NCBI GenBank assembly: GCA_017640785.1 | Contig: JAEPPZ010000001.1 | Coordinates: forward strand, 310,001 to 374,000 | DNA: 64,000 bases | DNA from: Balneola sp. | GTDB lineage: Bacteria > Bacteroidota > Rhodothermia > Balneolales > Balneolaceae | Reading direction: 5' to 3' | Shown: one piece after another, positions 1-64,000 of the stretch | How the letters are laid out: the number at the start of each line of letters is the position of its first letter | How positions within the stretch are numbered: position 1 is the stretch's first letter | Notes under the pieces: model-generated | What the model saw: only the letters and a program-made list of their open reading frames with translations | What the model was told of the DNA's origin: nothing | Databases searched by the model: none | Position numbers and translations under genes: made by a program

Positions 1-396
1 TTTTGAGATCACATTGTAACCTCCCCCAATTACAAAGCTGCCTCGATCTGTAGGGACTTTGTAAACCAACCCCAAATTACCGAAGGTTGTATTTGAGAAT
101 TCTGTTTCATTTGAACTCCCGATGTACCCATTGGATTGAGTATTATTTTGATTTAACCAACCTAAGCTATAAAAACTTCCTCCAGCCAAAGCCATGGAAG
201 CCGGGTTATCTATAAAGCTACCATAACCATTGAAAGACGAAACGGAAGTTGTTACCGATGATAAAGCATCTCCATTTGAATTAAGCGTACTCATTTGTAA
301 CGCTAAGCTTTTATAGCTAATGGGCGACTCTCCGTCTTGTGCTAGAGTTGAAACGGACAGAAAAATTCCACTTAGCAAGAGTATTAATCTCTTCAT
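1..396 (-). CDS. Outer-membrane protein, OmpP1/FadL-like (3' end outside window)
   Basis: The reading frame runs from an ATG to the window edge, giving 132 codons without a stop, so the gene is cut by the window. The first 20 residues form a clear signal peptide (MKRLILLLSGIFLSVSTLAQ, then DGES). The next residues include the phrase FNGYGSFIDNPASMALAGG and alternating polar/aromatic stretches, typical of the N-terminus of OmpP1/FadL-like or PorV-like beta-barrels of Bacteroidota, where a 'DNPA' turn sits close to the mature N-terminus. The start lies 34 bp downstream of the stop of the Ser/Arg-rich lipoprotein gene on the same strand, so the two are probably co-transcribed. The substrate cannot be deduced from the part seen. 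Barrel assignment is inference from the N-terminal pattern only. Confidence 0.6.
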   Translation of the reverse strand, partial: MKRLILLLSGIFLSVSTLAQDGESPISYKSLALQMSTLNSNGDALSSVTTSVSSFNGYGSFIDNPASMALAGGSFYSLGWLNQNNTQSNGYIGSSNETEFSNTTFGNLGLVYKVPTDRGSFVIGGGYNVISK

Positions 397-430
397 GAAT
401 AGTAGATTGTGAAAGATTTAGGTTAAGTTT

Positions 431-1681
431 TTAGTTCCCTCTTTTCTTCTTGGAACTACTTTTTGATCGTTTGCTTGATGATGAAGATCTCGATTTACTT
501 GAACTCCCTGAAGACCTTTTTACGCTCGATGAACTTTTGCGTGAAGTGCTTGAAGATTTAACTCTTGAAGAAGAACTTGATCTGGAAACATTCCCACTTC
601 TTTTGGACGTTGAGCTTGATCTTTTCACTCCGGAAGAACTTCTTTTTGTTGAACCCGAAGATCTTTTAACATTAGAAGAACTATTTCTTTTTGATCCTGA
701 GCTTCTAGTAACATTACCCGAAGATCTTTTGCTGGAATTACTTGACCCTACATTTCCAGAACTTCCTCTCTTACTCGAAGACCCACTAGAACGAACTCTT
801 GAGTTATTATTAGATCTACTTCTCTGATTAACATTTGTAGAACTGTTATTCCTGATTCTGGATGAACTTCTGGTACGACTTACATTTCCTGAATTTCTCT
901 TTGTCAGAGATGAACTAGAATTCCTGTTTGTAGAACGGACTCTGGAATTTCTATTGTCATACTTTTGTGTTAAGCCATTACTTCTTGCACCATAAGAATA
1001 ATTCCGGCTATTTCTTCTGCTGTTATTGTAATAATAGTTGTTGGTATAACCGTAGTAATAATGATTACTGTAGTAACCTCCATAACCATAATTGTTATGC
1101 ACCCAACCATAATACGGATCAAACCTTGCTCCGTACCCAAATTGCAAATAGAAATCATTCCAACCTCCGTAACCATAAAAATGTGAACTATATCGGTAAG
1201 GAACATCGTAATACCAAGCATGTGATACATATGATCTAAATGGAGGGTACCAATTATATCCTAAATGTGCATAGTATCTGCCTCTGAACCAGAAATCATC
1301 ATTATAGCCATCATCATATCCTTCTCGATACCCATCTTCGAATCCATCATCATAACCGTTCCAATACACACCTTCAAAGTTGTTGTCTTTATACCATTGC
1401 TCAACTTCGTAATCTTTATAGTATAGTCCGGTTTCTTCGGCTGTTAGATACTCATCATCCTCAACTTCTGAAGAATAACTATAGGGTTTAGCTGTTTGTT
1501 CTTCATCATCCCAGTAATAGCCTGCCTCAGAAAGTTCATCATCATTCCAAGAATAATATTTAGAATTTCTGTTCGAATCAGAAGAATACCTATCAATGCT
1601 ACTAAACTGAGTATAGCATCCTGATATGAATATTGAAATAGTTACTAAGAGTGAGAGCGATAAAATATTTGAGCGTTTCAT
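431..1681 (-). CDS. Tyr-rich / Ser-Arg-Lys-rich lipoprotein, function unknown
   Basis: The protein (416 residues from the chosen start) begins with a lipoprotein signal ending in the lipobox ISGC, so it should be acylated and anchored in a membrane. Three compositional zones follow: an acidic, Asp/Glu/Tyr-rich zone with repeated DDGYxDGY-like phrases, a Tyr/Asn/Gly-rich zone, and a tail of about 190 residues made almost only of Ser, Arg, Lys, Asn and Gly (RSSS/KRSSG repeats). The tail is strongly basic. Two ATGs lie two codons apart; the downstream one is chosen because AAGG sits 6 nt before it, whereas AAGG abuts the upstream ATG. The gene follows the kinase/regulator pair on the same strand, 86 bp after the regulator's stop, so it may be a target or partner. 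No known domain was recognised; a role at the envelope, binding anionic polymer, is speculation. Confidence 0.75.
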   Translation of the reverse strand: MKRSNILSLSLLVTISIFISGCYTQFSSIDRYSSDSNRNSKYYSWNDDELSEAGYYWDDEEQTAKPYSYSSEVEDDEYLTAEETGLYYKDYEVEQWYKDNNFEGVYWNGYDDGFEDGYREGYDDGYNDDFWFRGRYYAHLGYNWYPPFRSYVSHAWYYDVPYRYSSHFYGYGGWNDFYLQFGYGARFDPYYGWVHNNYGYGGYYSNHYYYGYTNNYYYNNSRRNSRNYSYGARSNGLTQKYDNRNSRVRSTNRNSSSSLTKRNSGNVSRTRSSSRIRNNSSTNVNQRSRSNNNSRVRSSGSSSKRGSSGNVGSSNSSKRSSGNVTRSSGSKRNSSSNVKRSSGSTKRSSSGVKRSSSTSKRSGNVSRSSSSSRVKSSSTSRKSSSSVKRSSGSSSKSRSSSSSKRSKSSSKKKRGN

Positions 1682-1767
1682 AATCATCCTTGTTGGAATG
1701 TTCAGATTTCAATATGAAAATGCAGATAACAATCAGCACATTAAATCACATGATAATGTTAGCTGGT

Positions 1768-2400
1768 TTATATTTCTCCGCGTAACGACTTTGCTATAAC
1801 TTCAGCTTTTGAGTTAACATGTAGTTTCTTATAAATGTTTCTGATATGAGCCCTTACAGTATCTATCGATATATCAAATCTATCTGCAATCAGTTTATAA
1901 CTTAATCCATCAACTAACCCATTTACAATATCTTGCTCTCTGTCTGTTAACATGCTATCAGGATTTTTTTGGGGAGCCTGATCATTGAAATGTGTAATTA
2001 CCTTTCTGGCAATCTGTGGAGACATCGGTGCACCTCCTTTCAGCAAGTTATCAATTGATTCTTTGATTTCAGGCAATGACGTATGCTTCAGTAAATACCC
2101 TGAAGCTCCTGCTTTTAAAGAATCAAATATTTTATGAGAGTCGTGATACACTGTTAGCATAATAATATCAATATCAGGATATTTTGACTTGATGATCTCC
2201 ATCCCTTTGATACCTGTCATGCCGGGTAGCTGAATATCCATTAGTAAAACATCTGGTGCTTGATGTTTTTCCAAATATTCCAGCATTTCCTCTACGCTAT
2301 CTTTCGCAACCGGACAGCTCATATCTTCCTGCATGTCTAAGTAACGTTGAATTAAATCTCTGATCTTAATATTGTCTTCTACAATTCCGACGATAGCCAT
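1768..2400 (-). CDS. NarL/FixJ-family response regulator
   Basis: A 210-residue two-domain DNA-binding response regulator. The receiver domain (about 1-120) shows the acidic pair E8-D9, the phospho-acceptor D55 in VLLMDIQLPG, the switch T83 and K105. The C-terminal LuxR-type helix-turn-helix (about 148-205) contains LTDREQDIVNGL and the recognition-helix region SIDTVRAHIRNIYKKL. It starts 10 bp after the stop of the propeller histidine kinase gene, so the two form a standard co-transcribed pair and D55 should receive phosphate from H772 of that kinase. All key residues are present. Likely targets include its own operon, but no operator could be picked out here. Confidence 0.95.
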   Translation of the reverse strand: MAIVGIVEDNIKIRDLIQRYLDMQEDMSCPVAKDSVEEMLEYLEKHQAPDVLLMDIQLPGMTGIKGMEIIKSKYPDIDIIMLTVYHDSHKIFDSLKAGASGYLLKHTSLPEIKESIDNLLKGGAPMSPQIARKVITHFNDQAPQKNPDSMLTDREQDIVNGLVDGLSYKLIADRFDISIDTVRAHIRNIYKKLHVNSKAEVIAKSLRGEI

Positions 2401-2410
2401 AATTATACTT

Positions 2411-5287
2411 TTAGTTAGTATTTAGTTTTCCTGACACTAGAACAGTAAAGCCATTTTCAGTTGAAACATCAATATCCGAGCCAATTCTTTTTGCCCGCAT
2501 GTCCATGTTACGTAAGCCATGTCCTGTTTTTTTTGCTCCATTGCTTGAAGTACCATTATCGTGAATTTTAAAACGGAATTCTCCATTCACAGCCTTCATT
2601 GAAATATCGACTTTATCACCGTTCGAGTACTTTGATATATTATTAACTGCCTCTTTAAATATGAGATATAGATTCTCTTTTACAGGCACTTCAAGTTTAT
2701 TCTCCATTTTAAGATCATCAAAGTTGTAATTAACCTGAAAGTTCTTGGGTTCCAGCACATTTAATATATAATCTTGCATTCGATCGGTTAGATCTCCGAC
2801 TGTATCATTTCGTGCATCTATTGACCATACGATATCGTCGAGGCTTGTTACGATTTTTCTACACTGTTTTCCAATTTGTTCCAGTGATTGTTTGAACTCG
2901 GGGTCAATTTTACTTGCTTGTAAAAAATCAGATTGAAGGGCTACTTCTGTCAAACTAGCTCCTACATCGTCGTGAAGATCACTGGCAATTCTTACTCTGA
3001 TTCTTTCAATATCTACAAGCTTTCTTGCTTTATAATAGTTATAGAATAGCCATATAATTCCTACTATAATCAATACAACAAGTGTAATAAACCACCATTG
3101 CATCCAAAAAGGTGCTTTCACAGAAAAGCTTATTTCTGATTTTTCGTTACTCCATGTCCCATTTGTATTACGAGCATGAATTAAAAATGTATATTCTCCA
3201 TTAGGCAAAGAAGGGTATTTTACTTCTCTGCTCATTGTTCGCTGCCAAACAGGATCAACTCCCTCCATTTTATATTCATAGACCACTTGATTTGGAGCTG
3301 TAAAATTAATGCCGGAATATTCTATTTCAACAAAATTTTGATCAAAATCTAAATTGAAATGTTTTACACCTCTGTGTACCCTTCCTGATGTTATAACCTG
3401 ATCAATTTTCACTTTTGGGGGAAGAGGATTTCCTTTATAGTTCTCCGGAAAAAAGTGACTAACCCCCTCTACTGTTCCAAACCAAAGATGTCCGTTACTA
3501 TCCTCATACACAGCACCAACATTCATCTCATCTGCAACTAAGCCCTGTTCAACCGTGATTAATTGAAAAGATTGCTCTCGATCACCGGGGTTGTCACTGA
3601 AATATTTTTTTGAATCAAATTTGACTACCCCATTATTAGTACCTATCCAAAATGAACTATCTTTGCTTTGTTGGATAAAGTAGCACACTCTGTTAGGCAG
3701 TCCGTCTTCTGTGGTAATACTTTGGAACTTAAGCCCATCAAACCATGCAATTCCACCAAATGTAGAAGCCCATATTCTTCCGATGTCATCTTTAATTACC
3801 ATCATGACGGCATTATTTGGCAATCCTTCTTGAATGGTAAAGTTTTCAACTTCTCCTTTAAAGTATCGGCTTACTCCTCCGTAAGTTGCGATCCACATGC
3901 TTCCATCATCTCCTTCAACTGTACCCAAAATCGTATTATCAGCCAAGCCGTCATCTCTGGAGAGCGAGTTAAATTCATTACCATCATACCTAACTATTCC
4001 GTCCTCGTAAGTACTGATCCAAATAATACCTTTAGAATCTTCGTAAACATGGCGTACTTTTCTGTAGGGAAATTCATCTTCACTTAACACTGTAAGTTTA
4101 CCATCTTTCATGTATGCCAAGCCATTACGCATACCAATCCAAATTCTACCATTGGAATCCTTATCTAATGAAAATACTTTGTCATCTAACAAGCCTTCTG
4201 TTAGGCTCATCGTTGTAAATTTCCCCTCTTTTAGTCGACTTAAACCGCCTCCGTAAGTTGACAGCCATATTTCCCCATCTTCTCCTTCAGTTATTGATGT
4301 GACAACGTCGTTTGCAAGACCATCAACTGTGGTATGGTTTTCAAAGTAATCCCCAAGAAATAAGTTAGCACCGCCTCCAAAAGTCCCAAACCATAAATTA
4401 CCTTCTCTATCTAAAATTGAAGAATAGATAATGTTGTTGGAGAGCCCGTTCTCAATTGTAAAATTTTTAAATTTTCCATCCTGAAAAACACTTACCCCAC
4501 CTTCAGTTCCTAACCAAAGTCTTTGATAATTATCGAAAACCAATGTTTGAACTCTAACATTATTTAAACCTTGATCATCATCATAAACAATGAATTTATC
4601 ATTTTTATAATGAACCAAACCTTCTCTGGTTGCTATCCAAAGTTCATTATTTTCATCAAAAACTATGTCCCGGATACGGTTTTCAGGAAGACCGTCAGAA
4701 GTAGTGAACGTCCTTATATTTCCATTACTTAAAACTGAAAGACCTCCCCTCGTTGCAAACCAAATGGATCCATCTTCTGATTCCTTTATTTTTCTTATTC
4801 TGTTATTCAAAAATCCCTGAGAAGTTGAGTACTGAATAAGCTGTTCATCTTGCTCAAAAAGCCAGGCACCGGCTCCGTCAGTACCGAACCATATTTCTTC
4901 ATTGGAATCCTCGAAAATACTGATGACTCTTTGGTTATCAAGTGCTGATAATCTTGCTAATGTATACAGGCTATCATCTTGCCAGTAATTCACTCCAAAT
5001 TCAGTGCCTATCCATATCCTGCCTTTACTATCTTCAAATAGTGAGTGTATTTTGCTGCTTTTTAGACCCTGATCTTCAAAGAAATTTTGGATCGTGATTC
5101 CATCAAAGCGGTTTAATCCATACCCTGTTGCCATCCAAAGAAACCCCTCACTATCCTGAATCATATCATTTACTACCGATTCACTTAAACCGTCTTCAAT
5201 AGAATAGGTTCTGAACGGATATAGCTGTCCGAAAGCCGAAATGGTACAAAATGTTAAGATTAATATGAGGGAAAGTGTATTTTTCAT
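2411..5287 (-). CDS. Reg_prop / Y_Y_Y sensor histidine kinase (HisKA_3)
   Basis: A 958-residue membrane kinase. After a signal peptide (cleavage near ISAFG-Q) I count 14 'two-component regulator propeller' repeats of the type EDSxGxIWIGTxxGV, enough for two seven-bladed beta-propellers in the periplasm, to about residue 620. A Y_Y_Y (Ig-like) domain follows (YEYKMEGVDPVWQ...YTFLIHARN), then one transmembrane helix (WWFITLVVLIIVGIIWLFY), a HisKA_3 dimerisation helix with phospho-acceptor H772 in SDLHDDVGASL, and an ATPase domain with the N-box KEAVNNISKYS, DNG and GHGLRNM motifs. Unlike the other kinases in the window its H-box is LHDDVGASL rather than LHDGLGQQ, so it is a different subfamily. 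It is followed by its response regulator gene. The ligand is unknown; related propeller kinases often sense polysaccharide fragments. Confidence 0.95.
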   Translation of the reverse strand: MKNTLSLILILTFCTISAFGQLYPFRTYSIEDGLSESVVNDMIQDSEGFLWMATGYGLNRFDGITIQNFFEDQGLKSSKIHSLFEDSKGRIWIGTEFGVNYWQDDSLYTLARLSALDNQRVISIFEDSNEEIWFGTDGAGAWLFEQDEQLIQYSTSQGFLNNRIRKIKESEDGSIWFATRGGLSVLSNGNIRTFTTSDGLPENRIRDIVFDENNELWIATREGLVHYKNDKFIVYDDDQGLNNVRVQTLVFDNYQRLWLGTEGGVSVFQDGKFKNFTIENGLSNNIIYSSILDREGNLWFGTFGGGANLFLGDYFENHTTVDGLANDVVTSITEGEDGEIWLSTYGGGLSRLKEGKFTTMSLTEGLLDDKVFSLDKDSNGRIWIGMRNGLAYMKDGKLTVLSEDEFPYRKVRHVYEDSKGIIWISTYEDGIVRYDGNEFNSLSRDDGLADNTILGTVEGDDGSMWIATYGGVSRYFKGEVENFTIQEGLPNNAVMMVIKDDIGRIWASTFGGIAWFDGLKFQSITTEDGLPNRVCYFIQQSKDSSFWIGTNNGVVKFDSKKYFSDNPGDREQSFQLITVEQGLVADEMNVGAVYEDSNGHLWFGTVEGVSHFFPENYKGNPLPPKVKIDQVITSGRVHRGVKHFNLDFDQNFVEIEYSGINFTAPNQVVYEYKMEGVDPVWQRTMSREVKYPSLPNGEYTFLIHARNTNGTWSNEKSEISFSVKAPFWMQWWFITLVVLIIVGIIWLFYNYYKARKLVDIERIRVRIASDLHDDVGASLTEVALQSDFLQASKIDPEFKQSLEQIGKQCRKIVTSLDDIVWSIDARNDTVGDLTDRMQDYILNVLEPKNFQVNYNFDDLKMENKLEVPVKENLYLIFKEAVNNISKYSNGDKVDISMKAVNGEFRFKIHDNGTSSNGAKKTGHGLRNMDMRAKRIGSDIDVSTENGFTVLVSGKLNTN

Positions 5288-5351
5288 GTATGAAATGTAA
5301 CGTAAATCAAAGCAGAATAGTAACTGCGAATTTTATTTCTTTATTTCAGTA

Positions 5352-6461
5352 ATGAGTAAAAAACAAAAAAAAGCTGATTCGAACCTAACGGTTACTACTC
5401 ACAAAGGAGTTTCAAAAAGTATACTTTCTTTATTGAAAAAGACAGTACTTGGTACTCCGGGAAAGCTAAGGTACAAGCACACTGAAACAGAAAATACTGT
5501 AAAAAAACTATCCGGATTACGCTTCATTCAAATTAAAAAAAGAACCCGGGTGTTAGGTACAGCAGGGTTTATTGAAAGAAACATCTCTTTTGATTCAGCT
5601 TCCTTAAGAGCTACTTATGTACGCTATCTTTCTGTTTTTAATCCTTTCAAGAACCAAAAAAAATCTAAACAGAAGAAAGTTGTTAAAAAAACACAAAGCG
5701 CATTAAGAAATGATATTGAAAATATTTTTAAGGAGGAACTTGAACGACCATTTAAAACTTCTGACCAAAAAGGACTTTTTTATGCATATGTCGAGTCTGA
5801 TAATTCACACTCCAGGGATCTGTGCAGCTCATTCGGATTCAAAATAATAAGAGAGATCAATACTTTTCTATTCAGTCGTTTTTTCCCAAAAAAGCAGAAA
5901 GATGTTATAAGAATAAATAACAATGGATACGAGATGTTCAGAGAATCTTTATGTCAATTTTATAAAGAACACAATTTTGTATTCACTGATTCTTTAGAAG
6001 ATTTTGGAACCTGCTTTGTATTAAATCATGGTGGAAAGAAGGTCGCAGGGATCAGAGCTATTCAGGTACATTGGAAAATTGTTGAAATGCCGGGATTTAA
6101 AGGATTTCTGATGCTGAAGGTGCTTCCTAGAATTCCATTCTTCAACAGGCTTTTCCAACCTGACAAACTTAAATTTTTGGCTTTTGATAACCTTTGGTTT
6201 CAAGAAAAGCATTCTGATAAAGTACAAAAACTGATGGAGCATGCTTGTTCTGAATTAGGTTATTATATGGGAATGATCTGGCAAGATACAGGTTCCATCA
6301 CAACTAAGTCGTTATTAACAAAAAACAAGCTTGGCCTGTTACATAAAATAAACGGTGCCGTTAAAGCTGACCTGATGGCTCGGTACATCAATATGAATCC
6401 GGAAGATCTCTCGACGTTAAAAAATAAACCTGCTTTTGTTTCTGCAGTAGATATGATTTAA
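5352..6461 (+). CDS. GNAT-like acetyltransferase-related protein
   Basis: A 369-residue cytoplasmic protein with a lysine-rich N-terminus and no signal peptide or membrane segment. Residues about 135-165 read LFYAYVESDNSHSRDLCSSFGF, which resembles the motif A/B region of GNAT N-acetyltransferases (conserved Asn plus Ser, then a 'GF' turn), and the C-terminal part (about 195-340) could be a second, degenerate GNAT-like fold. The assignment rests on that motif only; the acetyl-CoA pyrophosphate loop (Q/RxxGxG/A) is not obvious. The gene is divergently transcribed from the propeller kinase with 64 bp between the two starts, and a bidirectional terminator separates it from the sigma-factor gene. 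The substrate is unknown. Confidence 0.5.
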   Translation: MSKKQKKADSNLTVTTHKGVSKSILSLLKKTVLGTPGKLRYKHTETENTVKKLSGLRFIQIKKRTRVLGTAGFIERNISFDSASLRATYVRYLSVFNPFKNQKKSKQKKVVKKTQSALRNDIENIFKEELERPFKTSDQKGLFYAYVESDNSHSRDLCSSFGFKIIREINTFLFSRFFPKKQKDVIRINNNGYEMFRESLCQFYKEHNFVFTDSLEDFGTCFVLNHGGKKVAGIRAIQVHWKIVEMPGFKGFLMLKVLPRIPFFNRLFQPDKLKFLAFDNLWFQEKHSDKVQKLMEHACSELGYYMGMIWQDTGSITTKSLLTKNKLGLLHKINGAVKADLMARYINMNPEDLSTLKNKPAFVSAVDMI

Positions 6462-6483
6462 AAGGATATTTTGTTTCATAAAA

Positions 6484-6514
6484 AAGCCCCACTCAAAATT
6501 AATTGGTGAGGCTT
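6484..6514. terminator. Bidirectional Rho-independent terminator between convergent genes
   Basis: Inverted repeat AAGCCCCAC / GTGAGGCTT (9 positions, one mismatch) with a 13-nt loop. It is flanked by an A-run on the left and a T-rich run on the right, so it can end transcription from both the GNAT-like gene and the sigma-factor gene. Confidence 0.75.
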
Positions 6515-6534
6515 AAATTTCTTTTTAGGATCAA

Positions 6535-7389
6535 TTATCCTAAATAAGCTCTAAGAGCAGCGCTTCTGTTATGGTGACGAAGTTTTCTAAGTGCTTTTTC
6601 TTTGATCTGACGAACACGCTCACGAGTTAGATCGAAACGTTCTCCAATCTCTTCAAGTGTTAATGAATGCTCGCGACCAATTCCAAAGTACAATCTGATA
6701 ACTTCAGCTTCTCTTTTTGTAAGCTTAGACAGTGCTCTTTCAATCTCTACTTTCAGAGATTCGCCCATCAATTCAAAATCAGGATTTGGGATCTCTTCAT
6801 TTTCAAGAACATCAAGAAGTCTGTTATCTTCTCCTTGTGCAAAAGGTGCATCCATAGATAAATGACGACCTGAGATCTTCAATGTATCAGCTACTTCACC
6901 AACGGTCATTTCAAGGCTTTCAGCAAGCTCATGAGCAGAAGGAATACGTTCGTATTCTTGCTCAAGCTTTGAAAGCTCTTTACCAATTTTGTTTAATGCA
7001 CCTACACGGTTTAGTGGTAGACGTACAATTCTTGATTGTTCGGCAAGAGCCTGAAGAATAGACTGACGAATCCACCATACTGCATAAGAAATAAACTTAA
7101 ACCCACGTGTTTCATCAAAACGCTTAGCAGCTTTAATAAGACCTAAGTTTCCTTCGTTTATCAAATCACCTAAAGATAAACCCTGATTCTGATATTGTTT
7201 TGCAACAGAAACCACAAAACGAAGGTTCGCTTTTGTAAGATCTTCGAGTGCACGCTGGCTTCCTTTTTGAATTTCTTTTGCCAGACGTACTTCATCATCT
7301 GGAGTAATAAGTTTCTCTTTTCCAATCTCATGAAGATAACGATCTAAGGATTCTGACTCACGAGTTGAGATTCCGGAACTTTTTGCCAC
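6535..7389 (-). CDS. rpoD: Primary RNA polymerase sigma factor (RpoD/SigA type)
   Basis: A 284-residue sigma-70 factor matching the short, region-1.1-less form usual in Bacteroidota. Region 1.2 (about 14-43, [10 protein letters not shown]...), region 2 (about 50-120, with [35 protein letters not shown] and the promoter-melting stretch [13 protein letters not shown]), region 3 (about 130-205) and region 4 (about 218-272, [25 protein letters not shown]) are all present and intact. The start is a GTG; no ATG precedes it before an in-frame stop 24 nt upstream. No Shine-Dalgarno sequence is visible, as is common in this phylum. The gene is monocistronic and convergent with its left neighbour. It should provide general promoter recognition (-33 TTTG / -7 TAnnTTTG in related bacteria). 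Confidence 0.95.
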
Positions 7390-7663
7390 GGTAAATATAT
7401 TTTGTGAAAATTAGTACTAAAGCTACAAAGGGCGAGACGTAATAAATTAAGCTGAATGGTTGCAACCTTTTTTCTAAGCTTCAAATGTCAACGCTCCTGA
7501 TGAAAGCAATACCCAATATACGAATTTTTAAGTTCTTTAGTACTTAAAATTTAAGATCCATGAGTATTCTGATTACTAAAAACATTAGAATTTTTATACC
7601 GCTATTTCTTTTCTCGCTAAAACTCTTTTATTAAATAAATGAATAAATATCAGCCTAAAGATT
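7390..7663. promoter_or_regulatory. Divergent intergenic region carrying promoters of rpoD and the next gene
   Basis: AT-rich spacer between two divergent starts, so it must hold both promoters. I see no convincing operator or hairpin and cannot place the -33/-7 boxes with confidence. Confidence 0.4.
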
Positions 7664-8596
7664 ATGAGGAATTCCTGTAGTGTATCTAAAATAGCTTTAA
7701 CATTAATCATTTGTGGATTTTTGATGATTTCCTTGAGCGGCACAATTCTGGCTCAGGAAGTACTGGAATATCCAACTCTGGGAATTAAAGTAACAGTGCC
7801 TTATGGTTTTGGATATGAGGAAAATGAAGATGGTTTAATACTCTATTCCAATCAATATCCGGATACTTATTTTATTCTTGCTCAACACGAATACAATCAT
7901 ATTGACGAATTAAAAACAATAGCAGATGAACCTTACGAAGAAAAAAGTATAAGCTTAAAATTAACTAAAAGTGGAGATATTGAGCTTGTTGATGATAATG
8001 CCATTGCTGCATACTTCACCGGCAATGTTGGAAATAATAAAGCTACTGCTTTTATACTTGCAAGGCTGAATCCTTTTGGTGAAGGCATTTCTATAATAGG
8101 TCTCACCATCAACCAAAACTTAGATAAAGAAATTCTTCGTACTAATGTAATTGAACTAAATAAAGGTGTTGTGTTAGAAGAAATCACCATGAGTGCAGAA
8201 ATCATTGAGTGGATTGAGAAATTGAATAACACCCGTCTGGAATATCGAACCAGCTACTCTTCAAACAGTTACACCAGCGGTAGTATAAGTGGATATTCAA
8301 GTTCATCAGAGGCTATTGAGCTTTGTAGTGATGGATACTTTAATTATTCCGGATCTTCGAATACCAGTATGAGTTCAGGAGGTTTAGGAGTACTTGGAAG
8401 CAGTAACTCGTCGAAAAAGGGAAACGGGGAATGGAGTATTCAAGAGAACGATTCTAAGGAACCTGTGCTTTTGCTTAAATACTATAATGGTTCAGTAGAA
8501 GAATATTCAATGTATTATAATAAAGGATATTTATACCTGAACGATTATAAATATACTATTGGAAGAGGTCAGGAATACGGGCCTTCCTGTGATTAG
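7664..8596 (+). CDS. Secreted protein of unknown function
   Basis: A 310-residue protein with a signal peptide (hydrophobic ALTLIICGFLMISLSGTILA, cleavage before QEVLEY). The first mature part (about 32-175) is a compact alpha/beta region beginning EYPTLGIKVTVPYGFGYEENEDGLILYS, reminiscent of PsbP/DcrB-like lipoprotein folds, but this is not certain. A short Ser/Gly/Tyr-rich linker follows (about 195-235). The C-terminal 60 residues (GEWSIQENDS...YNGSVEEYSMYYNKGYLYLNDYKY) look like one small beta-sheet unit seen at the ends of other secreted Bacteroidota proteins. No catalytic motif is recognisable. Its stop codon directly abuts the stop of the convergent DUF5683 gene. Confidence 0.75.
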   Translation: MRNSCSVSKIALTLIICGFLMISLSGTILAQEVLEYPTLGIKVTVPYGFGYEENEDGLILYSNQYPDTYFILAQHEYNHIDELKTIADEPYEEKSISLKLTKSGDIELVDDNAIAAYFTGNVGNNKATAFILARLNPFGEGISIIGLTINQNLDKEILRTNVIELNKGVVLEEITMSAEIIEWIEKLNNTRLEYRTSYSSNSYTSGSISGYSSSSEAIELCSDGYFNYSGSSNTSMSSGGLGVLGSSNSSKKGNGEWSIQENDSKEPVLLLKYYNGSVEEYSMYYNKGYLYLNDYKYTIGRGQEYGPSCD

Positions 8597-9340
8597 CTAA
8601 AAATTAAATTTTAGTCGTGCGGTAACTCCTCTTTCACCAAACTCATTCAGGTAACTTACGCTTGCTTCCGGCAATCTAGATGATGCCTCTCTGGCTTGAG
8701 TAAAAGCATTTATCCCACTAAAAATACGATTGGCGACCATCAAAGTAAGTAATGTTGGTAATTGATTTTCAGAATTGGCAATTCTATCACGTGTATTCTG
8801 AAATTCAAACCTGTCATTATCAGATTCCCAGTTCCATCTGTTTTCAGGGGTATTTGGGAGAATATTCTGCCATCTTCGGGTTCTAAGCTGATAGTCGTTG
8901 TATTCCTCAAGATTATCAAAATTTGCGATTGCTAACTCAAACCCTCGGTCTTTACCGGATAAAGTAACCCCTGCTTTGGATCTAGCTAAAGTATTAAGAT
9001 TATTTTCCAGTCGATTTGCCCGAGCACTTAATCCAAAATATCCTGCAAGCAAACCAATTTCAGAACCCAGATGTATCTTTCCCCGAGTCCAGTTTTCATT
9101 ATCAACATAATGATGACCTAACCCCGGAACTACAAAAGAAAGTAATAAAGCTTTTCGGGGACTTGGAAGCTCTTCGAATTTACTTTCTTGCCCTCCATTT
9201 TCAAATCCTACCGATTGGGCGGAAACAGTATGAATAACGAATATTGAACACGTAATAATGAATAACGACGTATAGCTTAATTTTAAAATTATGCTTCTAA
9301 GACTTATTCTTTTGATCAATATTCCGTATTCGTTATTCAT
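8597..9340 (-). CDS. DUF5683-family protein
   Basis: A 247-residue protein with an N-terminal signal-peptide-like segment (YTSLFIITCSIFVIHTVSAQS) and then the family's PSPRKALLLSFVVPGLGHHYV phrase, in which a proline/glycine-containing hydrophobic segment precedes a GxxHY/GQxY turn, followed by a second hydrophobic stretch (IHLGSEIGLLAGYFGLSA) and a long charged region. The ATG start overlaps the end of ccmF by 8 bp (ATGAATAA), so translation is probably coupled and it is the last gene of the ccm operon. A TTG 18 codons upstream also opens the frame but lies deep inside ccmF. DNA encoding the first ~40 residues is unusual: it consists of inverted copies of an intergenic-type repeat (see findings). 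Function unknown; family members are predicted envelope proteins. Confidence 0.8.
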   Translation of the reverse strand: MNNEYGILIKRISLRSIILKLSYTSLFIITCSIFVIHTVSAQSVGFENGGQESKFEELPSPRKALLLSFVVPGLGHHYVDNENWTRGKIHLGSEIGLLAGYFGLSARANRLENNLNTLARSKAGVTLSGKDRGFELAIANFDNLEEYNDYQLRTRRWQNILPNTPENRWNWESDNDRFEFQNTRDRIANSENQLPTLLTLMVANRIFSGINAFTQAREASSRLPEASVSYLNEFGERGVTARLKFNF

Positions 9341-9352
9341 TATTCTTTTTTC
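9229..9352. repeat. Inverted pair of GAATAATGAATAACGAA-type repeats inside ccmF/DUF5683 coding DNA
   Basis: Two arms of the form TGAATAACGAATATTGA (left) and TCAATATT...TTCGTTATTCATTATTC (right) face each other about 50 bp apart. They resemble the ATTCATCATTCCTTGTTCATT-type intergenic repeat found three times near 13.4-13.9 kb. The arms encode the last residues of CcmF and the N-terminal and signal-peptide part of the DUF5683 protein. Confidence 0.6.
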
Positions 9353-11828
9353 TTTCTCTTCCCCAATGTCGGAAAATAGAAACGCTAAATCCAATCATAA
9401 GTAAAAAAGTACCCAGCCACACAACGGAAATAAAGGGCTTTTGTTCTGCTACAACTAAGATCCATTCACTTTCATATTCTTCATCTAGCCCTTCAATACT
9501 TAGATCAATTTCACCACTTTCGGGATATACTTTTGAAAAGCTGAATGTGAGATCATGTCCCGGTAACTCAACAGGTGGTGAAAACACAAATGTCTTGCCT
9601 TCTTCATCATTGTATAGTGCAAATAATGGCTCGATCAAATACTGCTGATTACTGGCCATGTGAGTAATTTGAATTTGAGCTCTTACTCCTATATTTGTAT
9701 TCGGAGGCAACTTTGTAGTGTCTTCCATTGCGTATTCCAGGAATGACATTTCGAATCCACCAACAGTAATAGTCTCTCCTTTTTCGAATTGGATGGTCTG
9801 TGTTTCAGGAACCTCACCTTCTTCTTTTGTAACCGGATCAACATTAGCTCGTCGAGCTATCATATCATTTCTCTGTTTGATAAATGAACTACCCGCTACA
9901 TAAAGATAAATATCACTCAATAAACCGGATCGAACATCAGGATCAACAGACCACTGAACGTTTTCCTGAGTAGAAGTTGCCAGCATAGGATATACTTCCG
10001 GATTCATATAGAATGGTTCCCCGCTTCCCAAAGGCAAAGGCTCGAAAAGAAGTTTATAAGTTTGTTGGCCGGGACGATTCTGATCCTGCAAGTCAAATCC
10101 TGTATAGGTTACTATATACTTATCATTTACAATTTTCGGCTCCTCAAGCTTTAACTCCAGAAAAAGAACGGGTTCAGTAACCGTGAAACCCATTTCATCT
10201 TTGATCACGCCTTGCTCAACCTGTTTATTGTAGTTGCTGATCCTTTCATCCAACATAGGCTTGTTATAAACAGATGAAGCTAGAATTCCAATCAACAAAA
10301 CCCCGAAACCTACGTGTGTTACTGAGCCTCCGATCAACTTTGGTTTCTTTGCACACAGCTGAACAATTACGAAAGTATTTCCAACTACCGCGAAGAAAGC
10401 TGTAAACATATAAAATATGTAGTACAAGTCTCTGACATCACCAAAAAATACAGCCGCAATCGTTAAAACAGAAGTAATTAAAAGCGGATTTATAAGAGCT
10501 GATGATAAGGTCTCAATAGAATATTTTTTCCAAAACAGATACTGCCCAATCACAGTAAACACTGCCATCAACATAGCGATAGGCATGCTCCATTGATTGT
10601 AGAAACTGATTTCCGGAGGAGTTGGATTTTCATTGAATAACAATCCTATAATCGGAGAACTGGTTCCCAAAATGATCACAAGTCCAAGTATGAACAGCAG
10701 GATTGCTCCCGTAAACGTCATGAACTCACGAGATAAGATCTGCGACTCTTTTTCCTGAGATGGAAGCTCTTTATATCTCCACAGAAACATTCCCAGTCCA
10801 AGTCCTGTTATCACAAGCATGAAAATCAGGAGTTGATTATACAATCCAAGATCCACAAAGCTGTGAACTGAAGAATCTGCCAAAATTCCGGATCTGGTTA
10901 AGAAAGTTTCATAAACAATAGCTACATAAGCCAGCAATGCAAAAATGATGGACGACTTTTGTGCCACCGAACTTTTTCGCTGAATGATCATAGTGTGAAT
11001 ACCGGCAGTGCCAATCAACCACGGAACGAGTGAAGCATTTTCAACCGGATCCCAAGCCCAAAACCCACCAAAAGAAAGAGTTACATATGCCCAATATCCT
11101 CCAAGAAAAATTGCTGTAAGCAGAGCCACATTTGAACTTAATGTCCATGGTAATGCAGGTCCAACCCATTCATTGTACTTTCTTTTCCATAGTGCAGCCA
11201 TAGCAAAACAGTATGGAATGGTCATCATAGAAAAACCGACAAACAAAAGAGGGGGATGAATCATCATCCATGGGCTTTTGAGCAGATCATTCAACCCGCT
11301 CCCATCCGGTGGAGCAAAATCGGGATTATTCTGTACTACGGGAATGTCCGGAAAGTTCTCTGCAAATGTTCTGAATGGAGAGGCTCCTATCGTCAGGTCT
11401 CCAAATTGCCATCCAACGATCATAGATATCAGGAATAGCTGGGTAAGTGTCAGAAAAAACATCACAGGAGCGCGATAAGGAGGACGTGTCCATCGAATCA
11501 ATCCCAATCCAAACAACCAGGAAAAGAAGATCCACAACATAAAACTACCTTCCTGTCCGCCATAAAAAGCTGACCAGATGTATTTCGCAGAAAGATCTAA
11601 ACTTGTGTAGTTATAAACGTAATAATATTTGAACTGATGGGTAAAGAGAAGATATACCAGCAAGGCTGATGCGGCAATCATAAACAAGCCTTGAAAGCCA
11701 AAGAACCAGTTCCCGATCTTCAGCCTTTGCTCATTTTCATCAGAAGCACTTTTAAAATAGTAGAAAAGAGAACCTAATCCAGAAACAAACGCCAGAGTAA
11801 TTAAAAGTTTACCAACAATTCCGATCAT
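9333..11828 (-). CDS. ccmF: Cytochrome c haem lyase subunit CcmF
   Basis: An 831-residue polytopic membrane protein of the CcmF/CcsA haem-handling superfamily. It holds the haem-binding WWD-type motif as WAWDPVENASLVPWL (from about residue 257), the conserved HPPLLFVG (H191) and the second histidine in GIHTMI (H278), followed by more helices, a large periplasmic domain (about 540-790) and a last transmembrane helix. It should take haem from holo-CcmE and attach it to apocytochrome c CxxCH sites on the periplasmic side. Its start lies 2 bp after the ccmE stop, and its 3' end overlaps the DUF5683 start. No ccmA, ccmB, ccmG or ccmH lies in this window. Confidence 0.95.
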   Translation of the reverse strand: MIGIVGKLLITLAFVSGLGSLFYYFKSASDENEQRLKIGNWFFGFQGLFMIAASALLVYLLFTHQFKYYYVYNYTSLDLSAKYIWSAFYGGQEGSFMLWIFFSWLFGLGLIRWTRPPYRAPVMFFLTLTQLFLISMIVGWQFGDLTIGASPFRTFAENFPDIPVVQNNPDFAPPDGSGLNDLLKSPWMMIHPPLLFVGFSMMTIPYCFAMAALWKRKYNEWVGPALPWTLSSNVALLTAIFLGGYWAYVTLSFGGFWAWDPVENASLVPWLIGTAGIHTMIIQRKSSVAQKSSIIFALLAYVAIVYETFLTRSGILADSSVHSFVDLGLYNQLLIFMLVITGLGLGMFLWRYKELPSQEKESQILSREFMTFTGAILLFILGLVIILGTSSPIIGLLFNENPTPPEISFYNQWSMPIAMLMAVFTVIGQYLFWKKYSIETLSSALINPLLITSVLTIAAVFFGDVRDLYYIFYMFTAFFAVVGNTFVIVQLCAKKPKLIGGSVTHVGFGVLLIGILASSVYNKPMLDERISNYNKQVEQGVIKDEMGFTVTEPVLFLELKLEEPKIVNDKYIVTYTGFDLQDQNRPGQQTYKLLFEPLPLGSGEPFYMNPEVYPMLATSTQENVQWSVDPDVRSGLLSDIYLYVAGSSFIKQRNDMIARRANVDPVTKEEGEVPETQTIQFEKGETITVGGFEMSFLEYAMEDTTKLPPNTNIGVRAQIQITHMASNQQYLIEPLFALYNDEEGKTFVFSPPVELPGHDLTFSFSKVYPESGEIDLSIEGLDEEYESEWILVVAEQKPFISVVWLGTFLLMIGFSVSIFRHWGRERKKNNE

Positions 11829-11830
11829 AA

Positions 11831-12220
11831 TCAGCTTTGTGATGCTTTTTCAAATTCAGGAGCATCGTTGTACTTAGAAGGACATTTCATCAACATTTCG
11901 TTGGCATAGAATGTATCTCCTCTCATTTCTCCAATAACAACTAATCGGTCGGCCTGTTCAAAATTATTAGGCTTAGGTTTTGAATAAACCACTCTTTTAC
12001 TTGCGCCGTCTTCATCCTTCATATAAAAAGAGAAGATCTTGGTTTCCATAGAAAAACCATAATCCTTTGATTCATCAAGTACTCCGGCAACATGAGCGGT
12101 CTTCATTTCTGATGCTTTTTCGAAGTTTGTGTATGTGCTAATGCTCTCTCCAAAGTTATACATCAACAGAGAGGTAAAACCGATTATGGCAATGATTCCA
12201 AAAATTAACTTAGGCTTCAT
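11831..12220 (-). CDS. ccmE: Haem chaperone CcmE, CxxxY variant
   Basis: A 129-residue protein with one N-terminal membrane anchor (LIFGIIAIIGFTSLLMYNF) and an OB-fold domain (about 40-115) ending in ANEMLMKCPSKYND. In classical CcmE the haem-binding residue is His in an HxxxY motif; here the equivalent place is C113-P-S-K-Y117. CxxxY variants are known from Desulfovibrio and archaea, where haem is bound through the Cys, so the protein is expected to be functional rather than broken. Its start overlaps the end of ccmD by 11 bp and its stop is 2 bp before ccmF, so translation is tightly coupled. Confidence 0.92.
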   Translation of the reverse strand: MKPKLIFGIIAIIGFTSLLMYNFGESISTYTNFEKASEMKTAHVAGVLDESKDYGFSMETKIFSFYMKDEDGASKRVVYSKPKPNNFEQADRLVVIGEMRGDTFYANEMLMKCPSKYNDAPEFEKASQS

Positions 12221-12470
12221 GTTCTTCAGGGGTGTTTATTGTTGATTCGAGCTTGCTCACATTTCTATCCACTTTGATCAGAAAGAACAGTAGCACCAAC
12301 CAAATGATCAGTGTAACTCCGAGTACTACAAAAATGAGATCGTTTGAATACATAAATTGAATGAATGCGTTTGATTGATCCAGTTGTTCAGCTCCGCTCC
12401 ACTTGTTTCCATATGTAGAAGTCAGAGTATCAACGGTAGCTTGAGGTGCATCTTGTATGCGAATATTCAT
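12210..12470 (-). CDS. ccmD: CcmD-like small membrane protein
   Basis: An 86-residue protein with a single transmembrane helix (LIFVVLGVTLIIWLVLLFFLI) followed by KVDRNVSKLES, the RxDRxVxxLE tail that marks CcmD-family proteins of Bacteroidota. It should assist release of haem-loaded CcmE from the CcmC complex. It sits between ccmC (9 bp upstream) and ccmE (overlap). The N-terminal 40 residues are longer than in proteobacterial CcmD and hydrophilic. Confidence 0.85.
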   Translation of the reverse strand: MNIRIQDAPQATVDTLTSTYGNKWSGAEQLDQSNAFIQFMYSNDLIFVVLGVTLIIWLVLLFFLIKVDRNVSKLESTINTPEEHEA

Positions 12471-12479
12471 TTCTTAAAA

Positions 12480-13175
12480 CTACGAATTTTCTGTGTGATA
12501 TTGTACCGTTTTATATCGATGAACTACATCATATATCCAAAACGCCAATGCAATAAATCCTATAAATGCCGGATATAAAACAAACCGTAATTCAGGAGCT
12601 GTAATTTCACTAAAGGCCGGATTTCCATCCGCTCCGGGATGCAGGCTTTCCAGTTGACGCGGAACCACATACAGTAAAAAAGGAATCGTTGTAACTGCAA
12701 AAATATTATACACTGCTGAAAGTTTAGCTCGCTTTTGTTCATCATCGAATGCAGAACGAAGTACAAAGTACGCGTAATAGATCATCACTGCCAAGGCAGC
12801 AAGGTTCATTTTTGGTTCTGCGAATGTCCACCAAGTTCCCCAAGTAAAACGAGCCCATAATGAACCGGTGAGCAGACCACAGATTCCGAAGACCACTCCT
12901 ACTTTAGCTGCAGACTCCGCTTTAATATCAAAACTAATATTCGGGGTATTCAGATATCGGATACTGTAGTAAAAACTAATTGCAAACATCGAAAACATTG
13001 CCATCCACATAGGAACATGGAAAAACAAATTCCGGGCAGTTTGTTCAAGAATGGGAATTTTAGGTATACTGATGAGGATTCCAGCAGCGATCACTCCGGT
13101 CATTCCCAGTGCAACAATATATTTCCAGATCTTCAAGGTGAGTGCTCTTTTCTGATTTAATTTTTTGAAGCCCAA
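12480..13175 (-). CDS. ccmC: Haem transport protein CcmC
   Basis: A polytopic protein of about 231 residues in the CcmC/CcsA family. H53 (FFHVPMWMAMF) and H179 (ESLHPGADG) are the two external haem ligands and WGTWW (112-116) is the tryptophan motif; the classical WD is replaced by WWTFAEPKMN. It should load haem onto CcmE. There is no ATG before residue 25, which lies inside the first helix; the frame opens at a TTG, and a second TTG at codon 14 is an alternative start. It is the first gene of the ccmC-D-E-F-DUF5683 unit. The 830 bp upstream are repeats and non-coding, so the ABC subunits CcmA and CcmB must lie elsewhere or be absent. Confidence 0.9.
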   Translation of the reverse strand: MGFKKLNQKRALTLKIWKYIVALGMTGVIAAGILISIPKIPILEQTARNLFFHVPMWMAMFSMFAISFYYSIRYLNTPNISFDIKAESAAKVGVVFGICGLLTGSLWARFTWGTWWTFAEPKMNLAALAVMIYYAYFVLRSAFDDEQKRAKLSAVYNIFAVTTIPFLLYVVPRQLESLHPGADGNPAFSEITAPELRFVLYPAFIGFIALAFWIYDVVHRYKTVQYHTENS

Positions 13176-13310
13176 ATATACGAAGATGAGAACTTTGATG
13201 AGGATTTTTTACTAATGTTTTCGAATGAATAAAGAAAAAGCTATTAGAAGTTAGCTGATAGCTATTAGCTCTTTTCTTTATTCTTCTATTCGATGTTCTT
13301 CAATTCCCAT

Positions 13311-13333
13311 TAGCAGGGCTGAAGCCCATGCTA
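13311..13333. repeat. REP-like palindrome, GGGCT-GA-AGCCC type
   Basis: Perfect 5-bp inner stem GGGCT/AGCCC around GA, extended by TAGCA/TGCTA with one bulged base, and followed by CTAGCTTA. It shares the tail with the palindromes at 13,584 and 13,844. Confidence 0.7.
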
Positions 13334-13443
13334 GCTTATGATCTGAATTAGCCAAAAATTATCATCATAAAAGACAATCGATATTCATCATTCCTTGTTC
13401 ATTATTCAATATTCACCTGTTCTTCTTCTCGATGTTTTAACCC

Positions 13444-13457
13444 GGACGTAAACGTCC
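13444..13457. repeat. REP-like palindrome, GGACGT-AA-ACGTCC type, copy 1
   Basis: Perfect 6-bp inverted repeat around AA, followed by TGCTGGTTTA. It lies in the first 260-bp unit. Confidence 0.75.
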
Positions 13458-13583
13458 TGCTGGTTTAATTTCTTCTAGTTCAATTATTTTTTTAAACAAG
13501 CAGATCCTTCAGGTTCTGCGGGATGTGGATAATGAATATCCTAAGATTCGAAATACATTATTTTAAATCCGAACATATTCGTC

Positions 13584-13597
13584 GGGCGTGAACGCCC
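13584..13597. repeat. REP-like palindrome, GGGCGT-GA-ACGCCC type, copy 1
   Basis: Perfect 6-bp inverted repeat around GA, followed by TTCTAGCTTA. It lies at the end of the first 260-bp unit. Confidence 0.75.
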
Positions 13598-13702
13598 TTC
13601 TAGCTTAAATCCAAGAAAAAGAAATGAATTTTTAAATAATTATTCATCATTCCTTGTTCATTATTCAATATTCACCTGTTCTTCTTCTCGATGTTTTAAC
13701 CC

Positions 13703-13716
13703 GGACGTAAACGTCC
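13703..13716. repeat. REP-like palindrome, GGACGT-AA-ACGTCC type, copy 2
   Basis: Same sequence and tail as copy 1, 259 bp further on, in the second tandem unit. Confidence 0.75.
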
Positions 13717-13843
13717 TGCTGGTTTAATTTCTTCTATTTCAATTATTGTTTTAAACAAGCAGATCCTTCAGGTTCTTCGGGATGTGATTGATCCAAATAT
13801 TTTTAGATTGGATGTACGTTAACTTAAAACCGGACACATTCCC

Positions 13844-13857
13844 GGGCGTGAACGCCC
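13844..13857. repeat. REP-like palindrome, GGGCGT-GA-ACGCCC type, copy 2
   Basis: Same sequence and tail as copy 1, 260 bp further on. The DNA just before it differs between the units (CATTCCC versus CATATTCGTC), so the hairpin is better conserved than its flank. Confidence 0.75.
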
Positions 13858-14005
13858 TTCTAGCTTAAATTCAAACAAAGGAAATGAATTTTTAAATAAT
13901 TATTCATCATTCCTTGTTCATTATTCAATATTCACCTGTTCTTCTTCTCGATGTTCTTCAATTCCTTTGTTATTTTGATAATCAAAAATATATCTGATCA
14001 AACTG

Positions 14006-14524
14006 ATGTCCAATCCTGAAAAATCCATCATCCTCACCCCTTCCCGTAAAAATTATTTTTGGGCGTATCTGATCGGAGTGTTATTGATTCCTCTTTTGAT
14101 AGGAGTTGTTGTGATCTGGTTTGTCAACAGGAAAAGAAATAGCATTCAATATCGAATCACAGATACGTCTGTTTCAAAGGTTACAAAAGAAGATAAAACT
14201 CAATTAGAACTGGTCAACATACTCGAAACTTCTGTTTCCCAAACCGGTATTCAAAAACTTCTGGGAATAGGTAATGTCAATCTTAAGGCAAATGTAAGCA
14301 CATTGATCCTTGAAGGAATTGAAAACCCCGAAAGCTTTCTCGAAAAAATTGATACAGCTATCGCCTATCAAAAAGAAAAGCTCAAGGCTTCTGAAAAGAT
14401 AAAACCACGGAAACCCACTCATGATCCGGGTACACTTGAAAAGCTCGATTACCTGACCGGACTTTGGCAGCAGGGATTGATCAGTGATGAAGACTATGAT
14501 CAGGAACGAAAGAAGTTTTCTTAG
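14006..14524 (+). CDS. Membrane-anchored PH-like (bPH_2/YdbT-type) protein with SHOCT-like tail
   Basis: A 172-residue protein. Residues about 17-42 form a hydrophobic segment (YLIGVLLIPLLIGVVVIWFV). The middle (about 48-120, IQYRITDTSVSKVTKEDKTQLELVNILETSV...GIGNVNL) has the beta-strand pattern of bacterial PH domains of the YdbS/YdbT (DUF304) kind. The last 30 residues (LDYLTGLWQQGLISDEDYDQERKK) match the short C-terminal SHOCT helix pair (L..L...GlIt.eEye..K..). The protein should sit on the cytoplasmic membrane; its partner is unknown. It follows the repeat-rich spacer and lies 65 bp before the S9 peptidase gene on the same strand. Confidence 0.7.
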   Translation: MSNPEKSIILTPSRKNYFWAYLIGVLLIPLLIGVVVIWFVNRKRNSIQYRITDTSVSKVTKEDKTQLELVNILETSVSQTGIQKLLGIGNVNLKANVSTLILEGIENPESFLEKIDTAIAYQKEKLKASEKIKPRKPTHDPGTLEKLDYLTGLWQQGLISDEDYDQERKKFS

Positions 14525-14589
14525 TTCTTTTAAATCCCTTTTACAAAAAGAAACCGTTTCTTATCTCCGTACAATAATCACGGAGCATA

Positions 14590-16950
14590 ATGAATAAACT
14601 AACATCTTTCTCTTTTCTTTTACTACTGATCAGCTTTTCTTTGAACAGTTTGTCTTCTGCACAAAATCAAAAAGCTAACTTTGAGCTGGCAGAGCGCTTT
14701 ACTACCCAGAAAATGCAAAAAATGGTGGGGAGTACTTCGGTATTTCCACGCTGGATCGAAGACACCAATAATTTTTGGTACACTTACGAAAATTCAGAAG
14801 GCAAAAACTGGTATTTCGTTAATGCTGAACGAGGAAATAAGCGACTACTTTTCGACCAGGAAGAAATGGCTGCTCAACTATCTGAGAGTTTCAGCAGAAC
14901 TTTTAACGCCAAGGATCTGGACCTGAAAGGCTTTGATTATGACACCGATCGTGAGCTATTCACTTTCCATGTAGACAGTATCGAATTTACTTATAACTTG
15001 AACGGTAATCGTTTGATTCGTGGGGATTCGCTGGAAAAAGATGAGCGTGAAAATTGGAAATCATATTCACCCGATAGTTCCTATGTGGTTTTTGCAAAAC
15101 ACCATAACCTGTTCATTATGGGTAAAGACGATCATGACAGTACAGCAACTCAGATCACCGAAGACGGTGAGCGTTGGTTCAGTTATCAATATAGTGATGG
15201 TGACACATCCAAAACCGAAAAGCACAGAGCGAGGGTAAATTGGTTCGAAGATTCTAAAAAATTCTGGGTTAAACGTCAGGATAAACGCAAAGTAGATGAT
15301 CTATGGGTGATCAATTCATTAAAAAAACGCCCTGAACTGGAAACCTATAAATACTCAATGCCGGGCGAAGAAGATATTTATGTGGATGAGATCAAAGTGT
15401 TTGATCCTGCTACTACCGAGCACGTAACTTTAGATACAGACAAATGGGAAGATCAATCTTTGGGTGGAGCATACTTCAATCAAGGTGGTATATTTGAAAC
15501 TGACAAATCTGATTTTCTATACATCCTTCGTCGTGACAGAACCTGGAGTAAAATAGATGTATTAAAAGCGAATACATCAACTGGAGAAGTTGAGGTTCTA
15601 TTTTCAGAAGAAAGTAAACCGTATTTCAATACGCGATTTGCTCGTTTAGCTATCATCAATGAAGGTGAAGAATATATCTGGTGGAGTGAACGCACCGGCT
15701 GGGGGCAACTCTACAGATACGACAGCAATGGAAATCTGAAAAACAAGATCACTTCAGGTGCATGGGTTGTTGGTAATGTTGTTAAAATTGATACTACTGC
15801 TTCCAGAATTTTCTTTGAAGGATACGGGCGTGAAGAAGGACAAAATCCATACTACTCAAATCTCTATAGTGTAAAGTTTGACGGCTCCGGTTTTTCTCAT
15901 CTAACTCCTGAAGATGCTACCCATTCTATTAATGCTTCGGATGAAGGGAATTACTTTGTAGATAATTATTCCAGAGTAGACCTGCCTACCAAGTCTGTAC
16001 TAAGAGACGGTTCCGGTAAAGTAATTGCAACTCTTGAAGAAGCTGATATTTCTCAGATGGTGGAACAAGGCTGGAAAGCTCCGGAGTCATTCAAAGTAAA
16101 AGCCGCAGACGGAGCCACAGATATTTATGGCGTAATGTGGAAGCCTTTCGACTTCGATTCTACAAAAAAATATCCGGTTATTTCTTATGTGTATCCGGGA
16201 CCTCAAACTGAACCATTCCCGGCTAACTTTACGATCGGAGGATCCAGGGCACGAACCACAACATTAGCTCAGGTTGGATTTATCGTTGTTGCAATGGGAA
16301 ATCGTGGCGGAAGTCCGATTCGTTCTAAATATTATCACAATTACGGTTATGGTGACATGCGTGATTATCCGTTAGCTGATAATAAATACGGCATCGAGCA
16401 ATTGGCGGGCAAACATTCTTTTATTGACGCGAGCAAAGTTGGAACCTACGGTCATTCCGGTGGTGGATTCATGAGTACAGCTCTTCTACTTACTTATCCA
16501 GACTTTTATGATGTAGCGGTTTCTTCAGCAGGAAATCACGATAACAACATTTATAATATCTGGTGGGGCGAAGTTCATAACGGTGTAAAAGAAAAGAAGA
16601 AAACCGTTACCAAAATGAATGACGATAGTACCAAAACCAAAGAAGAAGTCGTTACTTTTGAAGCTCCTGTTGAAACCAACATCGAACTAGCTAAGAACCT
16701 TAAAGGAAAGTTATTACTTGTTCATGGTGATATGGATAACAATGTTCATCCTGCCAATACAACCAGATTAGTAAATGCGCTCATCAAAGAAGGAAAGCGT
16801 TTTGATATGATGATGTTACCGGGACGCAGACATGGTTTCGGGCCTATGCAACCATATTTCGATCGCATGACTTGGTATTACTTTGCGGAGCACTTGTTAG
16901 GAGATTACCGAACAAATGTGGAGTTTAATTTACCTAAGGATGAGGACTGA
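14590..16950 (+). CDS. S9 family peptidase (dipeptidyl-peptidase IV-like)
   Basis: A 786-residue secreted serine peptidase. A signal peptide (LTSFSFLLLLISFSLNSLSSAQ) is followed by an eight-bladed-type DPPIV N-terminal propeller (about 90-500) and an alpha/beta-hydrolase catalytic domain (about 540-780). The catalytic triad can be read as S623 in GTYGHSGGGFMS (where most relatives have GWSYGG), D716 in HGDMDNNVH and H748 in GRRHGFG. It should cleave short peptides, often after proline, in the periplasm or outside. A good GGAG ribosome-binding site lies 6 nt before the ATG. An insertion rich in Lys/Glu/Thr (about 670-695) separates Ser and Asp. Family and catalytic residues are certain; exact specificity is not. 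Confidence 0.92.
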   Translation: MNKLTSFSFLLLLISFSLNSLSSAQNQKANFELAERFTTQKMQKMVGSTSVFPRWIEDTNNFWYTYENSEGKNWYFVNAERGNKRLLFDQEEMAAQLSESFSRTFNAKDLDLKGFDYDTDRELFTFHVDSIEFTYNLNGNRLIRGDSLEKDERENWKSYSPDSSYVVFAKHHNLFIMGKDDHDSTATQITEDGERWFSYQYSDGDTSKTEKHRARVNWFEDSKKFWVKRQDKRKVDDLWVINSLKKRPELETYKYSMPGEEDIYVDEIKVFDPATTEHVTLDTDKWEDQSLGGAYFNQGGIFETDKSDFLYILRRDRTWSKIDVLKANTSTGEVEVLFSEESKPYFNTRFARLAIINEGEEYIWWSERTGWGQLYRYDSNGNLKNKITSGAWVVGNVVKIDTTASRIFFEGYGREEGQNPYYSNLYSVKFDGSGFSHLTPEDATHSINASDEGNYFVDNYSRVDLPTKSVLRDGSGKVIATLEEADISQMVEQGWKAPESFKVKAADGATDIYGVMWKPFDFDSTKKYPVISYVYPGPQTEPFPANFTIGGSRARTTTLAQVGFIVVAMGNRGGSPIRSKYYHNYGYGDMRDYPLADNKYGIEQLAGKHSFIDASKVGTYGHSGGGFMSTALLLTYPDFYDVAVSSAGNHDNNIYNIWWGEVHNGVKEKKKTVTKMNDDSTKTKEEVVTFEAPVETNIELAKNLKGKLLLVHGDMDNNVHPANTTRLVNALIKEGKRFDMMMLPGRRHGFGPMQPYFDRMTWYYFAEHLLGDYRTNVEFNLPKDED

Positions 16951-16970
16951 TTTAAAATAAAACCAATCAA

Positions 16971-16996
16971 TAGGGACGTATGGCGATACGTCCCTA
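16971..16996. terminator. Palindrome after the S9 peptidase gene (terminator or repeat)
   Basis: Perfect 11-bp inverted repeat TAGGGACGTAT / ATACGTCCCTA around GGCG, followed by CTTTTTGTG on the plus strand. Its position 20 bp after the S9 stop fits a terminator; the high symmetry also fits a dispersed palindromic repeat. Confidence 0.65.
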
Positions 16997-17098
16997 CTTT
17001 TTGTGTTTTGGATTCACTTCCATCAGAGTAGCAACTTCTCTAGTAGAAGGCATTCTTTCATCTTCTACTTTCCATTTCTCACAAAGCGCAAATTTTGT
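16994..17098 (-). pseudogene. Remnant of a GntR-family regulator (YtrA-type N-terminus)
   Basis: A 34-codon stretch ending in a stop reads LCEKWKVEDERMPSTREVA and then TLMEVNPKHKK. This matches the winged-helix start of Bacteroidota YtrA-subfamily GntR regulators (…ICEKIL..W..DERIPSVREMA..LEVNPNTV…), but the segment between CEK and WKVE appears deleted and the frame ends just where the recognition helix (VNPNTV) should begin; nothing further downstream continues the protein. No start codon is near and it lies directly behind the MFS gene stop. It looks like a decayed scrap of a gene that may once have controlled a neighbouring exporter. The call rests on motif likeness alone. Confidence 0.5.
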
Positions 17099-17102
17099 GT
17101 CT

Positions 17103-18371
17103 TTACTTATTAACCAATTTCTGAGATGACATATTCTGATAAGCTTTTTCCTGCTTTGTAACTGAGATCGCCCAAACAGACCCTGCAATCAGCATCACTC
17201 CACCATAGATCATAATTAATGGTTTTACGGAGATCAAATCCAGTTCCAGACATGCGGCAGCCACCATCACGGAAAGGGAGTTTGCAATGGTAAACAGCAA
17301 CCATTCTGTACTGAATATCCTACCACGAAATGTATCGGTTGTTCTTTTTTGAAGTAGAATAGTACTCATTACCCAATTGGCTCCCGACGCTGAATGAGCC
17401 AGAAACACAAAAAAGATCATAAGCAGAATATTTGTACTCCATCCTACTACCATATACATCAAACCGGTTATTAGAATACTGAAGCCCATCACCATTACCC
17501 AATCTTTCTGATCTTTAAATAGTCTTCTTCCAATAACAGGTCCAACCCCCGTTCCAATTCCACGGGCGGCATACAGCAATCCCAAGCCGATACTTCCCAT
17601 CTTGAGTACATCTTCGCTGACGATAATGAGTAGATATACAAGACCACCCAGAAACATCGTTGAAGTTCCTTTTGCAATACTCGGTCTTAGAATGTGTTTG
17701 TTTGAAAATAAATACTGAGCACCTTCTTTTATTCCAACAAGTGGATTTCTGGTTCTAAGCTTTTCTTCAGCAGTTTGTTCGGTTTGCGGAATAACCGCCC
17801 TGTACAAAAACCAAGCTGATATTATGTAACTGATTGCATCCAGAATAAATACCAAATCCGTACCTAACCATTCTGTTGCAAATCCACCAATAGCCATTCC
17901 TGAAGTAAATATAATGCTCCATGTTGCTGTCGAGATCACATTGGCATCAACAAGCTGTGCCGGTGTTGTAACATTTGGGATTGAGGACGTTTTGGCTGGT
18001 TCGAAAAGAGCAGAAAGCATCATCTGAACTGAAGTAAGTGCAAAAGCGATCCAAAGTGTTTCCGGAGATCGAACAAGTAAAATTCCCAACAAAGACGCTG
18101 CTCTGGCAAAATCACAAAAGATCATCAGCTTTCTGCGATTGAATCGATCTGCAAGGTATCCTGCGAAGGGAGAAAAGAACGCCAAGCTCAACATCTTTAC
18201 AACGATGATCAAGCCAAGAAGTAATTCCGAATCAGAATATTTGGCAATCAGGGCGTAAAGGGCAAGAAGTCCAAACCAATCTCCGAAGTTGGAAATCGCT
18301 TGGCTGATCCACAATAACCGATAATTTCGGTTATCTTTTATAAGTTGAAAATATGGTTGTAGGCTTTTCAA
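17103..18371 (-). CDS. MFS exporter (MFS_3 / EntS-like)
   Basis: A 422-residue polytopic protein with the twelve-helix layout of the major facilitator superfamily. The start NYRLLWISQAISNFGDWFGLLAL and the loop GYLADRFNRRKLMIFCDFARA are typical of the MFS_3 subfamily that includes enterobactin exporter EntS and macrolide-efflux-like proteins; the second loop copy carries VIGRRLFKDQKDW. It probably exports a small hydrophobic molecule or drug by proton antiport. The frame has no ATG near its 5' end: it opens with TTG and an in-frame stop lies 24 bp upstream. A GntR-type regulator remnant lies right behind it. Confidence 0.85.
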   Translation of the reverse strand: MKSLQPYFQLIKDNRNYRLLWISQAISNFGDWFGLLALYALIAKYSDSELLLGLIIVVKMLSLAFFSPFAGYLADRFNRRKLMIFCDFARAASLLGILLVRSPETLWIAFALTSVQMMLSALFEPAKTSSIPNVTTPAQLVDANVISTATWSIIFTSGMAIGGFATEWLGTDLVFILDAISYIISAWFLYRAVIPQTEQTAEEKLRTRNPLVGIKEGAQYLFSNKHILRPSIAKGTSTMFLGGLVYLLIIVSEDVLKMGSIGLGLLYAARGIGTGVGPVIGRRLFKDQKDWVMVMGFSILITGLMYMVVGWSTNILLMIFFVFLAHSASGANWVMSTILLQKRTTDTFRGRIFSTEWLLFTIANSLSVMVAAACLELDLISVKPLIMIYGGVMLIAGSVWAISVTKQEKAYQNMSSQKLVNK

Positions 18372-18592
18372 AAAATCTTTAGGTAATTCAAGTCATCTTG
18401 TTGATTACCTAATTTACACTTTTACCATTCAGATTGGTTATTGAGTTTTTGGATGAGGGTGATAGATGGTCAATAAAAAAGATCTGTCATTTCTCACATC
18501 CGTTCGAAATGACAGCGTTATTGATTGGGTATTACATTAAAATTACAGACCCATCTTTTATGCACCTTGGACTTTCTTTCTGTGGCTTCAAA
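18372..18592. other. Intergenic spacer with a CTGTCATTT palindrome
   Basis: Spacer between the MFS start and the M28 stop. CTGTCATTT at 18,484-18,492 pairs with AAATGACAG at 18,507-18,515 (9 bp, 14-nt loop). This CTGTCATTTC...GAAATGACAG form is of the dispersed-repeat kind and could also serve as terminator of the M28 gene, although no T-run follows. Confidence 0.5.
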
Positions 18593-19477
18593 TCACTGCT
18601 TATCAAAAGCGAGCACTGCGTTCAGGATAAGTTGAACTGAAGATTTATAGAATTCCTGGGGAATCGTTTCAAATTCATCGGTCGCCTTATGATAGTTTTC
18701 ATGGTCTTCCACTCCGAAATACACAAACGGAACTCCTTTACTGTGAAACGGTCCATGATCGGATGAAAAAGTCCAGTCGTTATAGCCCAGATCCGGAGTA
18801 TCATGTCCGAATAACAATCTTAATCCTGCTGTATCTATAGATTCAAGAATCGGTTTTGTTTCCGGGTAGTGATAAGTACCTGCGGCATAAATCTCGCTAC
18901 TATCATTATTGCTGATCATATCCATGTTGATATTCAGTTTTACCTTAGTCAATAAAACCGAATCTTCAACAAATGCTCTGGCTCCCTGCAATCCCATTTC
19001 CTCTGCATCAAAAGCTGCAAAAATAAGTGTATGATTTGGTTGTTCTTTTGCAAAATAATCTGCCATAGCTAACAATGCTGCCGTTCCTGAAGCGTCATCA
19101 TCAGCTCCGTTAAAGATCAAAGAATCTCTTATTCCTAAATGATCATAATGCGCAGTTATAACGATCATGGAATCCGTTTTTCCATCTATTTTTGCAATTA
19201 CATTTACTCCGGACATTTCTTCCTGAGTACGGCGATTTTCAAAAGTAAATTCGTGGGTATATGAATCCTGAAACGGTTCTGCTCCTTCTTCCTGAAAACG
19301 GGTTATTAAATATTCACGAGCAATTCTATTTCCTTCTGTTCCTGTTCTTCTTCCTTCTGTAGCGTCTGAAGAAATAAATCGAAGATCTTCGATAAGTTGG
19401 GTAGTATCCAGGCTTGTTTTATTGTTTGGCTGACACCCCAATACCGGTATTAATAAAAGAAAGAGTAGTTTTTTCAT
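18593..19477 (-). CDS. M28 family metallopeptidase, lipoprotein
   Basis: A 294-residue zinc aminopeptidase-like protein with a lipoprotein signal (LFLLLIPVLGCQ, acylated C15). The M28 fold is shown by the metal-binding series AHYDHLG (H110), GADDDASG (D126/D127), FDAEEMGLQG (E159/E160), NINMDM (D186) and SDHGPF (H241), in the usual order and spacing. It should remove N-terminal residues from peptides in the periplasm or at the cell surface, perhaps in series with the S9 peptidase 1.6 kb away. The ATG is followed by an unbroken domain; nothing appears truncated. Confidence 0.92.
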   Translation of the reverse strand: MKKLLFLLLIPVLGCQPNNKTSLDTTQLIEDLRFISSDATEGRRTGTEGNRIAREYLITRFQEEGAEPFQDSYTHEFTFENRRTQEEMSGVNVIAKIDGKTDSMIVITAHYDHLGIRDSLIFNGADDDASGTAALLAMADYFAKEQPNHTLIFAAFDAEEMGLQGARAFVEDSVLLTKVKLNINMDMISNNDSSEIYAAGTYHYPETKPILESIDTAGLRLLFGHDTPDLGYNDWTFSSDHGPFHSKGVPFVYFGVEDHENYHKATDEFETIPQEFYKSSVQLILNAVLAFDKQ

Positions 19478-19815
19478 GAATTGATCGCTTTAATTTTGAA
19501 GGCTTAAGATTGAGTTAAATAAGACTCAAAGCAATTCTAAAAAACTAGTTTTACAAAAAAGTGAAATCTTAAGATCGATGAATTGCTTTTACTATTTACC
19601 AAGACGGTCTAAATAGATTAAGCTGAATAGCTAAAAACTAGATCTCATTAAAAAACCCCGATCAAATCAATGACCGAGGTTCGTGGTTAATTTTTAAAAA
19701 TGAAAAATATATCTGCTACTCTTTTCGCCACTTATAGTCTTGTTGACTGTTTTTCTGTAGATATGTGTAATAAAAGCCTGATCTAGATTTTTATTAAGGA
19801 AACGTTAAACAACAC
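19478..19815. other. Intergenic region between the Cys-pair protein and M28 genes
   Basis: About 340 bp with no credible gene. It holds the terminator of the Cys-pair gene (listed separately), a small TTGAGT/ACTCAA hairpin at 19,510-19,529 and presumably the M28 promoter. I see no other structure. Confidence 0.6.
19654..19681 (-). terminator. Terminator downstream of the 77-residue Cys-pair gene
   Basis: On the minus strand AACCTCGGTCA pairs with TGATCGGGGTT (11 positions, two non-Watson-Crick) around a 6-nt loop and is followed by TTTTTTAA. Confidence 0.7.
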
Positions 19816-20049
19816 TCAGAAAGAGAAACTATTTTTAAGTCGATCAATAAGTTTTTGCTTCATAACAGAATCCATTTCCTGTGCTTTCTGTAATTCTGTT
19901 TTTCTATTTATATAACAACCTTGACAAGCAAGCATGGTTTTACCCTGATCTTCCAGATTTCTGAGTACGACTTTATAATTACCAATCGGTCGCTCTAATC
20001 CCTCTTTTGAACTACAATAGGAACAATATCTGGTAATTACTTTCATCAA
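19816..20049 (-). CDS. Small Cys-pair (zinc-ribbon-like) protein
   Basis: A 77-residue protein with two CxxC pairs, CSYC (about 8-11) and CQGC (about 42-45), separated by a basic beta-strand-like stretch (YKVVLRNLEDQGKTML), the spacing of a small zinc ribbon, followed by a charged helical tail. No signal peptide or membrane segment, so it is probably cytoplasmic. It might bind nucleic acid or a protein partner, which is inference. A copy of the bipartite TAGGTA-N4-TACCTA motif lies 110 bp before its start, placing it in the same putative regulon as the giant adhesin, after whose terminator it stands. Two ATGs in tandem open the frame. Confidence 0.7.
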   Translation of the reverse strand: MMKVITRYCSYCSSKEGLERPIGNYKVVLRNLEDQGKTMLACQGCYINRKTELQKAQEMDSVMKQKLIDRLKNSFSF

Positions 20050-20136
20050 TAAACTGACTTTATTTTTAAATTTTTAATTTGATTTGGGTGGTTATTATGA
20101 CAAATAAAAAGTTCAATTTTTATGTATAGAAATCAA

Positions 20137-20174
20137 TAGGAAGGAGTGCTCAATTATCTAGGTAGAAGTACCTA
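20137..20174 (-). promoter_or_regulatory. Bipartite operator-like motif, copy A (before the Cys-pair gene)
   Basis: TAGGTA-N4-TACCTA palindrome at 20,159-20,174. On the minus strand GATAA and then TTGAGCACTCCTTCC follow it. It is nearly identical to copy B over about 38 bp and lies 110 bp before the start codon of the 77-residue protein. Confidence 0.75.
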
Positions 20175-20223
20175 TTAACAGGCTATTCTCAAATACTGCA
20201 ACTATTGAAATAAAAAGTCAAAA

Positions 20224-20251
20224 AACCCCAATCAAGTCAATAATTGGGGTT
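20224..20251 (-). terminator. Terminator of the giant adhesin gene
   Basis: Perfect 9-bp stem AACCCCAAT / ATTGGGGTT with a 10-nt loop, followed on the minus strand by a run of six T. It lies 21 bp after the adhesin stop. Confidence 0.9.
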
Positions 20252-20272
20252 AGAATTTTTATTTAATATAAC

Positions 20273-23200
20273 CTACTTGATAAGTGTCATTCTTTTTGAA
20301 TCCACGTATTTACCGGCTTCAATTCTGTAGAAATAGATACCTGAAGCGAGGTTACTGGCATCAAATGTAATCTGATACCATCCAGCAGCTTTTCTTTCGT
20401 TATCAACCAACGTTGCTACCTTTCGACCTATCAAATCAAATACTTCCAGCCTCACGGTTCCACTTTGTGGTACGGCATATGTTATTACCGTAGAAGGGTT
20501 AAATGGATTCGGATAGTTTTGTTTCAGTTCTGCTTCAACAGGAAGTTCGGCCATTAGTTCAGCTGATGTAGCAAAGCTTGGATCTGTCTGCACTTCCAAA
20601 GTATCATAAGAAGCAATTCCATCAAGATTACGAACCTGTATTGCCACATAGAAGGTGTCTGCTTCTGGCCGTGCTGTGACTGAGAAAACACCATTAGAAG
20701 TATTGAAATTAATCGTTTCAACCGTATCAGAAATAATATCGAATCTGAAATCAAGTTGATTATCCAAAGTATTGGTATCACTGACATAATCCCAAAGATT
20801 AAGAATTTGAGTATCTTCAGTTCTTACCTCAAATGGATCCGGAAGATTGGAAAACATAGGGCTATCATCCACCCCTTCCTGGCCACCCCAAGTGATGTCC
20901 ATATTGTTTGCCTGTCGCATAACTCTCATTGCGGCAGCACCTTCTTCGTTAAGCTCGATAGTACCAATATTAATGCTTACGCCATCCTGAAGATCCAGCT
21001 TCGACCACTCCACAAACATTTTACTGGCATTATCGGAGTTCATCCCTGATCCCAACAAGAACCCGGCTATAGAGTCTGGGCTACTATTTGAGAATGTAGC
21101 CGACTTTTTTAATTGATTTCGAGCGCTTTGTGTATTATGGTCTCCAATCGAATCATCCAGTTTTGTTGCGTCTACTGCTTTGTCCTCTACATGTTGGCTA
21201 CCCGTTGAACTACTCGTCGTTGCCTGCCCATTAATATTCGCGATTTTTGCATTGCTATTTGGGCTATCATCAAAATACAGTATTGAGCTAACATCCCAAT
21301 TGCTTATATCCTGATTAAATGAAACTGCACCAAAAAACATACTAGATACGTCAGTAAGATTTTTGGCTCCCCACTCTCCATCAGTTGAAGCGATGCTCTT
21401 TGTGGTGCTATTCTTAGGTTGTCCATTGTTAAAGCTTTGCGCATAACTGAACATTTTTTTTGTATTCCGAAGGTCAAGATTGCCTCTGAATAACCATAAG
21501 AATATGTTTTGGTTAAAACTATAATTCCACTCAAACATTGATTCCATTGAAGTAACCGATGAAACGTCCCAATTTCCTACAGGTTGATTGAATGTCAAAT
21601 GCCCCCGGAACATGTAAGCCATATCTTTTACTGAAGAAACATCCCATTTATCTAGAGGCTGATCAAATCTTGAGTTAGCCCATATTTTAGTTTCATCAAG
21701 TTGAGTTCCATTAATAGCGTAGATCAAAATAGATTTTAAAAAATTATCAAACATGCTTCTCATCGACTCAACATTTGAAACATCCCAATCATTAATAGGC
21801 TGGTTGAACATGGCTGCATGTGAAAACATGGCCTCCATATTAGTAACTGAAGAGACATCCCATTTACTAATATCCTGATTGAATCTCATGCTACTAATAA
21901 TACCCCAACCTTCTGGACATCTACCTTCAGTTTCTGCGGCTGTCAAACCGCTACATATTGGTCGTTTCCCATTGTAACCGGCAAACATATACCTCATGTT
22001 GGTTACATCAGAAACATCCCACCTTCCAATCGGTTGATTAAAGGTTCCTTTCAACATGAATAATTCAGACATATCCGTGATTCCGGTTGTAACACTGGTT
22101 ACGAGCTCAGGGTTATTTCCATCCGCATCGAGTAATGCAATTAAGCCTGCTCTATCGCGCAGGGTATGTGTAACCGGCTCTCCATCAATAATAACAAAGC
22201 CTTGTTCATTTATTTCTGCATCTTCGTTGGCTTTAACCGTATAGTTATTTTCTGCTAAAAAGAAGTTATTATACATCTCAACACTATCAACCCCAATGGT
22301 TTCAGAGAAACTTACCGCTGGAATTTCAAAGGTTGCTGAAAGTTTAAATTTGACACCTTCCGGGTTGGCGATCTTTATGTTTCTGGTCATCAATTCCCAG
22401 GTGCCATTCTCAGCATTGAATACAGGCTTGGTGAAGCCGGATAAAGCGTTATCATTATCCATATTAGTAGCTGTCCACTGAACTCCGCCTGCTTCTTGTG
22501 ATACCGGTTCCCCATTCCCTAATACCTGAATAAGTAATTTAGTATCTACCGAGAATCGTTCTTTAGCTATATCAAAGGTGTATTCAATGGGCTCGAGTCC
22601 TTTGTCATTGAATGTCCAGTCAAATTGGTTAATAATTCTTTGGCGGCTGCTGACAGCTTGGCGTGAGTAGTACGTACTGTCTACATCCATAGTAAGATTA
22701 GATGGCAGATTTTTTTGCGACCACTTGATAAGCAGTGAGTCATAATTTGCAATAGACAGATTGGTACCTCTAAGAAAACCAAATGGTGGGTCTGATAATA
22801 TTTCTACGGATGTAATGTCCCAGTCGCCCAGATTTTGATTAAACTCGGATGCATTATGGAACATGCCGCCCATGTCAGTTACTTGGTCTACATCCCAGCC
22901 CGAAAGATCCTGATTGAAAGAACTAGCCTCTCGGAACATTCTCGCCATATTGGTCACTTTACTCACTTCCCAATCAGATATATCTGCATTGAAAGAACTT
23001 GCCTCACTAAACATACTTTGCATGTTGGTTACATTACTCACATTCCAGGAAGATATATCTGAATTGAAGGAGACGGCCTTAAAGAACATCGATTCCATTC
23101 TTTCAACATTTGATACATCCCAATCACTTAGATCTCCATTGAATTTCGGAGTATTAAAAAACATCCCCCTCACATCTGTAACTTTACTTAGATCGGGGAC

Positions 23201-26200
23201 ATCGGTAGCATTGTATTCCATATTGATTCCCCATGCAAACATCCGATCCATTTTTTCCCACTCTATTGTGCCCCAGCTTTCCAATGAGACGAGTTGATCT
23301 AACTTGCCCTCTTCCACAGGATCCATGTGAGGGAAAATTCCGGTAATGGATACTGTGTGAGTATCAGCACTGGCATAGGTATGTGAAGGATCTGGATCAT
23401 CCAGCCCACTATATTTTTCAATGGTTCCGTCGCCCCAATCGATTACGAAATCAAAATCGGTTATTTCTTCGCCCCCACCGGTTGGAATGGTTACGGTTTC
23501 ATCCGCTGATGTTGTTAGCCAGCGGGTCGTGAATGTGGCTACTTTTCCGCCGTCGTTAAAGGTCCAGCCCAGTTCCACAAGTTTTTCGTAAGCTTGATCA
23601 GATAGAATAGAGCGCTGTGCCTCTCCAAAAGAAACGGTCCGCTCTGTGCTGACACTTAATTTATCTGCCCACCCTAATAAAGTAGAATCATAATTAACGG
23701 TCGAAAGAGCGGTCCCATCCATAAAGCCGGATCCTTCGCTTTCTCCATCAAAGGTTGCCACCTTTCGGATATCCCAGGCTCCCAGATTTTGATCGAAAGA
23801 TGTTGCCTGCGCAAACATAGATTCCATTGTTGTTACTGAACCTACATCCCAGACTGATATGTCCTGATTGAAAGCATCAGCTCCTGCAAAGAGTAACTTC
23901 ATATTGGTAATATTCGACACATCCCAACCCGAAATATCTGAGTTAAACTTGGAAGCACCGAAGGAGGCAAACATACCCTCAATACTGCTCACGTTATCCA
24001 GATTTGGAACATCCTGAGCTGTGATCTCCAGATTGGTCGCATTGGTGAACATATAAGCCATACTCTCCCATACAATATCCCCCCAACGGGCTACTTCCGT
24101 CAACTGTGGCATAGAGGTTGAATTACTCTGTGCATTCATAGCTGGAAAAGTTCCGGATATTGCTATTATCGTAGCATCTATACCAGAATAGGTATGTGAG
24201 ATTGTTGGATTATCTCCGGTATAGCGCTCCAAGGTACCATCGCCCCAATCAATCGTGAAGTCGTATTCGGAGAGTTCTTCCAATTCTGCTACCGGTATGT
24301 TTATGGTAGGATTTGATTCTTTGATATCCCATCGTGTTAAAAATGTATTGTAAAAACCACCATCCGTGAGCGACCAGTTATGGAGATTCATCAAGTCAAG
24401 CTTATATCGTTCACCTGCACCGTATTTGACATCTCCCACATTCAGGCTTAGCCCTGTAGGTATATTCTCCAGCTTAGACCATTTATTTAACAAAAGGTCA
24501 TAGTTTTGCATAGAGAGATTTGAGCCTTGCAGAAACCCATACTGGTTATTATCCAGACGAATAGCACTGGAAATATCCCAAGTACTGATGTCCTGATCAA
24601 AGGATGCAGCATTCAGAAACATACCGCCAAAATCGGTTACTTTACTTACATCCCAACCTGATACATCCTGGTTGAAGGCAGTAGCATTAGCAAACATTCC
24701 GAACATGTTTGTTGCCGACCCGGTATTCCAAGTGGAAACATCTCCATTAAAAGAATCGGTATCCTGAAACAATCCTCTCATATTTGTTACGGATGAAACA
24801 TTCCAGTTGCTCAATTCCTGATTAAAAGCATCTGCGTTTTGGAACATCTCTCGCATGTTGGTCACCTTGCTGACATCCCATGTTGAAATATCTCCATTGA
24901 ATATTGTGGCCCCATCAAACATAAAGCTCATGTCGGTTACAGTAGATGTATTCCATCCGCTGAAATCTCCATTTAGCTTTTCTGCCGCAAAGAACATTCC
25001 TGCTGTTGAAGTTACCTTCGAAAGATCCGGTGCATCAGTGGCATTATATTCCATGTTTCGAGCCCAGGCGAAGGTATTCACCATATTTTCCCATGCATTA
25101 TTACCCCATTGCTCAATAGAAGATAATTGATTCAGATCTCCGTCTGCATTTGGTTTCAGATAAGGGAATGCACCTTCAATCTGAACAGTGTGAGTACCTG
25201 CTGTTGCGTAAGTATGGGAAGGATCAGGGTCATCTCCGGTAATGCGCTCAACCGAACCATCACCCCAATCGACGATAAACTCAAAATCAGAAATTTCTGC
25301 TCCACCGCTTGTAGGTATGGTTACTGTTTCATCTGTACTCGTTGTAGTCCATGTAGTGATAAATGCATTTGAAGGGTTTACTGTAAGGACTTCATTTACG
25401 GTAACCTTAAATGTATCTGCAACCGAAAATTCACCGTCAGTGGCTGTTACTGTGATCGTTGCAGTTCCAAATTCCTTAAATGATAGTATAAGATTTGATT
25501 CACCACTGGCTATAGCTACCACCGATGACGAATTACTACTCACTACCGAATAGGTTAATGTTGAATTTCCATCCGGATCAGAAAATACTCCACTATTGTC
25601 TATGGTTGTATTCGGGTCTGTCTCATCCACAACAAGATCACTTAAAGGACTACTTACTACTGGTGCTTCATTTTCATTAGTAACTGTGATTGTCAATGTT
25701 ATAGTTGCCGTATTATTTACAGCTTCACCGTCATCGGCTTGAACAATCGCTTCGTATTCATTGTTACCATCTGCATCAGCAGGATTTTCGAAATCAGGTG
25801 CTGCTTTAAATGTTAGAATTCCTGAAGAGGCATCTATGTTAAACAAACTACCATCTGCTCCACCTGAGATGGAATATGAAATTCCGGCATCAGTTTCACC
25901 TCCGTTGCCATTGTTGGCATTTACATCTATTACGGTGCCTGTGCTATTTTCGGCAAACGCAGCTGTTCTCGGAGTGCCGGATGCCAGGGTGTACTCGACT
26001 ACCGCACCATCATCTGGTCCAATCACAAACATTTTCGTGCCGTCCCTGTTAAAGGTGAGACTATATGGGAATTTCTCCTGGATGGCTACGGAAAACTCCT
26101 CGGCCGCTCCCGCATATATCGCCGTGGATACATCCCAAGCCGCTCCCAGCGTGTATTCCACCACCGCATCATCCTCGTTTCCAATCACAAACATTTTCGT

Positions 26201-29200
26201 GCCGTCCCCGTTAAAGGTGAGACCGGTTGGGCTTAAATCTTGGCCTGCTACATTAAATTCCTCTTGAGCGCCTGCATACACCGCCGTGGATACATCCCAG
26301 GCTACACCGAGCGAGTACTCGACTACCGCACCATCATCTGGTCCAATCACAAACATTTTCGTGCCGTCTCCGTTGAAGGCGAGTCCGAATGGGGCTGTCT
26401 CTTGGGCTGCCACATTAAATTCCTCTTCAGCGCCTGCATACACCGCCGTCGATACATCCCAGGCCGCACCGAGCATGTACTCTACCACTGCATCACCAAC
26501 TGCTCCAATCATAAACATTTTCGTGCCGTCTCCGTTGAAGGCGAGCCCGAATGGGGCTGTCTCTTGGGCTCCTACGGAAAACTCCTCGGCCGCTCCCGCA
26601 TATATCGCCGTGGATACATCCCAGGCCACACCGAGCGTGTACTCTACCACTGCATCACTACCTGATCCAATCACGAACATCTTCGTGCCGTCCCCGCTGA
26701 AGGTGAGACCGGTTGGCGCTGGTTCTTGGTCACCTACAGAAAATTCCTCGGCCGCTCCCGCATATACTGCTTCTGATACATCATATGCATCAAATGCTTC
26801 AGGAAATGTGGGGGCATTATTCACTTCATTCACAGTAATTGCAAAACTATCTTCTACACTTAACTCACCATCACTGGCTTTAACCGTAATGTTGGCTACT
26901 CCGAATTGGTCAGCTTGATAGTTAAGAGTTAGTGCAGAGTCATTGATAGTTGCTGTGACCAATGTGGGATTATCGTTTACTTCTATAGTGTAGATCAAGG
27001 AGCCAGACGCAGTTTCTGCATCGTTAAAGTTAGTGCTTAGGTCTATGACGGTGTTTGCTGCATTTTCATCCACAGTTACATCGGCAATAGGTGTACTTAG
27101 AATTGGGCTTTCATTTACATTAATAACCGTAATTTCCAGAGTTACATTAGAGGTATTATTTTCAGGTCGACCATCATCAGCAGTAATGGTTACTTCATAG
27201 ATACCATCTGTGTTTGCATCGGTAGGATTTTCGAAGTCGGGCGAATTAGAAAATGTTAGCTCACCGGTTGACGAATTGAGTAAGAATTCTCCGGCATCCT
27301 CACCACCTGTAATGCTATACGTGATTCCAAAATCCGCTACTCCGCCATCTCCATCGGTTGCATTAAGATCAATCACTGACTCAGTTGCATTTTCTGCGAA
27401 ATCAACAGATGTTGATGTTAAGGCGAAAACTGGAGGTGTATTTACTTCATTTACGGTAACCTTAAATGTATCTGCAATCGAAAATTCACCGTCAGTGGCT
27501 GTTACTGTAATATTTGCAACTCCAAACTGATCTTGTTGAGGGAATAAGCTCAACGTATCTGATTTAAATAATCCTATTACAAGGGTTGGATCGTCTATTT
27601 CAGTAACAGAATAAGACAATAATTCTGAGGTGGTTTCAAGGTCTTTGAAATTTGGAGTTACAATTATCTTGTATTCCCCAGAATTTTCATCAACTACCAC
27701 ATCGGCAATAGGGGTACTTACTGTTGGGGCTGTATTAAATATACCGGCATCGCTAATGATCCAATTATTCGGATCGTTCGTTAATTTTGCACGGGCTGCT
27801 GAAGCCGCCGCAGTGTATTTCACATTACCAACACCTAATCTCATATTGCGTTCCACACTTGGTAAAGCTGCCCAGCCAATAAGTAAAGAATCATAATTGG
27901 GTGTGGTGAGTCCGGAATTACCCAAAAAACTATAGAAAGCGTCAGCATCTTCAAAACTTTGCACCTTCGAAATATCCCAATCACCCAAATCCTGGTCAAA
28001 AGATACTGCCCCATTAAACATTCCAATCATATTAACAACGTTTGAAACATCCCACTGGCTTAGATCCTGATTAAAAGAAGTAGCTTCTTGAAACATATTT
28101 TCCATGTTTAAAACAGACGATACGTTCCAACTGCTTATATCCTGATTGAATGCACTTGCGCGGCTAAACATCGAAGACATGTTTGACACCTTAGAAGTTT
28201 TTTCACCCCAGTTATTAATATCCTGATTAAATGCAGTTGCACCTGAAAACATCACATTCATGTATTCAACTGAAGACACGTCCCAGTTTCCAATTGGTTG
28301 ATCGAATGCCGAAGTAGATGCAAACATAGCATCCATATATATCACTGAAGATACATCCCAACTACTGATGTCTTGGTTAAATAAGGTTGCACTATTAAAC
28401 ATAGCTCCCATATTTGTAACAGCACCAACATTCCAACTACTTAAATCTTGGTTGAATATCTGCGCATTAAAAAACATGGCATACATATTTGTAACAGAAC
28501 TCACATCCCAGTTACTTATGTCCTGATTGAATGTATGAGCATTGTTAAACATCTTCTCCATGTTAACTACCTGAGACACATCCCAGCTTGAAATATCTTG
28601 ATCGAAGTTTGATTTTCCATCAAATAAATAGCTCATATCGGTTATTCCACTAGTACAAGTAGAAGCCGCATTGTCTGTAGTAATTTGATCTTTTGATCGT
28701 TTGGTGTACTCAATACCGTTTATTGTTCCCTTATCGCCTACTTTAGCATTACTACAGGTAATCGTTACTCCATTCTCTGCCAAGAAAAATAGACTTGGCA
28801 CTTCCAACCAAGGGCTGGAAACGGAAGTTCCTAGTTCAATGCCGTCATTAGGAGTCACCTCCACTTTCACAAACTTGCTCGCTTGCGCTGAAGTTGGGGT
28901 AAAAGTGTTAGCCGTAGAGTCAGTGATGGCTGCTGCGTTAGTTCCACTTGCATCATCGGCAACATTCCACTGGAAGGTACTGCCTGATTCGGCGTCTCCA
29001 TCGGCGTCGGTGAAGGTATAACTCGCTGTAAGCTGCTCGCCTACTTTTGGTGTTCCGACAATCAGAACGTCAGTGGCTACCGGTACCTCATTGGTTCGTC
29101 CTGCATCGGTGATGTACCATTTGTAGTCATCGACCAATTTTGCACGAGCTGCTGAGGCCGCCGGTGAATATTTAGTACTATCAGCTCCCAAGCCTACATT

Positions 29201-32200
29201 ATATCGCAAACTAGGTAAAGTTGACCAGCCATTGAGTATAGCATCATAATTGGCTGTTGATAATGCGGAAGCACTATTAAACATATATGACATATCCTCA
29301 ACCAATGAAACATCCCATAAGCCTAGATTTTGATCGAAAGATATAGCACCACTAAACATACCTAACATATCTGTTACCGAGCTCACATCCCAGCCACTGA
29401 TATCTTGGTTAAATGCAACAGTTCTTGCAAACATAACAGACATGTCGGTTACGGAAGAAACATTCCATGAACTAATATCTTGATTAAATGATGACGCACC
29501 ATCGAATGTTCCTTTCATTACAGTTACTGAATCAACAACCCAGCTACCAATATCTTGATTAAAATCACTCGCATTGTTGAACATTAATCCCATGTCCGTT
29601 ACTGAACTCACATCCCAGCTACCAATATCTTGGTTAAATGTATTAGCACTATGAAACATTGCATACATGTTTGTAACATTACTAACATCCCATTCATTGA
29701 TAGGCTGGTTAAAGCTTGAAGCACTAGCAAAGGCTCCCCACATATTAGTCACTGAACTTACGTCCCAGTTTCTAATGTCTTGGTTAAAAGAACCGGCTCC
29801 ATAGAACAAAAAATTCATGTTTGTTACATTTGAAACATCCCAAGAACTAATATCCGTGTTAAAACCCGAGTAGTCCACCACATTAGTAGGGTCATAGAAC
29901 ATCTCACTCATATTGGTAATCCCAGAGGTGCAAACAGTCTGTAATTCATCCCATCTCGTGGCATCGTTTGCAATACTTCGCAAGGTAGTCTCATCCACAG
30001 CCGTGTAGGTAACCCCACCAACCACTCCGATATCGCCCGGGGAGGTGTCTTTACAGGAAATGGTTACGCCGTTCTCAGCCAGCAAAAACAGGCTTGGTAC
30101 TTCCACCCAAGGGCTGGAAACGGAAGTTCCTAGTTCAATGCCGTCATTAGGAGTCACCTCCACTTTTACAAACTTGCTCGCTTGCGCTGAAGTTGGGGTA
30201 AAAGTATTAGCCGTAGAGTCAGTGATGGCTGCTGCGTTAGTTCCACTTGCATCATCGGCTACATACCACTGGAAGGTACTGCCTGATTCGGCGTCTCCAT
30301 CGGCGTCAGTAAAGGTGTAGCTTGCCATTAGTTGATCGCCTACTTTTGGCGTGCCTACAATTAATACGTCCGAGGCAACCGGAGCTACATTGGTTCGGCC
30401 GGCATCAAAAATGGTCCAATTATATTCATTAACTAATTTTTCATGAGCCGCTGAAGCCGCCGGGGAATACACTAACGGTTCCATTTTCAGTGTTTGGTTT
30501 GGCTGAACACTTGGCAAGGCCGCCCAACCTATAAGCAAGGAGTCGTAATTAGCAATGGATAACCCCGAGTAACTTAAAAATCCATCTCCAAGTTCATCAA
30601 ATTTTGTTACGTTTGAAATATCCCACTCACCCAAGTCCTGATCAAACGCAAGTGCAGCATAAAACATATCCGACATATCGGTAACCGAATGTACCTCCCA
30701 GCTTCCTATATCTTGATTAAAAGAAGAGGCTCTATAAAACATAAATGACATATCAGTAACCGAATGTACCTTCCAGCCTCCTATATCCTGATTAAAAGAA
30801 GTCGCATTGGCAAACATACCCGACATATCCGTAACCGAGCTCACAACCCAGTTACTTATATCCTGATTAAAGTTATCTGTAAGCGCAAACATACCCAACA
30901 TATTGGTCACTGAACTCACGTCCCAATCTCCAATATCCTGATTAAAGGCATAGGCACTATTAAACATGCCCGACATACTTGTCACCGAACTCACATCCCA
31001 ATTTCCAATATCTTGGTTAAAGGCAGATTTCTCGTGAAACATGTTAGACATATCTGTAATCAGGCTCGTACATACATTAGTTACATCAGCTCCCCCATCT
31101 ACTCTTGCTCTCAGGCTATCTCCGCTCAGGGCTGTATACATTATTCCGCCCACTAAACCGGTATCTCCCGGGCTTGCATCACTACAGGTGATCGTTACTC
31201 CATTTTCAGCTATTATGAATAACGGTGGAACATTTACCCACGAACTTCTTACGGGTTGTCCTGCATCAGAACCATCATTAGGGGTCACACTTACACTCAG
31301 AAACTTAACGGCATCAGCACTAACCGGAGTATAAGTTGAGTCAGTAACTAGTGCTACCTCATTGGTACCTTCGCTGTCATCAGCTCTGTACCACTGGAAA
31401 CTTGCTCCCGCATTGGCATCGCCATCGGCATCACTGTAATCATAAGTCGCAGCTAGAATTTCTCCTACTTTTGGAGTTCCTGAAATAGCTGGGTTGCTCG
31501 CTACCGGAGCAGTATTTGCCCGTACTTTCCCCGGAATTGGAGTTTGTGGATTATTCTGTAAGTAAGGATAACTCACAGAATCACCCGTTACAATTGCCCA
31601 GGTGTTTGCGAAGTCAAAGCTATTGGCATCAAATACCAACGAGTCTTTCATCTCTGCTTCGGTACGGTCTGCAATCTTAAAGCCGCTATCATTCCAAAGA
31701 CTATAGGTTTTTATTTCTGATAAAGTACCTGCAAAATAGTTATTGGTTTGGGTTACATTACCATCCCCAGCAATTTCTCCTTCTGCTGTGCTACCAGAAA
31801 CTGTGGCCAATGAATAGCTATTAGATATAGTACCTCCCTCAGTGTTACTCCCTACAATACCGCCGGCAATACTACCCGAAATCGATCCCGCTGAAAAGCT
31901 TTTGCTAATGGTTGTATTATCATCGCCATCAGATTCTATATCACCAGCAATTCCACCTGCATTTATTCCTGTTACTGTGCCTATGAATGAACTTTCAGTG
32001 ATAGTTCCATTGCTCCATAACGCTCCGGCTATACCTCCTACGGTTGTTCCTGAAACCATTCCTGTTACATGTATATTTGAAACAGCAGCACCAGATATAT
32101 AACCTAATGGACTTGTATAAATTTCTCCTGAGGATGTGATGTCAACATCAGAGAATGTTACATTACTGATACTGCCTCCGACCACATACCCAAACATCCC

Positions 32201-35200
32201 CATATAATTATAATCGCCACTATTTATATACAACCCACTGATGGTGTAGCCATTTCCATCAAAATAGCCTGCAAAAGATTCGCCTATCTCAGATTTTGTA
32301 AAAGGTATCCATCCTTTCCCTTCGTTGTATGGGGCAACATCTAGATTAATATCATTCATTAGCTTAAAGTGCTGACTGATATCGTTGCCAGTTTCTCCAT
32401 CTATTAAGGTTCTTATTGCATCTAGCTGAGCCGCGGTAGTGATTAAGTATGGATCAGCCTCTGTTCCTGTTCCGCCTTCAAATGGAGAAGATAGTGTAAC
32501 CGTAAAGGTCCAGTCAACAGATAGCTCACCGTCACTGGCAGTCACGGTGACATTTACCGTACCAAACTGACCAGCTTGATAGTCAAGGTAAATTATACCC
32601 CCACCCGTTGTTGTTGTTACTAGTGAGTTATTGTCGTTCGTAACGGTATAGATGAGCAACTCCGATGCTGTTTCTGCATCATTAAAAAAACTGGTTAGGT
32701 CAAATGTACTTATATCAGATGTTATGACCACCTGGTCGATATCAGCAACGGTTGTCGGTGCAGTGTTTATAGTGAAGTAGTTCGAGGATTCTGTAGTACC
32801 AAAATCGAATCCATCATTCGGGGTCACTTCTACTTTTACATACAGTCCCACATCCTCACTACTAACGGTATAGAGCGAATCCGTCGCTCCAGTAATCGAC
32901 GTTACTGTTGCTGTTGTATCCGCTGCTCTGTACCATTGGAAACTCGCTCCTGCATTGGCATCGCCATCGGCATCACTGTAATCATAAGTCGCAGCTAGAA
33001 TTTCTCCTACTTTTGGAGTTCCTGAAATAGCTGGGTTGCTCGCTACCGGAGCAATATTTGCCCGTATTTTCCCCGGAATTGGAGTTTGTGGATTATTTTT
33101 CAAGTATGGATAACTCACCGAATCGCCTGTTACAATAGCCCAGGTGTTTTCAAAATCCCAACCTGCATTAGCAAAAGTGAGTGAGTCTTTCATGGCAGAG
33201 GTAGAAAGTCCTGTTGCACCTGTAACTTCTCCATCTTGTGCTGCAATCAGTTTACCTGTCGTTTCAGTATCCCAGAAAATTCCTGAACTGTTAACATGAA
33301 CATTATTTGTCTCAGCAATTATTCCTCCTCCATTTTCATTTCTTATCGTTCCAAAGGCGAAACTGTTCTTTATGCTTCCGGGTTCATTGACAAAATTATT
33401 ACTAAAGGACCCTACCAAACCACCTGAAGAAACAGAGGCCGATGAATAACTATCTTTTATGTAACTATCATTTCCCATAACCGCTATCAAACCACCATCT
33501 CCAGATATATAACCCGCACTAAAACTATTAACAATGGACGCACCGTAGTTGGTAACATGAACCAGACCTCCATCTCCATTTACTGTGCCATTAAAAGAAG
33601 AGTTACTTATAGTACCACTGCTAAACTCACCCCCCAAAGTCCCATAACCATTAACAGTACCAGTCATGTGAACATTTTCGAGGTTCCCGGTTAACCTTCC
33701 TGTAAGACCCGAATATGCTGTAATATCAACATTCGTAAAATTTAGGTTACGAATCGTTCCTGTCATAAACCCAAAGAAGCCCGAATAAACCCCAGACCGG
33801 TTGATGAACACCCCATTAATTGCATACCCACCCCCATCAAAAACACCGGTAAAGTATGTTAAAGTACCTTCACTGGAACCAAAATCAAAATACTCTCCAA
33901 TAGGCTGCCAACCAGCACCACCATTTGCAAATGCCCCAGTTCGAGTTGCTGCTGTTAGATCAATGTCTGCGGTCAGCTTAAAGTGCCCATTTACATCTGT
34001 AACATTATCAGTACCTAAGAAAACTTCTCGAACTAAATTGAGTTGTTCGGCAGTCGAAATCAGGAATGGATCGCCTTCTACTCCTGAACCACCATCAAAA
34101 GGAGAGGACAATTTATACGTACTGCTTACCGCTTCACCGTCTTCGAATCCATCATTCGGAATCACTGTTACTTTCAAATAGTTAAAAGAATCGTCCGACT
34201 GAACCGTATACGTTGAATCCGTAGCTCCGTCAATTGCTATCTCACCCGCTCCTGCATTGTCATCAGCTCGGTACCACTGGAAACTCGCTCCTGCATTGGC
34301 GTCTCCATCTTCATCGCTATAATCATAAGTCGCAGCTAGAACTTCTCCTACTTTTGGAGTTCCTGCAATACCTGCGTTACTCGCTACCGGGGCTATGTTT
34401 TCAAAAACATCTGTTACGGTTATAGTGAGTGTAATACTTTCTGTGTTGAATTCAGCTTCTCCATCATCGGCTTGAACAGTCACTACATACTCGTTATCTC
34501 CATCGGCATCTGTTGGATTCTCAAAGTCAGGTGCTGTTTTAAAGGTCAGAACTCCTGTACTCGCATCGATATTAAAAGCTCCGGCATCAACCCCACCACT
34601 AATCGAATAAGTCAGTCCTTCATCTGTAGCTCCTCCATCACCATCGGTGGCTTGTATGTCAATCACGGTGCCCGCGCCGTTCTCTGCAAAACTAACTGTA
34701 TTTGGGTTGTCTAATACATATTCATAAACTCCACCATATGGGATATTATCTAGAATAAACAATTTTGTCCCATCGTTGTTGAAGATTAATCTACTAGGGA
34801 TTCGTGTACCAAATCTACCATGATAAAATTCTTCAGAAGCACCCGCGTAAATTGCAGTAGAAACATCATAAGATGTAAATAAGTTATATTCTACAACATC
34901 TTTGCTTGAGCCACCTATCACAAACATTTTACTTCCATCGTCGTTAAATGCTATATCTTGAGCACTATATTCTTCTGTACTGGTACTAAATTCTTCGTCT
35001 AGTCCCAAATACATTGCTGTTGAAACATCAAATGCTGTATCCAATGAATATTCTATGATCACTCTTCTCTCAAAACCTAATACATACATTTTTGTACCAT
35101 CAGCGTTGAAAGTAAACCCTCTAGGATCATTCTCCTGAATTGCGATACTAAATTCTTCGTTTTGCCCAGCATATACGGCAGTTGAAATATCGAAGGCAGT

Positions 35201-38200
35201 ACCTAATGTGTATTCAACGACTGCATCACCATCTCGGCCAAGTACAAACATTTTTGTACCATCATTATTGAAATTTAAACCGGTTGGTGAACTTTCCTCT
35301 CCTGAAATAATAAAATCTTCTTGTTCACCAGCATGTACAGCTGTAGAAACATTAAAGGCAGTTCCTAAATGATATTCTGCAACAACGTCGGAATCACCTA
35401 ATGCAAATAATTTCGTGCCATCCGTATTAAATGCAATATCACCATAAGAACTTTGACTGATTACTGTAGCTGAACCATTGTTTGCTTGTACTGCTGTTGA
35501 AACATCATAACGGCCTGGAAATATTGGTGGGGCATTCACTTCATTGATAGTAACTACAAAACTGTCTTCGGTAAATAATTCCCCATCGCTGGCTCGAACC
35601 GTAATATTGGCTACTCCGAATTGGTTAGTCTGATAATCCAGAGTAAGTGCAGAGTCATTGATAGTTGCTGTAACCAATGTGGGATTATCGTTTACTTCTA
35701 TAGTGTAAATCAATGAGCCAGACGTACTTTCTACATCGCTGAAGTTAGTACTTAAATCGATTAACGTATTTGGTGCATTCTCATCCACCGTTACATCAGC
35801 AATAGGAGTGCTTATAGTTGGCGCGTCATTAACTGGATTTACTGTAACGTTGAATGAATTATCTACAGTTAGTCCACCTGAATCAGTAGCACGAATAGTA
35901 ATAATTGCAGAACCAGAGCTGTCTGCGAATAATGACAATGTTAATTCATCTGAAGTATTATTTACTGAAACATCTGCTAAGCCAGTATTTGAATTCGACT
36001 CGACTGAAAAAGTCAATTCACTAGCTGCTTGTTCTGCGTCAGAGAATACAGAAGTTAAATCAATTGTCGTATTATCTGCATCCTCATCAACAGTAACATC
36101 TTCAATTGCAGCAAACACAGTCGGCTCGGTATTCGTCACCGTTATGTTTATCGAAAAGTTGTCGTCCACACTGGATGTCCCATTTTCTAAAGAAACAGAC
36201 GCAGAAACTTGCAGCGCATATTCCTGATCCAGATTAGTAACCGTAATTCCACTTAAATCATAAGCCCATTGTTGGCGAGTTTCGTTATAAACTGGTGTAC
36301 CTGTAGCAGTCAATCCTGTAGCCGGAGTTAAGGTCCAGCCCGGATTTAACGCATCGGTAGCTACGGTTCCATCAATGGTCAAATCCATCCATAACGTATC
36401 GGTAACTGATGTGTCTATCGGAGAAACTTCTGTCGTTGACAGGCTCAGTGCTCCGGCTGTCAGTCCACCATCGGAGATGGTCCATCCATATGTATCTACC
36501 AGTGCTTCCCGTCCAGATAATCCAGTGATAGTATACGTTGCCTCACCAACACCTAAATCTACATTATTCTGCACACTCAATACGCTCCATGCCGTCAGCA
36601 TGGATGTATAATTGACCGTACTTAACCCGGCTCCATCAGCCATCAAAAACATATCTTTCACATTACTAACATCCCAACTGCTTAAGTCTTGATTGAAAGC
36701 CGCCGCATCAGCAAACATTACCGCTAAACTATCGGCGTTGCCTACATTCCATCCAGCCACACCGGTTCCGGTAAAGGAACTTGCCAGGTTGAACATCCCT
36801 GTAAAATTGAGCCCGTTTGCTACCGAGTAGGGCGCACTCGAGAAGGTCCACCCGCTAACATCGCCATTGAAGGACGTAGCATTGGTGAACATATTGGCGA
36901 AATTCGTAATCGTGCTTACATCCCAACCGCTTAAATCGGCCGTGGTTAACCCTGTAAAGGCAAACATGCCTTCCATGCTGCTCGCCTGGGATACATCGGG
37001 GGCATCCGTGGCGGTGTAGCTAACCAAATTAGGGGTTTGGTAGAACATATTTTCCATACTTTCCCAAATAATATTTCCCCATTGGTTGATAGCAATAAGC
37101 TTAGCTGAATTAGCGGCAAGTGCTGGTGTGTTTCCATAGGTTACTAAATCAGCATTATCGGTAAGATCCAAATGAGGGAATGTCCCGCCAATGCGCACTT
37201 CGTACTCCCCAGCCACCGCATAGCTATGGGAAGGATCCGGATCATCACCGGTAATTTGTTCCACTGTGCCATCTCCCCAATCAATGATCGCTTCAAAATC
37301 GGAAACCGTAGCCCCTCCATCGGTGTACAGGGTAATAGATTCGCTGGGTGTTGTTGTTCTCCAAGTCGTGATAAATGCTGTTGTTGAATCTACCGTAAGT
37401 ACTTCCTCTACCGTAATGGTGAACACTTGATCAGCAGAGGTATCGATTCCTCCATTAGTTGTCCCGCCATCATCTGAAAGATGAATGGTAACATTCGCTA
37501 CTCCAAAAGAATCAGCAGCAGGTGTATATGTAAGGGTTCCGGTAACTGGATCTACAGCAGGTAATACTGAGAATAAAAGGTCATTATTGGTAGAAACATC
37601 AAATGTCAGGTTTTGACCTGATTCATTTGCAGATCCTGCGGAAATTGAGGTTGCCCAATTAGCTACAGTTTGAGCACCAGAATTTTCGTCTATGGTTTGG
37701 TTTGCTCCGGCAACAAACACCGGTACATCATTTACAGCGTTAACAGTAACAGTAAATGCATTATCGGCATACAACCCACCTGAGTCTGTTGCGCGAATGG
37801 TTATGTCTGCGGTTCCAAATTCATTTGTTCCGTAAGCGAGTGTCAGGATATCTGTAGCATTATTAACAGATGCAGTAACTATTGTAGAGTTGGTGTTGAC
37901 TTCTACTGAATACACCAACTCTCCAACTGGTTGCTCTACATCTGAGAAATAGGAATTTAGATCTATGGTCGTATTATCTGCATCCTCATCAACAGTAACA
38001 TCTTCAATTGCTAAAGTTGCAACAGGAGCTGAATTAGGCACTATCACATTTATAGAAAAAATATCATTTACACTGGATGTTCCATTCTCTAAAGAAACAG
38101 AAGCTGATACTTGCAGAGAATACTCCTCGTCCAAATTAGTAACCGTAATTCCACTTAAATCATATCCCCATTGTTGTCGGTCTTCATTAAATACAGGGCT

Positions 38201-41200
38201 TCCTGATGCCGACATACCTGTAGCAGGCGTCAGGGTCCAAATTGGGCTTAACGCATCGGTAGCTACTGAATCGTCTATGGTAAGGTCAATCCATAAAGTA
38301 TCCGTCTCCGTTGGATCTACCGGAGAAGTTTCTGTTGTTGATACACTAAACGTACTTGCTGTTAATCCTCCATCAGTAATATTCCAGCCGAAAGTGTCTA
38401 CCAGTATATCACGTCCTTCTAAACCGGGAAGTGTATAGGTTGTTGGGTTTACAGAAAATTCAACTCCGCTCTGCACATCTAAAGCACTCCAGCTGCTCAA
38501 CATAGCTGAATAATTAGCCGTACTTATTGCTGCCCCTTCTGCAAACAGAAACATATCCGTTACATTACTCACATCCCAACTACTCAGGTCCTGATTAAAG
38601 GCCGCGGCATCGGAAAACATAACCGTCATTGTATCTGCATTAGACACGTCCCAATCTGCCAAGCCGGTTCCCGTGAATGACGATGCTAAATTGAACATTC
38701 CCAGAAAATTCACTCCATTTTCGCTTGTATAACCTGCTGAAGAAAAAACCCATTCAGATAAATCCCCGTTAAAAGAAGTCGCGTTAGTAAACATGCTAGA
38801 GAAATCGGTTATCATAGATACATCCCAACCGCTTAAATCAGCTGAACTCAACCCTGTGAAAGCAAACATTCCTTCAAGCGAAGTAGCCTGGGATAAATTC
38901 GGGGTATCGGTTGCAGAGTAGGTAACCAAATTCGGAGTTTGGTAAAACATGTAGGACATGCTTTCCCAGATAATATTTCCCCATTGGTTGATAGCAATAA
39001 GCTTAGCTGAATTAGCAGCAAGCGCTGGTGTATTTCCATAGGTTACTAAATCAGCATTATCGGTAAGATCCAAATGAGGGAATGTCCCGGAAATACGTAC
39101 TTCGTGATCACCCGCAGTTGTGTAGCTATGACTTGGATCCGGATCATCACCGGTAATTTGTTCCACTGTACCGTCTCCCCAGTCAATGATCGCATCAAAA
39201 TCGGAAACCGTAGCCCCTCCATCGGTGTACAGGGTGATAGATTCGCTAGGTGTTGTTGTTCTCCAAGTCGTGATAAATGCTGTTGTTGAATCTACACTTA
39301 ATACTTCTTCTACCGTGATTGTGAAAACTTGATCAGCAGAGGTATCGATTCCTCCATTAGTTGTCCCGCCATCATCGGAAAGACGAATTGTAACATTCGC
39401 TACTCCAAAAGAATCAGCGGCAGGTGTATATGTAAGGGTTCCGGTAACTGGATCTACAGCAGGTAATACTGAAAATAAAAGGTCATTATTGGTAGAAACA
39501 TCAAATGTCAGGTTTTGACCTGATTCATTTGCAGATCCTGCGGAAATTGAGGTTGCCCAATTAGCTACAGTTTGAGCACCAGAATTTTCGTCTACAACCT
39601 GATCGGCTCCTTTTACAAATACAGGCACATCATTAACTGGATTTACGTTAATATTTACAGTATCCAGTGCTGATAATCCTTGGCTATCCATGGCTTGAAC
39701 TATAATTTCTGCTATACCACTTTCATTGGCGATATATGCAAAACTCAGAGAGTCTGTTGTATTATTAATTGCAGCTGTAACAAGCCCTGTATTCGAGTTG
39801 GAAACAATGGAATAGGTAAGAGCAGCATCGTTGTCTTCCGCATCCGAAAAAATATTGGTAAGATTAAAGAAACTATCATCGGCGTCTTCATCTACACTAA
39901 AATCAGCAATCGGATTGCTTACAACAGGATTGGTGTTTGGAACAAGAATCTCCACATAAGCTGATGTATCAGCTATACCAAGAGAAGTACCATCAAACGG
40001 AGTTATTTCAACACGTATAAATTTTCCTGCATCACCTGATTCAACTACATAACTACTATCTGTTTCTCCGGATATTGTACTTTCATTAGTACCAGATCCA
40101 TCATCCGCTACAAACCAGCGGAATAGAGCACCGGCATTTGGATCGTCCTCAAAATCATTGTATTCATATACTGCAAAAATCGTTTCCCCAACATCAGGAG
40201 TACCGGTGATAGTGCCTGCAATAGCGATAGGTCGAACATTTATTTTTATGTAGTCAGAAACCGACGTTGAACCATCTTGTGTGCCGTCATTTGGAGTAAC
40301 TTCTACTCTGATGTATGCTCCTTCTACATCTGGTGTTACTACATACTTATTTGAAGTAGCATCTGCTATCGGAGTTAGTCCGGTTCCGACTTCATCTACT
40401 GCTACATACCATTGAAAGGTAGTTCCTGATTCCAAATCATTCTCAGGATCAGTATAATTATAATCTGCGGTTAGCGTATCGCCAATTCCCGGAGTTCCTG
40501 TAATTGTAACGGTACCGGCGGAAGGAGGTTGATTTGATGCCGCGACTTCAGAATAAGAGCTGGAAACTAAAGTTCCGGCATCAGTTCCATCATTGGGTGT
40601 TACATCAACTCGTAAAAATTTATCTAAATCAGCTGACGCTACCGTATATATTGAATCGGTTGCTCCTGCTATTTGTGCTGCGTTGGTACCACTAGCATCA
40701 TCTGCACGATACCACTGAAATGTTGTTCCTGATTCGGGATCATTATCAGCATCACTATAATCGTAGGTTACCGCTAATTGATCTCCCAATTCAGGTAGAT
40801 TACCTGCATTTGTACGGTTATTTATAACAAGGTTTGAGACAGCAGGGATTGTATTGGCTGATTCTCCATTCGGATTTAATTCCTGCTGTATTGGATAGCC
40901 GTTGTTTACTCCACTTACTAACTCCCAAACGTCTGTAAAATCCCATGAAGCTCCTGTATAGGTTGACTCTGTTTTCATTTGTGAAGTAGTCTTACCGGTT
41001 ATGCCAGAAGTAGACCCTGCACCAACTGCAGTGGTTGTTCCACTTTCATCAGTATCCCAAAAACTATTTTGTGCAGCTCCAAAACCGCTTTTTAAGCCAA
41101 CAAATCCTCCAATATTGGTACTTCCACTTACCGTACCTGTCGAAAAACTATTTGTAATTATTCCACTGTCTAAGTTACCAACCAATCCTCCAACCTGAGA

Positions 41201-42574
41201 TGATCCTGATACTGCCCCGGTAGCAAAACTATTTTGAATATTATCGTTGGCAAAACCAACCAAGCCGCCGGCATTATCTCCACCGTTTACTGAACTTGTA
41301 GAATAGCTCTTACTAATAGTTTTTAAATTATGATTTCCGACCAATCCACCAATATCAGAGCCGGTAGCTGTTACAGATCCCGTTGAAAAAGAAGCTGTAA
41401 TATCACCTCCATTCTGCCCCACTAATCCACCAACCTGAGAGGTTCCTGTTACAGAACCATTATAATAACTATTGGTTATGGTTCCATAGTTCTCTCCAGC
41501 TAGCCCTGCCGTGTTGGAAGCACCGGTAATATCCCCTAGATCAATTCCTATACTATCTACAACTCCACCTTCACCAATAGTAGCAAATAGTGCTACGTTA
41601 CTATTAGTTGAACGGTTTATGAAAAGACTTGTGATTTTATACCCCTGACCATCTAAATTTCCGGTAAATGGTGTGTCTGCCCCAATAGGTTCAAATCCGG
41701 CTCCACTATTCCAGCTTGACGTTCCTAAGGCATCAATATTTTGGGTTAAAATAAAGTAATCCGTCAGATTATTACTGATTTCCTGAAGCTGTTCGGCGGT
41801 AGTAATTTGATATGGATCTCCCTGAGAACCATCTCCACCGGCAAAACTTACAGAGACCGATTCAGCCTGTACAGGTCCACTCAGTGAACTTTCTCCGGAA
41901 GTACCTGCATCAGTACCATCACTTGGAATAACAGAAAAACTTATGTATTTGCCTTCATCAGCATTAACTAATGTATAAGTATTTGCGTCAGCTCCGCCAA
42001 TTGCTGTTTTCCCACTCCCCCCTGCATCGTCACTTCGATACCATGTGTACACAGAACCACTTTCAGAGTCGTTATCAGGATCACTATAATCATATGATCC
42101 TGTCAGTAAAGAACCTACTTCTAATGTTCCGCTGATAGAAACATTTGATATTGTTGGGGGATTGTTCCCACCTCCACCAACGCTTCCACTAATAGGGCCA
42201 ACAGGATCGCTTGGGGTAGGCATCCCGTTGTCTGTACCATTAGAAGGAGTTACCTCAAACACTATTAGTTTTCCTTCATCAGCAGCAACTAGTGTATACG
42301 TTATTGAGGTTGCGCCATCGATTGGCACCGGTGGATCAAATTCACTGTCAAACCGATACCATTGATAAGTAGAGCCATCTTCGGGTATATCATTCGGGTC
42401 ATTGTACTCGTAAGTACCCGTCAGCGTTTCCCCAACTTCTGTGGTACCAGTAATTTCAACAAAGTCTGCAAATGGACCGGAAGGAGGTGGCGGAAACTGA
42501 GCCTGAACAGGAACGGCTACCAATAGTGTTAATAATACGATTAGATTAGATAGAAATTTAATTGAAAGTCTCAT
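20273..42574 (-). CDS. Giant T9SS-exported adhesin with BspA/DUF285, GLUG, cadherin-like and propeller repeats (7,433 aa)
   Basis: Signal peptide (cleavage near VQAQ) and, from about residue 7,348, a T9SS type A sorting domain ([20 protein letters not shown]...[13 protein letters not shown]), so it should cross the outer membrane and stay on or leave the surface. Between them are, in mosaic order: Ig-like units (GTPKVGE.L.A.YDYSD.DGD...FQWYRADD), three GLUG blocks (GGLVG.N.G.I..S..TG.V), cadherin-like units (DENA..T.IDLS..F.D...), two sets of five 54-residue YVTN/propeller-like repeats ([12 protein letters not shown]...VVEYTLG), PKD-like IDWGDGT units, and nine arrays of the 25-26-residue BspA/TIGR02167 repeat ([19 protein letters not shown]). 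The gene starts inside the end of the CheY1 gene (17-bp overlap). Long internal DNA duplications mark recent growth. Role: most likely adhesion; the ligand is unknown. Confidence 0.93.
25980..26800 (-). repeat. Five tandem 162-bp propeller-like repeats, locally GC-rich
   Basis: Five units of 54 codons (GAAEEFSV...[12 protein letters not shown]...VVEYTLG..WDVSTA.YA) within the adhesin gene, strongly alike at DNA level. The stretch is visibly richer in G+C (CTCGGCCGCTCCCGC-like phrases) than the gene around it. A diverged, AT-richer homologous set of five lies at about 34.7-35.5 kb. Confidence 0.85.
28805..29075 (-). repeat. Ig-like module duplicated at +1,299 bp (copy 1)
   Basis: The DNA around GGGCTGGAAACGGAAGTTCC recurs almost base for base 1,299 bp (433 codons) further on. 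Both copies encode an Ig-like unit between BspA arrays of the adhesin. Confidence 0.85.
30104..30375 (-). repeat. Ig-like module duplicated at -1,299 bp (copy 2)
   Basis: Second copy of the module at 28.8-29.1 kb, with only scattered substitutions; the flanking BspA arrays are more diverged. Confidence 0.85.
31378..31560 (-). repeat. Ig-like/GLUG junction duplicated at +1,542 bp (copy 1)
   Basis: A run beginning CATTGGCATCGCCATCGGCA and continuing through the Ig-like unit into the C-terminal end of a GLUG block is repeated nearly unchanged 1,542 bp (514 codons) further on. Confidence 0.8.
32920..33110 (-). repeat. Ig-like/GLUG junction duplicated at -1,542 bp (copy 2)
   Basis: Second copy of the junction at 31.4 kb. 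A third, more diverged relative is near 34.25-34.4 kb. Confidence 0.8.
35820..37720 (-). repeat. 1.9-kb module of the adhesin gene, tandem copy 1
   Basis: A cadherin-like + PKD-like + BspA module. Its highest-identity part (about 37,020-37,690) matches 38,922-39,592 at an offset of exactly 1,902 bp (634 codons), and the rest matches at lower identity. Confidence 0.85.
37725..39625 (-). repeat. 1.9-kb module of the adhesin gene, tandem copy 2
   Basis: Neighbouring copy of the module above. The cadherin-like part (about 39,410-39,592) is almost identical in DNA between copies, whereas the BspA arrays differ in many codons, a gradient that suggests gene conversion or a recent unequal exchange. 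Confidence 0.85.
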
Positions 42575-42953
42575 GTTGTACCCCTGTATTCGTATTTAAT
42601 TTCTTCGAATTTAAAATTGGTTGTAAATCAGAAAGTTTGTCTTTTGCCACAAAAGCCAATAAACCGAGTTCATCTGCTTTGCGCCTAAAACTGGGTGTGT
42701 TATAGCTGCTAACCAATATGATTTTTGCATCAGGATCTTTCTTTAGAATTTCTTCCGAAACAGTGAAACCACTTATACTCTTTAATTCTATATCCATCAG
42801 AACAAAATCCGGTTGTTGAGATTCATACTCTAGCATTGCACTTTCACCGGTCTCATATTCTATAATTTGATGCTTTTTTCCCGTAGCTAGTACTACAAAA
42901 TTTTTTATGATTCGACGCATTTCAGCATGGTCATCAACTATCATTATTTTCAT
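42558..42953 (-). CDS. Stand-alone CheY-like receiver (CheY1)
   Basis: A 131-residue single-domain response regulator. D7/D8, phospho-acceptor D54 ([14 protein letters not shown]), S82/S83 and K104 (FVAKDKLSD) are in place; there is no output domain, only a short polar tail. The stop lies 17 bp inside the giant adhesin gene, so the two are co-transcribed and probably translationally coupled. A bipartite operator-like motif stands 120 bp before the ATG. It is a paralogue of CheY2 on its upstream side. It might be a phosphate sink or carry the signal to a protein partner; a direct DNA-binding role is excluded by the missing output domain. Confidence 0.93.
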
Positions 42954-43002
42954 TCTATAATCTTTATATTTAAATAAAGCAGCTCTAAAGGCTTTTCTAT
43001 TA

Positions 43003-43014
43003 TATACCCCTTAC
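43003..43014 (-). promoter_or_regulatory. GGGGTATA element shared by two leaders (CheY1/adhesin)
   Basis: On the minus strand GTAAGGGGTATATAATAG, similar to GTAGGGGTATAGTAAC in the leader of the PKD lipoprotein gene. Both lie 70-80 bp downstream of the operator-like motif. It might be part of the promoter or a conserved leader. Confidence 0.35.
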
Positions 43015-43050
43015 AGTACTTAGAGTATAAATTCTCTTATATTTTTTCTA

Positions 43051-43088
43051 TAGGAAGGAGTGCTCAATAATCTAGGTAGAAGTACCTA
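43051..43088 (-). promoter_or_regulatory. Bipartite operator-like motif, copy B (before CheY1 and the adhesin)
   Basis: Palindrome TAGGTA-N4-TACCTA at 43,073-43,088. On the minus strand GATTA and then TTGAGCACTCCTTCC follow. It differs from copy A at only one base over 38 bp although 22.9 kb apart, and it is 120 bp before the CheY1 start. Confidence 0.8.
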
Positions 43089-43139
43089 CAAATTTACCGG
43101 ACTAAGATAAAAACAGGGATATTAGCCCAAGATCAAAAT

Positions 43140-43490
43140 TTAAAATTTTAGATATTCCTTAATTCCTGAAAGATCATCTTTAGAAACAAATCCCAATGCC
43201 CCTATTTTTATTGCATTTTCTCTAGCAAAACGTGCGTCATTGCCGGTCACTATAACAATTTTAGCTTTACTATCCTGTTTTAAGATTAGCTTTGTAGCCT
43301 CAAAACCACTCATTGTACCCATCTCAATATCCATGAGTATAAAGTCTGGTTTAAATGTCATATAATTTGATACAGCATCTTCTCCGTTATCGAATTCAAT
43401 GCATTCGATAGCTTCTTTACAAGAAAAAAGAACTATAGTTTTTACTAGCTTTCGCATTGAAGCATGGTCATCAACAATCATTACTTTCAT
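43140..43490 (-). CDS. Stand-alone CheY-like receiver (CheY2)
   Basis: From the chosen start, a 116-residue single-domain response regulator with the acidic pair in MIVDDHASMRK, the phospho-acceptor Asp in DFILMDIEMGTMSG, a switch Thr in VIVTGND and the conserved Lys in FVSKDDLSG. The frame is open four codons further to a TTG, but the ATG giving MKVMIVDDH aligns with CheY1 (MKIMIVDDH) and is preferred. It stands between the LuxR-type regulator gene and CheY1 and has its own operator-like motif (copy D) 118 bp before the start, so it may be transcribed separately. No output domain. Confidence 0.92.
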   Translation of the reverse strand: MKVMIVDDHASMRKLVKTIVLFSCKEAIECIEFDNGEDAVSNYMTFKPDFILMDIEMGTMSGFEATKLILKQDSKAKIVIVTGNDARFARENAIKIGALGFVSKDDLSGIKEYLKF

Positions 43491-43585
43491 TACCCAGGAC
43501 AAATTTTTTATTATCGATTCTTTCTTTAAGTCAAAAGATTCAGACTTTAAGCTTGAAAATTGCCCTGTTTAGAATCAAGTAGCAA

Positions 43586-43623
43586 TGGGACATAGTACCC
43601 AGATTGGTAGGTAAGAATACCTA
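43586..43623 (-). promoter_or_regulatory. Bipartite operator-like motif, copy D (before CheY2)
   Basis: Palindrome TAGGTA-N4-TACCTA at 43,608-43,623 (N4 = AGAA). On the minus strand CTGGGTACT stands where copies A-C have TTGAGCACT, i.e. the second box is diverged but in register. It lies 118 bp before the chosen CheY2 start. Confidence 0.65.
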
Positions 43624-43645
43624 TATAGTAATAAGAAATTTTTGA

Positions 43646-44296
43646 CTACATTTTATTTGATACTTCCATCGCATATTTAAGAAGTGCATGTGTACCACTT
43701 AAATCCAATTTAGTGCAAATATTACTTCGATGATTTTGAACTGTTTTGATACTGATATTTAGTTCTTCTGCGATCTCTTGACTTGTCATCATTTCTGCAA
43801 CTAATTTTAAAATCTTTTTTTCAGACACCGTTAATAAATGCAAACCTCTTTTGTCTGTTGCCGAGAGAGTTGATTTATTATTTCGACGAATTAAATATCC
43901 TGAAAGTGAAGGGCTAAGATAATAATTACCTTTTAGTACGGTTTCTATACAATTTACAATTTCATTAACGGTATTTTCTTTTAAAACATATCCTTTTACT
44001 CCAATATCCATCGCTTTATTGAACATTGTTTCATCATTTAGCATAGTCAGAAAAATCAGATCAATAGCCAGACCTTGGTATTTAACTTTTTCTGCTACTT
44101 CAAAACCACTAATTTCAGGCATTTCAATATCAAGGATAGCAATTTCGGGTTTTTCAGATTGAATTAATGAGAGAGCTTGTTTACCATTTTCTGCTTCTAT
44201 TATTTCAAGTTCGGAATTATTTACTAGTACTTGTACTAACCCATTTCTAATTAAAGAATGATCATCTGCTAATAAAATTTTAGTCTTTTTGTTCAT
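43646..44296 (-). CDS. NarL/LuxR-type response regulator
   Basis: A 216-residue response regulator: receiver (about 1-122) with D11/D12, phospho-acceptor D56 (EIAILDIEMPEISG), T84 and the conserved Lys in GYVLKENTV; LuxR-type HTH (about 150-212) with LLTVSEKKILKLVAEMM and the recognition-helix region SIKTVQNHRSNICTKLDL. It starts 1 bp after the stop of the propeller kinase gene, so the pair is translationally coupled. As the only DNA-binding regulator in the 42-53 kb locus it is the natural candidate to bind the TAGGTA-N4-TACCTA motif, since NarL-type dimers prefer short inverted repeats. That link is inference. Confidence 0.95.
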   Translation of the reverse strand: MNKKTKILLADDHSLIRNGLVQVLVNNSELEIIEAENGKQALSLIQSEKPEIAILDIEMPEISGFEVAEKVKYQGLAIDLIFLTMLNDETMFNKAMDIGVKGYVLKENTVNEIVNCIETVLKGNYYLSPSLSGYLIRRNNKSTLSATDKRGLHLLTVSEKKILKLVAEMMTSQEIAEELNISIKTVQNHRSNICTKLDLSGTHALLKYAMEVSNKM

Positions 44297-44297
44297 A

Positions 44298-47288
44298 CTA
44301 TATAACTGGTATCTCTATCTTTATTGTTGTCCCTTCCATTAACCGAGACTGGATGTCTAATGTCCCTTTCAAGGTTTCGATTCGCTCTTTCATGCCTAGG
44401 AAACCCAAACTAGAAATTTCTTTTTGTTTTTCAACAAACCCTTTTCCATCGTCCCAGATAATTACGTTAACAAAATTTGTCCTTTTTTTCACGAAAACAG
44501 TAGCCTCTGAAGCATTTGAATGTTTTAAAATATTATTTGTTGCTTCTTGTATAACTCTATAAAAATTAATTTCTTTATCTTTATCGATAGTGTTATCTAT
44601 GTTATCCACATGATAACTCCATTCTATCTGAGTTGAATTTTGTAACTGTTCCGCTAAGTTATTCAAAGCTTCTGTTAATCCAAACCTTTCTAAATGTACA
44701 GGCCGGAGAGCATGCGAAATATTTCGAACATCCTGAATTGAGTTTTCTGCACTATTCTTGATATGCAGAAGTTCTTCAGAAATTTTTATGGGATCATTCA
44801 CTTGATTTTTTGCTAACTCAACACGGTTTTTAATTACTAAAATCTGTTGACCTAATCCATCATGCAGTTCAGACGCTATTCGCCTTCTCTCTGATTCCTG
44901 TGATTCTATTAATTGCTCTGTGAATCTTTTTTGCCGCTCATTTTCACTCGTTAGGTTTTCGACTCTGCGGTAATAAACAAAACCAACTGCTCCAATAATC
45001 AGTAAACTAATCAAAGAATAAAACCAACCCGTATTCCAGAAAGGAGGAGTTACCGTAATATTCAATGAAGCTCCTTCATTATTCCAAGCACCATCGCTAT
45101 TAGCAGCTATTACTTGAAAAATATACTCACCTGGAGGAATTTTTGAAAACACAGCCTGTCTTCTGTTACCTGCATTTACCCAGTTATCATTTAATCCTTT
45201 CATTCGGTAACGGAATTGAATTTTTTGCGGGTCACTAAAATGTACAGCAGTGTAAGAAAGTTCCAAAAAAGCATCATTATAAGCCAATTTCAGCTCATTA
45301 ATTGATGCTGTATCTCCCGCATTTGTCTTAATATTTTCGATATAAACGGGTGGAGAAAGATCATTATTTGTAACTTCTACTGCATGCACAACGGCTACTC
45401 CATCCATCGTTGGGAAATAAATATCGCCTTCGGAATCAGTAAATGTACTTGGTGCAAATCCACCATTGGTTTCAGCAGAATTCATTCCATCTTTTAAACC
45501 GTAAGAATTCGGAGAAACAAATTCAATTTCACCTTCTAAAAATCGATTTAGATCCGTTCTTTTTACTCTTGAAATCCCACGATTGCTCCCCATCCAAAAA
45601 TTCCCCTCTTTATCTTGTACAATGTGGGATATTATATCGTCAAACAGTCCATCCTTTGAAGTAATTTGTTTAATTTCGTCTTCTATAATTCTAAACAAAC
45701 CATTCCCATAAGTTCCAACCCAGATTGCTCCGTCCTCGTCTTTATGAATAGCTCTTATTTCGGGCTGGAGTAAAGTAGCAGTAGAAGCTACTGGCTCTAT
45801 CAGCTTGATCTTAGAAATAGTTCCATTTTTATAGGTATTGAGACCACCTTTGGTACCCAACCAAAACAAACCGTCGTCATCTTCATAAAAACTTCGAATA
45901 TCACCGTAGTACAAACCGTCTTTCTCAGAAATAATGGTAAAAGATTTTCCATCGTAAACAAACATTCCTTCCCCTGTTCCAATCCAGATATTTCCTTCCG
46001 AATCTTCTTGTATGAAGTACACCCCATATCCGGTTAGGCCATCCTCATCCTCAAAAAACCTTCCGGGTTCATCTATTGAGGTTGTCATGTATGGTTTTCC
46101 GCCACCCACCCAAATTCTTCCCCTAGAATCTTCAAAAACAGACCAGTAACACCCTTTTTCCAAATATTTATGGATCCTGGACTCTTTTAACTGTCCGTCT
46201 TTCCATTCAAAAATTCCATCACAGTTAGTTGAGAAGAGCGCCGTTCCATTCTTTAGTTGAGTAATTGAAAGCATTTTTCCATTAAAAAGACCATGATCAC
46301 CATCTATCATAGAAATCATTGATTTCTTAAAACGATACAATCCATCCCCACCAGTCCCAATCCAAAAATTATCTTCATTATCCTGAATTATACTTTTAAT
46401 TCGCTTTCCTTTACGATCTTTGAATGGATAGAATGGAATAAATTCATCCTCAATCCGAACCGAAGCTCCATTTACAGAAAGTGCAAATTGTGATCCATTA
46501 TTCCCAAATTTTAGAGATAGAAAGTAATTCTCAGGAAGTGGTCTCAATTTAAATTCAGGTTTTTCTGAATCAAGCCTAAGCTCAATTACTCCTTCAAAGC
46601 TTGAACCTATCAGTAGCTCATTTTTGTCAAATGGATTATGATACACTCCAATAATATTCGATTCCAACCCATCCAGTTCATCATATACCGTAACTACAGA
46701 ACCATCTACAATACTTAGTAGTGACCTCTTAATTCCGAACCAAATACCGCCCGGCTCATTTAACGCCTTTGATCGAAGGATTTGATTTTCAGATATAGTA
46801 ACCTGATTAAATTTTTCTCCATTAAACAGGTAGATATTATTGAATGCCAGCAACCAAATTCGCCCTTCATTATCCTCAAATAAATCCAATACATTGGATA
46901 GATCTCCCGAAAGATGAAAAGAAGTAGCTTCGCCATCTTTATATCGCACTAAATAACTATCTGCAAGTTCCGGGTTCATCCATATACTTCCATCACTGGC
47001 TGCAAAAATTGACAGTAGTCGGTCTGAAATCATTCCGGGAGTATTTGCTCGATTGAACGTTGTAAAAGAGTTTCCATCAAAACGAACTAATCCCCCAAAA
47101 GTAGCCAACCATATATATCCATCTTTGGTTTGGATAATATCATTTACTGAACTTTGAGGAAGCCCATCTTCCATACCAAAATGAGTAACTACAAAATCTT
47201 CCGCATTAGGAATTTGAGCGAATAACAAACACGAATAGCCTGTGTAAAGAAATAAGAGTATTGAAAATTTCAAAAATTGAGCTCGCAC
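44298..47288 (-). CDS. Reg_prop / Y_Y_Y sensor histidine kinase, paralogue 1
   Basis: A 996-residue kinase: signal peptide, then EDFVVTHFGMEDGLPQSSVND, about 14 propeller repeats (ED..G.IW.GT..G) up to residue ~640, a Y_Y_Y domain (FRYRMKGLNDNW...YIFQVIAANSDGAW), one transmembrane helix (WFYSLISLLIIGAVGFVYY), coiled coil, HisKA_3 with H809 in ASELHDGLGQQ, and the ATPase with N-box QEATNNILKHS and WDDGKGF. The start codon is GTG, with an in-frame stop 12 bp upstream. It is a close paralogue of the kinase at 49.9-52.9 kb and forms a coupled pair with the LuxR-type regulator. The ligand is unknown. Confidence 0.94.
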   Translation of the reverse strand: MRAQFLKFSILLFLYTGYSCLLFAQIPNAEDFVVTHFGMEDGLPQSSVNDIIQTKDGYIWLATFGGLVRFDGNSFTTFNRANTPGMISDRLLSIFAASDGSIWMNPELADSYLVRYKDGEATSFHLSGDLSNVLDLFEDNEGRIWLLAFNNIYLFNGEKFNQVTISENQILRSKALNEPGGIWFGIKRSLLSIVDGSVVTVYDELDGLESNIIGVYHNPFDKNELLIGSSFEGVIELRLDSEKPEFKLRPLPENYFLSLKFGNNGSQFALSVNGASVRIEDEFIPFYPFKDRKGKRIKSIIQDNEDNFWIGTGGDGLYRFKKSMISMIDGDHGLFNGKMLSITQLKNGTALFSTNCDGIFEWKDGQLKESRIHKYLEKGCYWSVFEDSRGRIWVGGGKPYMTTSIDEPGRFFEDEDGLTGYGVYFIQEDSEGNIWIGTGEGMFVYDGKSFTIISEKDGLYYGDIRSFYEDDDGLFWLGTKGGLNTYKNGTISKIKLIEPVASTATLLQPEIRAIHKDEDGAIWVGTYGNGLFRIIEDEIKQITSKDGLFDDIISHIVQDKEGNFWMGSNRGISRVKRTDLNRFLEGEIEFVSPNSYGLKDGMNSAETNGGFAPSTFTDSEGDIYFPTMDGVAVVHAVEVTNNDLSPPVYIENIKTNAGDTASINELKLAYNDAFLELSYTAVHFSDPQKIQFRYRMKGLNDNWVNAGNRRQAVFSKIPPGEYIFQVIAANSDGAWNNEGASLNITVTPPFWNTGWFYSLISLLIIGAVGFVYYRRVENLTSENERQKRFTEQLIESQESERRRIASELHDGLGQQILVIKNRVELAKNQVNDPIKISEELLHIKNSAENSIQDVRNISHALRPVHLERFGLTEALNNLAEQLQNSTQIEWSYHVDNIDNTIDKDKEINFYRVIQEATNNILKHSNASEATVFVKKRTNFVNVIIWDDGKGFVEKQKEISSLGFLGMKERIETLKGTLDIQSRLMEGTTIKIEIPVI

Positions 47289-47313
47289 TAAAAATATATT
47301 TTAAAAACCAGTG

Positions 47314-47339
47314 ATGTGATCATTATAAACAAATCACAT
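47314..47339. promoter_or_regulatory. ATGTGAT / ATCACAT inverted repeat before the kinase-regulator pair
   Basis: 7-bp perfect inverted repeat with a 12-nt spacer, 26 bp before the GTG start. It could be an operator or part of a leader hairpin; the spacer is too long for a CRP site (TGTGA-N6-TCACA). Confidence 0.4.
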
Positions 47340-47350
47340 TAATAAAAATA

Positions 47351-47388
47351 AGAAAAGAGACATCCGAATACTCGAACATCTCTTTTCT
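47351..47388 (-). terminator. Terminator of the PKD lipoprotein gene
   Basis: Perfect 10-bp stem AGAAAAGAGA / TCTCTTTTCT with an 18-nt loop, then TTATTTTTATT on the minus strand. It separates this gene from the kinase-regulator pair. Confidence 0.8.
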
Positions 47389-47413
47389 CCAACAATCAAT
47401 ATCTCAGATTAAG

Positions 47414-49654
47414 CTACTTAGTGCGTCCCTGGCTTTTAGCCACACTTACCTGGAAACTATCTGTTGAACTGTTTCCTGCCACATCTCCTGTAGTCATGGT
47501 AATTGTATACGTTCTGCCACTGTTTCCTTTACCGCTTCTTTCTGCGCGAACATACACGTCAAAAGAGCCGTCGAAGTTGGTTCTGATCTCATAATCTGAG
47601 TCTGTATTTCCATCGCCTTTGCCGTTAGCTGCTTCGCTGCTGGAAACTTCCACTTGTACACTCGTGATTCCATCAACAATATCAGAAGCCGTAATTCCTG
47701 TTGCTACCAATACCATTTTATGATTCGGTGGCCAAAGACTATTCGTTTCCTGGTTGAATGAAATTACAGGGGCAGTAGTATCAGTAATAGTTACCGTTAC
47801 CTGATCTGAATCTGTTGCTCCCTGCTCATCTGTTACAGTCATTGTAAAGGTATGTGTACCTACGGCAAGATCAACGGAAGTAGAAGCTCCGCTAGCACCA
47901 TTCGACCATGAATATGTAAGCGCGTCGCCATCCGCATCCGTTGCTGAACCGTTTAGCGTAACAGTAGTAGTAGCTCCTGTTGCTTCTAAGGTTTGATCAG
48001 CGCCGGCATCTGCTACTGGAATTGTATTTACAACAGTAACGCTTACCTCATCAGAGTCAGATTCTTCCCCATCAGAAACGGTTAAGGTAAAAGTATAACT
48101 ACCATCTGCTAGGTTTGTACTGAAGGACGCATCTGTAGATACTACGGAACCATTAAGTGTCCATGAGTAACTTAACGCGTCACCATCAGCGTCCGAAGAA
48201 CCGGAACCATCCAGAGTAACAGAAGTGGTTTGTCCGGTGGCATCCAAAGTTTGGTCAGCACCAGCATCTGCTACCGGAGCAGTGTTTGTGTCGATTGGAG
48301 GAGGAGTTCCACCAAATTCTTCTGTGGTTTCCAATCTGAATTTACCACCGGCAAGTCCCCCACCGTCAAAAATTACGAACGAAAGTTGATGTGTACCGTC
48401 TAAAGTTACGCCATACTCACCCGGTGAACTTGTAGCCCCTTGATATCCAACTAAACGAGGATTGTCACCATTTTCATCAGCAAGATAAACCCATGAACAG
48501 TTATCGGCTAAAAGTTGAATTACAAATTCTCCATTTCCTGATACTTGTGTCTCATATCTACTCCAGTTGTGACCACCAGGTCCTTCTGAATTCATACTGT
48601 TATATGAGTTGATCCATGCAGCATCAAATGTCGCATTGTCCCAAGGATGTGGTTGCCCATTATCCTGAGTTACTTCAAACGCATTATGTGGATTTACCCA
48701 ATTTGCAGTAAGCCCGAAGTCGTTTGACTGATAACATACTGTAGAAGTCCAACCACGATCTTCGGAAGCCGGGAAAATAGGGTCATATGTTTGAATGGAA
48801 GAACTGCTAACGTATACATTATTAACAGGTTCGGTGCTTTCAACATTAGCTCTTACTTCACTAATTGTAACATTACCACCACTGGCTACATTACCACTAT
48901 TACCCATTGTAACAATTATACCATCTATATCTGCGAGATCTGCTTCTGTTATACCAGAAAAACCGGATGCTGAAATAGTTAAAGTAAATGGAGTAGCTTG
49001 AAAAGGAATTTCAAATTCTCTGTATAAGAAATTATTTCCTGTTCCTGATGAAAGGTAAATACCTGCAAACCACTTCGATCCACCTTGCATATCAGAAAAG
49101 TCTATTTCAAAACTTGTAAGACCTGATAAATCGTAATTTAATTGGTGTGTTGTAGGATCACATGTTACTTCACCCCAAACTATACTTCTTTTTTGACCGC
49201 TCAATATCGGATCTGAACAACTTCCGTACCTTAAGTCAATTAAAGATGAGTGAGTAGATGAACCACTGTAAGCCGCAACCATTTCACCCGGCGATGAACC
49301 TGTAACAGATAAATCAACATTCCCTGGTGAATTTTCTGATCCTGCTAATTCTCTTCTGTTTCCTATTGGACCGGCACCTTCATACAAATCACGACCGGTT
49401 CTTGTACTTGCAGAAAATCCAGTAAGTGTTCCAACGGATTGAGCACCCTTATCAAAAGAATCAATAATTATCGAACTGCTCTGTGAGTTTGCTTTGGGTT
49501 TACCTTTTACTATAGAAATCTTTTCTTCCGCTGTCGGTTCGTCATTGTTATCGATTCCTGACAATGAAGAATCTTTACATGACATAAAAAGAAGTCCTGT
49601 AAACAGCACTATACTCAAAAGTGCCTTTGTTTTAAAAATTTTTGCGTAATTCAT
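47414..49654 (-). CDS. Surface/periplasmic lipoprotein with two PKD domains
   Basis: A 746-residue lipoprotein (LLFMSC lipobox, C26). After a polar linker come a beta-rich domain (about 45-280) with four Cys, a second domain (about 280-450; GWTSTVCYQSNDFG, NNCSWVYLAD-like phrases) that has a galactose-binding/jelly-roll look, two PKD domains (SDADGDALSYSW, TDADGDALTYSW; about 460-620) and a terminal Ig-like domain beginning TTAPVISFNQ with WPPNHKMV. No T9SS sorting domain, so delivery must be by the lipoprotein pathway. PKD domains often support binding of polysaccharide or surface structures. The promoter region holds operator-like motif copy C, 130 bp before the ATG. It is flanked by two paralogous propeller kinases. 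Confidence 0.85.
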   Translation of the reverse strand: MNYAKIFKTKALLSIVLFTGLLFMSCKDSSLSGIDNNDEPTAEEKISIVKGKPKANSQSSSIIIDSFDKGAQSVGTLTGFSASTRTGRDLYEGAGPIGNRRELAGSENSPGNVDLSVTGSSPGEMVAAYSGSSTHSSLIDLRYGSCSDPILSGQKRSIVWGEVTCDPTTHQLNYDLSGLTSFEIDFSDMQGGSKWFAGIYLSSGTGNNFLYREFEIPFQATPFTLTISASGFSGITEADLADIDGIIVTMGNSGNVASGGNVTISEVRANVESTEPVNNVYVSSSSIQTYDPIFPASEDRGWTSTVCYQSNDFGLTANWVNPHNAFEVTQDNGQPHPWDNATFDAAWINSYNSMNSEGPGGHNWSRYETQVSGNGEFVIQLLADNCSWVYLADENGDNPRLVGYQGATSSPGEYGVTLDGTHQLSFVIFDGGGLAGGKFRLETTEEFGGTPPPIDTNTAPVADAGADQTLDATGQTTSVTLDGSGSSDADGDALSYSWTLNGSVVSTDASFSTNLADGSYTFTLTVSDGEESDSDEVSVTVVNTIPVADAGADQTLEATGATTTVTLNGSATDADGDALTYSWSNGASGASTSVDLAVGTHTFTMTVTDEQGATDSDQVTVTITDTTAPVISFNQETNSLWPPNHKMVLVATGITASDIVDGITSVQVEVSSSEAANGKGDGNTDSDYEIRTNFDGSFDVYVRAERSGKGNSGRTYTITMTTGDVAGNSSTDSFQVSVAKSQGRTK

Positions 49655-49690
49655 GATGTACCTATTTATTAAATTTTTGAAAAACTTTGA

Positions 49691-49720
49691 ATCGAAGTGT
49701 TACTATACCCCTACTTCGAT
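49691..49720 (-). promoter_or_regulatory. Leader hairpin before the PKD lipoprotein gene
   Basis: ATCGAAGT / ACTTCGAT, perfect 8-bp stem with a 14-nt loop that contains the GGGGTATA element (minus strand). It lies 37-66 bp before the ATG and may act in the leader mRNA or overlap the promoter. Confidence 0.45.
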
Positions 49721-49761
49721 GTGCTTTTATTTAAAATTGTCTTTACTAAGTAATTTTACAA

Positions 49762-49799
49762 TGAGAAGAAGTGCTCAATTTAATAGGCATAACTACCTA
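49762..49799 (-). promoter_or_regulatory. Bipartite operator-like motif, copy C (before the PKD lipoprotein)
   Basis: TAGGCA-N4-TACCTA at 49,784-49,799 (one half-site base differs). On the minus strand TTAAA and then TTGAGCACTTCTTC follow, matching copies A and B. It lies 130 bp before the start codon. Confidence 0.75.
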
Positions 49800-49914
49800 T
49801 ACCATGAAGGCTTTAATACGGTTTATTAATGAAGAGACTATTCCTGATACAAAAATAGGGAAATTCAGGCAAGGGCATGTTCCCTTACAAACCAAATTAT
49901 GAACACACTAGAAG

Positions 49915-52900
49915 TTATAGGTTATGTTCTCGTCTAATAATATTGATTTTGATTGTGGTTCCATTTACTGGTGCTGATTTAATATCAATGGTTCCCCCAA
50001 GTGTCTCTACTCGCTCTTTCATACCTATAAAACCAAGTCCTTCAGTTCCGGTTAAATTTTTCAGATCAAAACCTTTTCCATCATCCCAAATAGTTGTAAA
50101 AATATTGTAATCAGTTCTTTTTATTAAGACAGAAGCCTCCCTTGCAGAAGAGTGTTTCATAATATTATTAACCCCTTCCTGAACTACGCGATAGAAATGA
50201 ATCTCTTTATTTTTATCGATAAGCCCGTCAATCTTATCAATATGATAACTCCATTCGATACTATCAGAATCTTTAATTTCTCTGCATAGATTTATAATCG
50301 CATCTGTTAATCCAAATTTTTCTAAATGTACCGGTCGCAGTCCATGAGAAATAGTTCGCACATCACTAATTGAGATTTTAGTACTTTTCATTATCTCATC
50401 CATCTCTTCTTCTAACTTCTTAGTATTTCCAATTTGTTGTTTAGCAAGTTCTAATCTGTTTTTAATCACTAAAATTTGCTGCCCTAAACCATCATGAAGT
50501 TCTGAAGCTATACGTCTTCTTTCAGCTTCCTGAGAATTAATCAATTGCTCTGAAAACCTTTTCTGTTTATCGTTTTCCTTTTTTAACTGACTTACTCTAT
50601 AGTAGTAAACTGCAGGTCCTGAGGTTAGAAATACTAATCCCACTATTCCATAAAATACTTTTGTTTGCCAAAATGGAGGAGTTATCACTACCCCGATGGT
50701 AGCCCCTTTTTCATTCCATACCCCATCAGAATTACTTGCCAACACTTTAAATGTATATTCACCGGGTGGGATTTTGGAATATAACGCTTCCCGTCTGTTA
50801 CCGACGTCAACCCAATTATCATTAAAGCCCACCAATTTATATTTAAAACGTGTTTTTTCGGGCTTATTGAAATTGATTGCGGTATAGCTAATTTCCAGAA
50901 ATGAATCGTTATAAGGTAATTCAATAGTATTAATATCTGAGAATACATCGGTACTACTTCTTACACGTTCTATATAAACCGGAGGAATAGTAGTATTTAT
51001 ATTGATCTTGGTAGTTTTAACAACTGCAACCCCTCCAACAGTAGGAAAATAAATATTACCATCGGAATCTTGTATGGTACTCGGGTGAAATCCCCCATTA
51101 GTTTCTGCGGAATTCATACCATCTCCTGTTCCATAAGAATATGATAAAATCTCATCGTTGACACCTTCAGAAAAATCATTCAAATTGTTCCGGGAAACTC
51201 TGAATATTCCCCGATTACTACCTATCCAAAAATTTCCATGATCATCTTCTACAATATGAGACACAATATTATCAAACAGTCCATCCTGGCTTGTTATATT
51301 TATTATCTGATCTTCTTTCATTCTGAAAATCCCGTTACCGTATGAACCGAACCAATATGTTCCATCTTCATCTTGATATATAGCACGAATATAAGGCTCA
51401 TCTGTTTTATTAGGATAGTTTTTTGAATGAGCTAACTTAACTTGTTCAACATTGTCATCGGTAATTTTGTACAACCCTGCAATCGTTCCCGCCCATATAT
51501 TCCCATTAGCATCTTCGTGTAAAACCCGTGTTTCAGAAAAATTAAAACCTTCTTCTGTTTTGTATGTAGTAAATCCGGATACATCGTTGTATTTAAATAT
51601 TCCATTACTGCAACCTATCCAAATGTTACCAAGTTTATCTTCTGCAATTGCGAAAATATTAATTCCTTCAAAACCATCATTGATACCGAAACTTTTACCT
51701 TTTTCTTGAAGCGAGTTAGTCATATATAAACCATTAGCACTAAACCAAATTCTATCTTTTGAATCTTGAAATACAGACCAAATACAGTTATTTGGGAGAT
51801 ATTTATTAACGGCAGGGAATTCAGCTACTCCATTTTGTGACACAAAAACTCCACCACAGTTTGTTCCAAAAATGAAACTTCCATCATTTAGTGCTGACAA
51901 TGAAAGCATTCGTTGATTAACCAAACCATCATTAACGTCAATCATCGATATTTGGGTTTCTTTTAGCCGGAATAAACCTTCAGCAACCGAACCTAACCAT
52001 AAATTGCCCTCATTATCTTCAAACATAGATCGAATTTGAATATCAAAGTTTTGGTCTTCTCCATCCATTCTAAAAGTTTGAAATTCCGATCCTTCATTTA
52101 TTAAAATACCTTCATATGAATATATCCATAATCTGTTTTTGCGATCTTCATAAAACCCTAGAATATCTTTGTTGTTTAATCCAAGATTTTTTCCAAGAAA
52201 AGTAACTTCCTCATTCTTTAGTTTTAAAACCCCATTACCAGATGTTCCGATAAAAAATACTCCAGAATTTTTCGGGTATTCAATCAAACTTATAATGTTC
52301 GATTCTATTTTTTCTCTGAGATCCAAGAATTTGTAAAGTGTATCTTTGTAGCTCTTCGCAACTATTTTATCCATGTAAAGTATGGCACCTGTTGTATCTG
52401 CAGAAATTTTTTGAAATTTCTCCCCATCAACCTCAAAAAGCATTTGCCTTTCAAACTGATTATTTTTTAGTAAATAAAAATTTCCGTTTAAAGCACCCCA
52501 AATTCTCCCTTCCTTATCTTCTTTGATCCAACCAGCAGATGCAGATGTTGTTCTTTTATCAATGGAATATGAGATCGCTTTATCTTTCGTTAATTTTACA
52601 ACTCCCTGCTCTGATGCACCCCAAATATTATTGTTACTGTCTTCAAAAATACTTACCACACGATCATAATCCATTCCTTCCGTATTAGATCGATTATAAG
52701 TCCGAAAACGATGCCCATCAAACCGAACTAACCCTCCAAAAGTAGCCAGCCATATATAGCCATTATCGGCTTGAACGATATCATTAACCGAATTTTGAGG
52801 AAGACCTTCTTCCATACCAAAATGAGTAACTACATAGTCCTCAGAATTAGGAATCTGAGAAAATAATGAGGTTTGCGAAAGCCCTTGAATAAGCAGAATC

Positions 52901-52932
52901 GATAAAAAAAATACAGCTAACTGTCGCATCAT
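49915..52932 (-). CDS. Reg_prop / Y_Y_Y sensor histidine kinase, paralogue 2 (no adjacent regulator)
   Basis: A 1,005-residue kinase built like the 44.3-47.3 kb one and clearly its paralogue, with near-identical N-terminal phrase (EDYVVTHFGMEEGLPQNSVND), propeller repeats to about residue 640, Y_Y_Y domain, transmembrane helix (VFYGIVGLVFLTSGPAVYYY), HisKA_3 H813 in ASELHDGLGQQ and ATPase motifs QEGVNNIMKHS and WDDGKGFD. No response-regulator gene follows; the next gene downstream on this strand is the PKD lipoprotein. It may use the single LuxR-type regulator or the two stand-alone receivers of the locus. Two adjacent ATGs open the frame. Confidence 0.94.
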   Translation of the reverse strand: MMRQLAVFFLSILLIQGLSQTSLFSQIPNSEDYVVTHFGMEEGLPQNSVNDIVQADNGYIWLATFGGLVRFDGHRFRTYNRSNTEGMDYDRVVSIFEDSNNNIWGASEQGVVKLTKDKAISYSIDKRTTSASAGWIKEDKEGRIWGALNGNFYLLKNNQFERQMLFEVDGEKFQKISADTTGAILYMDKIVAKSYKDTLYKFLDLREKIESNIISLIEYPKNSGVFFIGTSGNGVLKLKNEEVTFLGKNLGLNNKDILGFYEDRKNRLWIYSYEGILINEGSEFQTFRMDGEDQNFDIQIRSMFEDNEGNLWLGSVAEGLFRLKETQISMIDVNDGLVNQRMLSLSALNDGSFIFGTNCGGVFVSQNGVAEFPAVNKYLPNNCIWSVFQDSKDRIWFSANGLYMTNSLQEKGKSFGINDGFEGINIFAIAEDKLGNIWIGCSNGIFKYNDVSGFTTYKTEEGFNFSETRVLHEDANGNIWAGTIAGLYKITDDNVEQVKLAHSKNYPNKTDEPYIRAIYQDEDGTYWFGSYGNGIFRMKEDQIINITSQDGLFDNIVSHIVEDDHGNFWIGSNRGIFRVSRNNLNDFSEGVNDEILSYSYGTGDGMNSAETNGGFHPSTIQDSDGNIYFPTVGGVAVVKTTKININTTIPPVYIERVRSSTDVFSDINTIELPYNDSFLEISYTAINFNKPEKTRFKYKLVGFNDNWVDVGNRREALYSKIPPGEYTFKVLASNSDGVWNEKGATIGVVITPPFWQTKVFYGIVGLVFLTSGPAVYYYRVSQLKKENDKQKRFSEQLINSQEAERRRIASELHDGLGQQILVIKNRLELAKQQIGNTKKLEEEMDEIMKSTKISISDVRTISHGLRPVHLEKFGLTDAIINLCREIKDSDSIEWSYHIDKIDGLIDKNKEIHFYRVVQEGVNNIMKHSSAREASVLIKRTDYNIFTTIWDDGKGFDLKNLTGTEGLGFIGMKERVETLGGTIDIKSAPVNGTTIKINIIRREHNL

Positions 52933-53102
52933 AGAAAAAGTTTTCAGAAGATAAATAAGAGAAAACCAAATACAAACTAAAACCCTATTCTGCTAACTAT
53001 TACCACAATTTATTTCTTATTAATACGAATTGAGAAATACCAAATTCACCCAGTGAGACCATCTTCTCCAGGAATTTTAAAGAAGGTATGAAAGGAAATT
53101 AT

Positions 53103-53297
53103 TTATTCTAGTTCATCATTCTTATTACCACGTAATTTTTTATATGCATAAGCTCCACCTGCAGCAGCGAGTAAGCCAAGTCCGCCGTCGATTGGGGCTT
53201 GAGCGGGATCGCCGGGAAGGCCTGGTTGAGCAAGGACAAAAGATGTGGTAATGAGTAAAACTATAATTAAAGCGAAGATTATAAGCGTTGTTTTCAT
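53103..53297 (-). CDS. PID-CTERM-like mini-protein
   Basis: A 64-residue protein: signal peptide (LIIFALIIVLLITTSFVLAQ), a mature part of only 40 residues starting PGLPGDPAQAPIDGGLGLLA, a hydrophobic segment (GLLAAAGGAYAY) and a basic/acidic tail (KKLRGNKNDELE). The PID-G-G motif followed by a short hydrophobic helix and a basic patch is the layout of the PID-CTERM sorting signal described in Bacteroidota, so the protein may be little more than a sorting tag. It stands 84 bp downstream of the large T9SS gene, on the same strand, with a long hairpin in between. Its job is unknown. Confidence 0.75.
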   Translation of the reverse strand: MKTTLIIFALIIVLLITTSFVLAQPGLPGDPAQAPIDGGLGLLAAAGGAYAYKKLRGNKNDELE

Positions 53298-53305
53298 GTT
53301 GTTGG

Positions 53306-53378
53306 GCTTTTAGCTCTTAGCTGCCAGCTATTAGCTTTTGGGACTGACCTCAAAAGCTAATAGCTAAACGCTAAAAGC
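53306..53378. repeat. Long nested hairpin of AGCTATTAGCT-type repeats
   Basis: Inner stem AGCTATTAGCTTTTG / CAAAAGCTAATAGCT is perfect over 15 bp (53,326-53,340 with 53,351-53,365), and the outer arms GCTTTTAGC / GCTAAAAGC (9 bp) also pair. It lies between the 2.1k-residue protein gene and the PID-CTERM-like gene. No T-run follows on either strand, so it is either an mRNA structure or a dispersed repeat. Confidence 0.8.
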
Positions 53379-53381
53379 TGA

Positions 53382-56300
53382 TTACTTGATTAGAGTTAAT
53401 TTCTTGATCATGACTACATTCCCTGCTCGAAGACGATAAATGTACATCCCTGAAGCAAGGTTTGAAGCATTAAAGTTTAGGGTGTAGCGTCCGGCTGTTT
53501 TGTTTTCGCCGTTCAACAATGTGGCTACTTTCCTTCCCAGAATATCAAACACTTCCAGAGTTACTTTACCCGTGTTTGGAACTCCGTAAGAAATGGTTGT
53601 ACTTGGATTGAATGGATTCGGATAGTTTTGACCGAGCTCCACTTCCGTAGGCAGATCAATAACCGGTTCATTGTTTACTGCTTGTGATGGTGAAACCGTA
53701 ATCGTAAATCGTGGACCTGTCTTTTTTTCTCTGGCTTGTTTGAAAATACTCTCCAGATTTGGGGGAGATACTTTATTTTGTGGAGACGCAAGATTTTGCG
53801 TCTTTACCTTGGCAGTGTTCAGTGTAAATACATACTCCTCATCAAGATCTGTGGTGACATCAAGTTCCGAATCATACAAAGTAATTTCCCAGCCTTCCGG
53901 GATATTCAAATCGCCTTTAGAAATTTGATGTTTTGTACCACTTGCAGAAGTTTGAAGTGCCAGCGAAATCTCAAATGGCTCCGTAATCAACGGCAAGCTG
54001 TTTATATCCAGATGAGTTGTATCATTTAAGATAGAAGCCAGCGTTACATAATTTGAAGAAAGTGGATTGAGTTGATGTGCATCCGAAGCGTCTAGTCCAA
54101 ATTCACCGTCTTCAGAAAACTGAAACCAGGCTTTGTTCTTTAATCCTGATGTATCAGAAAGCTCAATTGAAAAGTATTGTGGATTCTTTGTGCTGACTGC
54201 TTTATCTACTAATCCACCGCCTTCTCCTTCTCCCCCATCATTAGGATAATTAATTTGAAGATAAAGATCTCCAACATCTATAGACTGGACAAAAAAGGCT
54301 TTATAAGTATCTATTATTCCATCTGTAAGACTTCCCAGCGTTCCATTCCATGATTTCCAACCCGATGCATTAACATCATATACGTAAACTGAACTTGACA
54401 AACCATCTCTACTAAAATCATCCCAATCTATTTGGCTGTAAAACGGATTGCCAAGTAAGGTCCAGCCATCTTCGTTTGTGTTAAGAAGAGAAGTTAGTAT
54501 TTTTGTATTGGTAGGTTCAGTACCCGGAAAATTAACTTCTTTAGGAAATCCTGCATCACCTGCTTCGGGACCGTTGTCATCACTGAACACATACATGAGC
54601 ATTCCTGATCCTGATTGAAGCGAATCAGCCAAATTTGTTATGGCTGTCCAGTTGGTATCGGACACGGTTGTAGATGTAGAAGGCCAAACATACACATTTG
54701 GAACACCTGACTCTGTATCAGCATTACTCGCACCTTGTGTCCATAGATTTTCAAGTATACCACTGTATTCAACATTTCCAACAGGGGAAGCCATGAAGCG
54801 CCAACCAGCCGTGCCTGTAAATGTGAGTGGATCAAAATCGATGTTTTCATAAATATATAAGCTGTCGTAAGTAGCTACAAAAAGATCTACATCGTTATCA
54901 TTATCGAAATCACTTACCGAGAAAGAACGGACATTATAATTTATATCTATAATGGAGTAGGAAGGATACGTGCCATCACCGGAATTCAAGAATAAGTGGA
55001 TATTAGTATCAGATTCCTCTTTACCGATTATATCTAGATCCCCGTCACCATCAATATCACTTAATGTTAAGCGTTCTATTACATCACCGGTTTGATATTG
55101 TACCCGGGCAGCAAAGGTTGCATCTCCATTATTTTTATATACATAAATTCGGTAGTCATCAAGAGTCGAGATCACAAAATCTCCATCTCCATCTCCATCT
55201 CCATCTCCATCTAAATCCCCAACAGAAACAGAACTTGGGGAGTCAATACGGTCTAACAGAATAGATTCCTGAAAAGTACCATCCCCATTATTCTTTAATA
55301 AATAGAATCCATCGTAATCGTTTAATACTATTATATCCACATCTCCATCGGCATCCATATCTGAAGCTGCAAGATCAATAATATTATAACTACTTGAACC
55401 CGGAAGGTAGCTTGAGTGCGAAGAGAATGAGCCCGTACCATCTGTATTCAGCGAAACAAGGACACTATCGGTACCCACAATTAAGTCTATATTGCCGTCA
55501 TGATCTAGGTCGGCAGCCTCAATGCTGTAAGAATATGAACCCAAATCTACATCAATGCTTGATGCAAATGTCCCGTTTCCATTATTTTTCAGAATGGAAA
55601 TATCATAATTGTCATCATTGGATAAAATTATATCTAAATCGCCATCGCCATCAATATCGGCTGCAACTGAACCTGGATCCTCGACGCCTGTATAGTAATC
55701 TGTTTTACTGCCGTAATTTCCGTTTCCGTTGTTTAAACGAACATGTACCGAACCTCCGGAGTCAACCATATAAATATCACCCTTTTTGTCTCCGTTCAAA
55801 TCTGAAATTTCGGTCAATAGTGCACCAGTACCTTGACCTAAAGCTTTATTTCTTTCAAAAGTTGCCGAAGAAAACGCTGTTTCAATATGAAAAGAAAAGG
55901 TCTTTGGATCTTTGAAAGGATGTGAAACGCCTTCCAATTTATTGGTAATGTTTACAGTGATGGTTTCTCCTGCTTTAAAAATACTATCCGGAGTAAAAGT
56001 GGCTACAGTATTTCCAACCGAAAAATGAATTGTACCCGTATAAACTCCACCTTCGCTACCAGTGACAAAAAAGGAGGAATCTGCTACAAAACTGGAGGGA
56101 TTCACAGTTTTGTCAAAGGTGACTTCAATCTCTGAATCTTTTGCATTATTTAAACTAAAGGGGGTTGGAGAAAGCTGAGATATATTAAGTGTAATTGGTA
56201 TTGACAAGGATACAGTATCTGTATTGATTGTAAGATATTTCTCTAATCCAGGATCACCATTAAAAGAATATACAGTGGCATGATAAGTGATTCCTTGTGT

Positions 56301-59300
56301 TAAACCTGTAATTGTAATCGAACTATCTAGGCCAGCATATACCACGAAATTTTCTGAACCTATTTCTGCACCTGAGCCAAATACGGAAGAAGCCGTGTAG
56401 GTAGTACTGTCTATTGGTAATGCATCTACCGGGCTTTCCGCTTTTACTACCACTAAGTTGTATGCACCATTTCCAATGGTATAATTTAACGTTGCTGATG
56501 TAGCCCCGCTCGTTTCAAACTCAAGACCTGTAGTTTGCTGATCAGGGCTACCAAGTGGTAATCCTAAATCATATTTATCGGACAAATATTCGTTTATCTC
56601 AAAACGTTCAAGGCTGGATAATTTCTTGTTATAAACAATTATTTCAGCCACCTGACCATTAAAGTAATCTGAAATATAACCGTCAGATCTAACAGAAGCG
56701 CCGACTATCCAATCTCCATTTACACTATTTCGATAGCTCTCGCTTTCATCTAGTCGTTTAGGAACATTGTCTATTCTGATACTACCTTCTGTATCTGTGC
56801 CTATTACATTGAATACATGATATTCATCATTCGAATACTCGCCGGATTCTCCTACAGTGAAGTCATTACCATTGTAACTATTTCCATTGAAAAGAAAACC
56901 TTGATCATAATTCAGCCAAATATTCGGGGCGTATCCTGAAGTATAGTTATTTCCAAACAGAAGAGTTCTTTGTGAACTAGCAGTGCTGGCTACAATAATG
57001 ATCTCATAGTCTTTATTCACTACTTCCAACTCCTGAGCGCTAGGTAACGAGAAATAAGAATTCCCGTTAAAGCTTACAGCCGGCAATCCATTTATTTGAT
57101 TAGTTGCCATTACCGGCTTGTAAGAAGAATTATCTTGAGTCCCGTTATTCTCTTTTCCTGACAAGTCATACCAAACAGATATGCTCTCTCCGTCTCCAAC
57201 ACCAGAAAGACTCATATCTGCATTAAGCCATAGCGTTAAGCTATCACTGGGTATTATCGTATTGTTGAAGAACATAGATACTGCATCAGAGAGAATATTT
57301 TCCTGTGATGTAATGGCTCTTAATTTGACATAGTATATCGTGTTATCCGACAATCCGGTTATTTCATAAGAAACGGTATCAGTGGATGCACCCGCAGCTC
57401 TTACAATGGTTGTGCTGGAATCTGTTAACGAAGAACTGTCGGTTCCCCAAAGTATCCGATAGCTGGTTGAAAGTGATACAGATCTGTTTACGACTGCAGT
57501 AAAAGTGGCTGATGAAGCTGTTGTTTCAGTCAATGTTTGCGATTGAATACTTATGGGACTGAAGCTTGTGGTTGCGTTGGCCGTAGCAGGATTGGTAGTC
57601 AAATATTGTTCTTCGTTAACCCTGCCGTTGTATTCAAAAACTGCAAAATGATATTCTGTATCGGAAGTCAAACCTGTGACAGTAATAACACTATCCGTTC
57701 CCGTATATACTACATAATTACCTGTTCCTATTTCATCTCCCGAGCCAAACACAGAGCTACTGGAATAAACTGTAGAATTTGTGGGGGTTCCATCTACTGA
57801 GCTTCCTTCTTTAGCAAGAATAATTCTCCTTAATCCCCCCCCTTTAGTCACCGATAGTGTAAGTTGATCATTCGTTATATTTGAGAAAACCGGATTCGAA
57901 GCTTGTAGCTCTGGAGCAGATTGTTCTATATATGAAATTCCGTATTTATCAGACAAGTACGTTGTTATTGAATCTCTGTTTTCTGACGATAATGATGCAT
58001 TAAACAACAGTACTTCATGGATATCTCCGGTATAGAATAAGCTATTATTTCCTCTTCTCGCAAGCTCAAGTACTGTATTGGTAGCGTTTTGAAGATTCGA
58101 ACTGCTTGAGGCTTCAACTCCTCCATCTACCTGTACAAAACCACCTGTGGAAGTAGCATTTATATGATAAATATGTCCCCCTCCGTCTGAATATTCACCG
58201 GTTGTACCAGCATCCAGATAGGTTGAACCACCCGGAATATAACGTACCCCTTGCCCACCGTTTATATGAACCTCATAATTTGGAATGGCCGATCCACTAA
58301 ACAGAAATTCTACATTTGATGAGCTTGCCGGCTTTGCTACTATAAATAGTTCGTAATCTGAGTTTTGAATTCCTAATTCAGAAGAAGTTGGTAATGTGAA
58401 ATAATTATCAATACCGTCAAACGAAACTCCGGGCATCCCATTTAATGAATTTGCCGTAACTGCCGGTTGAAGTGTTGAAGATCCTTGAACAGCATCGGCG
58501 TCACTTCCTGAAGTATCTGCCCAAATTGAGACTAATGCTCCATTTGATGGGTCTGCAATACCTGCATCTGCACGTAACCACATTGCTAATGATGAAATCT
58601 CCTCAAACGCATATCCGGTAGTAAAACCATCTCCCGTTCCAGGAGACACTGACAAATACTTTTCACTACCCTCCGAGCCAAAATATTCGTACGCAGCAAA
58701 ATAATAATGGTGATTCTTTTGAAGATTACTAAGTGTTACCTCATCCCCGCTATCATTATATATTATGTAGTTCCCGTTCCCCAATTCAGCGCCAGATTCG
58801 AAAGAGCTGTTCGCATTATAGGTGGTACCGTCTACAGGAGTAAAATCTACAGGAGACCCTTTTTTTGCGACAATCAATCGTTTTGCTCCATTTCCTTTTG
58901 TGAGATTAATAGTCATGGAATGATCAGATTCTCCACTAATTGTAATATTTGAAGCTTGAACACTGGGAGTAACAGATGGGACTTCAATCCCATATTTAGC
59001 ACCGAGATAATTTTCCACTAAACCCCTTTGGGTTGCACTTAGAACTGTATTGTAGATAATGACTTCTGCAATATCTCCATTTAGAGTGTACGAATTATCA
59101 AAACGCACACCGAGATATAAATTGCCAGAGTCCGAACTCCTTGCATTTACAGCACTATTTGTAGAGTCCACAGCATCAACAGTTACGTTTCCATAGGTAT
59201 CAGTTGCTCTCACATTGTAGATATGAGCATTAGCATCTGAATAATCACCAATAGAGCCCTCATCGATATAAGTTGATGACTTTGGAATAAACCTTGCTCC

Positions 59301-59720
59301 AGCCGATCCATTTAAGTGCAATTCGTACTGCTCAGTATTTCCAGCCAATAAGAACGCAATATCAGTGTTTACTGAAGCTGACCTTGATACGATAAAAATT
59401 TCATAGTCGTTGTTTCGGATTCCAAGTTGCGATGCAGTAGGCAAAGTCAAAAAACTATTGACCCCATTAAATTGAATTACCGGTTTTCCATTCAAACTAT
59501 TACTTACAAAAACAGGACGGCGAACTAAATTTGCCTGTACTCCATCATTCCCATTCCCGGATTGATCCGCCCATACGTTAACTGAATCTCCGCTTGATGT
59601 AATCCCTATATCTGCTTTAAGATGCAGCTTTAGACTATCTGTTGGTATCTGTGCAAAAACAGATTGGGTAAGCCCTGCGATAAAAAAAAGAGTTGTAAAA
59701 AAGCATTTGAAATATCTCAT
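53382..59720 (-). CDS. T9SS-exported multidomain protein with LamG-like, FN3-like and FG-GAP repeats
   Basis: About 2,112 residues from the chosen ATG (a TTG four codons upstream is less likely; AGG lies 4 nt before the ATG). Signal peptide to VFAQ; three concanavalin/LamG-like units (about 27-243, 370-597, 827-1,060; L.LWLRADAGI...G..VS.W.D.SG...DA), each followed by an FN3-like unit; an Ig-like Big_5 unit (about 1,177-1,283); an FG-GAP/VCBS array with Ca-binding DIDGDGDLDI loops (about 1,307-1,620); a further beta region; and a T9SS type A sorting domain (last ~85 residues, [20 protein letters not shown]...). The layout suggests a surface carbohydrate-binding or adhesive protein. No catalytic domain was seen. 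It follows the hybrid AraC-output kinase gene, with possible operators between. Confidence 0.92.
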   Translation of the reverse strand: MRYFKCFFTTLFFIAGLTQSVFAQIPTDSLKLHLKADIGITSSGDSVNVWADQSGNGNDGVQANLVRRPVFVSNSLNGKPVIQFNGVNSFLTLPTASQLGIRNNDYEIFIVSRSASVNTDIAFLLAGNTEQYELHLNGSAGARFIPKSSTYIDEGSIGDYSDANAHIYNVRATDTYGNVTVDAVDSTNSAVNARSSDSGNLYLGVRFDNSYTLNGDIAEVIIYNTVLSATQRGLVENYLGAKYGIEVPSVTPSVQASNITISGESDHSMTINLTKGNGAKRLIVAKKGSPVDFTPVDGTTYNANSSFESGAELGNGNYIIYNDSGDEVTLSNLQKNHHYYFAAYEYFGSEGSEKYLSVSPGTGDGFTTGYAFEEISSLAMWLRADAGIADPSNGALVSIWADTSGSDADAVQGSSTLQPAVTANSLNGMPGVSFDGIDNYFTLPTSSELGIQNSDYELFIVAKPASSSNVEFLFSGSAIPNYEVHINGGQGVRYIPGGSTYLDAGTTGEYSDGGGHIYHINATSTGGFVQVDGGVEASSSSNLQNATNTVLELARRGNNSLFYTGDIHEVLLFNASLSSENRDSITTYLSDKYGISYIEQSAPELQASNPVFSNITNDQLTLSVTKGGGLRRIILAKEGSSVDGTPTNSTVYSSSSVFGSGDEIGTGNYVVYTGTDSVITVTGLTSDTEYHFAVFEYNGRVNEEQYLTTNPATANATTSFSPISIQSQTLTETTASSATFTAVVNRSVSLSTSYRILWGTDSSSLTDSSTTIVRAAGASTDTVSYEITGLSDNTIYYVKLRAITSQENILSDAVSMFFNNTIIPSDSLTLWLNADMSLSGVGDGESISVWYDLSGKENNGTQDNSSYKPVMATNQINGLPAVSFNGNSYFSLPSAQELEVVNKDYEIIIVASTASSQRTLLFGNNYTSGYAPNIWLNYDQGFLFNGNSYNGNDFTVGESGEYSNDEYHVFNVIGTDTEGSIRIDNVPKRLDESESYRNSVNGDWIVGASVRSDGYISDYFNGQVAEIIVYNKKLSSLERFEINEYLSDKYDLGLPLGSPDQQTTGLEFETSGATSATLNYTIGNGAYNLVVVKAESPVDALPIDSTTYTASSVFGSGAEIGSENFVVYAGLDSSITITGLTQGITYHATVYSFNGDPGLEKYLTINTDTVSLSIPITLNISQLSPTPFSLNNAKDSEIEVTFDKTVNPSSFVADSSFFVTGSEGGVYTGTIHFSVGNTVATFTPDSIFKAGETITVNITNKLEGVSHPFKDPKTFSFHIETAFSSATFERNKALGQGTGALLTEISDLNGDKKGDIYMVDSGGSVHVRLNNGNGNYGSKTDYYTGVEDPGSVAADIDGDGDLDIILSNDDNYDISILKNNGNGTFASSIDVDLGSYSYSIEAADLDHDGNIDLIVGTDSVLVSLNTDGTGSFSSHSSYLPGSSSYNIIDLAASDMDADGDVDIIVLNDYDGFYLLKNNGDGTFQESILLDRIDSPSSVSVGDLDGDGDGDGDGDFVISTLDDYRIYVYKNNGDATFAARVQYQTGDVIERLTLSDIDGDGDLDIIGKEESDTNIHLFLNSGDGTYPSYSIIDINYNVRSFSVSDFDNDNDVDLFVATYDSLYIYENIDFDPLTFTGTAGWRFMASPVGNVEYSGILENLWTQGASNADTESGVPNVYVWPSTSTTVSDTNWTAITNLADSLQSGSGMLMYVFSDDNGPEAGDAGFPKEVNFPGTEPTNTKILTSLLNTNEDGWTLLGNPFYSQIDWDDFSRDGLSSSVYVYDVNASGWKSWNGTLGSLTDGIIDTYKAFFVQSIDVGDLYLQINYPNDGGEGEGGGLVDKAVSTKNPQYFSIELSDTSGLKNKAWFQFSEDGEFGLDASDAHQLNPLSSNYVTLASILNDTTHLDINSLPLITEPFEISLALQTSASGTKHQISKGDLNIPEGWEITLYDSELDVTTDLDEEYVFTLNTAKVKTQNLASPQNKVSPPNLESIFKQAREKKTGPRFTITVSPSQAVNNEPVIDLPTEVELGQNYPNPFNPSTTISYGVPNTGKVTLEVFDILGRKVATLLNGENKTAGRYTLNFNASNLASGMYIYRLRAGNVVMIKKLTLIK
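55181..55212. repeat. Hexanucleotide microsatellite in a Ca-binding loop
   Basis: CTCCAT repeated five times and a partial sixth. On the coding strand it lengthens an FG-GAP loop to DLDGDGDGDGDGDF. The unit is two codons long, so copy changes keep the frame. Confidence 0.85.
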
Positions 59721-59783
59721 GATACCTGCCAATAAATTGTGTGAATTTGATTGACTAAAATGTATCGGATATTAACTATGTAG

Positions 59784-59813
59784 ACGTGCCAACTTTCTGT
59801 GCATACGTGCCAA
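59784..59813. promoter_or_regulatory. Direct-repeat operator (ACGTGCCAA x2, 21 bp apart)
   Basis: ACGTGCCAA at 59,784-59,792 and again at 59,805-59,813, exactly two helical turns apart. It is about 65-95 bp before the chosen start of the T9SS LamG-like gene and next to a gene for a kinase with an AraC-type DNA-binding domain, the class that binds tandem direct repeats with such spacing. Confidence 0.65.
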
Positions 59814-59912
59814 AGTGAGTCAAACACACTCTAAAAAGGGATTTGATGTTGTTATTAGGATTCCTGAGTGAAAGGTCTGCCCGCCTTTTCTAATAAGATT
59901 TTTTCGTAGCTG

Positions 59913-62900
59913 TTAACTAAGCGGATGAACTCCAAAACGTTCTTCATAAACTTTTCTAAAACTTGTAGCACTTTTATAACCAACGGCGGTTGCCAGTTCT
60001 TCAAGTCGATAGTTTTTGTTTGCCGCAACCAGAGCGCGTGCTGAAGTAAGCCGGACTTCCCGAATGAATTCTCCGGGTGACATCCCTGTTTCTATTTGAA
60101 GGTTCCGATAAAACGAACGGCGGCTTTGAGAGAATTCATCAGCAAGCATATCCACTGATAGATTGGTATTAGCTAAATTTTTTGAAATGAATGCAGCCGT
60201 TTTTTCTGAAAGAGTGGTATTCTTAGGAATTTCTTCCGCTTTTAATTTTACTCGAATTGATTTACGACGCGTATAATAGCTTAAAAGATTTTTCACTTTT
60301 AAAACCAGGTGTTCTGGCACGAAAGGTTTAGTGATATAATCAACTACGCCAATTCTCATTAAATGCAGCTTATCTTTTTCTAAAGCTTTTGCAGTGAGTA
60401 CCATAGTGGGGATAGTGTTCCATTTCTCATGGTTTTTAAGTTTTTCAACTAATTCTAAACCACCCATAACCGGCATCATTAAATCTGTTACAATAATATC
60501 AGGGTTAAAATGCTCAAGGACTTCAAGAGCTTCTTTTCCGTTTCTTGCTTTTTTTATAGTACCCAATTCATCCAAGATCCCGCTTACATATTCCATCATG
60601 TCAGCATTATCTTCAACAAGCAAAATCTCAAAGGATTTATCTACTGAACTGCTTACAGTGTCTTTTCTCACATACAAAAGTTCTTCATCTAAAGAATCCG
60701 GAATTAATGAGATTTCGTCCCCATTAATTTCAGCTATTGGAAGCAGAAGTTTAAAACAAGCTCCTTGTTTATAAGTTTTATCGACTTCAATATCACCTGA
60801 ATGTAAACGAGCCAACACTCTGCTCAACTCAAGTCCCACTCCCATACCTTCTACATAATCAGCGGTATCACGTTTTAATCTGTGAAACCTTTCAAAAACA
60901 GCTTCTTCTTCACCTTCCGGAATACCTGATCCTGAATCCTGAACTCTAAGCTCAAACCAGCTATCTGAAACTTGGGTTTCTATAAAAATATTTCCTCCAT
61001 CGGGAGTGAATTTGATCGCATTTGAAATCAAGTTATTGATCATTACCTCTAATTTCGAACGATCAACATGGAGTGTTATGTCTTCAGCATTTGGGTAAAA
61101 TTCAAATTTGTGTCCATGATATTCCGCCAACGATCGAAATGATTCTACAGAAATAGAAACCAGATTATCTGCTTTATAGTATTTCTTGTTTAGAATAAGA
61201 TGATTCTGATCTGATTTAGTCAAGTCAATGATCTGACTTACCATATCATCCAGGCGAACCATATTTCTTTTTACTATTGATAAGTCGTATTGAACTTTGG
61301 AAGGATCCTGTTCTTCTTGCTTTATCAATTTATCCACCAATCCACTACTAATGGTTAGAGGTGTACGAAACTCATGACTTACATTAGAGAAGAAAGTGTT
61401 TTTCATTTCATCCAGTTTCTCTAGCTTTTCCTTCTGATTCCGAATTTCCTCGGTTCTGTCTAAGACTTCACTCTCGAGCTCTTTTTGCCTTTCCAACAAT
61501 CTGTTTTCGCGAATCTTCACCAAAGAAATTAAACCACTCAAACCAATTAAAATATACAAAATGAACGCCCACCAAGTTCTGTACCAAGGGGGAAGCACCT
61601 CAAATGAGAACGACGCCAATTCAGAATCTTCAGGATATAAAGTATGCCCACGCACCCAAAACGTATATTTTCCTTCTTTCAAATTTGTATAATCTTGATA
61701 CCTTTCATTTGTAGTAGCAGACCAATCATCATCTAAACCTTCCAGTTTTATCTGGTAGAAAAGCCGATCTTCAGGCAAAAAAGCGATCATCCCATAATTG
61801 ATCCTGATCTTATTATCCCAAAATGAAATCGGAGTTTCCAAAGTTGAATGTGATAACCCTCTTGGTTCCAGCAACAAAGAATCTGAATTTACAATCACCG
61901 ATGTTATATGAGCATTTATTGCAGGTACAGGTTGTTTATAGAGAGTTGAATCAAAGTAAGCCAACTTTTGGGTTAAGGTTTGGAAATAGACCCGGTTTTT
62001 CGTTGCCGGATAAATGAAATCGATATCATTATAAGGTTCCGTACGGGTAAATTCGCCGTCGTTCCATTCAAAGACATCCTTCTCCGGATTATATACAGCT
62101 TTTCCAATGATTGCTGCAGCCCATGCCACCCAGATTCCCCCATCATTATCCTGAACCACCGGCCACACCGACCGATCTTGTCCGTAAAAAACTTCATCAA
62201 AGCGATGATCCACAACTATTGAATCCCGATCCGGTGTAAGCCTGTAAAAACCATCTGAAGTTATAAAACCAACATCTTTCCCTACCGACATCGTATAGTT
62301 GAATCCATTAGAAGGAAGTCCGTCATCAGTAGTAAACTGACGAACTTTAGAAACCGAAACCACCACGTTTTCTTTCTGTTCGGTAGAAAAATGGAAGTTT
62401 CCGTTACGTCCCGTTCCAACCCATAAATCTCCTTTAATATCTTCCGTTATTGTGTACCCTCCTTCCTCAAAATCAATCAATTTAGAATCTAAATATATAC
62501 TTTCAGACTCCAGAACAACTTTCCGCAGAGCATTAGCATCGTGAGAATAATATATAACGTTCGGATTTTCACGATCTGCAAGAACTAGATCGACCCTACC
62601 TCCTGAGAACAAATCATGAAAGCGTCCCTGTTTATCCAGCAATTGCAGCCCTTTACTGGAACCAATTAACAATCCATGAGGAGTGAGTTCCAATGCATAA
62701 ACTCTTCGATCATTGTATACTTGTTGGAATTTCCCTCTTTCCCATACATATAAACCATTATTTCCTCCCGTATATAGCGCCCCATTGAAGTTCTTTAATG
62801 TGGCAGAATATTCAGGAAGATCATGGGCAGAAGGCAGAAATTCACGCATTGCTCTCCCATATTCCAACACGCTTACTCCGTAGACACTACTCACCCAAAT

Positions 62901-63824
62901 ATTCAAGGCATCATCTTCATAAAGCCTTGTCAGATCATTATCAGAAAGCCCATGCGACTCATAAATAGTATGAATATACTCTCCTTCATGGTTATAGGTG
63001 AACAATCCATTTGAAGTAGCAAAATGAATATATCCGGCTTTCGACCACAAAAAATCATTAATAATCACCGATGCTTCAGAAATATCCTTTGAGAGCTTAT
63101 AGATTTTAGTCCAAGTATCAGAGGTGCATAATTCCCACAAGTTAAATTCATCATCTACCATAAATAATCGCTCTTTAGTAGCTGATAGCTTCTGGGCTTT
63201 TGTATTGGAATCCGGAGAAGAGATCGAGTATGTATATCCATCTTTTGTACGCTTAACCTGACCATCAGAATGCAATGTTACAATAGTATTATCCCATCGC
63301 ACAGCTGAAGAAATAATCTCTTCATTGATTTGCGAAATGATCTTGCCATCAGAATATATATACCAAACTTCCGGTGAAATGAAATGAACCTGATCATCCA
63401 GTACAAAAGTAAATTCTATGTCTTTTATTACTTCCTCGGAATCCGGCAATAAATATGCTAATGAATAATACGTACGTCTCAATAACGAATCGCGTTGGAG
63501 CACACCGAAGTCAGCTTGGCCACCAACAAATATTCTTCCGTCAGGATGCTTAGCAAAAGATAATGCTGCAGAGTTTCTTTCCATCCATAGGTTTCTCCAT
63601 GAAAGTCCGTCAGACTCCTGTATTCCGTAACGTGAATTACCAAAATATAACAACCCATCATCAGCTCGGATGATACCCCAGGCTTGTCGGGCTCCTGTAA
63701 ATTGCCCCCGGCGGTAAGTTTCTATAAAAGGAAATCCGATCGGATCTGTAGATTGCGCCTCTATAAATTCCGGGCATAAAAGGCCCAACAGGAGCAAAAA
63801 AAATAGAAAACCCCTTTTTTTCAA
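59913..63824 (-). CDS. Hybrid two-component system protein (HTCS): propeller sensor, kinase, receiver, AraC output
   Basis: A 1,303-residue one-protein signalling system. N-terminal signal peptide; periplasmic Reg_prop propeller region to about residue 640; Y_Y_Y domain (FYQIKLEGLDDDW...YTFWVRGHT); transmembrane helix (WWAFILYILIGLSGLISLV); HisKA with H817 in VSHEFRTPLT; ATPase (NLISNAIKFTPDGG, GSGIPEG); receiver with D1114 in IIVTDLMMPVMGG; and a C-terminal AraC-type HTH (about 1,200-1,303; LSVDMLADEFSQSRRSFYRNL, SARALV, ELATAVGYKSATSFRKVYEERFG). Proteins of this build normally sense an oligosaccharide and switch on a neighbouring surface or polysaccharide gene, here most likely the T9SS LamG-like gene 193 bp downstream. 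The start is TTG; no ATG precedes it before an in-frame stop. Confidence 0.95.
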   Translation of the reverse strand: MKKRGFLFFLLLLGLLCPEFIEAQSTDPIGFPFIETYRRGQFTGARQAWGIIRADDGLLYFGNSRYGIQESDGLSWRNLWMERNSAALSFAKHPDGRIFVGGQADFGVLQRDSLLRRTYYSLAYLLPDSEEVIKDIEFTFVLDDQVHFISPEVWYIYSDGKIISQINEEIISSAVRWDNTIVTLHSDGQVKRTKDGYTYSISSPDSNTKAQKLSATKERLFMVDDEFNLWELCTSDTWTKIYKLSKDISEASVIINDFLWSKAGYIHFATSNGLFTYNHEGEYIHTIYESHGLSDNDLTRLYEDDALNIWVSSVYGVSVLEYGRAMREFLPSAHDLPEYSATLKNFNGALYTGGNNGLYVWERGKFQQVYNDRRVYALELTPHGLLIGSSKGLQLLDKQGRFHDLFSGGRVDLVLADRENPNVIYYSHDANALRKVVLESESIYLDSKLIDFEEGGYTITEDIKGDLWVGTGRNGNFHFSTEQKENVVVSVSKVRQFTTDDGLPSNGFNYTMSVGKDVGFITSDGFYRLTPDRDSIVVDHRFDEVFYGQDRSVWPVVQDNDGGIWVAWAAAIIGKAVYNPEKDVFEWNDGEFTRTEPYNDIDFIYPATKNRVYFQTLTQKLAYFDSTLYKQPVPAINAHITSVIVNSDSLLLEPRGLSHSTLETPISFWDNKIRINYGMIAFLPEDRLFYQIKLEGLDDDWSATTNERYQDYTNLKEGKYTFWVRGHTLYPEDSELASFSFEVLPPWYRTWWAFILYILIGLSGLISLVKIRENRLLERQKELESEVLDRTEEIRNQKEKLEKLDEMKNTFFSNVSHEFRTPLTISSGLVDKLIKQEEQDPSKVQYDLSIVKRNMVRLDDMVSQIIDLTKSDQNHLILNKKYYKADNLVSISVESFRSLAEYHGHKFEFYPNAEDITLHVDRSKLEVMINNLISNAIKFTPDGGNIFIETQVSDSWFELRVQDSGSGIPEGEEEAVFERFHRLKRDTADYVEGMGVGLELSRVLARLHSGDIEVDKTYKQGACFKLLLPIAEINGDEISLIPDSLDEELLYVRKDTVSSSVDKSFEILLVEDNADMMEYVSGILDELGTIKKARNGKEALEVLEHFNPDIIVTDLMMPVMGGLELVEKLKNHEKWNTIPTMVLTAKALEKDKLHLMRIGVVDYITKPFVPEHLVLKVKNLLSYYTRRKSIRVKLKAEEIPKNTTLSEKTAAFISKNLANTNLSVDMLADEFSQSRRSFYRNLQIETGMSPGEFIREVRLTSARALVAANKNYRLEELATAVGYKSATSFRKVYEERFGVHPLS

Positions 63825-64000
63825 AATATTTTTTCTGATTGTAATTTCAAACTATACCCTACTTTCATTCTTATAGTGACAAAAATACTATTAATGAATT
63901 CGAGCTTTCGAAAATGCTCATCACCATATTAAACCAATGAATTTAAAACTGAATATAACTTTTAAAATCAATTTTAAAGAAAATTTATTATGTATTTGGA
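63825..64000. promoter_or_regulatory. Upstream region of the hybrid kinase gene
   Basis: AT-rich non-coding DNA to the window edge that should hold the promoter of the hybrid kinase. I see no clear operator; a GAGC...GCTC pair near 63,901-63,918 is too weak to call. Confidence 0.3.

Follow-up and report, generated by a model that had tools for sequence, protein, structure and literature searches.

Because signal peptides change rapidly in evolution, it is difficult to establish where they came from. The junction between ccmF and the gene downstream of it in the genome of a Balneola sp. (G000 below; the other G numbers denote the genomes compared with it) raises the question of whether an export signal has been made from a dispersed repeat, the donor sequence being identifiable in this case. 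The window analysed was a stretch of 64,000 nt (positions 310,001 to 374,000 of contig JAEPPZ010000001.1), and a preliminary description had proposed that the ccmF stop, the start of the next gene and much of its signal peptide come from inverted arms at this junction, akin to repeats at 13.4-13.9 kb.

Both genes are read from the minus strand. In the list of open reading frames ccmF (9333..11828; 831 aa, with matches to PF01578 and PF16327) ends with the tail RERKKNNE* and a TAA stop at 9333-9335, and the downstream gene (8597..9340; 247 aa) begins with an ATG at 9338-9340, giving an 8-nt overlap (ATGAATAA on the minus strand). An alternative TTG start lies at 9317-9319. The downstream gene matches PF18935 (DUF5683) at 18.3 bits, below the curated cut-off of 26.7, and four relatives score 18.2-20.0; the label is therefore weak and we refer to a DUF5683-like gene. 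The stop codon and both candidate starts fall within a 39-nt unit on the minus strand (left unit, 9314..9352; GAAAAAA GAATAAT GAATAAC GAATACG GATTATT_PLACEHOLDER A second 39-nt unit lies in the opposite orientation (right unit, 9232..9270, plus strand; GAATAAC GAATATT GAACACG TAATAAT GAATAAC GACG), and its minus strand codes for residues 25-36, SLFIITCSIFVI. The 15 nt at 9254..9268 (plus strand) are the exact reverse complement of 9330..9344 (minus strand), and imperfect 19-nt arms (9230-9248 and 9322-9340) are 89% complementary. The minus-strand RNA of the junction folds at -29.8 kcal/mol (z -3.87), with none of 200 shuffles as low, and the tandem 7-nt periodicity of the junction is significant (lag-7 score 16.5 versus 4.3 for shuffled sequence, 0/200 as high).

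The units at the junction belong to a dispersed family that has the approximate consensus, taken from sites in the same genome, GAATATT GAATATT GAACAAG GAATAAT [GC]AATATT GAAT. Copies placed in register resolve into five to six heptamers each, mostly of the form [GC]AAYNNN. Two models were used to score them: R1, a sequence model built from 21 units that included both junction units and a unit from an M61 peptidase gene (see below), and a leave-out matrix, built without these, with which the R1 results were retested. The window contains five units of this one 39-nt model, namely the inverted junction pair and three minus-strand units at 13.4-13.9 kb: an intergenic one at 13376..13414 (leave-out score 51.6; R1 40.9 bits) and two, at 13635..13673 and 13895..13933, within a direct repeat of about 260 nt (47.9 and 37.3 bits each). 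The right junction unit scored 40.1 and the left 31.1 with the leave-out matrix, compared to 4.8 for the best window site after these five and a maximum of 12.3 in the reversed window. With R1, whose building sequences included these copies, the right unit gave 38.0 bits (genome-wide E 5e-9) and the left 28.2 bits at 9315-9345 (319315-319345, minus strand, in the own-genome list). Thus, the kinship of the junction arms with the repeats at 13.4-13.9 kb holds at the level of a common family, although the letters are not exactly the same. Related words were also over-represented, with eight occurrences of AATAATGAATAACGAA at up to two mismatches in the window against 0.09 expected. At 13376-13933 a sequence of about 260 nt occurs three times in direct orientation, with one unit in each copy; the syntenic stretch of G007 has two such unit matches, showing that copy number varies among relatives.

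The count of copies over the genome that the preliminary description had called for gave at least 47 units with R1, a lower bound since 150 of 2758 and 2941 first-look candidates were scored. In the loci that were read, 37 sites matched a final matrix, a figure that includes weak opposite-strand matches on strong units; the reversed control had none. A simpler pattern, three GAAYNNN heptamers followed by GAA, gave 41 matches in the genome and one in its reversed control; 17 of the 41 lie in a GAACTCA heptamer array on contig C1, which was excluded from the analysis of the units. In terms of established classes, the unit resembles heptanucleotide short tandem repeats in having tandem 7-nt units and, in this genome, in lying close to gene ends. 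It also has the terminal inverted repeats of a MITE, in the form of inverted pairs at the junction and elsewhere: six close pairs, including the junction, appear in the own-genome list, with the plus unit first and 39-88 nt from start to start, and five other sites in the genome fold better than their shuffles (z -2.7 to -3.8). REP elements are short palindromes tagged with GTAG or CGTC at one end (PMC3733652, available in part), and the unit, the consensus of which starts with [GC]AATATT, carries neither tag.

We then considered what such a unit can encode. The forward strand contains stop and start words (TAATGAATAA); among the 21 units, 17 have an ATG and all 21 have a stop in two of the three frames. 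On the reverse strand the three frames are open in 12, 20 and 16 of the 21 units and have a mean hydropathy of 0.79, 0.51 and 1.76, compared to about -0.68 for shuffled units. The unit is therefore well suited to supplying a stop or a start from its forward strand and a hydrophobic core from its reverse strand. At the junction, coordinates and translation bear out the proposal that the ccmF stop, the downstream start and the hydrophobic part of the putative export signal all come from the repeat. This predicted peptide, MNNEYGILIKRISLRSIILKLSYTSLFIITCSIFVIHTVSA|Q (9218..9340, minus strand), was judged by eye from the translation, and on inspection its sequence fits an n-, h- and c-region organisation with an A-x-A cleavage pattern. 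The n-region, with its Lys and Arg residues, comes from the spacer between the units, the h-region from the right unit, and the c-region HTVSA|Q from DNA outside the right unit; several orthologues have a similar A|Q ending of the N-terminal peptide. Translation probably starts at 9340 or 9319, and the peptide would act in export.

The DUF5683-like gene was found in 50 of 58 genomes. The ccmF tree of the genus was (G003,(G006,(G005,(G002,{G000,G001,G004,G007})))), the last four being unresolved. The six members with junction units form one clade, and the two outgroup members, G003 and G006, are without them. In the signal-peptide region R1 gave 38.0 bits in G000, G001 and G004, 22.6 in G002, 15.2 in G007 and 21.7 in G028, which is from another genus, and no match with E ≤5 in G003, G005 or G006. 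The leave-out matrix detected pairs in G002 (34.0 and 31.5) and G007 (22.8 and 19.4), a single unit in G028 (27.1) and, in G005, the right unit only (19.7), seen with this matrix alone; the best junction scores in G003 and G006 were 1.4 and 0.5. Unit numbers over the whole genomes were 4, 0 and 4 in G003, G006 and G005, respectively, versus 29-47 in G000, G001, G002, G004 and G007. The simplest reading of these sequences is that the junction pair was gained once, after the split of G006, the placement of this gain before G005 depending on the single weaker unit of that genome. The N-termini and signal peptides of the unit-free G003 and G006 are unrelated to that of G000, and thus neither presents the same N-terminal sequence encoded by unrelated DNA, the finding that would have spoken for chance likeness. 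The ccmF tails differ slightly among relatives (RERKK* in G002, G005 and G007, RERKKK* in G003 and RERKKNKD* in G006).

Heptamer periodicity at this junction extends beyond the genus. Of 30 of the 50 orthologue loci that were sampled, 22 gave a junction and eight had no recognisable one; in 13 of the 22 the period-7 test was significant (≤4/200 shuffles), namely G000, G001, G004, G002, G005, G028, G010, G014, G017, G032, G030, G012 and G020, with the proviso that in G010 lag 6 scored above lag 7. It was not significant in G007, G003, G006, G024, G016, G015, G019, G018 and G013. G012, G017, G020, G030 and G032 carry another type of heptamer, a GAATTTT-like palindrome in the n-region that encodes KFKILNF or a close variant. 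On the ccmF tree these five group together in a single clade, and so there may have been two or three gains rather than many. The GAATTTT palindrome was considered as a large dispersed family in its own right and rejected, as the five genomes had 3-14 matches each versus 0-2 in the control; in G017 and G012 the matches were mostly the junction itself, so that it is only moderately dispersed.

Comparison of G000 with its nearest relative by flanking DNA, G007, revealed a mosaic. Over the final 900 nt of ccmF the two are 94.8% identical, and over 540 nt of the mature gene 94.3%, but identity is only 58.2% over the 196-nt junction, where the pair of G007 has diverged and fails both the period-7 and the inverted-repeat tests. 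In 50-nt windows identity was 94-100% over the 300 nt preceding the RHW motif of ccmF, 52-60% at +25 to +200 and at least 90% between +200 and about +750, where the likeness ends. As a control, 13 open reading frames of the window with a signal-like N-terminus were selected by a crude rule that also caught non-secreted proteins; among the 10 with a counterpart in G007, nine keep 88-100% DNA identity over the N-terminus and the DUF5683-like gene alone falls to 57%. The drop at the junction, set against intact flanks and nine conserved N-termini, makes the block look replaced rather than drifted. Between G000 and G001 the junction has six differences in 196 nt. The corresponding identities for this pair were 92.9, 96.9 and 76.5%. 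As ccmF third positions agree at 82% between the two genomes, six differences are far below what neutral drift would leave. The near-identity of the junction in G000, G001 and G004 could, instead of recent exchange, reflect constraint.

A second gene of the same genome has a signal peptide apparently built from the unit. This gene encodes an M61 peptidase (PF17899, PF05299) with the predicted signal peptide MKKVLALHYSLFLVGYSIFATNVASA|Q, of which the unit encodes LHYSLFLVGYSIF in a reading frame different from that used at the junction; it contains a unit copy of the kind, within a gene, that the preliminary description had suggested looking for. R1 matches in the M61 signal peptide scored 41.0 bits in G001, 40.4 in G000 and G002 and 35.9 in G004; none was found in the M61 signal peptides of G005, G006 or G007, and the search for the gene itself gave no match in G003. 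Here too identity between G000 and G007 falls to 46-50% over the signal peptide, the downstream windows being mostly 94-100% with 84-90% at +125..+225. Upstream of the ATG about 45 nt are alike before the sequences diverge again, and the case for block exchange is less clean than at the junction. The G007 M61 signal peptide has another run of heptamers, TATTCCC TATTCCT AATTCCT (locus L370, about 1435-1500). As it has YSLFL in common with the peptide of G000, it is possibly a diverged relative of the unit-built one.

The positions of the units with respect to genes are not random. Of the 47 units, from a genome with at least that number, 26 begin between -20 and +15 nt of a same-strand stop codon, compared to 57 of 4000 positions drawn at random from those loci, when open reading frames of at least 100 aa are considered and paired units are counted although they are not independent. 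For opposite-strand stops the figures were 4 of 47 and 71 of 4000. In 13 further loci with R1 matches, the distance to a same-strand stop was at most 8 nt in seven of the nine from the genus and in none of the four from other genera, so that this placement may be limited to the genus. The term 'intergenic repeat' in the preliminary description is therefore too narrow, as many units in the genus start at a stop codon on the coding strand. At ccmF, the next gene starts so close to the stop that the partner unit falls within its signal peptide.

Several explanations compete for these observations. One is chance: in an AT-rich genome, the T-rich core of a signal peptide might look like the repeat by accident. 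Codons with T as the middle base are indeed preferred in the cores of signal peptides, as they are in the reverse strand of the unit, and recoded signal peptides come close to the real one: the best of 2000 synonymous recodings scored 37.2 compared to 40.3, and a 15-nt perfect inverted pair arose in one of 1000, the real coding segment having 14. However, none of the 2000 reached the real score, albeit with a matrix that included both junction units; the leave-out scores stand far above those of the next site and of the reversed window; and the two units are in inverted order. Moreover, all 14 R1 matches with E ≤0.05, in a search of 63 loci (50 of the DUF5683-like gene and 13 of the M61 gene; 200,166 bases), are located either at this junction or within the signal peptide of the M61 gene. 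Given the leave-out scores, the reversed controls and the outcome of the recoding, we reject chance likeness as extremely improbable. A functional alternative is that the pair is kept for a role in RNA or DNA at gene ends, as an mRNA 3' hairpin, a terminator or an RNase site, with the signal peptide a tolerant passenger. The abundance of units at stop codons, the folds at other sites and the near-identical junction block in G000, G001 and G004 are all in keeping with this, but the pair is absent from G003 and G006 and there is no significant inverted repeat in G007. With the hairpin absent or undetectable in these three, it is dispensable at this junction. A role at transcript ends is nevertheless compatible with the data, and as such a role and a coding use do not conflict, both can hold; as the full account of the pair we consider it conceivable, with the balance tilted against it.

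The two remaining alternatives concern how the units arise. They could derive from a mobile element, as its ends or as what is left of it, and this element might carry a gene of PF05635, the family of the 23S rRNA intervening-sequence protein; inverted pairs without a gene would then be MITE-like deletions. Among PF05635 genes of the type found at locus L068, inverted heptamer arrays lay within 140 nt on both sides in 10 of 30 loci, compared to none of the 30 best-scoring PF05635 genes, which suggests a link between the units and an element carrying such a gene; in Coxiella an element that has inverted repeats at its termini contains a PF05635-type gene (PMC4990558, available in part). Against this, one of the control loci (L119) has arrays on both sides just past the 140-nt limit, and unit numbers follow the numbers of neither PF05635 genes (4 units and 11 genes in G003, 29 and 12 in G007) nor Y1 transposase genes, making this origin rather unlikely. 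A general association of PF05635 with the repeat was rejected, as none of the 30 best-scoring genes had arrays on both sides within 140 nt, the link being confined to one subfamily. REP elements are mobilised by a Y1 (RAYT) transposase; the genome of G000 has eight such genes (PF01797), but their numbers do not bear out Y1 as the obvious mover of the units, there being 113 units and one gene in G019 and 4 units and five genes in G003. Alternatively, slippage and template switching might have built up the heptamers on the spot, the array being local and never a mobile copy. Different genera do have different heptamers at this junction, and slippage has been proposed as the origin of heptameric repeats (PMC4692102, in the portion available), but the junction copies fit the genome-wide 39-nt consensus, with the central heptamer in register with that of unlinked copies. 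As slippage alone fails to explain a central heptamer and a length common to unlinked copies in one genome, we regard growth in place as distinctly unlikely.

The best explanation of the whole, to which we assign a probability of about 0.78, is that an inverted pair at a stop codon became a start site and a signal peptide and was later exchanged as a block. In this scheme, the pair would have come to lie at the ccmF stop in the ancestor of the six genus members, by insertion or conversion, and would have covered the 5' end of the next gene, which begins within a few bases of that stop. The stop of ccmF and the start of the gene after it would then derive from the forward strand, the h-region from the reverse strand, which is often open and hydrophobic, and the positively charged n-region from spacer DNA, with the cleavage region coming from outside the unit. 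Later a block of about 200 nt would have passed between lineages without its flanks. Both the mode of arrival and this order of events are what we infer from the comparison of genomes. Bacteria can thus apparently make export signals from repeat DNA, and with relatives that have and lack the unit, and two genes using different frames in one genome, the origin of export signals becomes open to test. More tentatively, heptameric palindromes may continually provide the family with signal peptides, settling at junctions with a hydrophobic core ready on the reverse strand, the signals being swapped as blocks of about 70-200 nt independently of the mature protein; we think this somewhat less probable than its negation. 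If it were true, the differing heptamers at one junction in several genera would amount to repeated recruitment at one gene.

The comparisons that follow draw on the available portions of the papers cited. Repeat-derived signal peptides have a precedent in the enterobacterial small mobile sequences RU-1, RU-2 and RU-3, which like the unit are small dispersed repeats read in frame: RU-2 forms the predicted signal peptide of a pestis exported protein whose homologues have signal sequences unrelated to RU-2 (Delihas 2007, PMC2759123). The RU elements are MITE-like, 103-168 bp long and not heptamer arrays, and the text available describes neither positioning at stop codons nor block exchange (PMC2759123). 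Rickettsia palindromic elements are likewise palindromic repeats lying in frame in protein genes, but are about 150 bp and give fusions within gene products rather than a start site and export signal (PMC10969869); the likeness is one of kind only. Coxiella MITEs also extend proteins (PMC5896051). The claim that the junction is a rare case of a repeat turned into coding sequence consequently needs qualification; the conversion itself stands, but it is not unique, given the M61 gene in the same genome and these precedents in print (PMC2759123, PMC10969869). The heptanucleotide repeats of Xanthomonas and Nostoc, (GGGANTN)n in Xanthomonas, are variable, mostly intergenic and near one end of a neighbouring ORF; unlike the unit they are G-rich and, in the text available, have neither a 39-nt inverted unit nor a described role in signal peptides (PMC4692102). 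TAACTGA repeats of Beggiatoaceae, cyanobacteria and some Bacteroidetes have forward stops and an open reverse strand and are tolerated mostly at protein ends, but consist of one fixed direct heptamer, lie mostly just before start codons and encode LSVISYQ in reverse, with no export signal described in that portion of the source (PMC4679880). The intervening sequences of 23S rRNA with S23/IVP have terminal inverted repeats around a PF05635-type gene, but lie inside 23S rRNA, whereas here some PF05635 genes are found between protein genes, within heptamer arrays (PMC4990558). In the searched literature, the coverage of which excludes most subscription papers, the 39-nt unit, its placement at stop codons and the block exchange of signal peptides were not found. 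The analysis also points to an unexplained repeat, present in many genomes and located at stop codons in this genus.

Beyond the genus, arrays centred on GAACAAG, some of them plain tandem arrays, occur in at least 119 stretches, many of them from Bacteroidota and allied phyla and some from other phyla. Their 265 pattern matches fell into crude classes: 137 were intergenic, 28 had a same-strand stop no more than 30 nt away, 60 were N-terminal and 40 internal in open frames, many of which are themselves made by the repeat, and no clear unit-built signal peptide was seen among the 265. Several individual loci showed further arrangements. At L063 (1068-1513), L068 (1533-1967) and L071 (2550-2953) small PF05635 genes lie between inverted arrays of heptamers that differ between genera, at what we take from the peptide ends to be radC-argS-like and comM-like junctions, and at L175, L168 and L174 PF05635-type genes of other genera are found among arrays of GAATTAC, GGATGTC and other heptamers. 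At L061 an inverted pair (1429-1554) separates a gene ending in FIADRTVI from a downstream gene, presumably truA-like; the TGA stop has two of its bases in the first unit, and a likely GTG start comes right after the end of the second. At L062 two units in the same direction (397-435 and 1476-1514) bracket a PF04371 (PAD_porph) gene, the upstream unit supplying its ATG (MNIE...) and the downstream unit overlapping its stop.
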